Below are positions 1 through 64,000 of a stretch of DNA of 64,000 nucleotides, in pieces (the first letter of the stretch is position 1; each line of letters begins with the position of its first letter). The notes beneath the pieces were generated by a model that was given only the letters and a program-made list of their open reading frames with translations, ran no database searches and was not told the DNA's origin. Position numbers and translations under genes: made by a program. Source of the stretch: Geothrix sp. SG200 (lineage in GTDB: Bacteria > Acidobacteriota > Holophagae > Holophagales > Holophagaceae); NCBI RefSeq assembly GCF_022808935.1, contig NZ_JAKZFR010000001.1, positions 930,001-994,000 on the forward strand, written 5' to 3'.

Positions 1-2
1 TG

Positions 3-95
3 ACCGCGCGCGGCAAGTTCCTCGAAGAGACCAAGGCCAAGAAGAAGGCCGCCGAGGTCGACCTGAACTGGCTGAAGGACTACAAGGGCAAGTGA
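3..95 (+). CDS. 3' end of an unrecognised gene (30 codons visible)
   Basis: Only the last 30 codons are in the window, ending in TGA. The tail is charged and Lys-rich and finishes with NWLKDYKGK. This is too short to assign to a family. A strong intrinsic terminator begins 26 bases after the stop, so this gene ends its transcription unit and is not co-transcribed with the cytochromes that follow. Confidence 0.6.
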   Translation, partial: TARGKFLEETKAKKKAAEVDLNWLKDYKGK

Positions 96-120
96 GCCGC
101 TGACGCGGGCTCCCGATCTC

Positions 121-148
121 GCCGGGCGGGTCTCCCGCCCGGTTTTTT
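121..148 (+). terminator. intrinsic terminator
   Basis: A perfect 9-bp GC stem (122-130 with 134-142) has a 3-base loop and is followed by six T residues (143-148). It closes the transcription unit of the truncated first gene. Confidence 0.93.
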
Positions 149-239
149 CTGTACTCGTGGGGTGTCCTGTCAATGAATTCCGACATCTGTAGCGACATGT
201 AACTAAGAACATACAAGGATTTCGGGTCTGGATCGGTCC

Positions 240-253
240 GTGATCTAAATCAC
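240..253. promoter_or_regulatory. CRP/FNR-type palindrome upstream of cytochrome genes
   Basis: The site GTGAT-N4-ATCAC is a perfect inverted repeat and fits the general TTGAT/GTGAT-N4-ATCAA/ATCAC pattern bound by FNR/CRP-family regulators. It lies 60 bases before the first cytochrome start in an AT-richer 165-base gap (149-313) that holds no gene. A plausible -10 lies downstream but is weak. That it controls the cytochromes is inference. Confidence 0.5.
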
Positions 254-313
254 CATCAGGTATCTTATTGGGAGGTAACCGCGCTAGGGTGATAGCTGAC
301 ATGTGAGGTAGCT

Positions 314-2176
314 ATGCGTCTGCTGCTCGCTGGATTGCTCTCCGCCTTCCTCGCCGCCGCTCCCCCTTCAGCCAACGACTGTGTCGCCTGCCATGACATC
401 GATCTGGCGAAATTCGCGACCACCAAGCATGGAAGCATGGGTTGCACGGACTGCCACAGCAGCATCACCAGGCTGCCCCATGCCGACAAGCCCGCGCCGG
501 TGAACTGCGCGGACTGCCACGCGGACCAGGTCAAGGCCTACAAGAAGAGTGTCCACGGCGTCGCCAAGCAGAACGGGATGACCGACGCGGCTACGTGCGC
601 TTCCTGCCACGGCCCAGCCCACGCCATCCTCGGCGCGAGCGATCCCGCCTCGAAGGTGGCCAAGAAGAACCTCGCCGACACCTGCGGCACCTGCCACTCC
701 AACCCGGATTTCCTCTCCAAGCACCAGATCCCCTTCGTCAAGCCGGTGGAGGCCTACCGTCTGAGCGTCCATGGGCGCGAAGTGGCCAAGGGGAACGCCG
801 CTGCGGCCTCCTGCTCCGATTGCCATGGCAGCCACGACATCCTCGCCTCGCGGGATCCCCAGGCAAAGGTGAACCGGGCCAACGTCGCGGACACCTGCGG
901 CGTCTGCCACCCGGACATCCAGGCCGCCTACGCGGACAGCATCCACGGCCTCGCCCTGAAGCGCGGCTCCAAGGATTCCCCCACCTGCACGACCTGCCAC
1001 GGCGAGCACGACATCCTGGCGCCCTCGGAGGCCGGTTCCCTGGTGAACGCGGCCCGGGTGTCCGCCACGACCTGCGGCCGTTGCCATGGGGACGAGCGCC
1101 TGAACACCCGCTACGGGTTCGGCGACAAGGTCCCCGCCTACCAGGACAGCTTCCACGGGCTCGCGGTCCGCGGTGGCGGGAAGTCCGCCGCCAACTGTGC
1201 ATCCTGCCATGGGGTGCACAACATCCTGCCCTCGGCGGATTCCAGGTCCACGGTGAACCCGGCCAACCTGGCCCAGACCTGCGGGAAGTGTCATCCGGGC
1301 GCCGGGGCTAAGCTGGCGGCAGCCCCCATCCACGTGCGCACGGCCACCATGACGGAGCATGTCTCCGTGCGCTGGATCCGGTTGGCCTACCTGGCCCTCA
1401 TCCCCCTGACCATCGGATTCATGCTGCTGCACAACTTCCTCGACTGGCTGGCCAAGCTGCGGCGCGGACCTCACCACGGCGCCACCCACGAGGGCTTCCC
1501 GCGCATGAACCTGACGTTCCGGATCACCCACGGCATGGTGATCGTGAGCTTCATCTCCCTCGTCATCACGGGCTTCGCCCTGAAGTTCCCGGAATCCGCC
1601 TGGGTGAAGCTCTTCCAGTCCTTCGACCCTGATTCCAGCCTCCGCGGTGTGGTCCATCGCATCGCGGCCGTGGTGATGATGGCGGGCACGGTGTTCCACT
1701 TCGTCCACCTCGCCCTGTCGAAGCGGGACCGCATCATCCTCGTGGAGCTGCTCCCCTCCTGGCAGGACGCCAAGGACATCTTCAACATGTTCCGGTTCAA
1801 CCTGGGCCTGATCAAGGAACGTCCCACCTTCGGCATGTTCGGCTACCCCGAGAAGATGGAGTACTGGGCCTTCATGTGGGGCACCGTGGTGATGGCCGTG
1901 ACGGGCGTCCTGTTGTGGGCCGAGAACTGGAGCCTGCGCCACTTCCCGAAGTGGGTCCTGGACGCGGCCACGGCGGCCCATTGGTACGAAGCCATCCTGG
2001 CCACGCTCTCCATCCTTGTCTGGCACTGGTACCTGGTGATCTTCGATCCCGATGTCTACCCCATGGACTTGGCCTGGCTGAACGGCAAAGCCTCCGCGGA
2101 CCACATGCGCGAAACCCGGCCCGAGTACTACCGGAAGACGATCGAGAAGCACGGAACCCAACACCACGACGCTTGA
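314..2176 (+). CDS. 11-heme c-type cytochrome fused to a membrane cytochrome b domain (CbcL-like)
   Basis: The 620-residue protein starts with a short signal peptide (about 1-20). A periplasmic region then carries eleven CxxCH heme-c motifs, beginning at residues 23, 44, 65, 95, 124, 167, 195, 225, 254, 295 and 323. From about 356 it has roughly five membrane spans with conserved His residues (near 406, 448, 462, 556 and 571), as in HydC/FdnI/cytochrome b561-type diheme proteins. This layout matches Geobacter CbcL, a menaquinol-oxidising inner-membrane protein for extracellular electron transfer, though the heme count differs. The likely role is moving electrons from menaquinol to periplasmic cytochromes. 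The start at 314 has a GTGAGGT ribosome site at 303-309. A paralogue of the same design follows 55 bases downstream. Confidence 0.88.
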   Translation: MRLLLAGLLSAFLAAAPPSANDCVACHDIDLAKFATTKHGSMGCTDCHSSITRLPHADKPAPVNCADCHADQVKAYKKSVHGVAKQNGMTDAATCASCHGPAHAILGASDPASKVAKKNLADTCGTCHSNPDFLSKHQIPFVKPVEAYRLSVHGREVAKGNAAAASCSDCHGSHDILASRDPQAKVNRANVADTCGVCHPDIQAAYADSIHGLALKRGSKDSPTCTTCHGEHDILAPSEAGSLVNAARVSATTCGRCHGDERLNTRYGFGDKVPAYQDSFHGLAVRGGGKSAANCASCHGVHNILPSADSRSTVNPANLAQTCGKCHPGAGAKLAAAPIHVRTATMTEHVSVRWIRLAYLALIPLTIGFMLLHNFLDWLAKLRRGPHHGATHEGFPRMNLTFRITHGMVIVSFISLVITGFALKFPESAWVKLFQSFDPDSSLRGVVHRIAAVVMMAGTVFHFVHLALSKRDRIILVELLPSWQDAKDIFNMFRFNLGLIKERPTFGMFGYPEKMEYWAFMWGTVVMAVTGVLLWAENWSLRHFPKWVLDAATAAHWYEAILATLSILVWHWYLVIFDPDVYPMDLAWLNGKASADHMRETRPEYYRKTIEKHGTQHHDA

Positions 2177-2231
2177 TGCCACCCCCTTTAGCGCATCACT
2201 GACCCCTCCCCACCCCATAGGAACCAACCCC

Positions 2232-4403
2232 ATGACCTGGACCTTTACCGATACTCAGGCTCCCGCCGGCGCCAGGCGACGCGGCGGAAGCCTGCTGCTG
2301 GCCTTCGTCGCCGGCCTCCTCCTCGCCTCGGCGCCCCTGCAGGCCGCCCCTGCCAAGGCGGCCGCCAAGGAAAGCTGCTTCGACTGCCACAGCGACAAGG
2401 ACATGACCAAGGATGTGAATGGCACGAAGCAATCGCTCTTCGTGGACGGGCAGCGGTTCGCAGCCTCGGTCCACGCCTCTCTATCTTGCCGGGACTGCCA
2501 CGTCAAACTCACGGACAAGCACCAGGAAGGTACTGAGACCTACACAGATGTGAACTGCGATGGATGCCATGCTGAGCAGGCCAAGCACTACGCGGGCAGT
2601 ATCCATGGCGTGAGCCAGACCCTTGGGGCGACGGCAGCGGCTTATTGCCATGATTGCCATGGGAATCACTACATCGTGCCCGTGAAGCAGACGGACTCGC
2701 CGGTCTACAAGATGAACCTGTCGACGACCTGCGCGAAGTGCCACGCCAACAAGAACCTCACCGATGAATACAAGATGAAGTATCCGGCGGTGGCCTCCCA
2801 GTACCAGGAGAGCATCCACGGGAAGGCCCTGCTGGTGAAGGGGCTCATCGTGGCGCCGAGCTGCAACGACTGCCATGGCGTCCATGACATCAAGCGGAGC
2901 GTGGACCGCAGCTCGCCCATCAACCACGCCAACGTCGCCAAGACCTGCGGCCGCTGCCACGTGAAGGTCGAGGAGGTCTACAACAAAAGCGTCCATGGCC
3001 AGCTTCTGGCCAAGGGAGATCCCCGCGGGCCCGTGTGCATCCAGTGCCACTCGGCGCACCAGATCGAGACGCCTGTGAGCGGCCACTTCAAGGCTGGCAG
3101 CGACATGGTCTGTGGCAAGTGCCACGCCGACCGCCTGGAGCACTACCGCGACACCTACCACGGCAAGGCCATGGCGCTTGGAAAGGCCAACACCGCCAGC
3201 GCCGTGGCCGCCTGCTACGACTGTCACGGCCACCACGATGTCCTTAGGGCCTCAGATCCGAATTCGCACCTCTCTCCGGCGAACATCGTCAACACGTGCA
3301 AGCAGTGCCACGCCAATGCCTCGGTCAGTTTCGCGAAGTACGCGCCCCACGCGAACCCCATGGATCGCAAGAACTATCCGGTGCTGCACTACGTCTTCCT
3401 GATCATGACCACGCTTCTTGTGTGCACCTTCTCCCTGTTCGGTGCCCACACGCTCCTGTGGCTGTTCCGGTCCGTCTGGCTCTATCGCCACGACTCCAAG
3501 CAGTTCCGCGAGGCCAAGATCAAAATCCAGGAGGATGACGAGCAGTTCACTCGGTTCCAGCCCTTCGAGCGCTTCCTCCACATCCTGGTGGTGACGAGCT
3601 TCCTGCTGCTGACAATCACCGGCATGCCGCTGAAGTTCTACTACACCGACTGGGCCAAGGCGATCTTCCGGTTCTTCGGAGGGGCTGATGTCGCCCGCAC
3701 CCTCCACCACTTCGGGGCGGTGATCACCTTCACCTACTTCGCGCTGCACGTGGGTACCACCCTGGGCCACTTCTGGCGGAACCGGGGCTTCCTGAAGGAT
3801 CCAGAGACCGGCGCCGTCCGCCTTAGCCGCATCTTCAAGGCCATGGCCCATCCCGATTCCATGATCCCCACCAAGCAGGATGTGAAGGATTTCGTGGCCC
3901 ATAACCGCTGGTTCTTCGGCAAGGGGCCCCGTCCCGAGTTCGATCGGTGGACCTACTTCGAGAAGTTCGACTACCTGGCCGTGTTCTGGGGCGTCTTCGC
4001 CATCGGCGTCTCGGGCCTGATCATGTGGTTCCCGGAGTTCTTCAGCAAGTTCATGCCCGGCTGGATGATCAATGTCTCGCTGATCGTGCACTCCGATGAG
4101 GCCCTGCTGGCAGCCGGCTTCATCTTCACGGTGCACTTCTTCAACACCCATTTCCGGCTGGAGAAGTTCCCCATGGATACGGTCATCTTCTCGGGCCGCA
4201 TCTCGAAGTCCGAAATGCTCCACGAGCGGAAGCGCTGGTATGACCGCCTGGTGGCCGAAGGCCGCCTGGACAGCTTCCGCGTCAAGGACGAGTGGGAAGC
4301 CTGGAAGGGCATCGCTCGCAGCGCCGGCTACATCTTCTTCGGCGTGGGCCTCGTGCTGCTCTTCCTGATCATCTACGCCATGACCTCGCGCCTGGCGCAC
4401 TGA
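2232..4403 (+). CDS. second 11-heme cytochrome c / cytochrome b fusion protein
   Basis: The protein has 723 residues. An uncleaved or cleavable hydrophobic segment (about 20-39) precedes eleven CxxCH motifs starting at residues 49, 86, 109, 139, 167, 211, 239, 269, 294, 328 and 356. A C-terminal membrane domain from about 385 has several His-containing spans like HydC/FdnI-type cytochrome b, and a final span lies near residues 700-720. It is a divergent paralogue of the gene just upstream, longer by a cytoplasmic loop and the extra C-terminal helix. The two probably act in the same menaquinol-to-periplasm route, perhaps at different redox potentials, which is inference. The ribosome site AGGAA at 2219-2223 is modest. 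Confidence 0.88.
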   Translation: MTWTFTDTQAPAGARRRGGSLLLAFVAGLLLASAPLQAAPAKAAAKESCFDCHSDKDMTKDVNGTKQSLFVDGQRFAASVHASLSCRDCHVKLTDKHQEGTETYTDVNCDGCHAEQAKHYAGSIHGVSQTLGATAAAYCHDCHGNHYIVPVKQTDSPVYKMNLSTTCAKCHANKNLTDEYKMKYPAVASQYQESIHGKALLVKGLIVAPSCNDCHGVHDIKRSVDRSSPINHANVAKTCGRCHVKVEEVYNKSVHGQLLAKGDPRGPVCIQCHSAHQIETPVSGHFKAGSDMVCGKCHADRLEHYRDTYHGKAMALGKANTASAVAACYDCHGHHDVLRASDPNSHLSPANIVNTCKQCHANASVSFAKYAPHANPMDRKNYPVLHYVFLIMTTLLVCTFSLFGAHTLLWLFRSVWLYRHDSKQFREAKIKIQEDDEQFTRFQPFERFLHILVVTSFLLLTITGMPLKFYYTDWAKAIFRFFGGADVARTLHHFGAVITFTYFALHVGTTLGHFWRNRGFLKDPETGAVRLSRIFKAMAHPDSMIPTKQDVKDFVAHNRWFFGKGPRPEFDRWTYFEKFDYLAVFWGVFAIGVSGLIMWFPEFFSKFMPGWMINVSLIVHSDEALLAAGFIFTVHFFNTHFRLEKFPMDTVIFSGRISKSEMLHERKRWYDRLVAEGRLDSFRVKDEWEAWKGIARSAGYIFFGVGLVLLFLIIYAMTSRLAH

Positions 4404-4577
4404 GGCCGCTCAGCACCGGATCCACCCGATCTTTGGCACACCACGACCACGCAGATCCGCGCCCCGCCCTCCCGGGTGGGGCCGGGTGGTCGCGACCGGA
4501 ACTCCGGCCGTCCATCTGCCTTTCCCCCTCACCCTGATCCCGCGCGGATCGGATCACCACCCCATGAAGGAGCTGAC

Positions 4578-4811
4578 ATGCGCCGCATCACCCTCCTCAC
4601 CACCGCCTTCATCCTCGCGGCCGCCCCGGCGGCCATGGCGAAGATGACCACCGTGAAGGGCGCCAAGTGCACCGCCTGCCACGAGGGCGCGCCGAAGGAC
4701 AAGAAGTTCAATGCCGCGACCACCAAGATGCTCGCCAAGTACAAGGAAGCCCAGTGCAAGGACTGCCACGGCTGGGCCGAGGGCAAGCTGACCACCTTCA
4801 AGAAGAAGTAG
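4578..4811 (+). CDS. small periplasmic diheme c-type cytochrome
   Basis: This 77-residue precursor has a signal peptide ending near AMA, leaving a mature protein of about 57 residues. It carries two heme sites, CTACH and CKDCH, about 30 residues apart. The start at 4578 is preferred over upstream in-frame codons because AAGGAG lies at 4567-4572 and a typical signal peptide follows. Its place after two membrane multiheme cytochromes suggests that it is their soluble periplasmic electron acceptor, which is inference. A bidirectional terminator follows. The preceding gap of 174 bases shows no other gene. Confidence 0.85.
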   Translation: MRRITLLTTAFILAAAPAAMAKMTTVKGAKCTACHEGAPKDKKFNAATTKMLAKYKEAQCKDCHGWAEGKLTTFKKK

Positions 4812-4823
4812 TCCTCCTGCTCC

Positions 4824-4863
4824 AGAAAAAGGGCGGCGCCGGCAACGGCGCCGCCCTTTTTCT
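4824..4863. terminator. bidirectional intrinsic terminator
   Basis: An 18-bp perfect stem (4824-4841 with 4846-4863) has a GCAA tetraloop. The outer arms are A-rich and T-rich, so transcripts from either side would end in a U tract. It separates the diheme cytochrome from the convergent phospho-sugar mutase. Confidence 0.92.
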
Positions 4864-4871
4864 GGGGGTGA

Positions 4872-6572
4872 TCAAAGGCCGAGCAGGGAACGGGCCTCGG
4901 CCTCCAGGCGGTCCAGCTGGGAAGCCTCGCCGCGTCCCTGGAGGTAGACCTTCAGCTTGGGTTCGGTGCCGCTGGGACGGAACGCGGCGAAGGCGCCGCT
5001 CTCCAGGCGGAACTTGAGGACATTGCTGCGCGGGATGGCCAGGGCACGGTCGCGCTGGTCAGGGCGGTCGAGGATGGGTTCCGTGCGGCCGTCGCCATGC
5101 CAGAGGCCGGTCTGGAAGTCCTCCCAGTTGACGACCTTCTCGCCGCCTAGCGAGGCCAGGCCCGCGGCGCGGATGCGGCCCATGGCCTCGGCAAAACGCT
5201 TGGCCCCGCCCGGCCGGGGATCCTCCAGGTTCACCAGGCGGTTGTGGAAGGAGCCCACCCGGGCCATGAGGGCCTCCACAGCCTGGAACAGAGTCTGCCC
5301 CTTGGCCTTGTAGTGCCCGGCCATCTCGGCCACCACAAGGGCCGCGGTGACGCCGTCCTTGTCCCGGAGGTCCGGCGGCAGCAGCATGCCGTAGCTCTCC
5401 TCGGCCCCGAAGGCATAGGGCTCGCCCAGTTCCAGCAGGCGGTCCATGCACACGGCGATGTTCTTGAAGCCCGTGAGGGTCCACACGACGGGCAGGCCAT
5501 GGTGGCGGGCCACTTCGGCCATGAAGTCGGAGGTCACCACGGTGCTCACCACGGCGCCCCTGCGGCCCTTCTGGGTGCAGAGATAATCCAGGGTGAGGCC
5601 CGCCAGGTCATTGCCGGACATGAGCTCCCAGGCGCCGTCGCGCTTGGCCACCACGCCGATGCGATCCGCATCCGGGTCATTGGCGAGGATCACCTCGGCT
5701 CCCATGGCCTCTGCTTCCTTCAGGGGCGCGGCGTAGGCGGCGAGCTCCTCGGGGTTGGGGCGCGGGGCGGTGGGGAAGGTGCCGTCCTGGATGCCCTGGC
5801 TGGGGCTGAGGGTGAGCGGCAGGCCGGCCCGCTCGAAGAGGGCGGGCACGAAGGCCACGCCGGTGCCGTGGAAGGGCGTGTAGAGGATGCGGGCGGCCTC
5901 GAAGGCCTCTGGATGCTGGAGCAGATCCTGGCCCATGGCGAGGTAGGCCTCTTCGACCTCTGCGGGAATGGGCTGGATGCGGCCGGCCGGCGCCACTGGC
6001 GGCTCGGGCACCAGGGGAAGGGCGGCCATGTGGGCCTCCACTTCCGCGTCCCAAGGCTCCACCACCTGGCCGCCCAGGTCGTTGTAGGCCTTGAAGCCGT
6101 TGTATTCCTTGGGATTGTGGCTGGCGGTGAGGATCACGCCGCAGGCCGAGCCCAGGCGGCGCATGGCGAAACAGAGGAAGGGCGTGGGCAGGGGGCGGGT
6201 GCCGAGGAACACCTGGTAGCCTGCCGCCGCCAGCACGGCGGCGCTCTCGGCGGCGAAGACATCCGAGTTGATCCGGGTGTCATAGCCCACCACGGCCACC
6301 CTCTTGCCCGGGGCCCGGCGCTGGGTCACGGCAGCCAGGGCCAAGGTGGCCCGGCGAACGTTGGGTCGGTTCATGCGGCGCAGCCCCGCGGCCATGAAGC
6401 CCCGGAGGCCTCCCGTGCCGAAGGCGAGAGGCTCGGAGAACCGGTCTTCCAGCTCGGCCGCCGCCTTGGCATCTCCGGCCTCGGCAGCCTTGAGCATGGG
6501 CTCCAGCTCCGCCCGAAGTTCCGGCTCCAGGTGGGGGAAGGCGAGGTAGGCGCGAGCGGAATCCAGGCTCAT
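4872..6572 (-). CDS. phospho-sugar mutase (alpha-phosphoglucomutase/phosphomannomutase)
   Basis: The 566-residue cytoplasmic enzyme interconverts hexose 1- and 6-phosphates. Four hallmark elements are visible: GTGGLRG at 52-58, the phosphoserine loop TASHNPKEYNG with Ser151, the Mg-binding DPDADR at 299-304, and the phosphate-binding RPSGTEPK near 532. Its length and architecture match the bacterial PgcA-type mutases, which are longer than GlmM; a separate GlmM lies at the end of this window. It is the last gene of the minus-strand run from coaE-tldD, 48 bases after the methyltransferase. Glucose versus mannose preference cannot be decided from sequence. Confidence 0.92.
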   Translation of the reverse strand: MSLDSARAYLAFPHLEPELRAELEPMLKAAEAGDAKAAAELEDRFSEPLAFGTGGLRGFMAAGLRRMNRPNVRRATLALAAVTQRRAPGKRVAVVGYDTRINSDVFAAESAAVLAAAGYQVFLGTRPLPTPFLCFAMRRLGSACGVILTASHNPKEYNGFKAYNDLGGQVVEPWDAEVEAHMAALPLVPEPPVAPAGRIQPIPAEVEEAYLAMGQDLLQHPEAFEAARILYTPFHGTGVAFVPALFERAGLPLTLSPSQGIQDGTFPTAPRPNPEELAAYAAPLKEAEAMGAEVILANDPDADRIGVVAKRDGAWELMSGNDLAGLTLDYLCTQKGRRGAVVSTVVTSDFMAEVARHHGLPVVWTLTGFKNIAVCMDRLLELGEPYAFGAEESYGMLLPPDLRDKDGVTAALVVAEMAGHYKAKGQTLFQAVEALMARVGSFHNRLVNLEDPRPGGAKRFAEAMGRIRAAGLASLGGEKVVNWEDFQTGLWHGDGRTEPILDRPDQRDRALAIPRSNVLKFRLESGAFAAFRPSGTEPKLKVYLQGRGEASQLDRLEAEARSLLGL

Positions 6573-6620
6573 GGAAGGTCCTTGGGCAACATTCCAGGAT
6601 TGCAGATCAGGTCCGGAAGG

Positions 6621-7241
6621 TCACGTGGTGGGCTTGCGGGCCACCACCTGTACCACGGCTCCGAGACCCTGATGGTGGGCGCCTTCGCGAATGTCTCGCA
6701 GCAGTTCCCGGCCCACTTCCAGCTCCAGGCCGGGGAGGAGGCCCCGCAGCTCGTCGAGGGTGTCTAGCAGATCCGGCTCCTTCGGCCCGCCGGTACCATA
6801 GTCCAGCTGGCGAGGCGTGTAGCCTTCCAGGATCAAGACCCCGCCGGGCACGAGGGCCGCGGCGCAGAGTGGGTACAGATCCCGTCGAAGGGCCGACGGC
6901 AGGTGGCAGAAGATGGAGATGATGCCGCTCCAAGGGCCTTTCCAGGGGGCGGTCCCGAAGTCGAAGTCCGCAAGGTCGGCGACCACCGTGGAGAGTGCCA
7001 CACCCCGGCTGATGGCCAGTTCCCGGGCACGGGCCAGGCCGACCGCCGACTGGTCCACGGCCGTGACCGCATGGCCCAGCGTGGCCAAGTGCACGGCGTT
7101 GCGGCCCTGACCCTCGCCCAGCCCCAGCACGGGGCCTGGCGGGATGCGCGGCGCCATCTCCTTCAGGAAATCGTTGGGCTCGGCGCCGTAGGTCAGCTCG
7201 GCTTCCGAATAGCGTGTGTCCCAGAATTCGCGGCCCATCAC
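6621..7241 (-). CDS. class I SAM-dependent methyltransferase
   Basis: The protein has 206 residues. The glycine-rich SAM motif GLGEGQGRNAVHLA lies near residues 40-53, followed by the acidic AVDQS end of strand 2 and a PGGVLILEGY segment typical of TehB/UbiE-like methyltransferases. The substrate is unknown. Its start overlaps the pmbA stop by four bases (ATGA), so it is translationally coupled to the TldD/PmbA group. That opens the possibility that it acts on the same peptide substrate, but TehB-like detoxification is an equal alternative. Confidence 0.85.
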   Translation of the reverse strand: MMGREFWDTRYSEAELTYGAEPNDFLKEMAPRIPPGPVLGLGEGQGRNAVHLATLGHAVTAVDQSAVGLARARELAISRGVALSTVVADLADFDFGTAPWKGPWSGIISIFCHLPSALRRDLYPLCAAALVPGGVLILEGYTPRQLDYGTGGPKEPDLLDTLDELRGLLPGLELEVGRELLRDIREGAHHQGLGAVVQVVARKPTT

Positions 7242-8626
7242 GCGCCTCCCAGGGCGATGTCCTCCAGCAGGAGGCTCAGCCCCGCGCTGCCGCCGTACCA
7301 GCGAAGGTCGCTGCCCAGGGCCACGATGCGGGTGAGGAAGTCCCGAAGGTTGCCCGCGAAGGTGAGCTTGTCCACGGGCTCGGCGAGCACGCCGTCGCGG
7401 ATGCGGAGGCCCGAGGCGCCCACGCTGAGGTCGCCGCTGACCGGATCCACCGTGTGCAGGCCCATGATCTCGGTGATGAGCACGCCGTTTCCGGCCATGC
7501 GGTACAAGGCGTCGGGAGCGGTGTCCCCGGCCAGGGGGAACAGGTTGAAGGTGGTGGCACCGGGCTGGCTGCCGAAGCCGCGGCCGGCGCTGGCCGTAGG
7601 CGCCTGGCCCAGCTCAGCGGCGGTCTTGAGGGTGTGGAGGTAGGTCTTCAGGGTGCCGCCCTCAATGAGGACGTTGCGCCGCGTGGGCAGACCCTCCGCA
7701 TCCCAGGGCTCCGTGCCGAGGGCCGGGCGCCCCGGGGCTTCGGCGAGCCGGCCATCGTCCACCAGGGTGAGGAGAGGCGAGGCGATGGGTTCGCCCAGCT
7801 TGCCGGCGAAGAGGCTGCGGCCCTTGATCACGGACTCGGCGTCGAGCATCCCGGCCACGATGCCGAGCAGGTCCACGGCCACCTCCGGGTGGAGCACCAC
7901 GGGGTACTTTCCGGCGGGCAGCCGCTGGGGATGGAGCTTCCGCTCGCCCTTGAGGGCCGCCTCAGCGCCGATGGCGGCGAGGTCAAGGCCCGGCCGGCGG
8001 GCCACGTCCCAGTGCCAGGCCGCCTGCCGCTCGTCGCCATCGGCCACGGCCAGCTCGATGGCCGCGGAGCAGCTGGACCAGGCATCCGGCGTCCGCACGC
8101 CCTTCTGCGTGAGCAGCAGGCTGGCGCCGGAGCCGTCGCTCCAGGCCGACTCCCGCACGGCGGCGACCTTCGGGGAGGCCTTCCGGGCTTCGGCTTCGAG
8201 CTCCAGCGCCCAGGCGATGCGCTGCTCGGGCGTGAGGGCCTCCACGGCGCCATCGAAGCGGCTGGGGAGATCATCCGTGCCTTCGGGATCCGCCTGCCTC
8301 AGCCAGGGGTCCTCGTCCCCCAGGGCGCTCAGCTCCCAGGCCTGGGCGAAGAGCTCCTGGAAATTCGCCGCGGCCAGGTCCGTGGTGGTGGCCAGGCCGG
8401 TGCGGAAGCCCTGGCCGCCGGCCCGGATCACGCGCACGCCCAGGCCCCCGCGCTTGCTGGTGGTGAGGTCCTCGAGCGCGCCGTTCTGCACCTTGGCCTT
8501 GCGGCCGCGGGACACGGAGACGAAAGCCTCGGCCCCCTCGGCGCCCAGCTTCAGGGCGTGCTGGATGCCGTCCTGGAGGCGCGCTTCGAGGGACTCGGGA
8601 ATGAAGGTGCGGAACGGATCGGTCAT
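7238..8626 (-). CDS. pmbA: PmbA/TldE family protein, partner of the TldD metalloprotease
   Basis: The 462-residue protein is homologous to TldD but lacks the HExxxH metal site, as expected of the catalytically silent TldE/PmbA subunit. TldD and TldE form a heterodimer that cuts unfolded or modified peptides; in Escherichia coli it matures microcin B17 and degrades CcdA. The start at 8626 is chosen because GAAGGAAG precedes it and the family begins there. The stop of the macro gene is one base upstream. Finding tldD, a macro gene and pmbA in one coupled string supports the heterodimer. Confidence 0.9.
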   Translation of the reverse strand: MTDPFRTFIPESLEARLQDGIQHALKLGAEGAEAFVSVSRGRKAKVQNGALEDLTTSKRGGLGVRVIRAGGQGFRTGLATTTDLAAANFQELFAQAWELSALGDEDPWLRQADPEGTDDLPSRFDGAVEALTPEQRIAWALELEAEARKASPKVAAVRESAWSDGSGASLLLTQKGVRTPDAWSSCSAAIELAVADGDERQAAWHWDVARRPGLDLAAIGAEAALKGERKLHPQRLPAGKYPVVLHPEVAVDLLGIVAGMLDAESVIKGRSLFAGKLGEPIASPLLTLVDDGRLAEAPGRPALGTEPWDAEGLPTRRNVLIEGGTLKTYLHTLKTAAELGQAPTASAGRGFGSQPGATTFNLFPLAGDTAPDALYRMAGNGVLITEIMGLHTVDPVSGDLSVGASGLRIRDGVLAEPVDKLTFAGNLRDFLTRIVALGSDLRWYGGSAGLSLLLEDIALGGA

Positions 8627-8627
8627 G

Positions 8628-9158
8628 TCAGGCTTCCTTCTTGAGGGCGGACTGCAGGATCGCCAGCGCCGGGCCATCGAAGGCCACGAGGGTGATGGTC
8701 TGTGGGAGGTCGTGGGCCGCCAGCCACTCGCGGCAGACCCTGATGGCGATGCCGGCGGCGCGGTCTGCGGGGAACCCGTAGATGCCGGTGCTGATGGCGG
8801 GGAAGGCCACGGTGCGGCATCCCTGGGTCTCGGCCAGGCGGAGGCTCTCGTGGTAGCAGGATGCGAGCAGGTCGTCCTCGCCGGAGTCCCCGTCCTGCCA
8901 GACAGGCCCGACCGTGTGGATCACGAACGTCGCGGGCAGACGGTGACCACCCGTGATGACGGCCCGTCCCGTTCTGCACCCGCCCTGGCGGTTCCGGATG
9001 GCCTGGCACTCCTCCAGCAGCCCCGGTCCCGCGGCGCGGTGGATGGCCCCGTCCACGCCGCCGCCGCCCAGGAGGCTGCTGTTCGCGGCGTTCGCGATGG
9101 CATCCACGGCAAGGGTGGTGATGTCGGCCTGCACCACCCGCAGGCGCGCTTCCGTCAA
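8628..9158 (-). CDS. macro domain protein (ADP-ribose/O-acetyl-ADP-ribose hydrolase type)
   Basis: The 176-residue protein is a single macro domain of the MacroD/YmdB group. It shows [23 protein letters not shown] near residues 18-40, with the conserved Asn and the Gly-rich ligand loop, and a second loop [10 protein letters not shown]. Such proteins hydrolyse O-acetyl-ADP-ribose or remove mono-ADP-ribose from proteins in the cytoplasm. It is placed between tldD (four-base ATGA overlap) and pmbA (one-base gap), an unusual spot that implies co-production with the peptidase pair. Confidence 0.92.
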
Positions 9159-10603
9159 ATCACGCTCGGCAGGGGCTCGGCGGTGCCGCCGACCACCAGG
9201 GAGGGGCAGAGGATGGTGGGCAGCGCGTCGCTCACGGGCACGCCCTGGCCGTCCTTGCCGCAGGTGCCGATGTCGAAGTGGTGGAGGTCGCTGCCGATGC
9301 GGGTGAGCTGCTTCAGCACTTCGGGGCCGCAGCCGCTGAGGGTGGCGTTCTTCACGGGATACCTAGGCACGCCGTTCTCCACCCAGTAGCCTTCCGTCAC
9401 CTGGAACACGAAGTTGCCGGTCACGGTATCCACCTGGCCACCGCCCATGTGCTTCACCAGCAGGCCGCGGTCCAGGTCGCGCAGGATGGCTTCAGGCGCC
9501 TCGCTTCCCGCGGCCAGGAAGGTGTTGCGCATGCGGGGGATGGGCAGGTGGCGGTAGCTCTCCCGGCGGCCGTTGCCCGTGGGCTCCGTGGTCATCTTCC
9601 GCGAGGTCTTGCGGGACTGCAGGTAGGCCTTCAGCACGCCGTTCTCGATGAGGACCACGCGGCTGACGGGGTTGCCCTCGTCGTCGATGGCCTGGCTGCC
9701 GCGCTTGTGGGGCAGGGTGCCGTCGTCGATGATCGTCACGCCGTCGGCGGCCACCTTCTGGCCCAGCTTGCCGGCGAAGGCGCTCATGCCCGCGAGCGCG
9801 AGATCCGCCTCCAGGCCATGCCCGCAGGCTTCGTGGATCATGGTGCCGCCGGCGCTGCTGCTGAGCACCACGGGGAAGGTGCCCGCAGGCGCGGGCTGGG
9901 CGTCGAGGGCCTGGATGGCCAGGCGCACGGCCTCCTTCACGGTGCGGGCCACGGCCTCGTCCGTGAACAGCTCGAAGCCCCGCGTTTCGCCCAGGGCCTG
10001 GTAACCGGTCTGGAGCTGGCTGCCATCGCCGGCGGTGACATTGGCCCGCAGGACGCCCTGGGTGCGGTGGTCTTCAGTTAGGCGGCCGGTCCAGACGCCG
10101 TCATTGCGCTCTGCCGCGGCGATCCACACCCGTTGGGTATTGTCGCCGTAGCCCACGGACACCTGCTTCAGCGCGCCGGGCCGGAGGGCCTCGGCCTCCG
10201 TCCGTGCCAGGGCCTCGGCGCGGCGCACCAGGGCCACCTTCTCGTCGAGGGGTACCGTGTCGGGATCCCGCTCCACGGGGCTGGGGGTGGGATGGATCTT
10301 CAACGCCAGGGCGGGGACGTCTGCAGACGAGCCGGTGCCCGGCGCCGCGAGGGTGCGGGCGGCCTCCACCAATTCCTCGAAGGCGGGGGCGATGAGGTCC
10401 GCAAAGCGGGTGGTCTCGCCGTCCATCAGGCGCAGGCTGGCCCCGAAGGTCTCGGAGGAGAGCACATCCTCCATGCGGCCGTCGTCCATGCCCAGGGCGT
10501 GGGCCCTCCGGCGTTCCACAAAGACCTCGCCGTAGTCGCCGCCCCGGCCGAGCAGGATGGTGAGGACCTCGCGGAGCTGGTCGGCGGTGAAGGGTGCAGG
10601 CAT
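9155..10603 (-). CDS. tldD: TldD moiety: possible separate product from an internal start
   Basis: The C-terminal 482 codons of the fused frame match stand-alone TldD in length and begin [13 protein letters not shown], as family members do. TGGAG lies just upstream of this ATG, giving a normal ribosome site inside the coaE-coding part. The zinc motif HEACGH and the Gly-rich C-terminus are intact. With PmbA it would form the peptidase dimer. Whether the cell makes this form, the fusion or both cannot be told from sequence. Confidence 0.6.
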
Positions 10604-11239
10604 CGGCGATCTCCAGGTCCGCGCGCGGCGGATCTTCCAGTTTGACAGAAGGGAGGCCTCGGCTCCTGTGAGGATCTCCGCGAGATCCCTGCCGTCGTTG
10701 GGGATCACCAGGTCCGCATGGAGCGCGCGCTCCGGGGCCGAGGCCTGGGCCCGAAGCCGGGCCAGGGCCGCCTCCCGGGGCATGCCGTCCCGGGCCTGGA
10801 GGCGCGCCAGCCGCAGGTCCTCCGGAGCGTCCACGGCCCAGAAGGCGTCGAAGTGGTGGGCTCGGCCCCGCTCCACCCACAATGCCGCGTCCAGCACAGC
10901 GCCGCGGGTGCCGGGAGGGAGCGCCAGGAGGCGTTCCGCCAGGAGGGCCTCGATGCGGGGATGGAGGATGGCGTTCAGCCGGGCCCGCGCCCCGTCGTCC
11001 GCGAACACGTGGACGGCCATCCAGGCGCGGTCCAGGGTGCCGTCCGCCTGGAGGCAGCTGGGCCCGAAGGCCGCCACAACGGCCGCCAGCCCGTCGCCGC
11101 CGGGCCGCACCGCCTCCCGGGCGAGCGCATCGGCATCGATCACGGCCCAGCCCCGATCCGCCATCTGTATTGCCACGAAGCTCTTGCCCGCCGCGATGCC
11201 GCCGGTGAGGCCAAGGAGGGGAAAGGGTGACGTCAGCAT
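9155..11239 (-). CDS. dephospho-CoA kinase and TldD in one continuous reading frame
   Basis: The 694-codon frame encodes two proteins head to tail. Residues 1-about 205 are a CoaE-type dephospho-CoA kinase (last step of CoA synthesis), with P-loop [11 protein letters not shown] at 10-20 and the [10 protein letters not shown] segment. Residues 213-694 are a full-length TldD metalloprotease with HEACGH at 469-474. No stop codon separates them; the linker [15 protein letters not shown] is short and basic. An internal ATG at 10603 has GGAG seven bases ahead, so TldD may also be made separately. Fusion, readthrough or a recent loss of the coaE stop are all possible. The accA gene is divergent, 105 bases away. 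Confidence 0.85.
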
Positions 11240-11344
11240 GGCGGCTCCCTCCTGATTCTGCGCTCAACCGCCCCGGAACGGCACGGAGCCTGAATCCGGA
11301 GTCTCGGCTACACTGGTTCGTTCCTCTTCTTGACCCGAGGTCAC

Positions 11345-12304
11345 ATGAAAGACGCGACACCCGAACAGGCCATGGATCTCTCGCAGCTGGAAAAGCCGGT
11401 GCTCGAGCTGGAGGCCCAGATCCGGGCCATGGAGATGGACCCCTCCCAGTCGAAAGAACGGGAAAAGCTGCAGAAGAAGCTGGACAAGCTGAAGGCCGAG
11501 CTGTTCACGAACCTCACGGACTGGCAGCGGGCCCAGCTCGCCCGCCACCCCAAGCGTCCCTACACCCTCGACTACCTGGAGCGCATCTGCGAGCGGTTCG
11601 AAGAACTGCACGGCGACCGGCGCTTCGGCGACGACGCGGCCATCGTGGGCGGCATGGGCTGGATCGAGGGCAACCCCGTCATGATCATCGGCCAGCAGAA
11701 GGGCCGGGACACCAAGCAGAAGATCCTCCGCAACTTCGGCATGCCCAAGCCCGAGGGCTATCGGAAGGCGCTGCGCCTCATGAAGCTGGCTGAGAAGTTT
11801 CAGCGGCCCGTCCTCTGCCTCATCGACACCCCCGGAGCCTACCCGGGCGTCGACGCCGAGGAGCGCGGCCAGGCCGAGGCCATCGCCCGCAACCTGCTGG
11901 AGATGGCCAAGCTCGAAGTGCCGGTGGTGGCCATCGTCCTGGGCGAAGGCGGCAGCGGCGGGGCCCTGGCCCTGGGCGTGGCCGACCGCGTGCTCATGAT
12001 GGAGAACGCCATCTACTCCGTGATCTCGCCCGAAGGCTGCGCCTCCATCCTCTGGAAGGATGCGAGCCAGGCTTCCAAGGCCGCCGAGGCCCTCAAGCTC
12101 ACGGCCCCGCACCTGCTGGAGCTGGGCGTCATCGACGGCATCGTGAAGGAGCCCCTGGGCGGCGCCCACTCGGATTTCGACGCTGCGGCCGCTGCCCTCA
12201 AGGAGGCGGTCATCGAGGCCTTCTCGGAGCTGTCCGAGCTGTCCGCCGAGCAGCTGGTGGAGGAGCGGTACCAGAAGTTCGCCCGCATGGGCAGCGTGGG
12301 CTGA
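11345..12304 (+). CDS. accA: acetyl-CoA carboxylase carboxyltransferase subunit alpha
   Basis: The 319-residue protein transfers the carboxyl group from carboxybiotin to acetyl-CoA, together with AccD, in the first step of fatty acid synthesis. It has the family N-terminal helix (LEKPVLELEAQI), GQQKGRDTKQK, the oxyanion and CoA region DTPGAYPGVDAEERGQ, and GEGGSGGALALGVAD. Start choice: ATG 11345 has GAGG four bases upstream; ATG 11330 lacks a site, and 11372 is a third option. The recJ start is only one base after its stop. Confidence 0.95.
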   Translation: MKDATPEQAMDLSQLEKPVLELEAQIRAMEMDPSQSKEREKLQKKLDKLKAELFTNLTDWQRAQLARHPKRPYTLDYLERICERFEELHGDRRFGDDAAIVGGMGWIEGNPVMIIGQQKGRDTKQKILRNFGMPKPEGYRKALRLMKLAEKFQRPVLCLIDTPGAYPGVDAEERGQAEAIARNLLEMAKLEVPVVAIVLGEGGSGGALALGVADRVLMMENAIYSVISPEGCASILWKDASQASKAAEALKLTAPHLLELGVIDGIVKEPLGGAHSDFDAAAAALKEAVIEAFSELSELSAEQLVEERYQKFARMGSVG

Positions 12305-12305
12305 G

Positions 12306-13988
12306 ATGGATGCCAAGATCTGGGCTCTCCGGCGGGAGATCCCGGCGGGGCCGTCGCCCTGGAAGGCCCTGGCCGCGGCCTGGAACCTGGAGCCGCGCCT
12401 GGCGCGGTTGGCCTGGCTGCGGGGCGTGGACCGGCCCGAGGACCTGGGCTGGCGGCTGGACCCTTCATGGGCGCGGAGCACGGATCCGCACCTGCTTCCG
12501 GGCGTGGATGCGGCCGTGGCGCGCATCCGGCGCGCCGTGGAGGCCCGTGAGCGCATCGTGGTCTACGGCGACTACGACGTGGACGGCGTCACCGCCACGG
12601 CCCTGCTGGTGCGGGCCCTGGAGCGCATCGGGGCCGATGTCTCCTTCTTCATCCCCAACCGGTTCTCGGACGGCTACGGTCTGCACCTGGACTGCATCCG
12701 GGAGCTGAAGGAGGCCCGAGACCCCGGGCTCATCGTGTCCGTGGACTGCGGCGTGCGCAGCGTGGCCGAGGTGAAGGCCAGCGCGGAGTTGGGCCTCGAC
12801 TGGGTGATCACGGACCACCATGCGCTGGGCCCGGAGCTGCCGCCAGCCTGCGCCGTGGTGCATCCCCACCTCGACGGCTACGCCAACCCCTTTCTGGCGG
12901 GGGTGGGCGTGGCTTTCAAGCTGGCCCAGGCCCTGCTCGGCGCCGTGCCCCACCCCACGGGCGCCGACGCGGCCTTCCTGGACGGGATGCTCAAGCTGGT
13001 GGCCATCGGCACCGTGGCGGACGTGATGCCGCTGCGGGACGAGAACGCCCTGCTGGTACGCCGGGGGCTCGATTCCCTGGGCGGGAAGAATGGCCCCGGC
13101 CTGGCGGCCCTGCTGCGGGCCGCGAAGAAGGAAGGTGCCCTGGGCGGGCAGGACATCGCCTTCGGCCTGGCGCCGCGGCTCAATGCCGTGGGCCGCATGG
13201 GTGGAGCGGAGGATGCCGTGCGCCTCCTGCTCACGCGGGACGCTGCCGAGGCCGAGGTGCTGATGGCCCGGGTGGAGGCCCTCAACCAGGAGCGCCGGGC
13301 CATCCAGGAGGAACTGGCCTCTCGTCTGCCGCGCCCGGACGGCGCGGCCTTCGATCTGGCGTTGGATCCCACCGCCCACAAGGGCGTCATCGGCATCGTG
13401 GCGGGCCACCGCATGCGCGCCACGGGACGGCCCGCGGGTGTCTGCACGGTGATCGACGGCGTGGCGCATTGCAGCCTGCGGGCTCCGGAAGGCTATGACC
13501 TCGGCGAGCTGCTGGTCCTGGCCCAGCCTTTCATCCTGGGCGGCGGCGGCCACCGGGCGGCCGCGGGCCTCAGCTTCGAGGCCTCGCGGTTGGCCTTCGT
13601 CCGCCAGGCCCTGGAGCGGGGCGCCCAGTCACAGGCTGCGCAGGCCCAGGCCAGAGGGCGAGCGATTCAGCCGCTCCTGGTGGATGGCGCACCTGGGGAC
13701 CTTCCGGACGATGCGGATCTGGCCCGCCTGGAGCCCTTCGGCCAAGGGTTCGCGCCCCCCCTGGCGAGGCTGGAGGGCCCGGTGGCCTCCTCGTCCTCGT
13801 TCGGAGCCGACCACTGGAAGCTGCGCCTGGCAGGCCTGTCGGATCCCGTCACCTGGTTCGCCGGCCACACGCGCCCTGCACAGCCGCAGGTGGGGGATCG
13901 GCTCTGCGTGTCCGCCACGCCCCAGGGCAGCGCCCGCTGGGGCCGTTCCTGGCTGGTGGATGCCCCGCTCGGGGAGATGGCGCCATGA
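12306..13988 (+). CDS. recJ: single-stranded-DNA-specific exonuclease RecJ
   Basis: The 560-residue enzyme is a 5'-3' ssDNA exonuclease for recombination and base excision or mismatch repair. The DHH phosphoesterase motifs are clear: YGDYDVDGVTATALL near 80-95, the VDCGVRS strand, TDHHALGPELP near 165, and the DHHA1-type GGGGHRAAAGLSF near 415. A C-terminal OB-like region follows. It lies one base after accA and overlaps the next gene by four bases, so the three are probably one transcript. Confidence 0.95.
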   Translation: MDAKIWALRREIPAGPSPWKALAAAWNLEPRLARLAWLRGVDRPEDLGWRLDPSWARSTDPHLLPGVDAAVARIRRAVEARERIVVYGDYDVDGVTATALLVRALERIGADVSFFIPNRFSDGYGLHLDCIRELKEARDPGLIVSVDCGVRSVAEVKASAELGLDWVITDHHALGPELPPACAVVHPHLDGYANPFLAGVGVAFKLAQALLGAVPHPTGADAAFLDGMLKLVAIGTVADVMPLRDENALLVRRGLDSLGGKNGPGLAALLRAAKKEGALGGQDIAFGLAPRLNAVGRMGGAEDAVRLLLTRDAAEAEVLMARVEALNQERRAIQEELASRLPRPDGAAFDLALDPTAHKGVIGIVAGHRMRATGRPAGVCTVIDGVAHCSLRAPEGYDLGELLVLAQPFILGGGGHRAAAGLSFEASRLAFVRQALERGAQSQAAQAQARGRAIQPLLVDGAPGDLPDDADLARLEPFGQGFAPPLARLEGPVASSSSFGADHWKLRLAGLSDPVTWFAGHTRPAQPQVGDRLCVSATPQGSARWGRSWLVDAPLGEMAP

Positions 13989-15733
13989 AGGTACGGGCCC
14001 TGCTCCAGGATCTCCCCCCTGCACGGCACCCGCTCTGGCGGGGCCTGGGATGGGCCCTGGCGGCTGGGACCCTGGGCTTCACGTTGCGTTTCCTCATGGT
14101 GGGCAACGAAGGCATGCCCGGACGGACCGCGAGCGGCGATCCCCTCTTCGGCGCCGGCACCAAGGGCACCCTGGGGACGCTCACGGAGCAGCTGGGGCCC
14201 AACCGAATGGTGCTGACCTACCGGACCATCGAAGGCTCGGAGGAGGACCTCCACCTGGAGACGGTGACGGGGCGCCTGGATGAGCAGACCGGACAGTGGC
14301 GCATGTTGTCGCCCAAGGCTCACCGCCAGGCGGGGGTGTGGGCACTCGAGGGCCCTCTGGACCTGGAAGTGGCCGATCCGGCCACCAAAGCGCTCCTGGG
14401 CAAGGGGCGCGTGGAGAACGCCGGCCCCGCCCTGCGCTGGGTCGGGGGGGAATGGGAGGGGCTGGCGCCCCTGCGCTGGGAGGCCCTGGAAGGCTCCGCC
14501 CGGGGCGTATGGTACCTGCCCGCCGGGTGGCGGCGCGAGGCGGATGGCCGCTTCCGCGTGGACCAGGGCCCCGTGCGCTGGCAGGCCCCCCCCGCCGGGA
14601 CCGGACCGGCCACCCTCCAGGCCATGGAGGCCGAGCGGCTCTGGGCCATGCCCGGATTCCAGACGGGCCATCTGGAGGGCGTGAAGGCCCGCCTGACCGA
14701 AGGGTCACTGCAGGCCTCGGTGGCGGACCTGACCCCGGCCACGGTCACCTGGCCGGGCCCCCTGTCCTTCGAACGCTCCGATGGCTGGCACGGCGACGCC
14801 AAGGGCGGCGTGGCACCCCGGCCCGCGCCGGGGGCGACCTTCCAGCAGGTGGAGTTCCGCACCTTCAGGGCCCGGCGTCCGGGACCCGAGGGCGAAGAGG
14901 TTCTCTCCACGGAGGGTGCCCGGTGGACGCCCTCCGGGCTGCGCCTGGAGGGCAACGTGGTGTGGGACCAACCCATGGATGGCCAGCGCCTCGTGCTCAG
15001 GGCTCCGCGGGTGCTCATGCGTGAAAAGCCGGGTGGCGATCTTCCTGAGTCCCTGCCTGTGGGCCACGCCGTGGCGGAGGGGCATCCGATTCTCACCTGG
15101 GGACGGCGGAATCTGTCCTCCCCACGCATCTCCGTGGAGCGGGCCACTCGGCGCTGGAAGCTGCAGTCCCCGGTGATGGGCCGCGGCGAGGATGGAACCT
15201 TCAGCGGCGGGGCGGGGCAGGGCGATCCCCACTCGTGGACCATCGAAGGACCGGTGCAGGTGAACTTGTTCTCCGGAGGCAATCTGCGGGGGGCCCGGCT
15301 TGTCTGGGAGGACACGCTCTGGTCGCTCACTGGCCGGCCCGCGGCCTGGAGCCGCCTGCGGGAGCGCCTGTCCGGCCCACGCATCCTCAGGAAGGGGGAG
15401 ACGGTGGCCTTCCCGGAAGGACTGAACGGCACCCTGGCCGCGGCCGACGGGGACCTGTACCTGCGAGCCGAACAGGGGCAGAGCGAAGGCCAGAAGATCC
15501 TGCTCAGCGGCGGTGTGGAGTGCCAGGGCCAAGGCTGGCGGCTGGCGGCGGACAGGGTGACGGTCATGGTGGGGCCGGACCGCACGGCGAAGCTGATCCA
15601 GGCCCAGGGCGCGGTCACGCTCAAAGGCCGCCTCGGCGAGGGGCAGGGCGAGGCCCTCGATCTCGAGCCCGGGACACAGACAGCCAAATGGCAAGGCCGC
15701 GTGCGCGGCAAGGGCGCGGGACCCGGGTGGTGA
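13985..15733 (+). CDS. LptC/LptA-like lipopolysaccharide transport protein (582 residues)
   Basis: An N-terminal membrane anchor (about 19-40) is followed by a long periplasmic beta-rich region. The final 90 residues (ILLSGGVECQGQGWRLAAD onward) resemble the OstA/LptA repeat, in which a modified version of the molecule is laid down as strands. The middle part has LptC-like alternation. The family reading is supported by context: lptB, rpoN and hpf lie downstream in the order known from many Gram-negatives. The protein is about three times longer than LptC or LptA, so it may combine both roles as a periplasmic bridge. Similarity is faint and was judged by eye. It overlaps recJ by ATGA. Confidence 0.6.
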   Translation: MKVRALLQDLPPARHPLWRGLGWALAAGTLGFTLRFLMVGNEGMPGRTASGDPLFGAGTKGTLGTLTEQLGPNRMVLTYRTIEGSEEDLHLETVTGRLDEQTGQWRMLSPKAHRQAGVWALEGPLDLEVADPATKALLGKGRVENAGPALRWVGGEWEGLAPLRWEALEGSARGVWYLPAGWRREADGRFRVDQGPVRWQAPPAGTGPATLQAMEAERLWAMPGFQTGHLEGVKARLTEGSLQASVADLTPATVTWPGPLSFERSDGWHGDAKGGVAPRPAPGATFQQVEFRTFRARRPGPEGEEVLSTEGARWTPSGLRLEGNVVWDQPMDGQRLVLRAPRVLMREKPGGDLPESLPVGHAVAEGHPILTWGRRNLSSPRISVERATRRWKLQSPVMGRGEDGTFSGGAGQGDPHSWTIEGPVQVNLFSGGNLRGARLVWEDTLWSLTGRPAAWSRLRERLSGPRILRKGETVAFPEGLNGTLAAADGDLYLRAEQGQSEGQKILLSGGVECQGQGWRLAADRVTVMVGPDRTAKLIQAQGAVTLKGRLGEGQGEALDLEPGTQTAKWQGRVRGKGAGPGW

Positions 15734-15785
15734 ATCCCCGGCCGGTCTCGGGCATGATGGGTTGAACATCGTAATAGGAGGCACC

Positions 15786-18700
15786 ATGAACCGGTTCCGG
15801 TCCCTGCCATCCCTGGCCTTTCTTCTGGCGGTCGTGCCGGTGCTGGCTGCCCCGCCGGCCAAGGCCGCGCAGGCCCGCAAGGATTCGCCCCTGGTGGACA
15901 TGCCCCTCCGGAACCTGGGGCCGGCGGTCACGTCGGGACGGGTGTCGGACATCGCCGTCGATCCCCACAGGCCGGACACCTGGTATGTGGCCGTGGCCTC
16001 CGGCGGGGTCTGGAAGACTGTGAACGCCGGCGCCACCTGGACGCCCCTCTTCGACAAAGAAGGTTCTTTCTCCATCGGGTGCGTGACCGTGGATCCCCAT
16101 GACCCGAACACGGTGTGGGTGGGCACCGGCGAGAACAACTCCCAGCGCTCGGTGGCCTACGGAGACGGCGTGTACCGCAGCCTCGACGGCGGGAAGCACT
16201 GGGAGAACATGGGGCTCAAGGCCAGCGAGCACATCGCCAAGATCCTCGTGGATCCGCGCAACAGCCAGGTGGTCTTCGTAGCTGCGCAGGGGCCCCTCTG
16301 GAACGACGGCGGGGAGCGCGGGCTCTTTAAGACCGCCGATGGCGGGAAGACCTGGAAGGCCGTGCTGACGGTCGACGCGCACACGGGCGTCACCGACGTG
16401 GTGATGGACCCGCGGCATCCCGACGTCCTCTATGCGGCCACCTACCAGCGGCGGCGCCACGTCTGGGGCATGATCGACGGCGGACCGGGCAGCGGCATCC
16501 ACAAGAGCCCGGATGGCGGGCAGACCTGGACCCGGCTCAAGGATGGCTTGCCCAAGGAGGACATGGGCCGCATCGGCCTGGCGGTCCCCGAAGGCGAGCC
16601 GGACACGGTCTACGCCACCATCGAAGCCGCCAACAAGGCCGGCGGCTTTTTCCGGAGCACGGATGGAGGCCGCACCTGGGAGCGCCGCAACGAGCAGGTC
16701 TCCGGCAGCGCCCAGTACTACCAGGAACTCTTCTGCGATCCGAAGGACCCCCAGCGCGTCTATTCCATGGACACCTGGATGCAGGTGACCGAGGACGGCG
16801 GCAAGACCTGGCGCCGCGTGGGTGAGAAACACAAGCACGTGGACAACCACGCACTGTGGATCGACCCCGCGAACAGCGAGCACCTGCTCGCCGGATGCGA
16901 CGGCGGCCTGTACGAGAGCCGGGACCGGGGCGCCACCTGGGTCTTCACCGCCAACCTGCCGGTCATCCAGTACTACCGGGTGGCCGTCGACAACGCGAAG
17001 CCCTTCTACACCATCTATGGCGGCACCCAGGACAATTTCTCCATGGGCGGCCCCAGCCGCACGCGGAACCTGCACGGCTCCACCAATCAGGACTGGTTCG
17101 TGACCCAGGGCGGAGATGGCTTCTACAGCCAGGTGGATCCGGACGATCCGAACACCGTGTACTCCGAAAGCCAGTACGGCGGCCTGGCCCGCTTCGATCG
17201 CCGCACGGGTGAGCGGGTGGAGCTCCAGCCCCAGCCCGCGCCCGGCGAGGAGCCCTTCCGCTGGAACTGGGACGCACCGCTGCTGATCAGTCCCCACAGC
17301 GGGAAGCGGCTCTACTTCGCCGCCCAGAAGGTCTTCCGCAGCGACGATCGGGGTGACAACTGGACCGCCGTGAGCCCGGACCTGACTCGGAAGATCGACC
17401 GCAGCCGCCTCAAGATCATGGACAAGGTGTGGGGCGTGGACGCCGTGGCCCGCAACACCTCCACCAGCTTCTTCGGCAATATCGTGGCCCTGGCGGAGAG
17501 TCCCCGGGCCGAGGGCCTGCTCTATGTGGGCACCGACGATGGCCTGCTCCAGGTCAGCGAGGACGGCGGCAAGGCCTGGCGCAAGACGGACCGGTTTCCC
17601 GGCGTGCCCGACCTGACCTACGTGTCCTGCCTGTCGGCGAGCCCCCACCAGGTCGGCACGGTGTACGCGGCCTTCGACAACCACAAGACGGGCGACTTCC
17701 GACCCTACCTGCTGCGTTCCCGCGACCGCGGGCGCACCTGGGAATCCATCACCGCCGGGCTGCCGGAGCGCGGCAGCGTCTACACCGTGCGCGAGGATCC
17801 CGCCCGGGAGGGGCTGCTCTACTGCGGCACGGAGTTCGGCCTCTTCTTCAGCCTCGACGCCGGCAAGTCCTGGTCGAAGTTCTCCAAGCTGCCGAACATC
17901 GCCGTGAAGGACCTGGCCATCCAGGCGCGGGAGGGTGATCTGGTGGTGGCTACGTTCGGGCGTGGCTTCTTCATTCTCGATGACCTGACGGCACTGCGCG
18001 AGGCCAAGCCGGAGGACTTCGTGGCAGAAGCGCACCTCTACGGCCTGAGGTCGGCCCAGGCCTACATCCCCGCCGTCCCATTCGGCGGACCGGGGAAATC
18101 CTTCCAGGGCGACTCGCTTTTCCTCTCGCCCAATCCGCCCTTCGGCGCCGTCTTCACCTACCACGTGAAGGAGGAGCCGAGGGCCCTGAAGAGCCAGCGC
18201 CACGAGAAGGAGAAGGAGGCCGCCAAGGCAGGCCAGGACCCCGCCATTCCAGCCTGGGACGCGCTCCGCGCCGAGGACCGGGAGATCCCGCCCGCGGTGG
18301 TGCTGACCATCGCCGCGGGCGACGGGCAGATCGTCCGGCGCCTTGCCGCGAAGCCCGAGAAGGGCCTTCACCGCATGGCGTGGGACCTCCGCCTTCAGGA
18401 CCCGTCCCCCATCCGCCTCAAGGCCGCGGGCGACCGGGATCCTTGGGACTACGGTGATCATGGCGCCCTGGCGGCGCCCGGGCGATACCAGGCCACCCTC
18501 TCCTTCCAGGTGGATGGCGTGCTGAAGCCCGTGGCGGGTCCCGTCGCGTTCGACGTGAAACCCCTCGACGCCGACCGCCTCACCGCAGCCCAGTGGACTG
18601 AGTACAGCGCCTTCTGCGCCCGCATGGGCGAGGCCCAGCGCCGGGCCATGGGCGCCTCCGAGCGGCTGAGCGAGGTCCAGACCCGCCTCGATTTCGTCCG

Positions 18701-19052
18701 CAAGGCGCTGCTGGAGACGCCTGCCACCGATGCGACGCGTCTGGAGCAGGCGAGGAAGCTCCATGGGGAGCTGAAGGACCTGCGCACCCTCCTCAGCGGA
18801 GACGCCACCGTGGCCAGGTACCAGGAGCCCACGGGCCCTGGCATCGTGGGTCGCATCAGCGACGTGACCGGCAGCGTGTGGGGCACCACCCAGTTGCCCA
18901 CCGGCACCCAGCGCCAGAACCTGGCCTGGGCCGAGGAAGCCTTGAAGGTGTTCCAGAGCCGGTTCGACACGGCGCAGGTGGCGCTCAAGTCCCTGGAAGA
19001 AACTCTGGATGCCGCCAAGGCCCCATACACCCCCGGCCGCGCCCTCCGCTGA
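15786..19052 (+). CDS. secreted sortilin/BNR-repeat beta-propeller protein
   Basis: The 1088-residue exported protein has a signal peptide ending near AKAAQA. Many BNR/Asp-box repeats follow (for example [52 protein letters not shown]), arranged as VPS10/sortilin-like ten-bladed propellers to about residue 720. A beta-sandwich segment and a helical C-terminal region (about 910-1080) complete it. It is known as the glycosyl hydrolase (BNR) or WD40/YVTN-like family, common in Acidobacteria and Bacteroidetes, mostly without known substrate. The start at 15786 has TAGGAGG at 15775-15781. It sits between lptC/A-like and lptB genes. Confidence 0.88.
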
Positions 19053-19065
19053 ACCTTTTCCATTC

Positions 19066-19087
19066 CGCGCGCCGGTCACGGCGCGCG
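19066..19087 (+). terminator. hairpin after the propeller gene
   Basis: A perfect 9-bp GC stem (19066-19074 with 19079-19087) with loop GTCA lies 14 bases after the stop. The T tract is poor, so it may be an attenuator or a weak terminator separating the propeller gene from lptB. Confidence 0.5.
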
Positions 19088-19129
19088 CCTTCAACGCCAT
19101 CAGGCGGGGCAGTATGTTCTGATAGAACC

Positions 19130-19867
19130 ATGACAGAGCCCACCCCCTGCCTCGAGGCCGTGAACCTCCAGAAGCGATATGGCGACCGCACCGTGGTGCG
19201 GGACGTGAGCCTCTGCGTGGGCATGGGCGAGGTGGTGGGGCTGCTGGGGCCGAACGGCGCGGGCAAGACGACGACCTTCTACATGGTGGTGGGCGTGGAG
19301 GCCCCGGACCGCGGGGACATCCGGTGGCTGAGCCAGGACGTGACCGCGTTGCCCATGCACCGGCGGGCGCGGCTGGGCATCGGCTACCTGGCTCAGGAAT
19401 CCAGCGTGTTCCGGGGTTTGACGGTGTGGGAAAATCTCATGGCGCTGGCGGAATTGCAGCCCATCCCGAAGGCGGAGCAGAAGGACCGCTGCGAGCGGCT
19501 GCTGGCCGATTTTCACCTGGGCAAGGTGCGGGACACGCTGGGCATGAGCCTCTCCGGCGGCGAGCGACGCCGCTGTGAGCTGGCGCGCGCCCTCGTGACC
19601 GAACCCCGGATCATGCTCCTGGATGAGCCCTTCGCCGGTGTGGATCCCAAGTCGGTACTGGAGATCCAGGGCCTCATCGATGACCTCAAGGCGCGAGGCA
19701 TTGGCGTTCTCATCACGGATCACAATGTCCGCGAGACCTTGCAGATCGCCGACAGGGCCTATATCTTGGCGGACGGGATGATCATGAAACACGGCCTGCC
19801 CAGCGAGATCGCAGAGGATCCGGACATCCGCCGGGTCTACCTGGGCGACCGGTTCAGGTTGGATTGA
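19130..19867 (+). CDS. lptB: LPS export ABC transporter ATP-binding protein LptB
   Basis: The 245-residue cytoplasmic ATPase powers extraction of LPS from the inner membrane through LptFG. Walker A is GPNGAGKTT (40-48), the signature is [15 protein letters not shown], Walker B is [12 protein letters not shown], and the H-loop His is in TDHNVRETL. The LptB-specific features ([20 protein letters not shown] and the C-terminal RRVYLGDRF) separate it from branched-chain amino acid transporters. The ATG at 19130 has no ribosome site. TATGTT at 19113-19118 could be a -10 element, which would leave a leader of only a few bases. The stop overlaps the rpoN start (TGATG). Confidence 0.95.
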
Positions 19868-21435
19868 TGGTGGCGGGCCCCTACCTCTCCCAGCGGCTGG
19901 CCCAGAGCCAGACCCTCGCGCTGACACCTGCCATGCAGCTGAAGCTCAAGCTGTGGCAGATGAACCTGCAGGAACTGTCGCAGACCATCGAGCGGGAGCT
20001 CGAGGACAACCCCCTGCTGGAGCTGGCCGACGACAGCGACGAAGTGCCGACCCTCGAGGCCATCGAGGAAGGGCGGGATTCGGATGTGACGGAAGCCACC
20101 TCCGACCAGGCCGCCGAGGGCGTGGAGTTGCCCGAAGGGGTGGACACCATGGATCTGGGACCGATCCTGGATGCGGCGGGTGAGATGAATCCCGAGAGCG
20201 ACCTGGAGAAGTTCACTGAGGAGGGGGTGGCCCAGGTCCAGGAGACCGAGTTGGGTGCGGAGAACAGCTGGGATCAGGATCTCCCCCGCACCAGCAACCT
20301 GCCGGAGGAGGATCGCCTCTCCTGGGAGGACCGCCTCAGCGCCAATGAATCGCTCCAGGACCACCTGGTGGGTCAGCTCTACGAAACCCTGGAACACGAG
20401 GATCCACGCGCCGCCCTGGTGGAGCGCCTCATCGATCGCCTGGACCCCAAAGGTTTCCTGCGTCTGGATCCGGATCAGCCCTCCGTGGAGACCACGCCCG
20501 CCGCGCTGGCGGCGGACATGGGCGTCACGGAGGAAGCCCTGCGTGAAGCCCTCGATGTGCTCCAGGAGTTCGATCCCTCGGGCATCGGCTGTTTCACCGT
20601 GCAGGAGAGCCTGCTGCTCCAGCTCCGTCACGCCGGCGCCGAGCCCGACGACCTGGCGGTGCGCATCATCCACGATCACTCCGCCCTTCTGGCCCAGCGG
20701 GACAGCGCCAAGCTGCGCCGCGCCCTGGGTTGCACGGACGCGGAGCTGTGCGTGGCCATGGACCAGCTCAAGCACCTCAACCCCTCGCCGGGACGGGCCT
20801 TCGACCCCGAGGGCGAGCGGGTGGTGAAGCCCGACGTGGTGGTGCTCAAGGGCGAGGACGGGAACTGGAAGATCTACCTCAACGACGAGGGCCTCCCCCG
20901 CCTGCGCGTGAACGGCGACTACCAGCGGTTCCTGGCCTCCAGCGAGGCCAAGTCCGACAAGGACTTCATCCGCGAGCGCTTCCGCAGCGCGCGGGACTTC
21001 ATCCGGGGCGTGGAGGACCGCAACCGCACCGTTCTGCGGGTCTCCGCGCAGATCGTGGAACTCCAGAAGGAGTTCCTCGAGCACGGCATCGAGAGCCTGC
21101 GCCCCATGGTGCTGCGCGACGTGGCCGAGGCCACGGGCTTCCACGAGAGCACCATCAGCCGTGTGGTGAAGGCGAAGACCATCCACACGCCCCAGGGCCT
21201 CTACGACCTGAACTACTTCTTCTCGGCGCGTCCCAAGGATTCGGACATCTCCGCCACCGTGGTCAAACATCGCATCAAGGCGTTCGTGCAGGCCGAGGAC
21301 CCTGCCAAGCCGCTGTCCGACGAGGCCATCGCCGGCCTGCTCGAGCGGGACGGCATCAAGGTGGCCCGCCGAACGGTGAACAAGTACCGTGAGGAACTCA
21401 AGATTCCTCCGGCCTCCCAGCGTCGACGTCGGTAG
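19867..21435 (+). CDS. rpoN: RNA polymerase sigma-54 factor
   Basis: The 522-residue factor directs transcription from -24/-12 promoters with AAA+ activators. Region I shows QSQTLALTPAMQLKLKLWQMN with the Gln/Leu-rich activator-interacting helix. An acidic region II (about 50-140), the core-binding domain, the helix-turn-helix (RDVAEATGFHESTISRV), and the near-terminal RpoN box ARRTVNKYREEL are present. The ATG at 19867 overlaps the lptB stop; the TTG one codon earlier is less likely. The lptB-rpoN-hpf order is conserved widely. Confidence 0.97.
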   Translation: MVAGPYLSQRLAQSQTLALTPAMQLKLKLWQMNLQELSQTIERELEDNPLLELADDSDEVPTLEAIEEGRDSDVTEATSDQAAEGVELPEGVDTMDLGPILDAAGEMNPESDLEKFTEEGVAQVQETELGAENSWDQDLPRTSNLPEEDRLSWEDRLSANESLQDHLVGQLYETLEHEDPRAALVERLIDRLDPKGFLRLDPDQPSVETTPAALAADMGVTEEALREALDVLQEFDPSGIGCFTVQESLLLQLRHAGAEPDDLAVRIIHDHSALLAQRDSAKLRRALGCTDAELCVAMDQLKHLNPSPGRAFDPEGERVVKPDVVVLKGEDGNWKIYLNDEGLPRLRVNGDYQRFLASSEAKSDKDFIRERFRSARDFIRGVEDRNRTVLRVSAQIVELQKEFLEHGIESLRPMVLRDVAEATGFHESTISRVVKAKTIHTPQGLYDLNYFFSARPKDSDISATVVKHRIKAFVQAEDPAKPLSDEAIAGLLERDGIKVARRTVNKYREELKIPPASQRRRR

Positions 21436-21503
21436 CGGGCCTAGGCCCCTCCTGCGCCGGTTCCACGATTCCCGGGCCACCCGGCCCCTTTCAGGAGTGT
21501 CCC

Positions 21504-21827
21504 ATGAAGGTCCACTACACCGGCCGTCACGTGGAGCTCACCGAGCCCCTCAAGCAGTTCACCAAAGAGCGGCTGGACAAGATGGCCACCTATCTGGACG
21601 ACATCATCGACGTCCATGTGATCCTGGGTGTGGAGAAGCACCGTCATGAGGCGGAGATCACGCTGAAGACCCGCGCAAACGCCTTCGTGGCCTCGGCCAC
21701 GACCGCCGACATGTATGCCAGCATCACCCAGGCCATCGAGAAGCTGGATGTGCAGGCCCACAAGCATCAGGGCAAGCGCAACGACCGGCCCCATGAAAGC
21801 GCCAAGGCCGGCGCCGTCGAAGAGTAG
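21504..21827 (+). CDS. hpf: ribosome hibernation promoting factor (short form)
   Basis: The 107-residue protein is of the HPF/YfiA family, which binds the 30S decoding centre and leads to inactive ribosomes in stationary phase. It shows the MKVHYTGRHVELTEPLKQF start and the conserved HRHEAEITLKT strand. It lacks the C-terminal dimerisation domain of long HPF, so it would need a separate partner to form 100S particles. Located 68 bases after rpoN, as in proteobacteria. A hairpin follows. Confidence 0.95.
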   Translation: MKVHYTGRHVELTEPLKQFTKERLDKMATYLDDIIDVHVILGVEKHRHEAEITLKTRANAFVASATTADMYASITQAIEKLDVQAHKHQGKRNDRPHESAKAGAVEE

Positions 21828-21845
21828 CCATTCCCACGTTTCCGA

Positions 21846-21877
21846 ATCAAAGGCGGTCCTCCGAGACCGCCTTTGAT
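21846..21877 (+). terminator. hairpin terminator after hpf
   Basis: A 13-bp perfect stem (21846-21858 with 21865-21877) has a 6-base loop. The 3' arm ends in TTTGAT, so the U run is short. It closes the rpoN-hpf unit 18 bases after the stop. Confidence 0.7.
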
Positions 21878-21901
21878 ATCCTGGAGGTTCCGGAGTCCGC
21901 C

Positions 21902-22066
21902 ATGCCCGATCCCACCCATCTCTACGCCCCGAAGACCACCACCGAGCCCACCCAGATCTGCGAGAAGTGCCGCAATCCCTACACGCTGGAGCACTTCCAG
22001 CACGGCATCCCCGGTCAGGAGTGCGTCTGCCGCCGGTGCCTCCAGGTCATGGGGTACCAGGTCTAG
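21902..22066 (+). CDS. 54-residue zinc-ribbon-like protein
   Basis: This is a short but convincing gene. The protein has four Cys in a CEKC-(17)-CVC-x2-C arrangement (Cys20, Cys23, Cys41, Cys43 and Cys46, five in all), suggesting a metal-binding ribbon. GGAG lies six bases before the ATG. The stop is two bases before mqnC, so the two are likely translated from one message. No family is recognised. It could bind nucleic acid or another protein; no role in menaquinone synthesis is known. Confidence 0.7.
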   Translation: MPDPTHLYAPKTTTEPTQICEKCRNPYTLEHFQHGIPGQECVCRRCLQVMGYQV

Positions 22067-22068
22067 GC

Positions 22069-23169
22069 ATGCTGAAGGTCCTCGATACCTCTGAGGCGAT
22101 CCTGGAGGGTGTTCTCCAGGGCCGTCGCGTGTCCGCCGCGGAAGCCCTGGTGCTCATGGAGCAGGCGGAACTGCCCGACCTGGCCGTGGCCGCCACCGCC
22201 GCCAGGGATCGCCACAACGATCCCCGTCGCGTGAGCTACGTCATCGACCGTAACGTGAACTACACGGACGTCTGCAATGTCTACTGCACGTTCTGCGCGT
22301 TCTATCACAAGCCCGGGGACACCCGCGGCTACGTGCTCACGAAGGAACAGCTGAAGCAGAAGGCCGAGGAGACGCAGGCCATCGGCGGCACCGGCTTCCT
22401 GCTGCAGGGCGGCGTGAACCCCGATCTGCCCTGGGACTACTACCTGGACCTGGTTCGCTACCTCCACCATGACCTGGGCATCTGGGTCCACGGCTTCTCG
22501 CCGGTGGAGATCCAGATGATGGCGAAGCTCAGCGGCCAGACCCTGGGCAAGACCATCGCCGACCTGCGCGAAGCCGGCCTCGGCTCCATCCCCGGCGGCG
22601 GTGCGGAGATCCTGGTGGACCGCATCCGCAAGAAGATCGCGCCGCTCAAGGGCGGTCGCGAGAAGTGGCTGGAAGTGATGGAGGCGGCCCACGAGGAGGG
22701 TGTGAAGACCACCGGCACCATGATGTTCGGCATCACGGAGACGATGGCCGAGCGCATCGAGCATCTCGAGGCCCTGCGGGACCAGCAGGACCGGGCCCTG
22801 GCGCGGAACAATGGCGGCGGCTACACAGCCTTCGCCGCCTGGCCCTTCCAGAGCGGCCACACGCCCTGGGAAGGGAAGGTGCCCAAGCCCACGGACGTGG
22901 AGTACCTCCGCACCATCGCCGTGGCGCGCATATTCCTCGACAACTTCGCGCACATTCAGAGCAGCTGGGTCACCATGGGCCGCAAGACGGGCCAGGTGGC
23001 CCTGCACTACGGCTGCGACGACATGGGCAGCCTCATGCTCGAAGAGAACGTCGTCAGCGCGGCGGGCACGTGCTACAGCGTGAACAAGGACGAGATGACC
23101 CGCATGATCCGCGCCGCCGGCTACGAGCCCTGGCAGCGGGACAACATCTACGGCGAAGTCCAGGGCTGA
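22069..23169 (+). CDS. mqnC: cyclic dehypoxanthinyl futalosine synthase
   Basis: The 366-residue radical SAM enzyme cyclises dehypoxanthinyl futalosine in the futalosine pathway of menaquinone synthesis. Its cluster-binding motif is CNVYCTFC (Cys69, Cys73, Cys76). MqnC rather than MqnE is indicated by YVIDRNVNYTDVC, SWVTMGRKTGQVALHYG and the C-terminal EENVVSAAGTCYSVN. Menaquinone is the expected electron donor for the multiheme cytochromes at the start of the window. The ribosome site is weak, in keeping with coupling to the 54-residue gene just upstream. Confidence 0.93.
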   Translation: MLKVLDTSEAILEGVLQGRRVSAAEALVLMEQAELPDLAVAATAARDRHNDPRRVSYVIDRNVNYTDVCNVYCTFCAFYHKPGDTRGYVLTKEQLKQKAEETQAIGGTGFLLQGGVNPDLPWDYYLDLVRYLHHDLGIWVHGFSPVEIQMMAKLSGQTLGKTIADLREAGLGSIPGGGAEILVDRIRKKIAPLKGGREKWLEVMEAAHEEGVKTTGTMMFGITETMAERIEHLEALRDQQDRALARNNGGGYTAFAAWPFQSGHTPWEGKVPKPTDVEYLRTIAVARIFLDNFAHIQSSWVTMGRKTGQVALHYGCDDMGSLMLEENVVSAAGTCYSVNKDEMTRMIRAAGYEPWQRDNIYGEVQG

Positions 23170-23183
23170 GCCCGCCCCCGTGA

Positions 23184-24128
23184 TCAGTCCCGGTGGGCGG
23201 GAGCCAGGTCCTCCACAGCGTCCAGGCGCGCCACATCCATCTCGGTCATGCCGTCCGGCCCGATGAAGGCCATGGGCTTGAACCGGGCCCCCCAGCGGAC
23301 CTCGTCGGCGGTGTAGGACGTCCGGGCGTAGATGGTCTGCGAGAAGGTGTCGTCGAAGGCCTTGATGAGCACGATGAATTCGGCCTTGGCACGGCGGAGG
23401 TCCGCTTCCGTTAGGCCGAACAGGGGGCTGGTCTCATCAATGGGGTGCACGACCGTCCAGCTGGAGGGGAACAGGTGGATCTTCGGACGCTCCAGGGGCA
23501 GCAGCATGAAGCGCCGGGTGGTCGAGGCCGGATCCTGGAGGGATAGGCTCACCGTGGCCTCCACCTCGATGAGCTCGTTGCTGCGCATGTTCACGAGGCG
23601 GAACATGAAGCCGTCGAAGCCCTGGTAGGGGGCCATCACGGCGAGGTTGCTGAACCGCAGGCACGCCTGGGGCCGGGAGAACCGTCCGTAGAGCAGGCCC
23701 GTGGCCAGGGCGAAGCTCAGGAGGCCCAGGAGGGATTCCAGCGCGGCGACCGCGTTGGCGAGGAACCCTTGGGGGCTGATGTGGCCGTAGCCCACCGTGG
23801 TGAGGGTCTGGGCGCTGAAGAAGAACGCGTCCTGCAGCCGCTCCCGGAATGCCATGCCCCCCTGGCGGGTGAACTGTTCCATGCCGATGCCCAGGTACAT
23901 CAAGGCGAAGATCGCATTGGTGGCGAGAAAGGCCAGGAACAACAGCCCCAGGAAGCGCCCCCAGCCCATGGTGATGAGGTGGTGGTAGAGGTCGTAAAGG
24001 CGGAAGCGTGGCAGGCCCAGGCGGCGGACGTTGAAGGAGCCGTCCTTGTTGACTCCGCGATCGCGGCCGGCCTGGAGGCCCAGGCCCAGGTCGTCATCGA
24101 TGGGCGTTCGGCGGAGGTGGGAGTCCAT
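23184..24128 (-). CDS. KirBac-type inward rectifier potassium channel
   Basis: The 314-residue inner-membrane protein has an N-terminal slide helix (FRLYDLYHHLITM), two transmembrane helices flanking a pore with selectivity filter TVGYG (111-115), and a cytoplasmic immunoglobulin-like Kir domain (from about 150). It should pass potassium, gated from the cytoplasm. The ATG at 24128 has AGGA upstream; a longer form from 24221 would add a low-complexity stretch unlike the family. Convergent with mqnC, 14 bases apart. Confidence 0.93.
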   Translation of the reverse strand: MDSHLRRTPIDDDLGLGLQAGRDRGVNKDGSFNVRRLGLPRFRLYDLYHHLITMGWGRFLGLLFLAFLATNAIFALMYLGIGMEQFTRQGGMAFRERLQDAFFFSAQTLTTVGYGHISPQGFLANAVAALESLLGLLSFALATGLLYGRFSRPQACLRFSNLAVMAPYQGFDGFMFRLVNMRSNELIEVEATVSLSLQDPASTTRRFMLLPLERPKIHLFPSSWTVVHPIDETSPLFGLTEADLRRAKAEFIVLIKAFDDTFSQTIYARTSYTADEVRWGARFKPMAFIGPDGMTEMDVARLDAVEDLAPAHRD

Positions 24129-24283
24129 GGTGTCCTGAAAAGAGGAAAGCCCTGAGTGTAGCCTCCAGAATCGGTTCTGGGCCTCCGGGGCTTGATCTGA
24201 TCCGGCCGCAGGACTCACCATGGGCTGCGACCATTCAGGGACGCACCCCTGGATGCCCCCCCAACCGATATCAGAGCGACACG

Positions 24284-24790
24284 GTGAATCGAGCCTTCAT
24301 CAAGGATCCGGATGACGCGGGGCGCCCCGAAGTCCTCCCCGATCGGCCCCAGAGTCCCCACACGAACTATGTGACGCCCGCCGGATTGCGGCAGCTGCAG
24401 GACGTGAAGGAGGCCCTGGAGCTCCGCCAGGGCCGGCTGCTGGCGGAGGGGAAGCTGGCCAACCCCCAGGAGCTGGCCATCGTCCAGCGCGACCTGCGCT
24501 ACTACCAGGAGCGACTGAACCGCGCCGTTCTGGTGACCCCCGATGGCAAGTCGAGGGACCGGGTGCATTTCGGGGCGACCGTGGAGGTCTGCGACGAAGC
24601 CGGCGTCATCACGACGTACACCCTCGTCGGCGAGGACGAGGCCGATCCCTCCCGGGGGAAGGTCAGCTGGGTCTCGCCGCTGGGCGAGGCTCTGCTGAAC
24701 GCCGAATCCGGCGACGAGGTCGTGTGGCGGCGACCTGCCGGGACGATGCGCCTGGAGGTCCTCAGCGTCCGTCCGGGCGCATCCGGGTGA
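24284..24790 (+). CDS. GreA/GreB-family transcription elongation factor
   Basis: The 168-residue protein has an N-terminal MNRAFIKD start and a helical region (about 30-80) that would form the coiled coil entering the RNA polymerase secondary channel. The C-terminal FKBP-like domain contains VHFGATVEV and ISPLGEALLN-type strands (here VSPLGEALLNAESGDEV). This is the GreB-like type. It rescues backtracked polymerase by stimulating transcript cleavage. The start is GTG. Divergent from the potassium channel and convergent with hisG, 12 bases apart. Confidence 0.88.
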   Translation: MNRAFIKDPDDAGRPEVLPDRPQSPHTNYVTPAGLRQLQDVKEALELRQGRLLAEGKLANPQELAIVQRDLRYYQERLNRAVLVTPDGKSRDRVHFGATVEVCDEAGVITTYTLVGEDEADPSRGKVSWVSPLGEALLNAESGDEVVWRRPAGTMRLEVLSVRPGASG

Positions 24791-24802
24791 TCGGCTCCTG
24801 GT

Positions 24803-25450
24803 CTAGCGCTTTGCCTTCAGCGCCCCGAGCAGCATGTCCGCCAGGGGACGGATGCGGCCGGGTTCGCTGAGGTAGGCACCGCGGGCGGCCACGAGGCGGG
24901 CGGAGGAGCGGCCGAGGATGGCCGTCTCCACGAGACCGTGGGCCTTGAGGGTGCCACCGGTCTGCACCAGGTCCACGATGGCGTCCGCCAGGCCCAGCAG
25001 GGGCGCCAGCTCTGCGCTGCTGCTCAGGGGCACCAGCTCGGCGGTAAGGTCCTCCCGGGCCAGCCAGGCCTCGGTGGCCTTCGGGAACTTGGTGGCCAGG
25101 CGCAGGTGGGGCTTGGCGCGCAGGTCATCCAGACTGACGCCCGCCTTGGCGCAGAGCGACAGGCGGCAGGCGCCGAAGCCCAGGTCCGCCAGCTCCAAAA
25201 GGTCCATGTCCATCTCGTCCAGGGTGTCTGAGCCCACGATGCCCAGCGAGGCGACGCCAGCCGCCACGTAGCGTGGCAGGTCCGCGCCCTTGAGCAGGAG
25301 GGCCGCCACGCCGGGGGTGGCGGTTGGGATGCGCAGGACGCGGGATTTCAGCGCCGCGGCGTCGAGGGCCAGGGGCGTGCCCGCCAGAAGGGGCACCAGC
25401 TCGTCGCCGAGCCGACCCTTGGGAAAGGCGATGAGCAGGGTCTGGTTCAT
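24803..25450 (-). CDS. hisG: ATP phosphoribosyltransferase catalytic subunit (short form)
   Basis: The 215-residue enzyme makes phosphoribosyl-ATP, the first and feedback-controlled step of histidine synthesis. It begins LLIAFPKGRLGDE and has the ADAIVDLVQTGGTLKAHGL substrate loop near 150. Being the short form it lacks the C-terminal regulatory domain and needs HisZ, which is encoded directly upstream with a four-base overlap. It is the last gene of the lpxC-his operon. Confidence 0.95.
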   Translation of the reverse strand: MNQTLLIAFPKGRLGDELVPLLAGTPLALDAAALKSRVLRIPTATPGVAALLLKGADLPRYVAAGVASLGIVGSDTLDEMDMDLLELADLGFGACRLSLCAKAGVSLDDLRAKPHLRLATKFPKATEAWLAREDLTAELVPLSSSAELAPLLGLADAIVDLVQTGGTLKAHGLVETAILGRSSARLVAARGAYLSEPGRIRPLADMLLGALKAKR

Positions 25451-26415
25451 CGGGGTTCCTCGAACAGGTCGGGGCGGGTGACGGCCAGGTCGAGCAGACG
25501 CGACAGACGAACACAGAAGCCCGCGGCCTGCCAGGGCCGGCCCAAGCCCGGGAATAGGCGGTCGTAGCGACCGCCCGCCGCCAGTTCCTGCTGGGCGCCG
25601 GGGGCCCACAGGCGCAGGGTGGGGCCCGTGTAGAAGCCGAGACCGGCCACGTCCGCCAGATCCACCCTCAGCTCGAGGTTGGGCGGGAGGATGGGCAGGA
25701 GGGCCTGGAGGGCACGGTCCATGTGGTGCATTTCCTCCTCCAGCAGGGTCGCGTAGGGGCTGGCGGCCAGGGCGCCCAGGGTTCCGGGGCCGTCGAGCTC
25801 AGAGAGCAGGGCTTCGGCGTGGGCCGTCAGCCGTGCGGCAGAAGGATGGCCGTCCAGGGCCTCCCGCACCCGGTGGGGGGCGCGACGGGAGAGGGCTGCC
25901 ACCACGGCGTCTGCCAGCTCGCCGAACAGGCCTTCGGCTTCCAGGGGGCGGCGCACCAGCGCCGCATTCCCCAGGTGGAGGATGGCGCTCTTCAGGCCCA
26001 GGAGGCCGGGCACGGCCATCAGCAGCCGGGCCAGCTCCACGTCGGCCTCGGCGGCGGGCTCGCCCTCGGGCTGGATGCGCTCGCAACCCACCTCAAAACG
26101 TTCCACCGCCTCCCAGGGCTGCACAGGCCGCCGGAACACGGCGCCGGCATAGGCCACGCGGTCCGGCGGCGCGGGGAAGGTGCGGGTGAGGAGGCCCGCC
26201 AGGGCCACGGTGAAGTCCCAGCGCAGGGCCACCAGGTCGTCGCCGTCGAAGAAGCGCAGGGCGCCTTCGGGCACCGTTTCGCGCAGGACGAGAGAGGGGT
26301 GCAGCTCGCGGTAGCCGTGGGCCGCGAAGTGGCCCATGAGGGCGCCTTCCCAGCGGCGGAGCCGGGCGGCGGAGTTGAAGAGCAGGTCGGGGAAGTGGGG
26401 CGTGCGGACGGCCAT
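25447..26415 (-). CDS. hisZ: ATP phosphoribosyltransferase regulatory subunit HisZ
   Basis: The 322-residue protein is a catalytically inactive histidyl-tRNA synthetase paralogue. It keeps motif-2-like LRWDFTVALAGLLT and the AGGRYDRLFPGLG loop, but lacks an anticodon-binding domain. It assembles with short HisG as a hetero-octamer and senses histidine. It overlaps hisG by four bases and shares one base with hisIE, so the subunits are made in step. Confidence 0.93.
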   Translation of the reverse strand: MAVRTPHFPDLLFNSAARLRRWEGALMGHFAAHGYRELHPSLVLRETVPEGALRFFDGDDLVALRWDFTVALAGLLTRTFPAPPDRVAYAGAVFRRPVQPWEAVERFEVGCERIQPEGEPAAEADVELARLLMAVPGLLGLKSAILHLGNAALVRRPLEAEGLFGELADAVVAALSRRAPHRVREALDGHPSAARLTAHAEALLSELDGPGTLGALAASPYATLLEEEMHHMDRALQALLPILPPNLELRVDLADVAGLGFYTGPTLRLWAPGAQQELAAGGRYDRLFPGLGRPWQAAGFCVRLSRLLDLAVTRPDLFEEPR

Positions 26416-27038
26416 CAGGCGGGCCCTCCCGTGCGGTCGGCGTGGCGGCGGTGGAGCACCTCCACCACGTCCAGCAGGCTGGCGCCGCGCTCGAGCAGCA
26501 GCATGTCGAGGTGGAACAGCAGATCCGCGGCCTCGCCGAGGAACTCATCGCGGTTGTCGTTCTTGGCGGCGATGACCACCTCGCCCGCCTCCTCCACGAC
26601 CTTTTTGGCGATGCGGTCCACGCCCTGCGCGAAGAGCTTCTGGGTGTAGCTGCCGTCCACATCCGCCAGCGCCTTGCGAGACTTCAGCAGGGCCTCCAGG
26701 CGGCCCAGCCAGGGCAGGGTGGCCGGCCAGGCATCGCCATCGAAACAGCTCGGCGTCCCGCGGTGGCAGCTGGGGCCCTCGGGGTCCGCCACGAGGAGCA
26801 AGGCATCGGAGTCGCAGTCGGGGCGGATGTCGACCAGGCGGAGCCGGTTCCCGCTGGTCTCCCCCTTCACCCACAGGGACTGGCGGGAGCGGCTCCAGAA
26901 GGTGACGAGGCCAGTGTCGAGGGTGAGCTGGAGGGCCTCGCGGTTGAGCCAGGCCACCATGCGCACCTCGCCGGCGCGATCCTGCACGATGCCGGGGATG
27001 AGGCCTTGGGAGTCGTAGCGGAGCGTGTCGAGGTCCAT
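26415..27038 (-). CDS. hisI: bifunctional phosphoribosyl-AMP cyclohydrolase / phosphoribosyl-ATP pyrophosphatase
   Basis: The 207-residue protein is a HisIE fusion catalysing steps 2 and 3. The N-terminal cyclohydrolase shows the zinc and Mg ligands [11 protein letters not shown] and the SCH/SCF cysteines (about 90-104). The C-terminal pyrophosphatase has the MazG-like helices [14 protein letters not shown] and [12 protein letters not shown]. It lies one base from hisF. Confidence 0.95.
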
Positions 27039-27039
27039 G

Positions 27040-27792
27040 TCAGATCCGGATGGAGAGGCCCTGCTGGGCGAGGTAGGCCTTGAGGCGGGGGATGGGCAGG
27101 ATGCCCTCGTGGAAGAGCGTGGCGGCCAGTACGGCGTCGGCGCCGTGCTCCAGGGCCTCCAGGAAGTGGACCTCCTGGCCGGCGCCGCCGGAGGCGATGA
27201 GGGGGATGGGCAGCTCTGAGGCCAGGTCCAGCAGCGGCAGGTCGAAGCCGTCGCCGGTGCCGTCCCGGTCCATGGAGGTGAGCAGGATCTCGCCCGCGCC
27301 GAGGTCGTTGAGCTCCCAGAGCCATTCCACGGCCGCCAGCTCCGTGGGCGCGGTGCCGCCCTTGAGGTAGACGCGCCAGCCCAGGTCGGCGTCGCGCTTG
27401 ACGTCCACGGCGGCCACCACGCACTGGCTTCCGAAGGCGTCCGCGAGCTCGGCCACGAGCTCCGGGCGCAGGGCGGCGGCCGTGTTCACGGCCACCTTGT
27501 CGGCGCCGGCGCGCAGCAGGCTTCGGGCGTCGTCCACGCTGGAGACGCCACCGCCCACGGTGAAGGGGATGCTCAGCTCCCGCGCCACGTCGCGGACCCA
27601 GGCTTCCCGCGTGCCGCGGTTCTCCAGGGAGGCGGCGATGTCGAGGAAGACCAATTCGTCCGCGCCCTCCTGGTCGTAGCGCCGGGCCAGCTCCGCTGGA
27701 TGTCCCAGGTCGCGGAGCTGCTTGAACTGGATGCCCTTCACCACGCGGCCGTTCTTCACGTCGAGGCAGGGGATGACGCGCTTGGCGGGCAT
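27040..27792 (-). CDS. hisF: imidazole glycerol phosphate synthase subunit HisF
   Basis: The 250-residue TIM barrel is the cyclase that uses ammonia delivered by HisH to form IGP and AICAR. Catalytic Asp residues are visible in [15 protein letters not shown] (Asp11) and [14 protein letters not shown]; phosphate loops are GGGVSS and ASGGAG. The start codon shares a base with the hisA stop. Confidence 0.96.
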
Positions 27793-28505
27793 CAGGCGCC
27801 TCCTTCCAGGGCGGCGCGGGTGTGCGGATCCTCCAGGGGAATGTGGCCCTCCATGAGCGCCTTGCCGCTGATGGCCCCCACCACGCCCGGCAGCGCGGCC
27901 AACGCAGGCAGGTCCGAGAGGTCCTTCACGCCGCCGGAGGCCTGCACACGGAAGCCTTCCCGGGCGACCCAGGCGGCGGCCTCCAGGCCCGGCCCCTCGA
28001 GGGTGCCGTCGCGGCTGACATCGGTGACGAGGGCCCGGTCGAAGCCCAGGGTGAGCAGGGCCTCGAAGACGTCCGTGGACTCGCAGGCACTGGGGGCCTG
28101 CCAGCCCCGGGTGACGATGCGCTGGCCCTTGAGGTCCAGGGCGGCCACGATGCGGTCGCCCGGGAGGCCCCGCAGGGCAGAGGGCTGTTCCACCGCCAGC
28201 GTGCCCACCACGGCGTCGAAGCCAAGGGCCAGCACCGCCTCGATGGCGGCACGGTCGCGCAGGCCGCCGCCCAGCTGGAAGCGGACCTGGGGGTAGCGGG
28301 CGGGGAAGGCGGTGAAGGCGCCCTGGCGGGGCTCGCCGAAGGCTCCGTCCAGGTCCACGAGGTGAATGCGGCGGGCGCCCGCGGCGACGAGGCGCTCCAC
28401 CCAGGCTTCGGGCGTGAAGCCGTAGAAAGTGGCCTGGCTGCGGTCGCCATGCCGCAGCCTCACGAGGCGGCCCTCCATCAGGTCCAGGCTCGGGATCAGC
28501 TGCAT
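27792..28505 (-). CDS. hisA: ProFAR isomerase HisA
   Basis: The 237-residue TIM barrel isomerises ProFAR to PRFAR. It has the N-terminal catalytic LIPSLDLMEGRLVRLRHG with Asp8, the GGGLRDRAAIEA phosphate loop, and the second catalytic Asp in VTDVSRDGTLEG. It overlaps hisH by ten bases. The reading frame continues far upstream but that part is antisense or out-of-frame to hisH; the family start is MQLIPSL at 28505. Confidence 0.94.
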   Translation of the reverse strand: MQLIPSLDLMEGRLVRLRHGDRSQATFYGFTPEAWVERLVAAGARRIHLVDLDGAFGEPRQGAFTAFPARYPQVRFQLGGGLRDRAAIEAVLALGFDAVVGTLAVEQPSALRGLPGDRIVAALDLKGQRIVTRGWQAPSACESTDVFEALLTLGFDRALVTDVSRDGTLEGPGLEAAAWVAREGFRVQASGGVKDLSDLPALAALPGVVGAISGKALMEGHIPLEDPHTRAALEGGA

Positions 28506-29125
28506 GGGGCCTCCGGAGCGGCAGCGCCCATCCAGGTGAGCGCCGCGCGGAGCAGCCGCAGGCCGTCGGGCCCGGACTTCTCGGGGTGGGGCTGGAAGCC
28601 CATCACGCTGCCCCGGGCCTCGGCCGCCGCGAAGGGGCGGCCGTGCTCGGCGACGAGCAGGGTGTCGTCCGTGGGCTCCAGGGCATAGCTGTGCACGAAG
28701 TACAGCCAGGCGCCGGAGGCGTCTGGAAGGGCCGGGTGGGGGCGGGCCTGGCGCGCCTGGCACCAGCCCATGTTCGGGACTTTCACGCCGGGGCCCAGGC
28801 GCCGCACCAGGCCGGGGATGAGGCCGAGCCCTGGGATGCCGGGGGCCTCCTCGCTGCCTTCGGCCAGCAGCTGGAGGCCCAGGCAGATGCCCAGCAGGGG
28901 GCGGCCGCCGGCCACCAGGCCCGGCAGCTCGGACCACCAGCCCCGCTCGCGGAGGGAGCGCTGGGCCGTCTCGAAGTGGCCCACGCCGGGCAGCACGACG
29001 GGACCGGACGCCGCGGCCTGATCAGGCGAGGCCGCCCGGACGTAGCTGAAGCCCAGGCGCTCCAGGGCCCCCTCCAGGGAGGCGAGGTTCCCCGCGTCGT
29101 AGTCGATGAGGGTGAGGGTGCTCAT
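28496..29125 (-). CDS. hisH: imidazole glycerol phosphate synthase glutaminase subunit HisH
   Basis: The 209-residue class I amidotransferase supplies ammonia to HisF. The nucleophile Cys is in GICLGLQLL near residue 80, and the His-Glu pair is in FQPHPEKSG near 180. The oxyanion segment PGVGHF is present. Four-base overlap with hisB upstream. Confidence 0.95.
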   Translation of the reverse strand: MSTLTLIDYDAGNLASLEGALERLGFSYVRAASPDQAAASGPVVLPGVGHFETAQRSLRERGWWSELPGLVAGGRPLLGICLGLQLLAEGSEEAPGIPGLGLIPGLVRRLGPGVKVPNMGWCQARQARPHPALPDASGAWLYFVHSYALEPTDDTLLVAEHGRPFAAAEARGSVMGFQPHPEKSGPDGLRLLRAALTWMGAAAPEAPCS

Positions 29126-29706
29126 GCGGACAGGGTCCCCTTGGTGGAGGGCACCTCCGCGCCTTCGAGGCGGGTGGCCTGGTGAAGGGCCTTGGCCAGG
29201 GCCTTAAAGAGAGCCTCGACCTTGTGGTGCGTGTTGACGCCGCGGATGAGGTCCGCGTGGACGGCGAGGCCGCCGCGCATGGCCAAGGCGATGAAGAACT
29301 CACGCACCATCTCCACCTGGAAGCCGTCGCCGAGGACGACCGGCGGCAAGTCCGCGTGGAATTCGCACCAGGGCCGGCCCGAGAGGTCCACGACCACGCG
29401 GGCCAGGGCCTCGTCGAGCGGCACGTAGGCGTGGGCGAAGCGGGCCAGGCCGGCCCGATCGCCCAGGGCGGACTTCAGGGCATCCCCCAGGCAGAGGCCC
29501 ACGTCCTCCACCAGGTGATGGCTGTCCACGGGCAGGTCGCCGGTGGCCTCCACCTCGAGGCCGAAGCCGCCGTGCCTCGCCAGCTGCATCAGCATGTGGT
29601 CGAAGTAGCCCAGGCCCGTGCGGATGCGGGCCTCACCTCCATCCAGGGAGAGGCTCAGCTTCACCCGTGTCTCGGTGGTGGCGCGGGTCAGGGTGGCAGT
29701 TCTCAT
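29122..29706 (-). CDS. hisB: imidazoleglycerol-phosphate dehydratase
   Basis: The 194-residue Mn enzyme makes imidazole acetol phosphate (step 7). Metal-binding motifs are visible: GYFDHMLMQLARHGG, DSHHLVEDVGL and GVNTHHKVEALFKA. It is the monofunctional form, without the histidinol-phosphatase domain of the enterobacterial HisB. Start at 29706 overlaps the upstream hisC-HAD stop by four bases. Confidence 0.96.
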   Translation of the reverse strand: MRTATLTRATTETRVKLSLSLDGGEARIRTGLGYFDHMLMQLARHGGFGLEVEATGDLPVDSHHLVEDVGLCLGDALKSALGDRAGLARFAHAYVPLDEALARVVVDLSGRPWCEFHADLPPVVLGDGFQVEMVREFFIALAMRGGLAVHADLIRGVNTHHKVEALFKALAKALHQATRLEGAEVPSTKGTLSA

Positions 29707-31478
29707 GGCTTCTCCTGGGTCAGCGTGGGCAGCAGGTCGCGCAGGGTCTCGGATTGGACATCTGCTGCCGCGGCAAAGCGGGCCCGATCGGGGCCCACGG
29801 CCGCGAAGCGCCAGGCCACCTCGGGTTTCAGTCTCGCGGCCGCCCTCAGGCAGCGCGCGTCGTCGACGGTATCCCCGGCGAAGACGACTTCCTCCGCCCG
29901 GTAGGCGTCCGCCAGCTGGAGCAGGCCCGCAGGCTCGGGCTTGCGCAGGTGGGGCGCGGCGTCGCAGACGGCGGGCAGCGAGAAGCCCAGCACCTTCCAG
30001 GCCAAGTCCAGCTCTTCGGGCGGCCGCCCGGTGAGCACCGCCAGCTCCCAGCCCGTGGCCTGCAGCTCGGCGAGGTCCACCAGGGGGCGCTCCAGGCGGA
30101 TGGTGTCCGCGTAGTGCTTCTGCACCACGACCTGCGCCGCGGGCTCCAGGGCTTCCGTCCGCGCGTCGAGCTCCGGGAAGCCGCGGCGGTCCGCCGCTTC
30201 GATCACGGGCTGGAGGTCCACGTCGCCATGCACCTCGGCCAGGGCCAGGGCGCCGGCCGCGAGACGGAAGTCGTTGTTGTAGCCGCCCAGGCGCTTGAAG
30301 GCGCGGTAGTCCCCATCGGACCAGGGCAGGGACGGCCGCAGCTCCGCCAGGGCCCGGGCCACGGCCTCCAGGAAGCTGCGGTCGGCGTCGATGAGGACGC
30401 CGTCGATGTCCAGCACCAGCAGGCGGCGGCGGGACCGCGGCGCAGGCTTCGGCAGCGCCGCGCCCAGGGTCGCGGCCACGCGGGCCGTGTCCGCCTCCGT
30501 CCCGATGGTGAGCCGCGCGGCACCGGTGCCGGGCAGGCGGCGCACCTTGATGCCCTCGGCTTCCAGCGTGTCCGAAGGATCCGGCGTCACGTGGAGGAAG
30601 TTGCCGGCGCTGGGGGCGACGCGGTGCGCGGGCAGGGTTGTCGCCAGGGACGTCGCCAGTCGGTCGCGCCGCTCCGGCAGGGCCCGCACGGCGGGCTCGA
30701 AGGCCGGCGCGAAGTCCAGGGCCACGTCCAGGGCCTCCAGGCTGGCGGCGGGGATGGAGTAGGGCAGCTGTAGCGTGGCCAGCTTGGACACCAGGGCAGG
30801 ATCGCCCAGGAGGTAGCCCAGGCGCCAGGAGGCGGAGGCCAGTGCCTTGCTGAAGGTGCGCAACAGCACCACGTTCGGATAGCGGTCCACGGCCAGGCGG
30901 TGGGTGGCCGGGGCAAACTCGGCGTAGGCCTCGTCCATCACCACCAGTGGCGGCACTGGACGGGCTGCGGCGGCGGCCAGCAGAGGTTCCAGTTCCGTCG
31001 GAGACACCCAGGCGCCGGTGGGGTTGTTGGGCAGGGTCAGCCAGATCTGGCGGCAGTCGAGCGCTTCGAACCAGGGCTCCAGCGGAAAGCCCGCGCCCTG
31101 GGGCACCTTGCGCACCTGGCCGCCGTTCCGGCGCACCAGCATGGGATAGAGGCTGAAACCCGGATCCGGGATGGCCACCGTGTCGCCGAAGCTCAGGCCC
31201 GCCATGGCCACGTGGTCGAGCAGGGCCCCGCTGGAGGGACCCAGGAGCAGGCCGCCCTCGGGCGCGCCCACGCGCCTCCGCAGGCGCTCGGTGAGCTCCT
31301 CCTGGCGCTCGGGGTAGAGGTTGAAAGGCATGGACTGGAGCCGCGCCAGCAGCGCCTCGCGGGCCTCGGCCGGCCAATCGGACCCGGCCTCGTTCATGTG
31401 CAGGCGGAGGCCCGTGGGCGGCTCGGGAGGCCGCCGGTAGGCGGGCAGGTCGGCGAGGTCAGGTCGGAGGAAGGACAT
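29703..31478 (-). CDS. HisC aminotransferase fused to a HAD-family phosphatase
   Basis: The 591-residue fusion has residues 1-about 345 as a PLP aminotransferase of the histidinol-phosphate type (PNNPTGAWVSP; VMDEAYAEFAP; the Schiff-base Lys in RTFSKALASASWRLGY). A C-terminal HAD hydrolase follows (LLVLDIDGVLID motif I, VLTGRP motif II, KPEP Lys, FAGDTVDDARC motif IV). HisC performs step 8. No HisN or HisB-type phosphatase is seen in this operon, so the HAD half is the natural candidate for step 9, histidinol-phosphate phosphatase. That is inference from operon logic. Overlaps hisB by four bases. Confidence 0.9.
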   Translation of the reverse strand: MSFLRPDLADLPAYRRPPEPPTGLRLHMNEAGSDWPAEAREALLARLQSMPFNLYPERQEELTERLRRRVGAPEGGLLLGPSSGALLDHVAMAGLSFGDTVAIPDPGFSLYPMLVRRNGGQVRKVPQGAGFPLEPWFEALDCRQIWLTLPNNPTGAWVSPTELEPLLAAAAARPVPPLVVMDEAYAEFAPATHRLAVDRYPNVVLLRTFSKALASASWRLGYLLGDPALVSKLATLQLPYSIPAASLEALDVALDFAPAFEPAVRALPERRDRLATSLATTLPAHRVAPSAGNFLHVTPDPSDTLEAEGIKVRRLPGTGAARLTIGTEADTARVAATLGAALPKPAPRSRRRLLVLDIDGVLIDADRSFLEAVARALAELRPSLPWSDGDYRAFKRLGGYNNDFRLAAGALALAEVHGDVDLQPVIEAADRRGFPELDARTEALEPAAQVVVQKHYADTIRLERPLVDLAELQATGWELAVLTGRPPEELDLAWKVLGFSLPAVCDAAPHLRKPEPAGLLQLADAYRAEEVVFAGDTVDDARCLRAAARLKPEVAWRFAAVGPDRARFAAAADVQSETLRDLLPTLTQEKP

Positions 31479-31561
31479 GGGCGACTCGGGATGAGGGTAG
31501 GAGGAAACCAGGCTTCCAGGTGAGAAGAAGCAGAACGGAGCGCTCGGCGAGGAGGCGCTCC

Positions 31562-32926
31562 CTAGGGGTGGTGATGGCCGCGCAGGCCGGCGCTGCGGCC
31601 GTGGTGGGTGAGGCCCTCGGCCTCGGCGAGCTTCTCGACCCAGGGGGCCATCGCGGCCGCGTCGGTTGTGGAGAGCCGCAGCAGGCTCTGGCGCTTGAGG
31701 AAGGTGGCCACGCCCAGGGGGCTGGTGTAGCGGGCGCTGCGGTCCGTGGGCAGCACGTGGTTGGGGCCTGCGCCGTAGTCGCCGAAGGCCTCGGCGCTGG
31801 CGCTGCCGATGAAGACGGCTCCGGCGGTGGTGAGCGAGGGCAGCCACGCTTCCGGATCGCGGACGCAGAGCTCGAGGTGCTCGGGCGCCCAGGCCTGGGC
31901 CAGGGCGATGGCCAGGTCGCGCTCGGCGCAGACCAGCCGCCCGTGGACGCCCAGGCTCTGCTCGAGGATGGCGCGGCGGGGCGAGGCCTCCACACGGGCC
32001 TGGAGCTCGGCCTCCACGGCCTTGAGCAGGGCGCGGTCGGCGCTCACCAGCACGGCAGCGGCGTCAGGGTCGTGCTCGGCCTGGGCCATGAGGTCCTCGG
32101 CGAGCCAGGCGGGATCGGCGCTGCCGTCCGCGATCACCAGCAGCTCCGTGGGACCGGCCAGAGCGTCGATGCCGCAGGTGCCGATGAGCTGGCGCTTGGC
32201 CTCGGCCACGAAGCGATTGCCGGGGCCGGCAATGAGGTCCACGGCGGGTTCGCCGAAGGCCAGCCAGGCCAGGGCCTGCGCGCCGCCGAAGGGGTAGAGC
32301 TCCGTGAGGCCCAGCTCGGCCGCACAGGCCAGCACCAGGGGGTCCACGCCCCAGGTCCTAGGTTGCGAGGGCTGGGGCAGGGTGGGCTGGGGTTTGGGCG
32401 GCGTCACGCCCACGATGCGGCCCACGCCGGCCACCTGGGCGGGGATGACGGTCATGGCAAGGGTGGACGGATAGAAGGCCCGCCCGCCGGGGATGTAGAC
32501 GCCCGCGGTCTTCAGGGGGCACCAGCGCTCGCCTACGGTGCCGCCCCCGGGCAGGGTCAGCTCCAGGTCGCGCAGGCAGCCGCGCTGGCCCTCCGCGAAC
32601 CGGCGCACGTTGGCGATCATCTCCCGCAGGGCGGCCATGAGGTCCGGCTGGCGGCGGTCCAGGTCCGCACGGGCGGCCTGGAGGGCCGCTTCGGGAATGC
32701 GCAGAGCGGCGGGATCGAGGGCCACGCCATCAAGACGCAACGTCCAGTCGAGCACGGCCTTCAGGCCATCCCGGCACACGTCCGCCAGGATGGCCTTGAC
32801 GGCCTTCCGCGTGTCCTCTTCCATCTCCCCGTTCCGCGCCAGCGCGGCCACCCAGTCGCTCACCTGCCCAGGCGATTCCGCCCGGTTCGTCAGGTCACTG
32901 AAGGAGATGAAGTAACACCTATGCAC
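31562..32926 (-). CDS. hisD: histidinol dehydrogenase
   Basis: The roughly 454-residue enzyme oxidises histidinol to histidine with two NAD. It contains GVYIPGGRAFYPSTLAM, FGGAQALAWLAFG, DLIAGPGNRFVAEAKRQL, the catalytic segment APEHLEL and GDYGAGPNHVLPT. A Pro/Gln-rich insertion (about KPQPTLPQPSQPRTWG) after the NAD region is atypical. The start is uncertain: GTG 32926 best fits the family N-terminus (FISFSDL), but GTG 32863, ATG 32824 and TTG 32974 are open and none has a good ribosome site. It follows lpxC closely and precedes hisC by 83 bases. Confidence 0.9.
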   Translation of the reverse strand: MHRCYFISFSDLTNRAESPGQVSDWVAALARNGEMEEDTRKAVKAILADVCRDGLKAVLDWTLRLDGVALDPAALRIPEAALQAARADLDRRQPDLMAALREMIANVRRFAEGQRGCLRDLELTLPGGGTVGERWCPLKTAGVYIPGGRAFYPSTLAMTVIPAQVAGVGRIVGVTPPKPQPTLPQPSQPRTWGVDPLVLACAAELGLTELYPFGGAQALAWLAFGEPAVDLIAGPGNRFVAEAKRQLIGTCGIDALAGPTELLVIADGSADPAWLAEDLMAQAEHDPDAAAVLVSADRALLKAVEAELQARVEASPRRAILEQSLGVHGRLVCAERDLAIALAQAWAPEHLELCVRDPEAWLPSLTTAGAVFIGSASAEAFGDYGAGPNHVLPTDRSARYTSPLGVATFLKRQSLLRLSTTDAAAMAPWVEKLAEAEGLTHHGRSAGLRGHHHP

Positions 32927-32986
32927 CTCTCGGGTGAAGGGAACAGGCTGACAGGTCCCTGTCGTGGGCCGCAACCGGAAATCGGT

Positions 32987-33907
32987 TCAGGCAGGCTGCG
33001 CCGCGGCGGTGAGCCCTGCGGGTTGGAAGAAGAAGCGCACGCTGGCGGGCTCGGTTTCCTCGGTCCACTCCCAGCAGCTGGGGGTCGCGAGGATGGCCTG
33101 GGCCAAGGCGACATGCAGGGCATGGCCGGCGGCATGGGCCTCCACGAGGCCCAGCAGGGGCGCGCCGAGCAGCGCCAGGTCGCCCACCAGGTCCAGCATC
33201 TTATGGCGGACTGCTTCGTCCTCGTAGCGCAGGGACTCGTTCAGGGGGCCATCGGCGCCGAAGACCACGGCGTTGTCGAGGCTGCCGCCCAGCGCCAAGC
33301 CGCGGGCGCGCATCAAGTCGATCTCCTGTGCCAGGCAGAACGTGCGGGCGGAGCCCAGCTCCCGGCGGTACTTGTCGGGGGTGAGGCTCAGTTCGCGGCT
33401 CTGGCGGCCCAGGGCGGGGATGGGGAAGTCGATGACGTAGCGCAGGCGCAGGCCATCGTAGGGGAGGGCCCGGATCCAGCGGTCGCCGTTCCGGACTTCG
33501 ATGGGCTGGGTGATCTTCATGAAGCGGCGGCGGCCTTCCAGGGCCTTCACGCCCGCCTGCAGGATCGCCTCCACCCAGGGGGCGGCGCTGCCATCGAGAA
33601 TGGGAAGCTCCTCGGCGTCCACCTCGATGCGGAGGTGCTCCACTTCCAGGCCCATGAGCGCCGACAGCAGGTGCTCGATGGTCTGGAGGCGCACGCCATC
33701 CTTCACCAGGGTGGTGGCCAGCACCAGATCGCCAGCCAGATCCGCCTTGGCGGGGATCGCGGTGCCGGTGGGCGTGTGGACGAACAGGATTCCCGTAGGC
33801 TCGGCCACGGGCACCAGGCGCACCGAGCAGGGCCGGTTGCCATGCAGGCCATGGCCCGAGAGGGTGATCTCGCGGCTCAGGGTCTGGGGTGTGGTGCTGC
33901 GGGGCAT
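32987..33907 (-). CDS. lpxC: UDP-3-O-acyl-N-acetylglucosamine deacetylase
   Basis: The 306-residue zinc enzyme commits UDP-acyl-GlcNAc to lipid A. Zinc ligands and catalytic residues are visible in LQTIEHLLSALMGLE (His near 77) and RHKMLDLVGDLALLG (His and Asp near 226-230); SGHGLHGNRPC is the N-terminal substrate segment. Start at 33907 has GAGG eight bases ahead. It is the first gene of the transcript that continues into hisD, linking outer-membrane lipid synthesis with the histidine operon. An operator-like palindrome lies about 40 bases upstream. Confidence 0.95.
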   Translation of the reverse strand: MPRSTTPQTLSREITLSGHGLHGNRPCSVRLVPVAEPTGILFVHTPTGTAIPAKADLAGDLVLATTLVKDGVRLQTIEHLLSALMGLEVEHLRIEVDAEELPILDGSAAPWVEAILQAGVKALEGRRRFMKITQPIEVRNGDRWIRALPYDGLRLRYVIDFPIPALGRQSRELSLTPDKYRRELGSARTFCLAQEIDLMRARGLALGGSLDNAVVFGADGPLNESLRYEDEAVRHKMLDLVGDLALLGAPLLGLVEAHAAGHALHVALAQAILATPSCWEWTEETEPASVRFFFQPAGLTAAAQPA

Positions 33908-33944
33908 GGTTCGTCCTCGCAGACTGACAAGCCATTTCTGTGCC

Positions 33945-33980
33945 GTTATACAAGTCAAATCATTTCATGATTTGACTTGT
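33945..33980 (-). promoter_or_regulatory. putative lpxC-his promoter with overlapping 14-bp-arm palindrome
   Basis: Reading on the minus strand, TATAAC (33945-33950) is a good -10 element about 38-43 bases before the lpxC start. Immediately upstream, a perfect inverted repeat with 14-bp arms (33950-33963 and 33967-33980) and a 3-base centre covers the -35 region. It is AT-rich in a GC-rich genome and has no T run after it, so an operator is favoured over a terminator for ispD. The regulator is unknown. Confidence 0.6.
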
Positions 33981-34024
33981 TATGAAAAAGGGATGGATGT
34001 GGGTCCATCCACCACACACCGTGG

Positions 34025-34792
34025 TCAGCCTGGCCGAGTGCGCTCCCAGTCCTCGGGGGTGGTGAGCTTCAGGTTGGAGCTGGGGCTGGGGATCAGCTTC
34101 ACCGCCAGGCCCAGTCGCTCGAGGAGGGCGACGTCATCCGTGGCATTGAAGCCCGAGGCGTCGGCGGCGCGGAAGGCGTTGAGCCAGGTGCCCAGGCGCG
34201 CGATCTGAGGGGTCTGGGCCCGAAAGAAGGCCTCCCGGGGTTCGGTGCCGAGCACCCGACCGTTCTCGTCCACCCGCTTGAGCGTGTCGGTGGAAGGTTC
34301 GCCGAGCAGGACGCCGTCGAACTGGTTCAGCGCGTCCAGGGCCTCCCATAACGGAGCCGCCGGAGGGAAGGGCCGGACGGCGTCGTGGATCATGACCGGG
34401 GCGAGGGGCTGGTCGGGCAGGGCCCGGAGGGCGGCCCACACGGAGGCCTGCCGGGTGTCGCCACCCGGCACCACCCAGCAGGGCACGCTGAAGGACCAGG
34501 AGCGGGTCTCCTCCAGGTGGCTTTCAGGCACGGCCAAGGCGATACCTGCAAGGTGGGGCATGCCGGGGGCCAGGAAGGCTTCCACGGTGGCCTGGAGCAG
34601 GGGGCGGCCGCCCCAATCGCGGAACTGCTTGGGCAGGCCGCCGCCCATGCGCAGGCCCCGCCCCCCGGCCGGGATGATCAAGTAGGGGTGGAGGTGATCA
34701 GGCGTGGCGAGCGCGCTTGGCCCGGGCGCCACGTGAGGGGCCCCAGGGGGGACATCGCGAGCGGAGCGAGCAGGCGGTTCCCCCAGGACCAT
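34025..34792 (-). CDS. ispD: 2-C-methyl-D-erythritol 4-phosphate cytidylyltransferase
   Basis: The roughly 255-residue enzyme forms CDP-methylerythritol in the MEP isoprenoid pathway. The family core begins at YLIIPAGGRGLRMGGGLPKQF and continues with the signature VMIHDAVRPF and a C-terminal NATDDVALLERLG. About 35 residues precede the core, part of them (GEPPARSARDVPPGAP) encoded by a dispersed DNA repeat. The true start may therefore be at 34792, one base from the RlpA gene stop, or further in. A 34825 start would overlap that gene. Its stop lies 117 bases before lpxC. Confidence 0.9.
   Translation of the reverse strand: MVLGEPPARSARDVPPGAPHVAPGPSALATPDHLHPYLIIPAGGRGLRMGGGLPKQFRDWGGRPLLQATVEAFLAPGMPHLAGIALAVPESHLEETRSWSFSVPCWVVPGGDTRQASVWAALRALPDQPLAPVMIHDAVRPFPPAAPLWEALDALNQFDGVLLGEPSTDTLKRVDENGRVLGTEPREAFFRAQTPQIARLGTWLNAFRAADASGFNATDDVALLERLGLAVKLIPSPSSNLKLTTPEDWERTRPG
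34737..34789. repeat. dispersed repeat copy inside the ispD 5' coding region
   Basis: About 50 bases match, in reverse orientation and with a handful of differences, the core of the tandem repeats near 52.1-52.2 kb. The shared centre is GACATCGCGAGCGgAGCGAG, flanked by runs of G and C that form inverted ends. It is translated as part of the unusual IspD N-terminal extension. Confidence 0.75.
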
Positions 34793-34793
34793 G

Positions 34794-35516
34794 TCAGCGC
34801 TGACGGGTGATGAAGGGTTCGACACCGCGGTCCTTCATGAGCTTGGCGAGTCGTTCGGCCGCCTGCTCCGCGTCCTGGCGACTGGTATAGCTGCCCACCC
34901 GGACCCGCTTCACGGCCACGCCGCCGCGGGTGGTGGCGCTCTGGAGCGTCACGACGCCGAAGGTGTTTTCAAGTTCACGTGTAAGTGACTCGATATTCTT
35001 GGGATCCGAAAGTGCTGCCACCTGGACCACAAAGGGGTCCGCATGGTCGACGGCCGGATCCAGCGCCGTGGGAAGGCCCATGGCATCCACAGACCGCAGG
35101 CGGATGCGGGCGGTCCCACGGCCCAGGAACCCCAGGTCCTTGGCGCCCTGCTTGGAGAGGTCCAATACCCTTCCCTTGATGAAGGGGCCGCGATCGTTCA
35201 CCCGGAAGACCGCACGCTTCCGGTTCTCCAGGTTCTCGACTTCCACGAAGCTGCCCAGGGGAAGGGTCCGGTGGGCGCAGGTGTACTGCTCGGGATCGAA
35301 TATTTCCCCGCTGGCCGTCTGCCGGCCAGCGAATCCATCGTCATCCCCGCCATACCAGCTGGCCACACCCTCCTCCACGTAGGCCTGGCCATCCGCAGGC
35401 CGGGCGCCATCGCGGGAACCGGCGGAGGGGGAGGCGTAGGTCGCCGGGGGACGGGTGCAGTGGAGGGTGAAGCTGAGGGCGACCAGGGTGGCCACCCGAG
35501 GGGTGCTCCAGCGCAT
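34794..35516 (-). CDS. RlpA-like septal ring protein with SPOR domain
   Basis: The 240-residue exported protein starts with a hydrophobic signal segment; a Cys at residue 20 could be lipidated, but the lipobox TLHC is not canonical. A double-psi beta-barrel follows (GVASWYGGDDDGFAGRQTASGEIFD ... FRVNDRGPFIKGRVLDLS, about 55-135), then a C-terminal SPOR domain (about 165-240), which binds denuded peptidoglycan at the division site. RlpA acts as a lytic transglycosylase in some species. The start at 35516 has no strong ribosome site; 35651 is the longer option. Confidence 0.85.
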   Translation of the reverse strand: MRWSTPRVATLVALSFTLHCTRPPATYASPSAGSRDGARPADGQAYVEEGVASWYGGDDDGFAGRQTASGEIFDPEQYTCAHRTLPLGSFVEVENLENRKRAVFRVNDRGPFIKGRVLDLSKQGAKDLGFLGRGTARIRLRSVDAMGLPTALDPAVDHADPFVVQVAALSDPKNIESLTRELENTFGVVTLQSATTRGGVAVKRVRVGSYTSRQDAEQAAERLAKLMKDRGVEPFITRQR

Positions 35517-35699
35517 GACTCTGAGAAACCCGCCTTTGCCTGGGTCCACCGGCGTCGGAGGGTCGAAGGCGATGTGGATCTCGTGGATCCAGAGCGCACA
35601 GGCCTTGCTCCAATTGGTGGGATGGAAGGGTGACAGCATCGGGCTCCACAAACAAAGATCAACAGGTCACGTTTAATGGACCAGTTCGTATACATATAA

Positions 35700-35728
35700 A
35701 GTATGGCGAAGCCTAGCCCTTTTGTAAA
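35700..35728 (-). promoter_or_regulatory. putative promoter for the RlpA-ispD unit
   Basis: On the minus strand TTTACA (35723-35728) and CATACT (35700-35705) are separated by 17 bases in an AT-rich patch. This is the best sigma-70-like match in the 261-base gap 35517-35777. It implies a leader of about 175 bases before the RlpA start, in which I see no ORF. Fit to consensus is moderate. Confidence 0.4.
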
Positions 35729-35777
35729 GGACTGCAAATTGGAATAGGAATATGTGCAACGAAACCGCTGCTTATGC

Positions 35778-37442
35778 CTATTGCCGGCTGGGGATCTGGT
35801 CCACCTTGAACGGCTTTGGACGGTTCCCCTCGGCCAGGAAGGGGGGCGGAAGCCGCCGAGCGGCTGCCAGAGCGGCGGCCTCCGATTCATAGGTGCCGAG
35901 GAAGATCTGATGGCAGGTGCGTCCGTTCCGCATGGTCATGGGCAGGAGGAAGAGATCCGGATTCTGACTCCTCAGGAGACTGGCCGCGCGCTGGATCGTA
36001 TCGCCCTGGCACGCGATTTCCAGGCGCAGGGACCACTTGCCGTGGCTGGCGGCGCACAGGGCCAGGCCCTGGCTGTGGGCCAGCTTCCAGTTGCCCGCCT
36101 GGATGGCCTTCAGGCGCTCAGTCTGGGAGGAAACCGAGGGCTTGGGAGCGACCTTCGGCTGGGCCGGGGGAATCAGCTTGGCCGCCCGGGCCGGTTCGGA
36201 AACCGGTTTCGCGTCGGAGTTCGGGGCGGGTTGGGCCTCAGGCTTGGGCGCTGATTTCACCTCGGCCCCCGGGGTGGCCTCGGAGATGGGCTGCTCCGGT
36301 TTCGGTGCCGGCGCGGGAGGGTTCAGCGGGGAAGACTGGGCCAGTTTCGGAAGAATGATAGGGTTTCGTTGGTACCACCGCAGACCGCCCCACAGACCCG
36401 CGACCACCAGAAGAATCCCGAACAGGTAGAGGGGGCGTCGGGAGGTCTTCCTAGCTTCAAGTGATTCGAAATCAGGAGGTTCCGTGCTGCCCGCGGCGGT
36501 CTGATGGATGGGCAGGGAGCGTTCCTGCGAGAGCGGCGGCTGGAGGCCACCCTGGCCGGCCTCCTCCCATTCGTCCTCCGGGCCCAGCTGGTCCAGGGCT
36601 TCGGAGAGGTGCTCCAGGTTCGTGGTGGGGACCTGGCTGGCTTCGATGGCCTGGATCAGGGAGGGGACGGCCGGAGAAGGCGGCGGAACCGGCAATGCCG
36701 CGGGGGGCGCCACAGGCGGCGCGATCAGGATCGGCTCCGGTTCGGGGATCCGGGGAGCTTCGGGGGACGGCGGCGCCATCTGCAGGCGGGCCCAGCCCAT
36801 CTCCCTCAGGTACAGCGCGAAAGCCCCCAGGCGGAAGGGTTCGACCCCGGCCTCGCGGCTCAAGTCCAGGAGGGTTCGCTTGCCGCCCAGGAGATCGGGG
36901 AGACGGACCAGGTCGGGGGGGAGGTTGAGCTCGGGAAGGCTCGGGACCTCCAGGGCCACCACCTGGTCCAGGGGGCCAAGTTCCGCCAGCAGGGGCTCGC
37001 GGTCCTGGAGGTTCAGCACGCCCGCCAACAGCATGCCCGGGGTATCGAAGGGGAGACGGACCGTGGAGGCATCCAGAGCCTTGGCCTCGAAGGTCGGACG
37101 CTCCAGGGTTTCCGCCATGACCGCCCAGACCACCCGCTCCACCTGGGCCCGGGCCACGTCCAGCAGGTCCCGCTGGGTGATGAACCCCATTTCAATGAGG
37201 TTCCGCCCGATGGACATGGTCGGATTGAGGTTGGCCATGGCGTAGTCGAGCTGGACCTGGGTGAGCTTGCCGCGTTCCACCAGCAGGTGGGTCAGGCGGT
37301 CCTGGGGGTGGCTGCTGGCGGCGAACACCACGTTCCCGGCTTCAAAATAGACGATCCGGTTGGGTTCCAGGCCCAGGCGCCACAGGCCGGTGGCTCCTGT
37401 CCGATGCCGGGCGAAGAGGTCCTTGAGGGCCGGAAGGCTCAT
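35778..37442 (-). CDS. DUF4388/PATAN-like protein with a membrane span and C-terminal SPOR-like domain
   Basis: The 554-residue protein has an N-terminal domain (about 1-190; [28 protein letters not shown]) resembling the DUF4388/PATAN module of signalling and motility proteins. A Pro-rich linker and a single transmembrane helix (about [20 protein letters not shown]) follow. A Pro/Lys/Ala-rich periplasmic stretch leads to a C-terminal SPOR-like fold ([11 protein letters not shown] ... [21 protein letters not shown]). The topology would join a cytoplasmic sensor to peptidoglycan. Its start overlaps the tyrS stop (ATGA). No characterised homologue is recognised. Confidence 0.7.
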
Positions 37443-38638
37443 GAGATCATCCAGCGCTCGAGCTTGAGCTTGCCCACCTTCACCAGGAGGGACTGGCCGG
37501 AACGCAGCGCCAGCCGCAGGGCTGGATCCCCGGCCTTCTGGCCGTCCAGGCTGACGGCGCCCTGGCCGATGAGGCGCTCGGCCTCCTTGCGGCTGGCGGC
37601 CAAGCCGCGGTCCACCAGCAGGCGGCTGAGGGGGACCTCGCCATCCGTGGGGGGCATGGCGACCTCGGGAGCCTCCTCCTGGCTGCGCTCGGAGAACCGG
37701 CGCACCCAGCGCTCCTCGGCTTCGCGGCCTGCGGCGGCGCCGTGGAAATCGGACACGATCTGCCTGGCCAGCGCCTTCTTGGCGTCCATGGGGTGGCCCT
37801 GGCGGAGGACCTCGATCTCGGCGGGGAGTTTGTCCGTGAGCAGCAGGTACCAGTCCCACATGAGGCCGTCGCTGGCGCTCATGGCCTTGCCGAACTGCGT
37901 GTCCGGGTCCTCCATGAAGCCGATGTAGTTGCCGAGGGACTTCGACATCTTCTCCACGCCGTCCAGGCCCAGCAGCAGGGGGACCGTGAGCACCACCTGG
38001 GGCTTCTGGCCCGACGCCTCCTGGAGGATGCGGCCCTGCATGAGGTTGAAGAGCTGATCATTGCCGCCCAGCTCGACATCCGCCTGGAGGGCCACGGAAT
38101 CGTAGGCCTGGGTGAGGGGGTAGAGCAGCTCGTGAAGCGAGATGGGCTCACGGGCCTCCATGCGCTTGGCGAAATCATTGCGTTCCAGCATCTGCGCCAC
38201 GGTGAACCGCGAGGCCAGGCGGATCCACTGCTCGCCGTGCAGGGGGCCAAGCCACTCACTGTTGAAGCGCACCTTGGTCTTTTCGGGATCGAGGATCTTG
38301 AAGACCTGGGCCTTGTAGGTCTCCGCGTTGGCCAGCACCTCCTCGCGGGACAGGGGCGGGCGCGTGGCCTTCTTGCCGGTGGGGTCGCCGATGAGGCCGG
38401 TGAAGTCCCCGATGAGGAAAGTCACTTCGTGGCCCAGCTTCTGGAACTGGGCCATCTTGCGGATGAGCACGCCGTGTCCCAGGTGCAGGTCTGGCGCCGT
38501 GGGATCGAAGCCCGCCTTGATCCGCAGGGGCCGCCCCTCCTTCAGCTTCGCTTCCAGCTGTTCCACCTTGTGGCAGGTCACGGTGCCCTTCATGAGCAGG
38601 GCGAGGGCGTCAGATACGGATCCGAAAGCGGCGGTCAT
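37439..38638 (-). CDS. tyrS: tyrosyl-tRNA synthetase
   Basis: The 399-residue class I synthetase charges tRNA-Tyr. The HIGH-type motif is HLGHG (about 52-56), KMSKS is intact near 231, and the tyrosine-binding [21 protein letters not shown] is present. A C-terminal S4 RNA-binding domain ([26 protein letters not shown]) completes it. Length and motif spelling fit the TyrZ-like branch. It begins 45 bases from a small membrane protein gene upstream. Confidence 0.96.
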
Positions 38639-38683
38639 GCTTGAATCTTGGCGGAAAACCCGCAGATCCTCAATCCAGATCAG

Positions 38684-39238
38684 TCAGCGGACATCGAGCT
38701 CAGCGACCAGGCGCGGACCCCGGTCGCCCGCCTTCCGAGTGCGCTCGAAGGTGACGTAGACGGACCGGCCTCCCTTGGGACTCCAGCCCACCTTGACCTG
38801 ACTCCCGAAGGTGTGGTTGATCTGCAGGCCGCCATGCTCCATGAGGTCAAAGGTCAGCTCGGCTGGGGCCGGGAGGATCTCCTTGTGCCACCTGGAAGAG
38901 GCATCCAGGAATTCGGACTCGGTGGGCCAGGTCTTCGAGAGTCCAGGATTTGCACGGTACAAGGCCTGGCAGCCTTCTGGTGTCCGGAGCTGCTCCACCA
39001 CGGCGCGAAAGTCCTCCCAGTCGGGACGAAGCCGGTCTGCCACGGCGCTCATGGCCCTCTGTTTGAAGCCTTCGGGATCCTTCTTGGCCTTGTTGACCAC
39101 ATAGGCGACGCCGCCCACGCAGGTCACGAGGGCCACCAGGAAGGCGATGCCGCAGCCCATGGCGACCTTCGCCCAGAGGGGCAGGCCCGGTTTGAGGGGG
39201 ACGCCGTGCCCGCCGTTGTCCCAGGAGGAATCTGCCAT
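38684..39238 (-). CDS. hypothetical single-span membrane protein
   Basis: The 184-residue protein has a short cytoplasmic start, one transmembrane helix (about WAKVAMGCGIAFLVALVTCVGGVAYVV, 22-48) and a soluble domain of about 130 residues with a C-terminal beta-rich part (INHTFGSQVKVGWSPKGGRSVYVTFER). No family is recognised. It lies nine bases after the phoH-like gene and just before tyrS, in the same direction. Confidence 0.65.
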   Translation of the reverse strand: MADSSWDNGGHGVPLKPGLPLWAKVAMGCGIAFLVALVTCVGGVAYVVNKAKKDPEGFKQRAMSAVADRLRPDWEDFRAVVEQLRTPEGCQALYRANPGLSKTWPTESEFLDASSRWHKEILPAPAELTFDLMEHGGLQINHTFGSQVKVGWSPKGGRSVYVTFERTRKAGDRGPRLVAELDVR

Positions 39239-39247
39239 ATGGGGCTC

Positions 39248-40579
39248 CTAGAGCAGGTTGCTCGCCAATTCTGCCAGCTTGCTGCGCTCACCCTTCATCA
39301 GGGTGACGTGGCCGGATACATCGAGATGCTTGAAGTGGTCCGCGAGGAAGCTGAGACCGTTGGTGCTGGAATCCACGTAGGGATTGTCGATCTGGTACGG
39401 GTCGCCCGTGAAGATCACCTTGGTGCCTTCTCCCGCGCGCGTGAGGATCGTCTTCACTTCGTGCGGCGTGAGATTCTGGGCCTCGTCGACCACGAGGTAC
39501 TGCTTGGGGATGCTGCGGCCCCGAATGTAGGTGAGAGGCTCGACGCTGAGGTAGCCCGCCTCCTCCAGCTGGCCGGCGGTCATGGTGCTGCGGCGCCGGG
39601 CCTCGGTGTTGGCGGCCACGATGAATTCGAGGTTGTCGTAGATGGGCTGCATGTAGGGCCGCAGCTTCTCGCCCACGTCCCCGGGCAGATAGCCCAGGTC
39701 GCGTCCCATGGGCATGACGGGGCGGCTGACCAGGATCTTGTCGTAGGCCTCGTCATCCACCACCTGCTGCAGGCCTGCGGCGATGGCCAGCAGGGTCTTG
39801 CCGGTGCCGGCCTTGCCCACCAGGGTGACCACCTGGACCGTGGGGTCCAGCAGGAGCTCCATGGCAAACTGCTGCTCGCGGTTGCGGGGCTTGATCCCCC
39901 AGGGATAGGCCTCGATGCGGCGCATGGGCCGGAGAAGGGCCTCGCCGGCCATGAAGCGGGCCAGCGCTGTGTGGCTGGGGTTGGAGCGGTCCATCAAGGT
40001 GACGAACTGGTTGGGTTGGAGGTGCAGCTCGGGGTCGGGCGGGAGGCCGCCGTCGTAGAGGAGGTCCACCTGGGCCGGATCCACCTCCCAGCTTTTGTGG
40101 CCTGAGTAGAGCTCATCCATCTCCACCCGGTCCGTGGTGTAGTCCTCGGCCAGGATGCCGATGGCGTCGGCCTTGATGCGGAGGTTCGTGTCCTTGGTGA
40201 CGAGGACCACCTTCTCCTTGGACGTGCCGAGAAGCTGTTTGGCGCAGGCCAGGATCTGGTTGTCGGCCTTGTGCTTGTCCTCGCGGAGGATGCCGAGATC
40301 CAGGGGGTGGCTCTCCACATCCACCTTCAGGGATCCGCCATCGCCCAGGGCCACGCCGCGGCTGAGGCTGCCACTGGCCCTGAGCTTGTCCAGCATGCGG
40401 GAGATCGTCCGCGCGTTGCGGCCGATCTCGGTCTGGTCTTTCTTGAAGTGGTCGATCTCCTCGATGACGACGATGGGCAGCACCACATCGTGTTCCTGGA
40501 AGTGGAGGATCGAGTTCGGATCGTGCAGGAGGACGTTCGTATCCAGGACGAAGACTTTCTTGCTGGATGGTGGGACCAA
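39248..40579 (-). CDS. PIN-PhoH family ATPase (YlaK-like)
   Basis: The 443-residue protein has an N-terminal PIN nuclease domain (VFVLDTNVLLHDP; catalytic acids also in VVIEEIDHFKK and LVTKDTNLRIKA) fused to a PhoH ATPase domain with Walker A VGKAGTGKT (about 255) and Walker B YLVVDEAQNLTP. PIN-PhoH proteins are RNA-unwinding nucleases in mycobacteria. The start is taken as TTG at 40579 with GGAGG ahead; no ATG fits, and the frame continuing upstream runs antisense through the oligopeptidase gene. Confidence 0.9.
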   Translation of the reverse strand: MVPPSSKKVFVLDTNVLLHDPNSILHFQEHDVVLPIVVIEEIDHFKKDQTEIGRNARTISRMLDKLRASGSLSRGVALGDGGSLKVDVESHPLDLGILREDKHKADNQILACAKQLLGTSKEKVVLVTKDTNLRIKADAIGILAEDYTTDRVEMDELYSGHKSWEVDPAQVDLLYDGGLPPDPELHLQPNQFVTLMDRSNPSHTALARFMAGEALLRPMRRIEAYPWGIKPRNREQQFAMELLLDPTVQVVTLVGKAGTGKTLLAIAAGLQQVVDDEAYDKILVSRPVMPMGRDLGYLPGDVGEKLRPYMQPIYDNLEFIVAANTEARRRSTMTAGQLEEAGYLSVEPLTYIRGRSIPKQYLVVDEAQNLTPHEVKTILTRAGEGTKVIFTGDPYQIDNPYVDSSTNGLSFLADHFKHLDVSGHVTLMKGERSKLAELASNLL

Positions 40580-40687
40580 AGAGACCTCCAGGGCTGGCCG
40601 GAGCCTACCACCAAGCGGCCGGCCATGCACGGCTGGGAATGGGCCTTTCGTTGGTGGGAGAATGTCAGCCCGTTTGGAGACCACCGC

Positions 40688-42802
40688 ATGAGGATCCTCC
40701 CCATGGCTCTTGCCATCACCACCGCCTTGTCCGCCCAGACCCCCCTGACCTATCCGCCCACACGGAAAGGCGACGTCGTGGATGATTTCTTCGGCACCAA
40801 GGTGGCCGATCCCTACCGCTGGCTGGAGGACGACAACAGCGCCGAGACCAAGGCCTGGGTGGAGGCCCAGAACAAGGTCACCTTCGCCTACCTCGCCCAG
40901 ATTCCCCAGCGGGCGACGATCCGGGAGCGCATGACCCGCCTCTGGGACTTCGAGAAGTTCAGCGCCCCCTTCAAGCGCGGCGGTCGCTATTTCTACTCCT
41001 ACAACACCGGCCTCCAGAACCAGTCGGTCCTGTACGTGACGGAGGACCCCAAGGCGAAGGGAAGGGTGCTCCTTGATCCCAACACCCTGAGCAAGGACGG
41101 CACGGTGGCCCTCAGCGGCGCGAGCTTCACCGAGGATGGGGGCCTCATGGCCTATTCCGTCTCCGTGGCCGGCTCGGACTGGCAGACCTGGAAGGTGCGG
41201 GACGTGGCCACCGGGAAGGATCTCTCCGATGAGATCCGCTGGTCCAAGGCCAGCGGCGCCTCCTGGCTGAAGGATGGCACCGGCTTCTTCTACAGCCGCT
41301 ACGAGGCCCCAAAGGAAGGCGGAGCGCTCACGGGCGTGAACAACAACCACCTGCTGTACTTCCACAAGCTCGGTACACCCCAGTCCGAGGACGCGCTCAT
41401 CTACCAGCGCCCGGATCAGCCCGAGTGGTACCTCGGCGGCACTGTCACGGACGACGGTCGCTGGCTCGTCATCACCGGGAACAAGGGCACCAACCCCGAG
41501 ACCAGCCTGTTTCTCAAGGACCTCACGAAGCCCGGCAGCCCCGTGGAGCCCTTCCTGGACCGCATGGACGCCTCCTACGGCGTGGTCGACAACGAGGGTG
41601 ACCGCTTCTTCGTCGTCACCAACCAGGGGGCGCCCCGCAACCGCCTGGTGGCCATCCGGAAGGGCCAGACTGAGCCCGCGAGCTGGACCGAGATCATTCC
41701 CCAGGCCAAGGGCCGGGATGTCCTGGAATCCGTCTCCCTCGTGGGGAATCGCTTCATCGCCACCTGGATGCGCGATGCCCATTCCGCCGTGGAGTTCTAT
41801 GACATGAAGGGGAAGAAGGCCGGCGCGCTGGCCCTGCCCACCCTGGGAACGGTCACCGGCTTCAGCGGGAGGCGGCAGGACACCGAGACCTTCTACACCT
41901 TCGGCAGCTTCGCCTACCCCGGAACCATCTACCGCCTGGACCTGAAGACCGCCAAGAGCACCGTCTTCCGAGCGCCGAAGGTGGCCTTCAAGCCCGCGGA
42001 CTACGAGGTGGAGCAGGTTTTCTACCCCAGCAAGGACGGCACGAAGATCCCCATGTTCCTGGTGCACAAGAGGGGGATCAAGCTCGACGGCCAGAACCCG
42101 ACCCTGCTGTACGGCTACGGCGGCTTCAACGTGTCGCTGACGCCTGCCTTCTCCGTCTCGCGCATGGTCTGGCTGGAGATGGGCGGGGTCTACGCCATGC
42201 CGAACCTCCGCGGCGGCGGGGAGTACGGCCTCGAGTGGTACGACGCAGGCCGCAAAGACAAGAAGCAGAACGTCTTCGATGACTTCATCGCCGCGGCCGA
42301 GTGGCTCATCGCCCACAAGATCACCTCCACGCCGAAGCTGGCCATCAACGGCGGCAGCAATGGCGGCCTGTTGGTGGGCGCCTGCCTCACCCAGCGACCG
42401 GACCTCTTCGGCGCCGCGGTGCCGGAAGTGGGCGTCATGGACATGCTGCGCTTCCACAAGTTCACCCTCGGCTGGGGCTGGAAGAGCGACTACGGCAGCA
42501 GCGAGACCAAGGAGGGCTTCGAGACCCTCATGAAATACTCGCCCCTGCACACCATCAAGCCCGGCACGAAGTACCCGCCGACGCTCGTCACCACGGGCGA
42601 TCACGATGACCGCGTGGTGCCTGCCCACAGCCACAAGTTCACGGCCACGCTCCAGGCCGCGCAGGCGGGACCGGCGCCCATCCTCACCCGCATCGAGACC
42701 AGCGCGGGACATGGCGCAGGCAAGCCCACGGCCAAGGTCATCGAAGAGCGGGCCGATGTGCTGGCCTTCTTGGTGAAGAACCTGGGCTTGAAGACCCCTT
42801 GA
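40688..42802 (+). CDS. prolyl oligopeptidase family serine peptidase, copy 1
   Basis: The 704-residue exported S9A peptidase has a short signal peptide (cut near ALSAQ), an N-terminal propeller that gates the active site (about 40-430) and an alpha/beta hydrolase domain. The catalytic Ser is in NGGSNGGLLVGA, Asp in TGDHDDRVVPAHS and His in TSAGHGAGKPT. It should cut after proline in short peptides in the periplasm. It is a tandem paralogue of the next gene, with very similar motifs throughout. GGAG lies nine bases before the ATG. Divergent from phoH. Confidence 0.94.
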   Translation: MRILPMALAITTALSAQTPLTYPPTRKGDVVDDFFGTKVADPYRWLEDDNSAETKAWVEAQNKVTFAYLAQIPQRATIRERMTRLWDFEKFSAPFKRGGRYFYSYNTGLQNQSVLYVTEDPKAKGRVLLDPNTLSKDGTVALSGASFTEDGGLMAYSVSVAGSDWQTWKVRDVATGKDLSDEIRWSKASGASWLKDGTGFFYSRYEAPKEGGALTGVNNNHLLYFHKLGTPQSEDALIYQRPDQPEWYLGGTVTDDGRWLVITGNKGTNPETSLFLKDLTKPGSPVEPFLDRMDASYGVVDNEGDRFFVVTNQGAPRNRLVAIRKGQTEPASWTEIIPQAKGRDVLESVSLVGNRFIATWMRDAHSAVEFYDMKGKKAGALALPTLGTVTGFSGRRQDTETFYTFGSFAYPGTIYRLDLKTAKSTVFRAPKVAFKPADYEVEQVFYPSKDGTKIPMFLVHKRGIKLDGQNPTLLYGYGGFNVSLTPAFSVSRMVWLEMGGVYAMPNLRGGGEYGLEWYDAGRKDKKQNVFDDFIAAAEWLIAHKITSTPKLAINGGSNGGLLVGACLTQRPDLFGAAVPEVGVMDMLRFHKFTLGWGWKSDYGSSETKEGFETLMKYSPLHTIKPGTKYPPTLVTTGDHDDRVVPAHSHKFTATLQAAQAGPAPILTRIETSAGHGAGKPTAKVIEERADVLAFLVKNLGLKTP

Positions 42803-42854
42803 TCCACCCTTCCCGATAGCGTTTTCCGGTGCAAACATAGTGTTACGATGTATC

Positions 42855-42888
42855 CTGGGGACCTCCCCATGTTCCCGGAGGTTCCCAG
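42855..42888 (+). promoter_or_regulatory. hairpin masking the ribosome site of the second oligopeptidase
   Basis: A 12-bp stem (42855-42866 with 42877-42888, one G-U pair) has a 10-base loop and ends directly at the ATG. The 3' arm contains GGAGG, the only ribosome site, so folding would block initiation. Possible -10 TACGAT lies at 42844-42849. Thermosensor, attenuation or ligand control are all conjecture. Confidence 0.5.
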
Positions 42889-45030
<2,142 letters not shown>

Positions 45031-45041
45031 TTGATTCCAGC

Positions 45042-45067
45042 GGCCTCCCAGGGCAAACTGGGAGGCC
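45042..45067 (+). terminator. hairpin between the second oligopeptidase gene and tRNA-Thr
   Basis: A perfect 10-bp GC stem (45042-45051 with 45058-45067) has a GGCAAA loop and no T run. It ends three bases before the tRNA. It may act as a terminator or as a processing site. Confidence 0.45.
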
Positions 45068-45070
45068 AGC

Positions 45071-45146
45071 GCCAACTTAGCTCAGCTGGTAGAGCAGCTG
45101 ATTCGTAATCAGCAGGTCGCAGGTTCGAATCCTGTAGTTGGCTCCA
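45071..45146 (+). tRNA. tRNA-Thr (anticodon CGU)
   Basis: The 76-base cloverleaf is complete. The acceptor pair is GCCAACT/AGTTGGC, the D arm is GCTC...GAGC, the anticodon stem is GCTGA/TCAGC with loop TTCGTAA (anticodon CGT, reading ACG), and the T arm is GCAGG-TTCGAAT-CCTGT. Discriminator T and an encoded CCA end it. Confidence 0.97.
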
Positions 45147-45186
45147 GAGAAAAGGGCCCCCCCGAGCGGGGGGCTCTTTTCTCTGG
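45144..45186 (+). terminator. intrinsic terminator of tRNA-Thr
   Basis: A long near-perfect hairpin of about 19 bp begins at the tRNA CCA end. Its outer arm reads GAGAAAAG and its 3' arm CTTTTCTC, giving a U-rich end. The inner stem is six G-C pairs. Confidence 0.88.
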
Positions 45187-45533
45187 AGTAATACCTTCGG
45201 GATTCGAACCTGCCCTCGCGGCGCATGCGCCGCGAGGATCTTGGGTCGAGTGGGACCGCCCGAGGCGCGACTAGATGTCGCGCCGCAGAAGGCCGGCACC
45301 CGGCGAAGCCGGGTGCGGTTCGAATCCCGCGAGAGTGGGTCGGCGCCCCTTCTCAACCCCAGAGCGGGACTGTCAGCTGGCGAAGCCAGACGCAGTCCGA
45401 ATCCGGCTGGTTTGCCGACACCCTTTTTCGAACCCGATCTGGCCCACAACCCGGCAAATCCGATGTGATGGAAGCGATTTAGGGCGGACCCTACCTTCTT
45501 GCCGTATATTTCTAGCCGGGAGGGGACCCGAAG
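45187..45533. repeat. hairpin-rich zone with tRNA T-arm-like boxes
   Basis: This 347-base gap holds no convincing gene. It has four boxes resembling the tRNA T loop: TTCGAATCC-type on the plus strand at 45317-45327 and, degenerate, at 45394-45404; and TTCGAACC (the inverse) at 45199-45210 and 45427-45434. The two plus boxes are 77 bases apart, about one tRNA length, each preceded by a hairpin with a GAA loop (45296-45316 and 45377-45389). Further perfect hairpins lie at 45214-45237 and 45264-45284. It looks like decayed tRNA-derived tandem repeats; function unknown. Confidence 0.55.
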
Positions 45534-45710
45534 ATGAATCGACGGATCAGTCAGAGTCCCTTGAATTACGATCGCGAAGCCGGAACCGAGCGACGTGCCC
45601 TGCGCTCTCGAGACGACCGTCGTCGGCACAGCCCCGCGCTCCGGATCTTCTTCATCCCGGTGGGCCTGCTGGTGCACAAGCTGCGCACTCGCACCCTGGT
45701 TGTCTTCTGA
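45534..45710 (+). CDS. possible 58-residue Arg-rich small protein
   Basis: A short frame begins at an ATG preceded by GGGAGGGG. The N-terminal two thirds are strongly basic (13 Arg), and residues 36-50 are hydrophobic (LRIFFIPVGLLVHKL). It resembles no family I know. It ends ten bases before the convergent ychJ stop. The good ribosome site argues for translation; the lack of any known relative argues for caution. Confidence 0.4.
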   Translation: MNRRISQSPLNYDREAGTERRALRSRDDRRRHSPALRIFFIPVGLLVHKLRTRTLVVF

Positions 45711-45720
45711 ACGGCGGGTC

Positions 45721-46119
45721 CTAGGACTTCACGACCCCGTCGACGTACACCCAGCGGCCGTTCTCCCGGGCGAAGGTGCTGGTCTCGATGTGGAGGGTGC
45801 GGCGTCCGTTGGACTGGAGGCTGGCGTGGAAGGTGACTACGCCGGTGTCATCGCCCTTGGCGCCCTTCTCCCTGCTGATGATCTTGAGCCCCACGCAGCT
45901 CACGGACTTGCAGTACTGCAGCAGCTCGTCGCGGTTCTCCTCAGCCCGGTTGGCCTCGGGTCGGGTGGCGATGAGGTAGTCCACCTTGCCAAGGGCGTAG
46001 GCGGAAAAGCGGGAGCGCATCAGGGCCTCCGCCGTCTCCGGCGCGGCCGTGCCCGCATGGAAGGGGCCGCAGCAGCGGTCATAGGGCTTTTTGGACGTGC
46101 AGGGGCAGGGACGGGACAT
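45721..46119 (-). CDS. YchJ family (UPF0225) protein
   Basis: The 132-residue protein has an N-terminal SEC-C zinc motif (PCPCTSKKPYDRCCGPFH) and the YchJ body (EALMRSRFSAYALGKVDYLIAT). The family is widespread and of unknown function; the zinc motif resembles the SecA C-terminus. Lies two bases after hutU in the same direction. Confidence 0.9.
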   Translation of the reverse strand: MSRPCPCTSKKPYDRCCGPFHAGTAAPETAEALMRSRFSAYALGKVDYLIATRPEANRAEENRDELLQYCKSVSCVGLKIISREKGAKGDDTGVVTFHASLQSNGRRTLHIETSTFARENGRWVYVDGVVKS

Positions 46120-46121
46120 GG

Positions 46122-47786
<1,665 letters not shown>

Positions 47787-47839
47787 GGGGGACTCCGACG
47801 GAGGGCCCCTAGTTTCCCACGGCCCGCCCGGGACGGCGA

Positions 47840-48700
47840 TCAAGACCGGCGGAGGAGAGCCAGGGCCCGTTGCAGATCGGCCCGCATGGCCGCCGGGGAA
47901 TTTGCGTGGTGGATGCTCCCGTGCCCCGGCAGCACCCAGGTGAACTCGAAGGCGAGCAGCCTTTGCAGACTGTCAAGCTGTTGCGCCCAGCTGTGCCAAT
48001 TGTAGGTGCGCGAGGCCGAGAGGCGCCCCTGGACCGGGTTCCACCAGAGGTGGTCGCCGGTGAAGAGGATGTCCCGGTGCAGCAGGCACACGCTCCCGGC
48101 CGTGTGGCCCGGGGTGGGGATGAGGAGGAGGTCCTCTGCCAGCAGGATGGGCTCGTCGCCGTCCACCGGGTGCTCCAGTCCGGTGAAGCCGTCCGCCACG
48201 TGCATGATCCGTTCGCACTGGAACCGGGCGTGGTAGGCCGCATGGTCGGCCACATCATCCCGGTGGCTGAGGACCATGGTTGCGACGCCACCCAGGGTCT
48301 CCAGGTTCTTCATGAGCGGCTCGGAGGCCCGGGGGGAATCCACCAGCACATTGCCCCCGGGCCGCCGGATCAGGTAGCTCCAGGCGCCGAAGCTCTTCTC
48401 GCTGGTGTAGCCGCAGAAATAGACGCCCTCCGCCACAGGGTGCGGGAAGGCCCTCGTCGCCGCGGGGACATCGGTCCGGTCGTCCGTCCCGATGGACCCC
48501 ACCGGGCAGGCCACCAGGGCCATGGCGGCCCGCAGGCGCGCCTGGGCATCGCCGGGCTGCGCGTGCACCCGCGCGCGGTCCTCACCGCCCTCGAAGGTCT
48601 CTGGGGCGAACTGATAGCAGGTGCCGCAGTCGATGCAGGTGCGGTCCACGAAAAAGGGGCCTGGGACATTGTCAGCTGGGACATCCGTACGGCGGGCCAT
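47840..48700 (-). CDS. ferredoxin-metallo-beta-lactamase fusion protein
   Basis: The 286-residue protein has an N-terminal ferredoxin-like segment with CIDCGTC and a distal CPVG, enough for one [4Fe-4S] cluster. A metallo-beta-lactamase fold follows, with the variant metal site SHRDDVADH in place of HxHxDH, plus TPGHTAGSV and FTGDHLWW. Similar ferredoxin-MBL proteins occur in plants and cyanobacteria without a settled function. Start at 48700 has GGGAGG. It is 23 bases after the aldo/keto reductase gene. Confidence 0.85.
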
Positions 48701-48723
48701 GGCGCCTCCCGTGTCCTTGGATG

Positions 48724-49713
<990 letters not shown>

Positions 49714-49783
49714 AGGGCTGCTCCTTGGATGCCAGTGGAAGCCACGAGGACGAAATACTCTCGCAAAGAAAAGAATGAGAAGG

Positions 49784-49828
49784 CGGAGGCCGCAGAGGAA
49801 GGATTTTCCTTCGCCTCTGCGGCCTCCG
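49784..49828 (-). terminator. hairpin terminator after the nitroreductase gene
   Basis: A 15-bp GC stem (49784-49798 with 49814-49828) has an inner AAGG/CCTT pair and a TTTT loop. Read on the minus strand it is followed by a pyrimidine-rich CTTCTCATTCTTTTCTTT stretch. It ends the WrbA-like/thioredoxin/nitroreductase unit. The 155-base gap 49714-49868 holds nothing else. Confidence 0.75.
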
Positions 49829-49868
49829 TCCTCCCAGCTACCCTCTGCGCGTGCTTTGGTCTGCCCGC

Positions 49869-50519
49869 TCAGCGATGTTCGACGACGTCCTTGGCTTCGA
49901 ACCGGACCTTGGGGGTGGCGGCGTACTTGTCGTCCGCCGCCCGGTAGCCCAGGGGGCAAGCGCTGATGGTGGTGTAGCCGCTGCCCTTGAGGCCCAGGAT
50001 CTCATCGTATTTGGCGGGCTCGATGCCCTCGAAGGGGCAGGCGTCCACGCCCAGCAGGGCGGCGGCGGTCAGCAGGTTGCCCATGGCGATGTAGGTCTGA
50101 CGGGCGGCCCATTCCTGGATGACGGCGTGGCGGGGACCCTTCACCAGGTCGCCCACCATGTAGCCCTTGTAGCCGGCCAGACTCTCGGTGGAGACGCCAC
50201 GCACCTCGGCGATGCGGGCCACGAAGCGGTCCACATCGGCTTCGGTGATGTCCTGCTTGGCGGTGAGGACCACCAGGTGGCTGCAGTCCTCGACCTGGGA
50301 CTGGTTCCAGGAGGCGGGGCGCAGCTTGGCCTTGAGGGCCGGGTCAGTGACCACGATGAACTTCCAGGGTTGGAGGCCGTAGCTGGAAGGCGTAAGGATC
50401 AGGGCCTCTTCGAGGCTCGCCCAGTCCGCGGGAGAGATCTTCCTGGCAGGGTCGAACTTCTTGGTGGCGTAGCGCCAGTTCAGCTGTTGGAGCAGGCTGT
50501 CGCCGGGAATGATGCTCAC
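49869..50519 (-). CDS. nitroreductase-family NAD(P)H-dependent oxidoreductase
   Basis: The 216-residue FMN flavoprotein of the NfsB/DrgA type has the FMN phosphate-binding start [11 protein letters not shown], the [13 protein letters not shown] loop and [21 protein letters not shown]. It reduces quinones or nitro compounds with two electrons. Start is GTG at 50519 with GAGGTAACC just ahead. It is 32 bases after the thioredoxin gene and ends at a terminator. Confidence 0.93.
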
Positions 50520-50551
50520 GGTTACCTCGGATTCAGATGTGGGAATGAGCT

Positions 50552-50872
50552 TCAGATGGACCGCTGGATACGGGCCCGCAGCTGGTCGATGGGCATGGAG
50601 CCCACGATCCGGTCGATCGGTTCGCCATCCTTGAAGATCACCAGGGTCGGCATGCTGAGGACGTCGTACTGCTCGGAGAGGGGAGTGAAATCGTCCACGT
50701 TCAGCTTGGCGAAACGGACCTTGCCCGCGAGCTCCGCGGCCAGAGTCTCGGTGAGGGGAGCCAGCTCGCGGCAGGGTGCGCACCAGGGGGCCCAGAAGTC
50801 CACCACCGTGTAGCCATGGGCGACGCCCTCGGTGAAGGTCTGGTCGGTCAGGTGCTGGATGAGATCGGACAT
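50552..50872 (-). CDS. trxA: thioredoxin
   Basis: The 106-residue thioredoxin has active site WCAPC (Cys32/Cys35 region), the conserved cis-Pro in SMPTLVIFKDG, and no signal peptide, so it is cytoplasmic. It reduces disulfides in target proteins. Start at 50872 with AGGAG eight bases ahead. It lies between a WrbA-like flavoprotein and a nitroreductase. A housekeeping TrxA elsewhere cannot be excluded; this one may serve the stress block. Confidence 0.94.
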   Translation of the reverse strand: MSDLIQHLTDQTFTEGVAHGYTVVDFWAPWCAPCRELAPLTETLAAELAGKVRFAKLNVDDFTPLSEQYDVLSMPTLVIFKDGEPIDRIVGSMPIDQLRARIQRSI

Positions 50873-50960
50873 TCGGAGGCTCCTGCGGAACCCCTCCAGG
50901 TTAACGGATCTGGAGGGGTTCCCGGTCATGACAATCGCTTCAGCCTCGCCGTGGCCTTCG

Positions 50961-51512
50961 TCAGGCACCCTTGGCCCAGCGCACGGAGGCCTCGGCCAGG
51001 CGCTGGCCCAGGCGCATCGCGCTCCTGCGGTCCGCCTCGTTGGGCTCGACCTCAGGGGCCACCTGGCCGGCCTGGGCCATGAGGCCGCTGAAGCTGCCCA
51101 GCCGGTTGATGCCCTCCTCGCTGCCGGGGAGGTCCGCCGTGCCGATCCACACCATGCCGTGCTGCATGGCGAAGATCATCAGCGACTGGAGGGTGTTCAG
51201 CTTGTCGCCGCTGGGGCTGCCGCTGATGGTGAACCCGGCCGCCAGCTTGTCCTTCCACTTGCGCTCGTACCAAGGCTTGGAGCTGGCGTCCATGAAGGTC
51301 TTGAAGGGGCCGCTCACGTTGCCCATGTAGGTGGGGCTGCCGAAGACGATGGCGTCCGCCGCCTCCAGGTCCCCCCAGTGCGCCTCGATGTCCTCGACGG
51401 GGATGAGCGTGGCCTTGGCGCCTGGCACGGTCTCAGCACCGGCCTTGACCTGCTCGGCCAGCACCTTGGTGTGGCCGTAGCCGCTGTGGAACACGATGGA
51501 GATCTGGGTCAT
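50961..51512 (-). CDS. WrbA-like flavodoxin-family NAD(P)H:quinone oxidoreductase
   Basis: The 183-residue flavodoxin fold has ISIVFHSGYGHTKVLAEQV as the FMN phosphate loop, AIVFGSPTYMGNVSG, and the TISGSPSGDKLNTLQSL segment characteristic of WrbA relatives. It reduces quinones by two electrons, avoiding semiquinone radicals. First gene of the minus-strand unit and divergent from hxlR, 105 bases apart. Confidence 0.92.
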   Translation of the reverse strand: MTQISIVFHSGYGHTKVLAEQVKAGAETVPGAKATLIPVEDIEAHWGDLEAADAIVFGSPTYMGNVSGPFKTFMDASSKPWYERKWKDKLAAGFTISGSPSGDKLNTLQSLMIFAMQHGMVWIGTADLPGSEEGINRLGSFSGLMAQAGQVAPEVEPNEADRRSAMRLGQRLAEASVRWAKGA

Positions 51513-51568
51513 CTTTGGCTCCTATCTGGACGATTGCATTCAATCGGCCCGTGACCCAAACTTAGGAA

Positions 51569-51593
51569 GCTTACATTCCAAAAGAAAGTAGGC
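51569..51593. promoter_or_regulatory. candidate HxlR operator
   Basis: The imperfect inverted repeat GCTTACATT...AAAGTAGGC (51569-51577 and 51585-51593, 7-base spacer) lies in the divergent gap between the flavoprotein gene and hxlR. HxlR/YodB-type regulators bind TTAC...GTAA-like dyads in such gaps. A second perfect dyad CGATTG-CATT-CAATCG lies at 51531-51546. Binding is inferred. Confidence 0.4.
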
Positions 51594-51617
51594 ACTATTT
51601 CGGAAGGTAGGAACCCC

Positions 51618-52016
51618 ATGGTTCGTAAAGCCTGCTCCCTCGAACCCAACGTCCTGAGCGCCCAATGCCCCACGCGCCAAGCGCTGGATCTCATCGCGGA
51701 CAAGTGGACCACCCTGCTCATCTACCTGCTGGCGAAGGGGAAGCAGCGCTACGGCGACCTGCACCGCCAGGTGGGCGGCATCAGCCAGAAGATGCTCACC
51801 CAGACTCTCCGGAAGCTCGAGCGGGACGGACTCGTGTCCCGGCATGTCTATCCAGAGGTGCCGCCCCGCACGGAGTACGAGCTGACAAAGCTGGGTCACA
51901 CGCTGATCGGACCCCTCGGTGCCCTGTGCGAGTGGGCCGGCACCCACCTGTCCGAGCTGGAGCAGGCGCGCAAGCGTTACGACCACCTGCAGAAGAAGCC
52001 CCCGCTCAGCGCCTGA
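51618..52016 (+). CDS. HxlR-family transcriptional regulator
   Basis: The 132-residue winged-helix protein has CPTRQALDLIADKWTTLLIYLL (the Cys near residue 17 is the typical redox or electrophile sensor), the recognition helix ISQKMLTQTLRKLERDGLV and the wing PPRTEYELTKLG. Family members such as YodB, CatR and HypR sense quinones, aldehydes or disulfide stress through that Cys. It faces the WrbA-like/thioredoxin/nitroreductase genes. The last four codons lie in a sequence repeated further downstream. Confidence 0.94.
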   Translation: MVRKACSLEPNVLSAQCPTRQALDLIADKWTTLLIYLLAKGKQRYGDLHRQVGGISQKMLTQTLRKLERDGLVSRHVYPEVPPRTEYELTKLGHTLIGPLGALCEWAGTHLSELEQARKRYDHLQKKPPLSA

Positions 52017-52277
52017 TGCTGTCCGGGGGGGAGGCTCCGCCTCTGCGAGCCGCGTAGCGGAAGCAGGAGCCTCGCGGGAGCGAGGCGCCAGGCGGAGGCC
52101 TGCTCGCTTCGCTCGCGATGTCCCCCCGGGCCCCCGCGCCTCGGTCGGGCAGAGCCCGCCCTCAGCGCCTGATGCTGTCCGGGGGGACCGCCTGCTCGCT
52201 TCGCTCGCGATGTCCCCCCGGGCCCCCGCGCCTCGGTCGGGCAGAGCCCGCCCTCAGCGCCTGATGCTGTCCGGGGG
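52005..52277. repeat. 92-bp tandem repeat and triplicated 25-bp end sequence
   Basis: Two units of 92 bases run head to tail (52099-52190 and 52191-52277, the second cut short), apparently identical over their shared length. Each carries GCTCGCTTCGCTCGCGATGT between C- and G-runs and ends with the 25-base tail CTCAGCGCCTGATGCTGTCC-plus-Gs. That tail occurs three times (52005, 52161 and 52253): in the 3' end of hxlR, between the genes, and as the 3' end of the mobA-like gene on the other strand. It contains the stop codons of both genes. Segmental duplication is the likely origin. Confidence 0.85.
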
Positions 52278-52814
52278 AAGGTCCTCGGGGAAGTCCAGGT
52301 CGCGGGCGCCTTCGGAGAAGGGGAGGCCTTGCGCGGCTTCCCGCAGGAGGATGGCCTTGGCGCCTACGTCTCCGCGCAGCGCGAGTAGGTCGGGGAAGCA
52401 GCGCCGGGGCAGCACCGCCGGGATGCCGAGGGTGCCCGCGTAGGCGCAGGCGGCGGGACGGTCGGGGTCGGTGGCGGCCAGGGCCAGGAGGCGGCGCAGA
52501 AGGAAGGTGTCCACAGCAGGCTGGTCCACCGTGAGGATCAGGACGGCCGGGGTCTTCGGCGGGAGGGCGGCGATGCCCGTCCGGATGGAACTGGCCATGC
52601 CTTCCGCGGCCTCAGGGTTGATGACGGGCAGCACATCGAGACCCTCGAGCCCCGGGTTCCAATCGCCCACCACGGCGATCACCGGGCTGCATCCGGCTTC
52701 CAGGGCGGTCCGGGTGGCGCGGCGGAGGAGCGTCTCTCCCTCGTAGGGCAGCAGGGCCTTGGGGCGGCCCATGCGGCGGCCCTCGCCCGCGGCGAGGATG
52801 ATGGCTGCGGTCAC
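52254..52814 (-). CDS. MobA/MocA-like molybdopterin nucleotidyltransferase
   Basis: The 186-residue protein has the nucleotidyltransferase start IILAAGEGRRMGRPKALLPYEG, the metal/nucleotide segment LILTVDQPAVD and GIPAVLPRRCFPDL. This is the MocA-type cytidylyltransferase that makes molybdopterin cytosine dinucleotide for xanthine-oxidase-family enzymes. It overlaps xdhC by four bases and follows the iorAB genes, which fits that role. The C-terminal tail DSIRR is encoded by a repeated 25-base sequence. Confidence 0.9.
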   Translation of the reverse strand: MTAAIILAAGEGRRMGRPKALLPYEGETLLRRATRTALEAGCSPVIAVVGDWNPGLEGLDVLPVINPEAAEGMASSIRTGIAALPPKTPAVLILTVDQPAVDTFLLRRLLALAATDPDRPAACAYAGTLGIPAVLPRRCFPDLLALRGDVGAKAILLREAAQGLPFSEGARDLDFPEDLPPDSIRR

Positions 52815-53791
52815 GGGGCCGATACCGTGGTGCGCGTGGCGCGCAAGGAGTTGCCGGTCCGACCTCGGAAGGAGGCCTGGATCTCAGCCAGCACCGCAAG
52901 GGCGATGGTTTCGGGATCCTCCGCGCCCAGGTCCAGGCCCACAGGGCTGTGCAGGCGGTCTCCAGGGAAGATGCCTTCCGCGGCGAGCTCCTCGCGGATC
53001 TTCGCGCTACGGGCTCGGCTGCCCATGAGGCCGAGATAGCTGGCTCCTGAAGCCGCCAGCGCGCGCAGGGCCTCCAGATCCTTCAAGTAATTGTGGGTCA
53101 TGAGGACCACCGCGCTGCGCGCGTCCAGTCCCAGCCCAGGGATCCGCTGGGCCGGATGGCCCGAGAGAACGGCGTCCGCCTCGGGGAAGCGCTCAGGCCG
53201 GGCGAAAGCGGGCCGGTGATCCAGCAGGCCCACCCGCCAGCCCAGCTCCTTGGCCATCCGCACCAGGGGCCGGCTGTCGTCGCTGGCGCCCAGGATCCAA
53301 AGGGCGATCGCCGGGGTGAAGGTCTCGGTGAAGCCGGATGTCGGCGCGTCCGGCTGGTTGGAGATGCTGCGCATACCCAAGTGATCGGGAGTCAGGTCGG
53401 TGTGGAGGGTGAGATGGGTTCGCGAGCCGAGGGCCCGCTCGACCCAGGCCAGCCACTCGGGTGGCGTGGCGGGATCGAGGCGTTCCACCAGGATGTCCAG
53501 CAGGCCCTCGCAGCCGCTGCCGCTGCCCCAGACCAGATCCGCGTCGCCCCGCAGGTCGTAGCGGAGCAGGCGGGGTTGGCTGTCGGCAAGGGCCTCCCGG
53601 GCGCGGGCCATGACCTCGCCTTCGAGGCAACCGCCGCTGAGGGAGCCGCGCAGGATCCGCTCGCCATCAGTCAGAAGCCGGGAGCCGGGGCGGCGGTAGC
53701 TGGAGCCTTCGACGCGGACCAGCGTGGCCAGGGCCACGGGCGTTCCGCGGCCCCGGACGAGCGCCAGGATGTCCTGGAGTTCCTTGTGCAT
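52811..53791 (-). CDS. xdhC: XdhC-family molybdenum hydroxylase maturation factor
   Basis: The 326-residue protein has the XdhC/CoxI N-terminal domain (VALATLVRVEGSSYRRPGSRLL and RGSLSGGCLEGEV) and a Rossmann-like C-terminal domain (LWILGASDDSRPLV, VVLMTHNYLKDLEAL, YLGLMGSR). XdhC binds molybdenum cofactor, promotes its sulfuration and hands it to the apoenzyme. It is 20 bases downstream of an iorB-type gene and overlaps the mobA-like gene. Confidence 0.92.
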   Translation of the reverse strand: MHKELQDILALVRGRGTPVALATLVRVEGSSYRRPGSRLLTDGERILRGSLSGGCLEGEVMARAREALADSQPRLLRYDLRGDADLVWGSGSGCEGLLDILVERLDPATPPEWLAWVERALGSRTHLTLHTDLTPDHLGMRSISNQPDAPTSGFTETFTPAIALWILGASDDSRPLVRMAKELGWRVGLLDHRPAFARPERFPEADAVLSGHPAQRIPGLGLDARSAVVLMTHNYLKDLEALRALAASGASYLGLMGSRARSAKIREELAAEGIFPGDRLHSPVGLDLGAEDPETIALAVLAEIQASFRGRTGNSLRATRTTVSAP

Positions 53792-53811
53792 GAGGGGATT
53801 ATGCCCTGCGA

Positions 53812-55962
53812 TCAGGCCTTGCGCAGCGCCGGGGGAAGGAGTGGCAGGCTGCGCAGGCGCATGCCGGTGGCCGCGAACACCGCGTTGGCCACGGCGGGCG
53901 CCAGTGGCGGCAGGCCCGGCTCGCCCACGCCACCCGGCGGCAGTTCGCTGGGCACGATGTGGACCTCCACCTTGGGCATGGACGGGAGCAGGAGGATCGG
54001 ATGGTCCGAGAAGCTGTCGGCGGTCACGCGGCCATCCTTGAGGGTGATCTCGTCGTAGAGGGCCGCGCTGAGACCGAAGGCGATGCCGCCCTCCATCTGA
54101 GCCTTCACGTTCCCCGGGTTCAGCGTCATGCCGCAGTCCACGGCGCAGACCACGCGATGGACGCGGATGCCGCCGCCCGCCTTGGCTTCCACCTCCGCCA
54201 CCTGGGCCACATAGGTGCCGCAGTCCAGGTAGGCGTGCGCCGCGATGCCTCGGCCCCGGCCCTTGGGCAGCTTGCGGGTGCGCCACCCGGCCTTGGCCGC
54301 GGCCAGCTCCAGCACGGCGCGGTAGCGGGCGGGATCGAAGGTGTGCTGGCCCAGCTTCAGGGGGGCCTTCGGCAAGTGCGCCAGCCGGAAGGCCAGGGGG
54401 TCCTTGCCGGCCGCGTGGGCCAGCTCATCCAGGAAGCACTCGGTGACGAAGGGATTGAAGCTGGCGGGCACGGCGCGCCAGAACCAGATGGGCACGGGCG
54501 TGTCGCTCTGGCCCCACTCCACGTGCAAGTTCGGAATGTCGTAGGCCAGGTCCGCTGCGCCCGCCAGCTCGGTGGCCTCCGGTGGCCAGGGGAAGTGGTT
54601 CGAGGCGGCGATGGAAGGCCCCACGAACCGGTGCATCCAGGCCAAGGGCCGCCCCTGGGCGTCCAGGCCCGCCTCCAGTTCGTGCAGCGTGGCAGGGCGG
54701 TAGCCGTCGTGCCGGAAATCGTCGGGTCTCGTCCACTGCACCTTCACGGGGGCGCCGACGGCCTTGGAGCAGGCCACGGCGTCCGCGATGAAGTCCGCCA
54801 TGGCCCGGCGGCCGAAGCCGCCGCCCGCCAGCATGACCTGGATCTCGATCTGGTCGGCCTTCAGGCCGGTGATCTGTTCGACGGCGGGCAGGGCCATGCC
54901 CGGGGCCTGGGTGGGCGCCCAGATCATGCAGCGGCCAGGCTTCACGTCGGCCACGGCGACCATGGGCTCCATGGTCGCGTGGGCCAGGAAGGGCGCGTCG
55001 TAGGTGGCCTTGATGCGCTTGGCGGCCTTCGGCAGGGCCTGGGCGGCATCACCGGCCTGGCGCACCACCTTGCCGGGCGTCTTGAGCCGTTCCTCGTACT
55101 GCCTGCGGATGGAGGCACTGTCCATCTTGGCGGCCGGCCCCTCGTCCCACTGGACCTTCAGGGCCTCGCGACCCGCGAAGGCCGCCCAGGTGTCCTCGCC
55201 GAATACGGCCACGCCGCTGGGCACCTCCAGCACCTGCTTCACGCCGGGCACCTTCCGGGCGGCCGAGGCGTCGAAGGACTTCACCTTCCCGCCGAACACC
55301 GGGCAGCGCTCGATGCTGGCCACGAGCATGCCAGGCAGGTGCAGGTCCGTGGTGAACTGGGCTTTTCCGGCCACGATGTCGGGGCCGTCCAGGCGCCGTG
55401 CATCCTTGCCGAGGATCCGGAAGTCCTTGGGCGCCTTCAGCGGCGGCTCCGGCGGTGGCGTAAGCTTGCCGGCGCGGGCCGCCAGCTCGCCATAGGCCAG
55501 GCTCCGCTTCGTGGGCGGGTGCTGGATGTGGCCGCCCCGGGCAAGGCACTCGGACTTGGCCACGCCCCAGGTGTCCGCGCCGGCCTGGAGAAGCATCTCC
55601 CGGGCCTGGGCGCCCACCTTGCGCAGGGCCTGGGTGGTGGAGAGGGTGGTCTGGCTGCCGCCGGTGACGCCGAGGTCGCCGAACCTCGGTGCGGTGGAGG
55701 CCTGGAGGATCTTCACGCGGGACCAGTCCGCCTCAAGCTCTTCGGCGATGGCCATGGCCATGCTGGTGCGGACGCCTTGGCCCATTTCCGTGCGCGTGGC
55801 CCAGATGGTGACGGAGCCGTCCGGGTCGATGCGGAGCATGCCGCTGGGCTGGAAGGCGGATTCCGTGGGCTGCGCCGCCGCGCCTTTCAGCCGCACAGGC
55901 AGGGCGAAGGCCAGGGTCAGGGCGCCGGTGGTCTTGAGGAAGTCACGGCGGGTGGTGCTCAT
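53812..55962 (-). CDS. molybdopterin-binding large subunit of isoquinoline-1-oxidoreductase-type dehydrogenase (copy 1)
   Basis: The 716-residue exported protein begins with the Tat signal [12 protein letters not shown]. Two halves typical of IorB follow: the [18 protein letters not shown] and [12 protein letters not shown] cofactor loops, and a C-terminal [24 protein letters not shown] with the HxGEP-type [17 protein letters not shown] active-site region. It hydroxylates N-heterocycles or oxidises aldehydes with water as the oxygen source; substrate unknown. Overlaps its iron-sulfur partner by four bases. Confidence 0.92.
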
Positions 55963-56432
55963 GGGGCCACCTCCTTCCGCTGGCCTGCGGCCCGGTGGAT
56001 GGCCTCGCGGATCCGCAGGTAGGTGCCGCAGCGGCAGACGTTCTCGCCCATGGCCTGGTCGATGTCCCGGTCCGTGGGCTTGGGATGCCTGGCCAGGAGG
56101 GCCGCGGCGGTCATGATCTGGCCCGTCTGGCAGTAGCCGCACTGGGCGACGTCCACCTCGATCCAGGCCTTCTGAAGGGGGTGGGCGCTGTGAGGGTCCA
56201 GGCCCTCGATGGTGGTGATGCGCTTGGTGCCGACGTCGCTCACCGGCGTCACGCAGGACCGCACGGCCTCCCCGCCCAGGTGGACGGTGCAGGCGCCGCA
56301 GAGGCCCTGCCCGCACCCGAACTTGGTGCCCGTGAGCTTGATGCGGTCGCGGAGCACCCACAGCAGGGGCATGTCCGGGGAGGCTTCGACCGTATGGGAC
56401 TGGCCGTTGACCGAGAGGGTGTACTCCGCCAT
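55959..56432 (-). CDS. [2Fe-2S] small subunit of the molybdenum hydroxylase (copy 1)
   Basis: The 157-residue protein has two [2Fe-2S] clusters: the plant-ferredoxin type [12 protein letters not shown] and the helical type [15 protein letters not shown] plus CRCGTYLRI. It passes electrons from the molybdenum site to a cytochrome or quinone. It has no Tat signal and would ride out with its large subunit. Start 56432 has GGAGG upstream. Confidence 0.94.
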
Positions 56433-56501
56433 GGGCACCTCCATCTGGGATGGCGGCCCCCATGCTACGCCCTTTCTCCAGCGAGGGTGCGATATGAAAA
56501 A

Positions 56502-58649
56502 CTAGATCAATCCATCTTCAATGGGAACTTTCCTGATCCGTTTCCCAGTGGCCGCGAAGACCGCGTTCAGCACCGCTGGGATGGCCACCGGCACCGGGGG
56601 TTCGCCCATGCCGGATGGGGCCTCGGCGCTGGGGATCACATGGGTCTCGACCACAGGCATGTCCGCCAGGCGGAGCACGGGGAAGTCGTGATAGCCCGTC
56701 TGCACCGTGCGGCCCTTCTCCCAGGTGATCTGAGAGAACAACGCGGAGAGGCCGAAGGCGATGCCGCCCTCCACCTGGGACTCGAGGCCTGACGGGTTCA
56801 CCACCAGGCCGCAGTCCACGGCGCAGGTGACCTTGTGGACCTTGAGCCGGCCCTTCACCACGGAGACCTCCGCCACCTCGGCGGCGTAGGTGCGGCCGTC
56901 GTAGGCGTGGCAGGCGAGGCCCAGGCCGCGGCCCGCGGGCAGCTTCCGGCCCCAGCCGGCCTTGGCGGCGGCCACCTCCAGCACCTTCTTCAGGCGACGG
57001 ATGTCGGCCTTGTCCCGGCCGAATTTGACGATGCCCCGATTGCCGAGCAGATCAAGTCGGAAGCGGAGCGGGTCCTTTCCGAGCGCGTGGGCCACTTCGT
57101 CCAGGAAGCACTCCCGGGCGAAGACGTTGGGCACGATCTGGATGCCGCGCCACCATCCCAGGGGCGTGGGCGCCTCGACCTCCGCGAAGTCCACGGCGAC
57201 GGCAGGGATGGCGTAGGGGATGTCGTAGGCGCCGTTGGTCTCCGTGGTGGCTTGCGAAGGTGCCTTCTGGCCTCCGGTCCAGGAGCGCAGCACGGCGGGA
57301 CCGGCGATGCGGTGGGTCCAGGCCGCGAGGGCACCCGCGCCGTCGATCCCCGCCCGCAGGCGGTGGAGCGTCGCGGGGTGGTGCAGGTCATGGCGGAGGT
57401 CGTCCTCCCGGTCCCACACCACCTGGATGGGCCCGCCGCCGGCGGCCTTGGCCACCTGGGCGGCCTCGGTGCTGAAGTCTGTGCCGAGCCGGCGCCCGAA
57501 GCCGCCGCCGATGAGGGCGACATTCACCTTCAGCTGCTCTGGCTTGAGCCCCAAGGTGGCCGCGGCCCGCTCCTGAGCCCGGTTCGGCGACTGGCTGCCC
57601 ATCCACATCTCAGCCGCGCCCTCGCTCAGGGCAGTCGTGGCGTTCATGGGCTCCACAGTGGCGTGGGCCTGGTAGGGGAAGCTGTACTCCGCCTCCAGCA
57701 CCTTGGCGGCTGCGGCCAGGACCTTGGCGGGATCACCTTCGCGGCGGGCGTCGTCGGCGGGGCCCGTGAGGGCGGCTTTCATCTTGGCCGCGAGTGCAGA
57801 GGAACTGAAATCCCGCGCGGCTCCCTCTTCCCAGGTGGTCGTGGCGGCCAGGGCGTCCCGGCCCTTGAAGGCGGCCCAGGTGCTGTCCGCGATCACGGCC
57901 AGGCCCGTGGGCACCTTCACCACGGCCTTCACGCCCCGCACGGCCTTGGCCTTGGCATCATCCCAGGCCTTCGGCTGCCCTCCGATCACGGCGCAGCGCA
58001 ACACAGCGGCGAAGCGCTGGCCCGGGCGGCGCACATCCAGGCCGAAGATGGCCTTGCCGGTGACGATGGCTGGGCCGTCGAATCGGGGCGTGCGCTTGCC
58101 GACCAGGCGGTAGTCCGCGGCTTTCTTCAGAGGGGCGTCCTTCGGCACAGGCAGCTTCGCCGCGGCTCCGGCGAGGTCGCCATAGCCGAGCTTCTGCCCG
58201 TCAGGCCCAAGCACGAATCCTCTCTCGGTGCGGCACTGGGCGGTTCCCACCTTCCACCGGGCGGCCGCGGCGGCCTTGAGCATCTCGCGGGCGGCTGCTC
58301 CGGCTTTGCGCAGGGGCGTCCAGGTGGTGCTCACGCTGGTGCTTCCGCCGGTCTGCATGGACTTGAACTCCGGGCCGGGCTGGCCGGTGACGACCTCGAC
58401 CTTCGACCAGTCGAGGTCCAGTTCCTCGGCCACGGCCAGGGGCAGGGCCGTGCGCACGCCCTGGCCCATCTCCGTCTTGGGGACGGTGATCTGCGCCGTG
58501 CCATCCGGACGGATGGTGAGGAAGGCGTTGGGGTGGAAGGCGGTTTTGGTGGTCTCTCCAGACCGGGGTCTGGCTTCGAGGTGGAGTCCGAGCACGAGTC
58601 CCGCGCCCGCGGCGCCGGTCACCTTCAGGAAGTCGCGCCGGCTGGTCAT
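56502..58649 (-). CDS. molybdopterin-binding large subunit of isoquinoline-1-oxidoreductase-type dehydrogenase (copy 2)
   Basis: The 715-residue paralogue of the downstream large subunit has Tat signal [29 protein letters not shown], the [12 protein letters not shown] loop and [20 protein letters not shown], with [17 protein letters not shown] at the active site. The divergence between the copies suggests different substrates. Overlaps its small subunit by four bases; a 69-base gap separates it from copy 1. Confidence 0.92.
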
Positions 58650-59107
58650 TGCACACCTCCGGCGGCGCGCTTCACGGCTTTGCGGATGCGGGGGTAGGTT
58701 CCGCAGCGGCAGATGTGGTCGGCGAAGGCCTCGTCGATGTCGTGGTCTGTGGGATGGGCCTTGCGCTTGAGCAGGGCCGCGGCGGTCATGATCATGCCCG
58801 GCTGGCAGTAGCCGCATTGGGCCACGTCCTCGGCGATCCAGGCCTTCTGCACGGGATGGGAGCGATCCTTCGACAGGCCCTCCACCGTGACGACGCTGCG
58901 ACCGGCAGCCTCCTTCAGGCTCGTCTGGCAGGACTTCACGGCCTGGCCGTCCAGGTGCACCGTGCAGGCGCCGCAGACGCCCTGGCCGCACCCGAACTTG
59001 GTGCCGGTGAGCCCGAGGTTGTCCCGGAGGACCCAGAGAAGCGGCGTGTCGGTGTCGGCGTCCACGGTCCGGGCGCGGCCGTTCACGGTGAGCTGGGTGG
59101 CGGGCAT
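58646..59107 (-). CDS. [2Fe-2S] small subunit of the molybdenum hydroxylase (copy 2)
   Basis: The 153-residue protein is the first gene of the molybdenum-hydroxylase operon. It has [12 protein letters not shown] and [15 protein letters not shown] plus CRCGTYPRI, the two [2Fe-2S] motifs. It is closely similar in design to the copy-1 small subunit. The operon runs minus-strand as small2-large2-small1-large1-xdhC-mobA-like. Confidence 0.94.
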
Positions 59108-59244
59108 GGCAGCTCCCTCAAATATCGTGTGGCGAGGCTTCCACCCTACGCCGCCGGCGATCTGCCTGCAACGGTGGGTCTGTCCTCTGGCGCACCAGGG
59201 GAGAGGTGACGCTATGCTGGAGAACCCCCCCTGGAGAATCCCCG

Positions 59245-59823
59245 ATGCGACCTTTGATCGCCGCCCTCCTGTCCTTCGCCGCCATGGCCCTGAGCGCGGG
59301 CCCCAAGCCCCAGGTGAAGCTCACCACGTCCATGGGCGTGATCGTCATGGAGCTGGAGCCGCAGGCGGCGCCCCGCACCGTGGAGAACTTCCTGAAGTAC
59401 GTGAGGAAGGGCCAGTACAACGGCACGATCTTCCACCGCGTCATTCCAGGGTTCATGATCCAGGGCGGCGGCTACGTGGACTACCTCGGGAAGAAGCGCA
59501 CGGATGCCTCCATCCCCAATGAGGCCGACCGTGCCCTGGCGGCGGGGCTCAAGAACAAGCGGGGCACCGTGGCCATGGCGCGGACGCCGGATCCCCACAG
59601 CGCCGCCGCGGAGTTCTTCATCAACGTGGTGAACAACCCCTCGCTGGACTTCAAGGGCAAGGCCAACGACAAGACATGGGGCTACTGCGTGTTCGGCCGG
59701 GTCATCAAGGGCATGGACGTGGTGGATCGCATCAAGGCCGTCAAGACCAGCAACAAGCGCAGCGACTTCCTGAACCTGCCCGTGAAGCCGGTGCTCATCA
59801 AGGAAGCGGTGCAGATCCAATGA
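59245..59823 (+). CDS. peptidyl-prolyl cis-trans isomerase, cyclophilin type, exported
   Basis: The 192-residue cyclophilin has a signal peptide ending near ALSA. The cyclophilin core shows [45 protein letters not shown] (catalytic Arg), FFINVVNN and [15 protein letters not shown]. It folds periplasmic proteins. TGGAG lies eight bases before the ATG. Its 3' end overlaps the convergent kinase gene by 26 bases. Confidence 0.94.
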
Positions 59824-60508
59824 CGGCCAGGGCCTCCGCAGGCGCATTCAGCTTCTGGAGGCTGCGTTCGAGCCGTCGGCGGTAGCGGGGCTGCAGGTCG
59901 GTGCCTGAGGGCTCGAACTGGGCCCGATCCCAATCGAGGACCAGGGCTCCGCCGCCGGGAGGCAGGAGGATGTTGGTGGCGTTCAGATCGGGCGACCACA
60001 GGCCCCATTCGCCGAGGGCGGCGATGGCACGCCGGATGTCCCCGGCCCGTTCGAGGCTCAAGTCCCACCGGCGCGGCCAGGCATCGCCTTCGGCCAACCG
60101 CGTGAAGAGCACGCCTTCCACTCCGAGACCGCTGGGGCGCCAGGCATAGCCGAGCGGCTCGACGGTGGGGAAGCCGGCCTCCCAGAGGCCGCGGTGGACC
60201 GCGTGCTCCGCGGCGAACCGAAGGTGGGTGCGGTAGGTCCGCTCGTTCAAGTGGCGCAGGAGGCCGCCGCGGCGGTAGGGGCGCATCACGAGGTCGCCGA
60301 CGCGCAGGATACCCCCGCGGCCGAAGGCGCCTTCCAGGGGAACGGCCTCGCCTGTGATGAGCTGCCCGCCCGGCGTGCAGATGCGCCAGCCACCGCCCAG
60401 ACCGGGCAGGTCGAGGTTGACGCGGCAGCCCAGCGGCTTGAGCGGCTTGCCGGGTTCGTACGGCCAGGAGGCCGGCAGGGGAGGGACGATGTAAGGGTCA
60501 TGGATCAT
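59798..60508 (-). CDS. Kdo-kinase/lipopolysaccharide kinase (InaA/KdkA) family protein
   Basis: The 236-residue protein has a kinase-like fold with the family's N-terminal strand pattern (GRGGILRVGDLVMRPYRRGGLLRHL) and catalytic loop LWSPDLNATNILLPP followed by the metal-binding LVLDWDRAQFE. KdkA phosphorylates Kdo on the LPS inner core, fitting the LPS genes seen elsewhere in the window. The start at 60508 is the first family-like Met. The residue spelling differs from proteobacterial KdkA, so substrate is uncertain. Confidence 0.8.
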   Translation of the reverse strand: MIHDPYIVPPLPASWPYEPGKPLKPLGCRVNLDLPGLGGGWRICTPGGQLITGEAVPLEGAFGRGGILRVGDLVMRPYRRGGLLRHLNERTYRTHLRFAAEHAVHRGLWEAGFPTVEPLGYAWRPSGLGVEGVLFTRLAEGDAWPRRWDLSLERAGDIRRAIAALGEWGLWSPDLNATNILLPPGGGALVLDWDRAQFEPSGTDLQPRYRRRLERSLQKLNAPAEALAVIGSAPLP

Positions 60509-60813
60509 GTGGATTCCAGCTTGGCGGGTCCGCAGGCGGAAGGCAAAGGGTGTGTCCGAATGTTCGTTGGAACGAGTCCGACGACAGCTGTCAACTGCCG
60601 CCGCAGGCGGGAACCTGCCACCAAAAATCAGCACGGACCCAAGTGGCTTGAGATGGAAGGAATTCTTCCGGATTGCAGTCGCGCTTCCCACAAAGGATGT
60701 GGAAATCCCAACACCTCTTCTCGGTAACGAGGTGAATTCTTTCTCGATTTCTGCACGCCCATCCAAGTGGGGTTTCATCGGCGCATCCGGTTCGGCGTCA
60801 CTATTCTGGAGTC
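60509..60813. promoter_or_regulatory. divergent intergenic region
   Basis: The 305-base gap between the kinase gene and the DUF2344-like gene has no convincing ORF. On the minus strand TTGACA (60589-60594) sits 17 bases from TCCAAC (60566-60571), a possible kinase promoter with a weak -10; the perfect dyad GACAGCTGTC (60584-60593) overlaps it. The AT-richer part near 60660-60760 may hold the plus-strand promoter. Confidence 0.3.
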
Positions 60814-61935
60814 GTGGACGCGCGCACTCACCATCCCTCCATCCCCGCAGAGGCCTTGGCCCGGCAGGCCCGTCTCTCGGCGCTTCTGGCCGCCATGGAG
60901 CAGGGATCAGCCAGCCGCGAACCAGCCGCTCTGCGGGCCCTTCAGGACGCCTTGCGCGGAAAGCACGCCGACCCGGCGGCCCTCATCCAATCTTTGGTGG
61001 AAGAGGACCTGATCGAAGAAGGGGCCTGCCTGGTTCGCGCCGATCGCCACCTTGCAGACCCGCAATCCTTCCAGCAGATCTCCGCGCTCCTGGCGCCTCT
61101 GGCGTCCCGGTCCCAGAAGCGGCGCGAAGCGACGTGGCAGCTGGACACCCGGCGCGCCTGCGTGCGTGTGGGCTATGCGAAAGAGGGCGAGGCCATCGAT
61201 TTCGATGAGGGCGAGGTGCATGCGCTTCTCCTCCAGGCCTTCCGCCTCGAGGGAATCCGGTTGGCGTTGGATCTTGGCAAGCGGCCCCGCCCAGCGCTGC
61301 ATCTCGAACTGCCGCTTCCCTCAGGGGCTGGTGGGCTCTGCGAATGGGCGGCGGTGGTCCTCCGGGTGGAACCCTCCGGTTCGCCCGAGGCTCTGATGTC
61401 AGCCCTGAACAACCGCCTTCCAGAAGGCCTGCGGATCCACCGCTGGGAGCCCCATCCCCCCTACGCTTCGTCGTTGGCAGACTTGGCCGAGGCTTCCCAT
61501 TGGCGCTGGACCTGTCCCGCGGACCTGGCGAACGGCGCCAGGCAGCGGACCAGGGGCTTCTTGTCCGCGACGGAATGGCTCTGGGAGAAAGAGGGGCGGA
61601 TCGAGGGCCGCAAGCAGGTCAAGCCGTTGAATCTGCGGCCGCTCGTGATGGAACTGCGATGGGAGGGAGACGTTCTCGTAAGCACGACCCGCACCAGGAG
61701 CTCCGAAGCAGGCAACCCCCTGAAGATCCATGCGGCGATCCTGGGGCTCGAAACGGCCGCGCTCCGCGGTCTCGTGCGCCTGGCCCTGGACCTGAAGCCC
61801 GACCCGCGCCTGGCCCAGGCAGACCGTTTCGAGCCCAAGCTCAAGAACATGTACGAGGACGCGGTGCTGCTCGGCGGCGGCTCCAACATCATCCTGGTGG
61901 ATGAGGATGATGACGAGCCGATCCAGCTAGGCTGA
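60814..61935 (+). CDS. DUF2344/TIGR03936-like protein
   Basis: The 373-residue protein has a helical N-terminal part (about 1-105). A domain then resembles the DUF2344 family usually fused to or beside a radical SAM protein: VRVGYAKEGEAIDFDE, LHLELPLPSG, SALNNRLPEGLRIHRWE and the C-terminal MELRWEGD...GNPLKIHAAILGL. The stop is followed by an acidic VDEDDDEP tail. No radical SAM gene sits beside it, which is atypical. Start is GTG with GGAG five bases upstream. The match is by eye. Confidence 0.55.
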   Translation: MDARTHHPSIPAEALARQARLSALLAAMEQGSASREPAALRALQDALRGKHADPAALIQSLVEEDLIEEGACLVRADRHLADPQSFQQISALLAPLASRSQKRREATWQLDTRRACVRVGYAKEGEAIDFDEGEVHALLLQAFRLEGIRLALDLGKRPRPALHLELPLPSGAGGLCEWAAVVLRVEPSGSPEALMSALNNRLPEGLRIHRWEPHPPYASSLADLAEASHWRWTCPADLANGARQRTRGFLSATEWLWEKEGRIEGRKQVKPLNLRPLVMELRWEGDVLVSTTRTRSSEAGNPLKIHAAILGLETAALRGLVRLALDLKPDPRLAQADRFEPKLKNMYEDAVLLGGGSNIILVDEDDDEPIQLG

Positions 61936-63045
61936 ACCGGCCTCCTTGCTGATGGCCAGCAGGAGCCCCAGGCAGACCAGGCTGGCGATGAGGCTGTTGG
62001 GGCCGAAGGATATGAAGGGCAGGGGGATGCCTTTGTTGGGGGCCAGGGACAGCACCACGCTCATGTTCATCAGAGCCTGCACCACCAGCAGCAGTACAAA
62101 GCCCATGGCGCACAACTTCAGGAACGGGTCGTTCACGCGCCGGGCGATGCGGTGGCCGCGCCAGAGGATCGCGAGGAAGAGCGCCAGGATCGCCACAGTC
62201 CCGATCAGGCCGGCTTCCTCGGCGATCACCGCGTAGATGAAATCCGTGTGCGCCTCGGGAAGAAAGAAGAGCTTCTGCTTGCCGCCGCCGAGCCCCACGC
62301 CCATGAAGCCGCCGTTGCCGACAGCCACAAGGCTCTGGAGCGCCTGATGCCCCTTGCCGAGAGGGTCCGCCGAGGGATTGAGGAAGCTCGTCACCCGGGC
62401 CAGGCGGTAGGGCGACAGCACCACGAAGGCGGTTCCCAGCGCGCCCAGGACGGGGATGGCCACGGCGAAGATCCACTTCGGAGCACCGCCGAGGAAGACC
62501 ACCATCAACGTCACGAAGACAATGAGGAACGAGGTCCCGAAGTCAGGCTCGCGCAGGATGAGAGCCAGAGGAACCAGCATGATGCCGGCCAGGCCCAGGA
62601 GCTTGGGCAGGGCGTCGCGATGGCTCGACCAGGCCTCGCGGTGGCGCACCATCCAACCGGCGGCGAGGAGCACCGACAGGGGCTTGAACAGCTCCGAGGG
62701 TTGGAGGCTCATGGCCCCCAGGCGGATCCAGCGGTGGGCGCCGTTGACCTTGGGGCCGAAGAGGAGCACCGCCACCAGCAGGAGCACCAGGATCCCGTAC
62801 GTGATCTGGAGCGGGCGGGAATGGTCTTGGAGCGGCGCCAGGTCCACCTGGGAGAGCGCCAGCATGAAGGCGATGCCGATGACGCCGCCCATGAGCTGGC
62901 GGGTCAGGAAGGCGGTGGCCGCCGCGTGGTTCTGGGAAGCCTTGATGGCGGAGGCGGAGTAGATCCACACCATGCCGACCGCCACCAGCGCGAGTGCGAA
63001 CAGCACCAGCCAGCGGTCGACGGGGCGGCGGACATCCGGGGCCAT
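61927..63045 (-). CDS. FtsW/RodA/SpoVE family peptidoglycan glycosyltransferase
   Basis: The 372-residue polytopic protein has about ten transmembrane helices. It shows the SEDS features: NGAHRWIRLGAMSLQPSELFKP near 105-125, the catalytic-region LREPDFGTSF with Asp, LPEAHTDFIYAVIAEEAGLIG, and GIPLPFISFGPNSLIASL. The HTDFI-EEAG spelling favours FtsW over RodA. It polymerises lipid II at the septum with a partner penicillin-binding protein. It follows glmM by eight bases and is convergent with the DUF2344-like gene (nine-base overlap). Confidence 0.92.
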   Translation of the reverse strand: MAPDVRRPVDRWLVLFALALVAVGMVWIYSASAIKASQNHAAATAFLTRQLMGGVIGIAFMLALSQVDLAPLQDHSRPLQITYGILVLLLVAVLLFGPKVNGAHRWIRLGAMSLQPSELFKPLSVLLAAGWMVRHREAWSSHRDALPKLLGLAGIMLVPLALILREPDFGTSFLIVFVTLMVVFLGGAPKWIFAVAIPVLGALGTAFVVLSPYRLARVTSFLNPSADPLGKGHQALQSLVAVGNGGFMGVGLGGGKQKLFFLPEAHTDFIYAVIAEEAGLIGTVAILALFLAILWRGHRIARRVNDPFLKLCAMGFVLLLVVQALMNMSVVLSLAPNKGIPLPFISFGPNSLIASLVCLGLLLAISKEAGSA

Positions 63046-63053
63046 GTCCGCTC

Positions 63054-64000
63054 CTAGGCCAGAGCCAGGTCGCGGCGGGCGGCGGTCTCGAGCTCGTGGA
63101 GGGCCTGGTCCACCCAGGCGGTCTCCTGGGCTTCCACCATGAGGCGGAGCTTGGGCTCCGTCCCGGACCAGCGCACCACCTGGCGCACGCCTTCGCCCCA
63201 GCGGGCGTCGATGGCGGCCATGGCGGCGACCAGGTCCGTGCAGGCCGCCACATCGCGGCGGTCTCTGGCGACCACATTCACCAGACGCTGGGGCCAGGGG
63301 CGGAAGGCCCAGGCCCAGCGGCGATCCGCAGGCCGATGCAAGAGCGCGCGGAGGATGCCGAGGGCGGCGGCCATGCCGTCACCGCTGGGGCCCACGCGCT
63401 TCTGGATGAGGTGCCCCGAGGCCTCCGCGGCCAGATCCCAGCCTCGCTTGGCCATCTCCCGCAGCAGGAACTTGTCCCCCACGGGGGTGCGGACGAAGGG
63501 GATCTCCGCACTGGCCAGGGCCTGGGCAAGGCCCCCGTTGGTCATCACGGTGCCCACCACGCCTGGCGGCGCGTCCCCGCTGGCTTTGCGGTCCTGGGCG
63601 AGCAGCCATACCATCTGGTCGCCGTCCACCAGGTCGCCCCGCCCATCCACCAGCAGGCAGCGGTCTCCGTCACCGTCGAAGGCGATGCCCAGCTGGGCGC
63701 CGCGAGCCACCACGGCTGCGGACAGGGCGTTGAGATGCGTGGAACCCACGCCCACGTTGATGGAAGGGCCATCGGCGGGCACACCGATCCAGTCGATGGC
63801 AGGGCCCCGGAAGAGCTCCTGGGCCGCCTCCGCCGTGGCTCCATGGGCGCAGTCGATGACCACGCCGAAGTTCCGGGGCAGGTCAATGCCGCCCAGGTGC
63901 CTCAGGTAGGGCCCGAGATCCAGATGCTCCGGGGGGATCGAGATGGTGGTCGGCTCGGGGATGGCCTCGAAGGCGGCCTCGATGGCTTGTTCCTGATCTT
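63054..64000 (-). CDS. glmM: phosphoglucosamine mutase (5' end outside window)
   Basis: About 315 C-terminal codons are visible. The enzyme converts glucosamine 6-phosphate to 1-phosphate for UDP-GlcNAc, feeding peptidoglycan and lipid A. Present are the Mg-binding FDGDGDRCLLVD, EASGHLIQKR and the phosphate-binding RWSGTEPKLRLMVE. The catalytic Ser lies beyond the window. The GlmM spelling of the DGDGDR loop separates it from the other mutase at 4.9 kb. It lies eight bases before ftsW. Confidence 0.92.
   Translation of the reverse strand, partial: DQEQAIEAAFEAIPEPTTISIPPEHLDLGPYLRHLGGIDLPRNFGVVIDCAHGATAEAAQELFRGPAIDWIGVPADGPSINVGVGSTHLNALSAAVVARGAQLGIAFDGDGDRCLLVDGRGDLVDGDQMVWLLAQDRKASGDAPPGVVGTVMTNGGLAQALASAEIPFVRTPVGDKFLLREMAKRGWDLAAEASGHLIQKRVGPSGDGMAAALGILRALLHRPADRRWAWAFRPWPQRLVNVVARDRRDVAACTDLVAAMAAIDARWGEGVRQVVRWSGTEPKLRLMVEAQETAWVDQALHELETAARRDLALA

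Follow-up and report, generated by a model that had tools for sequence, protein, structure and literature searches.

The best-known cases of palindromic repeats that add sequence to core proteins come from Rickettsia, bacteria with an obligate intracellular life. The RPEs (Ogata 2000) are palindromic, measure 105-146 bp, and are found in frame in unrelated conserved genes; the inserts look tolerated, a guanylate kinase with an RPE fused in frame is still active, and the mobilising enzyme has not been established (PMC10969869, PMC2229807). REPs are palindromes of 20-40 bp whose GTAG or CGTC tag is unpaired. Intragenic GTAG and CGTC REPs (Di Nocera 2013) occur in several phyla, near the 3' ends of genes and in some cases inside them; their hosts include replication and repair genes and tRNA synthetases, and CGTC REPs are without a dedicated transposase (PMC3733652). 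MIRUs have start codons as insertion sites, with coupling by a spacing of -4 nt (PMC12548453, as reviewed). A literature search turned up no published repeat from Geothrix.

The locus described here lies in the window, i.e., the whole stretch of 64,000 nucleotides that was analysed, from Geothrix genome G000. IspD is an essential enzyme of the MEP pathway. The translated ispD ORF matches Pfam PF01128 (E 1.1e-49) and TIGR00453 (E 7.2e-52), and the Pfam domain begins at residue 49 of 266, C-terminal to the part encoded by a repeat. The features to which the text refers are as follows.

34025..34825 (-): ispD ORF, 266 aa from a GTG, with the IspD domain at residues 49-260
34794..35651 (-): upstream RlpA-like gene (DPBB/SPOR; Pfam PF03330, PF05036)
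34698-34796 (-): full element, left TGA included, 99 nt; covariance model match of 75.2 bits
34698..34793 (-): net inserted DNA, 96 nt = 32 codons, from comparison with empty-site sister loci
34746..34784 (-): hairpin 1, GGGGGAAC ... GTCCCCCC, loop CGCCTGCTCGCTCCGCTCGCGAT, from the sequence and the family structure
34703..34733 (-): hairpin 2, CGTGGCGCCCGGGC-CAA-GCGCGCTCGCCACG, from the sequence and the covarying family stem
34794..34796 (-): TGA that ends the rlpA-like gene upstream and forms the left flank of the insertion, from the sequence and sister comparison
34698-34700 (-): second TGA, right end of the insertion
34823..34825 (-): putative ancestral GTG start of ispD, in the 3'-terminal part of the upstream gene
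34831-34835 (-): AAGGA upstream of the GTG, duplex -5.4 kcal/mol
34790..34792 (-): ATG in frame, contributed by the element, a possible alternative start (TGA-C-ATG, one base past the upstream stop)
52173..52264 (+): second family copy, in a tandem array at 52 kb, 65.6 bits
52079..52172 (+): third copy, with more divergence, in the same array, 41.9 bits

In the IspD frame, the net insert translates to (D)MVLGEPPARSARDVPPGAPHVAPGPSALATP, and the reading across the repeat is ...MVLGEPPARSARDVPPGAPHVAPGPS.... An earlier note on this DNA had placed a repeat core, in frame with IspD and shared with the 52-kb array, at 34737-34789. The observation is confirmed and turns out to be larger: the core is the hairpin 1 region and belongs to a 99-nt element, two further copies of which make up the matches in the array (period of 92 nt). 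The repeat family is GC-rich, about 95-102 nt long, and folds into two hairpins. In hairpin 1, a stem of a G-run and a C-run closes the loop GCTCGCTYCGCTCGC, and hairpin 2 is a 15-bp stem around CAA, which in the ispD copy is partly decayed. A weak fourth match to the family model is present in the window at 4822-4915 (-), with 19.9 bits and an E-value of 0.058.

The covariance model was built from 39 aligned copies, with all ispD copies left out. With this model, the ispD copy obtained an E-value of 8.7e-12 in the window, and the copies at the ispD site of different species scored 75-97 bits over their full length. The core GCTCGCTYCGCTCGCGATGTC occurs three times in the window, versus 0.03 occurrences expected by chance. 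These values bear on the idea that the extension arose by ordinary drift of GC-rich coding sequence and happens to resemble the repeat. Such ORFs easily open in a GC-rich genome, yet neither full-length scores from a model that excludes the ispD copies nor the rarity of chance core matches is compatible with drift, and the precise empty sites presented below refute it, which leaves this explanation hardly credible.

As for the structure, 85 cells are changed on both sides of it, where shuffles give 24; stem 2 accounts for nearly all of the 85, and one-side-only changes are scarce (9 cells in the 39-copy alignment). This scarcity is as suggestive of correction between the two arms of a DNA palindrome as of selection on an RNA.

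The genome-wide count that the earlier note had proposed yielded 20 copies in the source genome at E<=0.01 and 23 at E<=0.05. The covariance model finds matches in all 47 Geothrix genomes, with at least 86 copies in G020 and at least 87 in G022. A BLAST search detected the repeat in 58 of the 77 genomes of the order, spanning seven of eleven genera, and among 247 Acidobacteriota genomes only Holophagaceae matched, with none in the about 225 others. No match to the repeat was obtained in plasmids, phages and viral contigs, and none of 4227 Rfam models matched window positions 34500-35000 at E<=1. A constant element length in multiples of three was considered and not upheld, as many intergenic copies differ. 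In G020, arrays (L140, L146, L150, L151) have a tandem period of 99 nt, and their adjacent units share a TGA/CTGA junction; such junctions would result if each new unit went in at the end of an old one. An orthologous copy is present 5' of a yebC-like gene in six species (L074, L085, L096, L106, L107, L108), and hairpin 2 is lost in five of these six.

The ends of the element are TGA/CTGA, and its copies tend to sit on stop codons. In a sample of 95 copies, 66% start on the stop codon (mostly TGA) of an ORF upstream that spans 100 codons or more, versus 4% of random positions, the 66% being indicative only because orthologous copies are included and the query began with TGA. An ATG one base past the TGA is common among the copies. 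Docking after a TGA spares the upstream gene, and when the next gene overlaps, as ispD does, that gene takes the element into its coding sequence.

The comparison of the ispD 5' end in sister species, which had also been proposed in the earlier note, establishes precise empty and filled sites. Most other Geothrix present the empty site CGC-TGA-TCCCC, and carriers present CGC-TGA-(96 nt ending in TGA)-TCCCC, i.e., a clean 96-nt insertion between the TGA of the rlpA-like gene and the IspD core, with the stop codon of the rlpA-like gene preserved despite the insertion. The full 99-nt element is present at ispD in five Geothrix (G000, G009, G046, G030, G033). The possibility that all relatives share the extension and have no repeat elsewhere does not hold, given most Geothrix relatives lack the extension. 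Two further loci, L180 and L193, retain local remnants supported by the model (E 0.0016 and 0.0001). The inserts in G015 (45 nt) and L182 (84 nt) were rejected as proven remnants, having no covariance model support; the case for them consists of position and frame and, for G015, also kinship to the full carrier G030. In the spacer of L182 (1325-1410), the GTG start is lost, and the sole standard start for IspD is the ATG one base past the upstream TGA, which sits in the 84-nt insert of unsure origin.

Our main reading, to which we assign a probability of roughly 85%, is that the ispD extension is a Holophagaceae-specific dispersed element that was inserted at the stop codon of the rlpA-like gene and kept in the IspD frame. 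The element would have inserted at the TGA and left a TGA on both sides, so that the rlpA-like gene would remain intact. Because the ispD start appears to lie inside the end of the rlpA-like gene, the insertion would fall between this start and the catalytic core. With a net length of 96 nt and an open frame, ispD would stay readable, so IspD would gain 32 residues, which would follow about 11 ancestral ones, or come first if the ATG of the element is used.

The start codon best supported for ispD appears to be the GTG upstream of the repeat, from which IspD would be translated through the repeat. In many empty-site species, a GTG located in the 3'-terminal part of the upstream gene, 19 residues N-terminal to the catalytic loop, is the only ATG, GTG or TTG before that loop. 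It is preceded by AAGGA (mean SD duplex of -5.1 versus -3.1 in the background), and both the GTG and the AAGGA also fall in codons for conserved residues of the upstream gene, which means that finding them conserved adds no independent evidence. Where the GTG is lost, in G029, a TTG with a strong SD stands in its place, still upstream of the site. All 52 loci measured have a distance of 1 mod 3 between the upstream stop and the core, a pattern that translation from a start preceding the junction would be expected to produce. Ten such lengths are found (16, 19, 22, 28, 34, 70, 73, 79, 112 and 124), and every element and remnant length fits a stop-to-catalytic-loop distance of 1 mod 3. The frame is preserved across these loci.

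IspD might alternatively start 3' of the core, either at a GTG of hairpin 2 or at a TTG/GTG just before IPAGG, in which case the repeat is a 5' leader that may act only through RNA structure. Full carriers do have GTG codons in hairpin 2 as possible later starts: they lie 19-20 aa before the loop in five of five full copies, with duplexes of -3.5 to -8.6 kcal/mol, and Di Nocera 2013 cautions that REPs at the N-terminus are in many cases non-coding (PMC3733652). However, empty-site species are without the GTG of the element and mostly need the upstream one, and the remnant carrier L180 has upstream starts only, save one GTG 2 aa before the loop. Moreover, remnant lengths are all multiples of 3, and a start at the hairpin 2 GTG would still translate part of the element. 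We consider a start 3' of the core improbable. The element-supplied ATG, which lies 5' of the core, is found in five of five full ispD-site copies.

With the upstream GTG as the probable start, the repeat does not simply lie ahead of the normal IspD start, where the earlier note had placed it, but inside the first codons; it is N-terminal to the domain. The start downstream of the repeat that would have overturned its reading is thus not the one the sequences favour. Taken together, the family copies, the empty sites and the upstream GTG with its AAGGA support the view that a repeat contributes sequence to IspD.

Regarding the effect on the enzyme, the insert presents a pN/pS of 0.4-1.7, versus 0.00-0.23 in the rest of IspD. 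In the AlphaFold prediction, residues 1-43 have a pLDDT <50, which could partly reflect the few aligned sequences there, and the core is mostly >90. A pN/pS near 1 and a predicted extension of low confidence suggest the insert is disordered and constitutes baggage that is tolerated rather than adopted. The inserted peptide is probably a floppy tail tolerated by selection.

Comparison also establishes in-frame insertions in other proteins, with empty-site sisters compared for IspD, LeuS and RadA. The copies concerned are the following.

G000:C1:853447-853545 (L275): copy in radA (sms), in frame, opposite orientation, after the Walker A region
L289, L290, L291, L292: copies in LeuS, in frame, between the catalytic and anticodon-binding parts
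G000:C8:220482-220583 (L272): copy in the Lon linker, sense
L325, L319, L080, L320, L122, L137: likely in-frame loci in PriA, HrpB, SufS, HGSNAT-like and GDE-like proteins

Only in G000 and G009 is RadA longer, by exactly 32 residues, the segment compared having 62 residues there rather than 30; the sister G046 has an empty site, with the two halves directly adjacent. LeuS is likewise longer by exactly 32 residues (72 versus 40) in G002, G033 and G019, and G026 has the same insert on a truncated contig. The Lon linker of three other species (L327, L328, L329) contains a different, antisense element-like insert. In-frame read-through is likely in PriA (G021, G028), HrpB and an HGSNAT-like acyltransferase (both G026), the N-terminus of SufS (G016), and a GDE-like protein (G020). 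Read-through between Nth and BtuF (L099/L115/L120) was not counted, since the element there could be merely intergenic.

The history of the ispD site was assessed on a tree of the flanking DNA, with the spacer itself left out. Carriers are scattered on this tree, which requires six changes under parsimony, or one gain followed by 13-17 losses. A single old insertion in the ancestor of the family, followed by many precise losses, would agree with the ispD-site copies of distant species being among each other's best full-length matches, and with the LeuS carriers, which are likewise few and share one exact site. We regard this history as rather unlikely: it asks for 13-17 precise losses where gains need six changes, and the model-supported remnants are imprecise in-frame deletions, not clean losses. 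In addition, inserts differ between clades by 12.5-20% versus about 50% at synonymous sites, a ratio that is not decisive. A bolder reading, to which we give somewhat less than even odds, is a mobile element that docks on stop codons and whose insertions into one shared rlpA/ispD junction and one shared LeuS site were repeated and independent in different Geothrix lineages. Having an open frame and, commonly, a net length of 96 or 99 nt, it would enter core proteins and leave them unbroken, and it may still be mobile, moved by a putative mobilising enzyme. Mobilisation of the RAYT/IS200 type was considered and rejected, given Y1_Tnp is missing from most carriers: it is present in five of 47 genomes and in none of G000, G020 and G022, and thus not in the high-copy ones. 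In G030 and G032, there are 7 and 5 Y1 transposase matches (L225-L238), with no relation to element abundance.

A culturable Geothrix, together with dozens of sisters with empty and filled sites, offers a natural experiment on how bacterial proteins absorb foreign segments, directly testable in IspD, RadA and LeuS. The repeat also explains misleading N-terminal extensions in annotation.

In comparison with the known systems, the Geothrix element resembles RPEs in being a dispersed palindromic repeat of the class of ~100-150 bp (95-102 nt, 20 copies) and in lying in frame in unrelated conserved genes (IspD, LeuS and RadA; Lon, PriA, HrpB and SufS). Unlike RPEs, it belongs to a different phylum, has two hairpins, is GC-rich, and sits mostly on upstream stop codons; the likeness is one of kind, drawn from descriptions, and no homology or descent is claimed. 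As with the intragenic REPs, it is a palindromic repeat near 3' gene ends with some copies within genes. In contrast to GTAG REPs, it is about 99 nt long, ends in TGA/CTGA with no unpaired GTAG end, and lacks the association with a Y1 transposase seen for GTAG REPs and RAYTs. A CGTC at the right end is common, as in CGTC REPs, but the CGT in it is paired, with the ACG of stem 2, and the length of the element exceeds 20-40 bp. It may also resemble MIRUs, short repeats at gene junctions whose ORF is joined to the next gene; unlike theirs, its docking site is just past stop codons, and the ispD copy would be built into the protein. The Geothrix element thus joins the known kinds of palindromic repeat, within which we file it apart because its anatomy and docking site differ.
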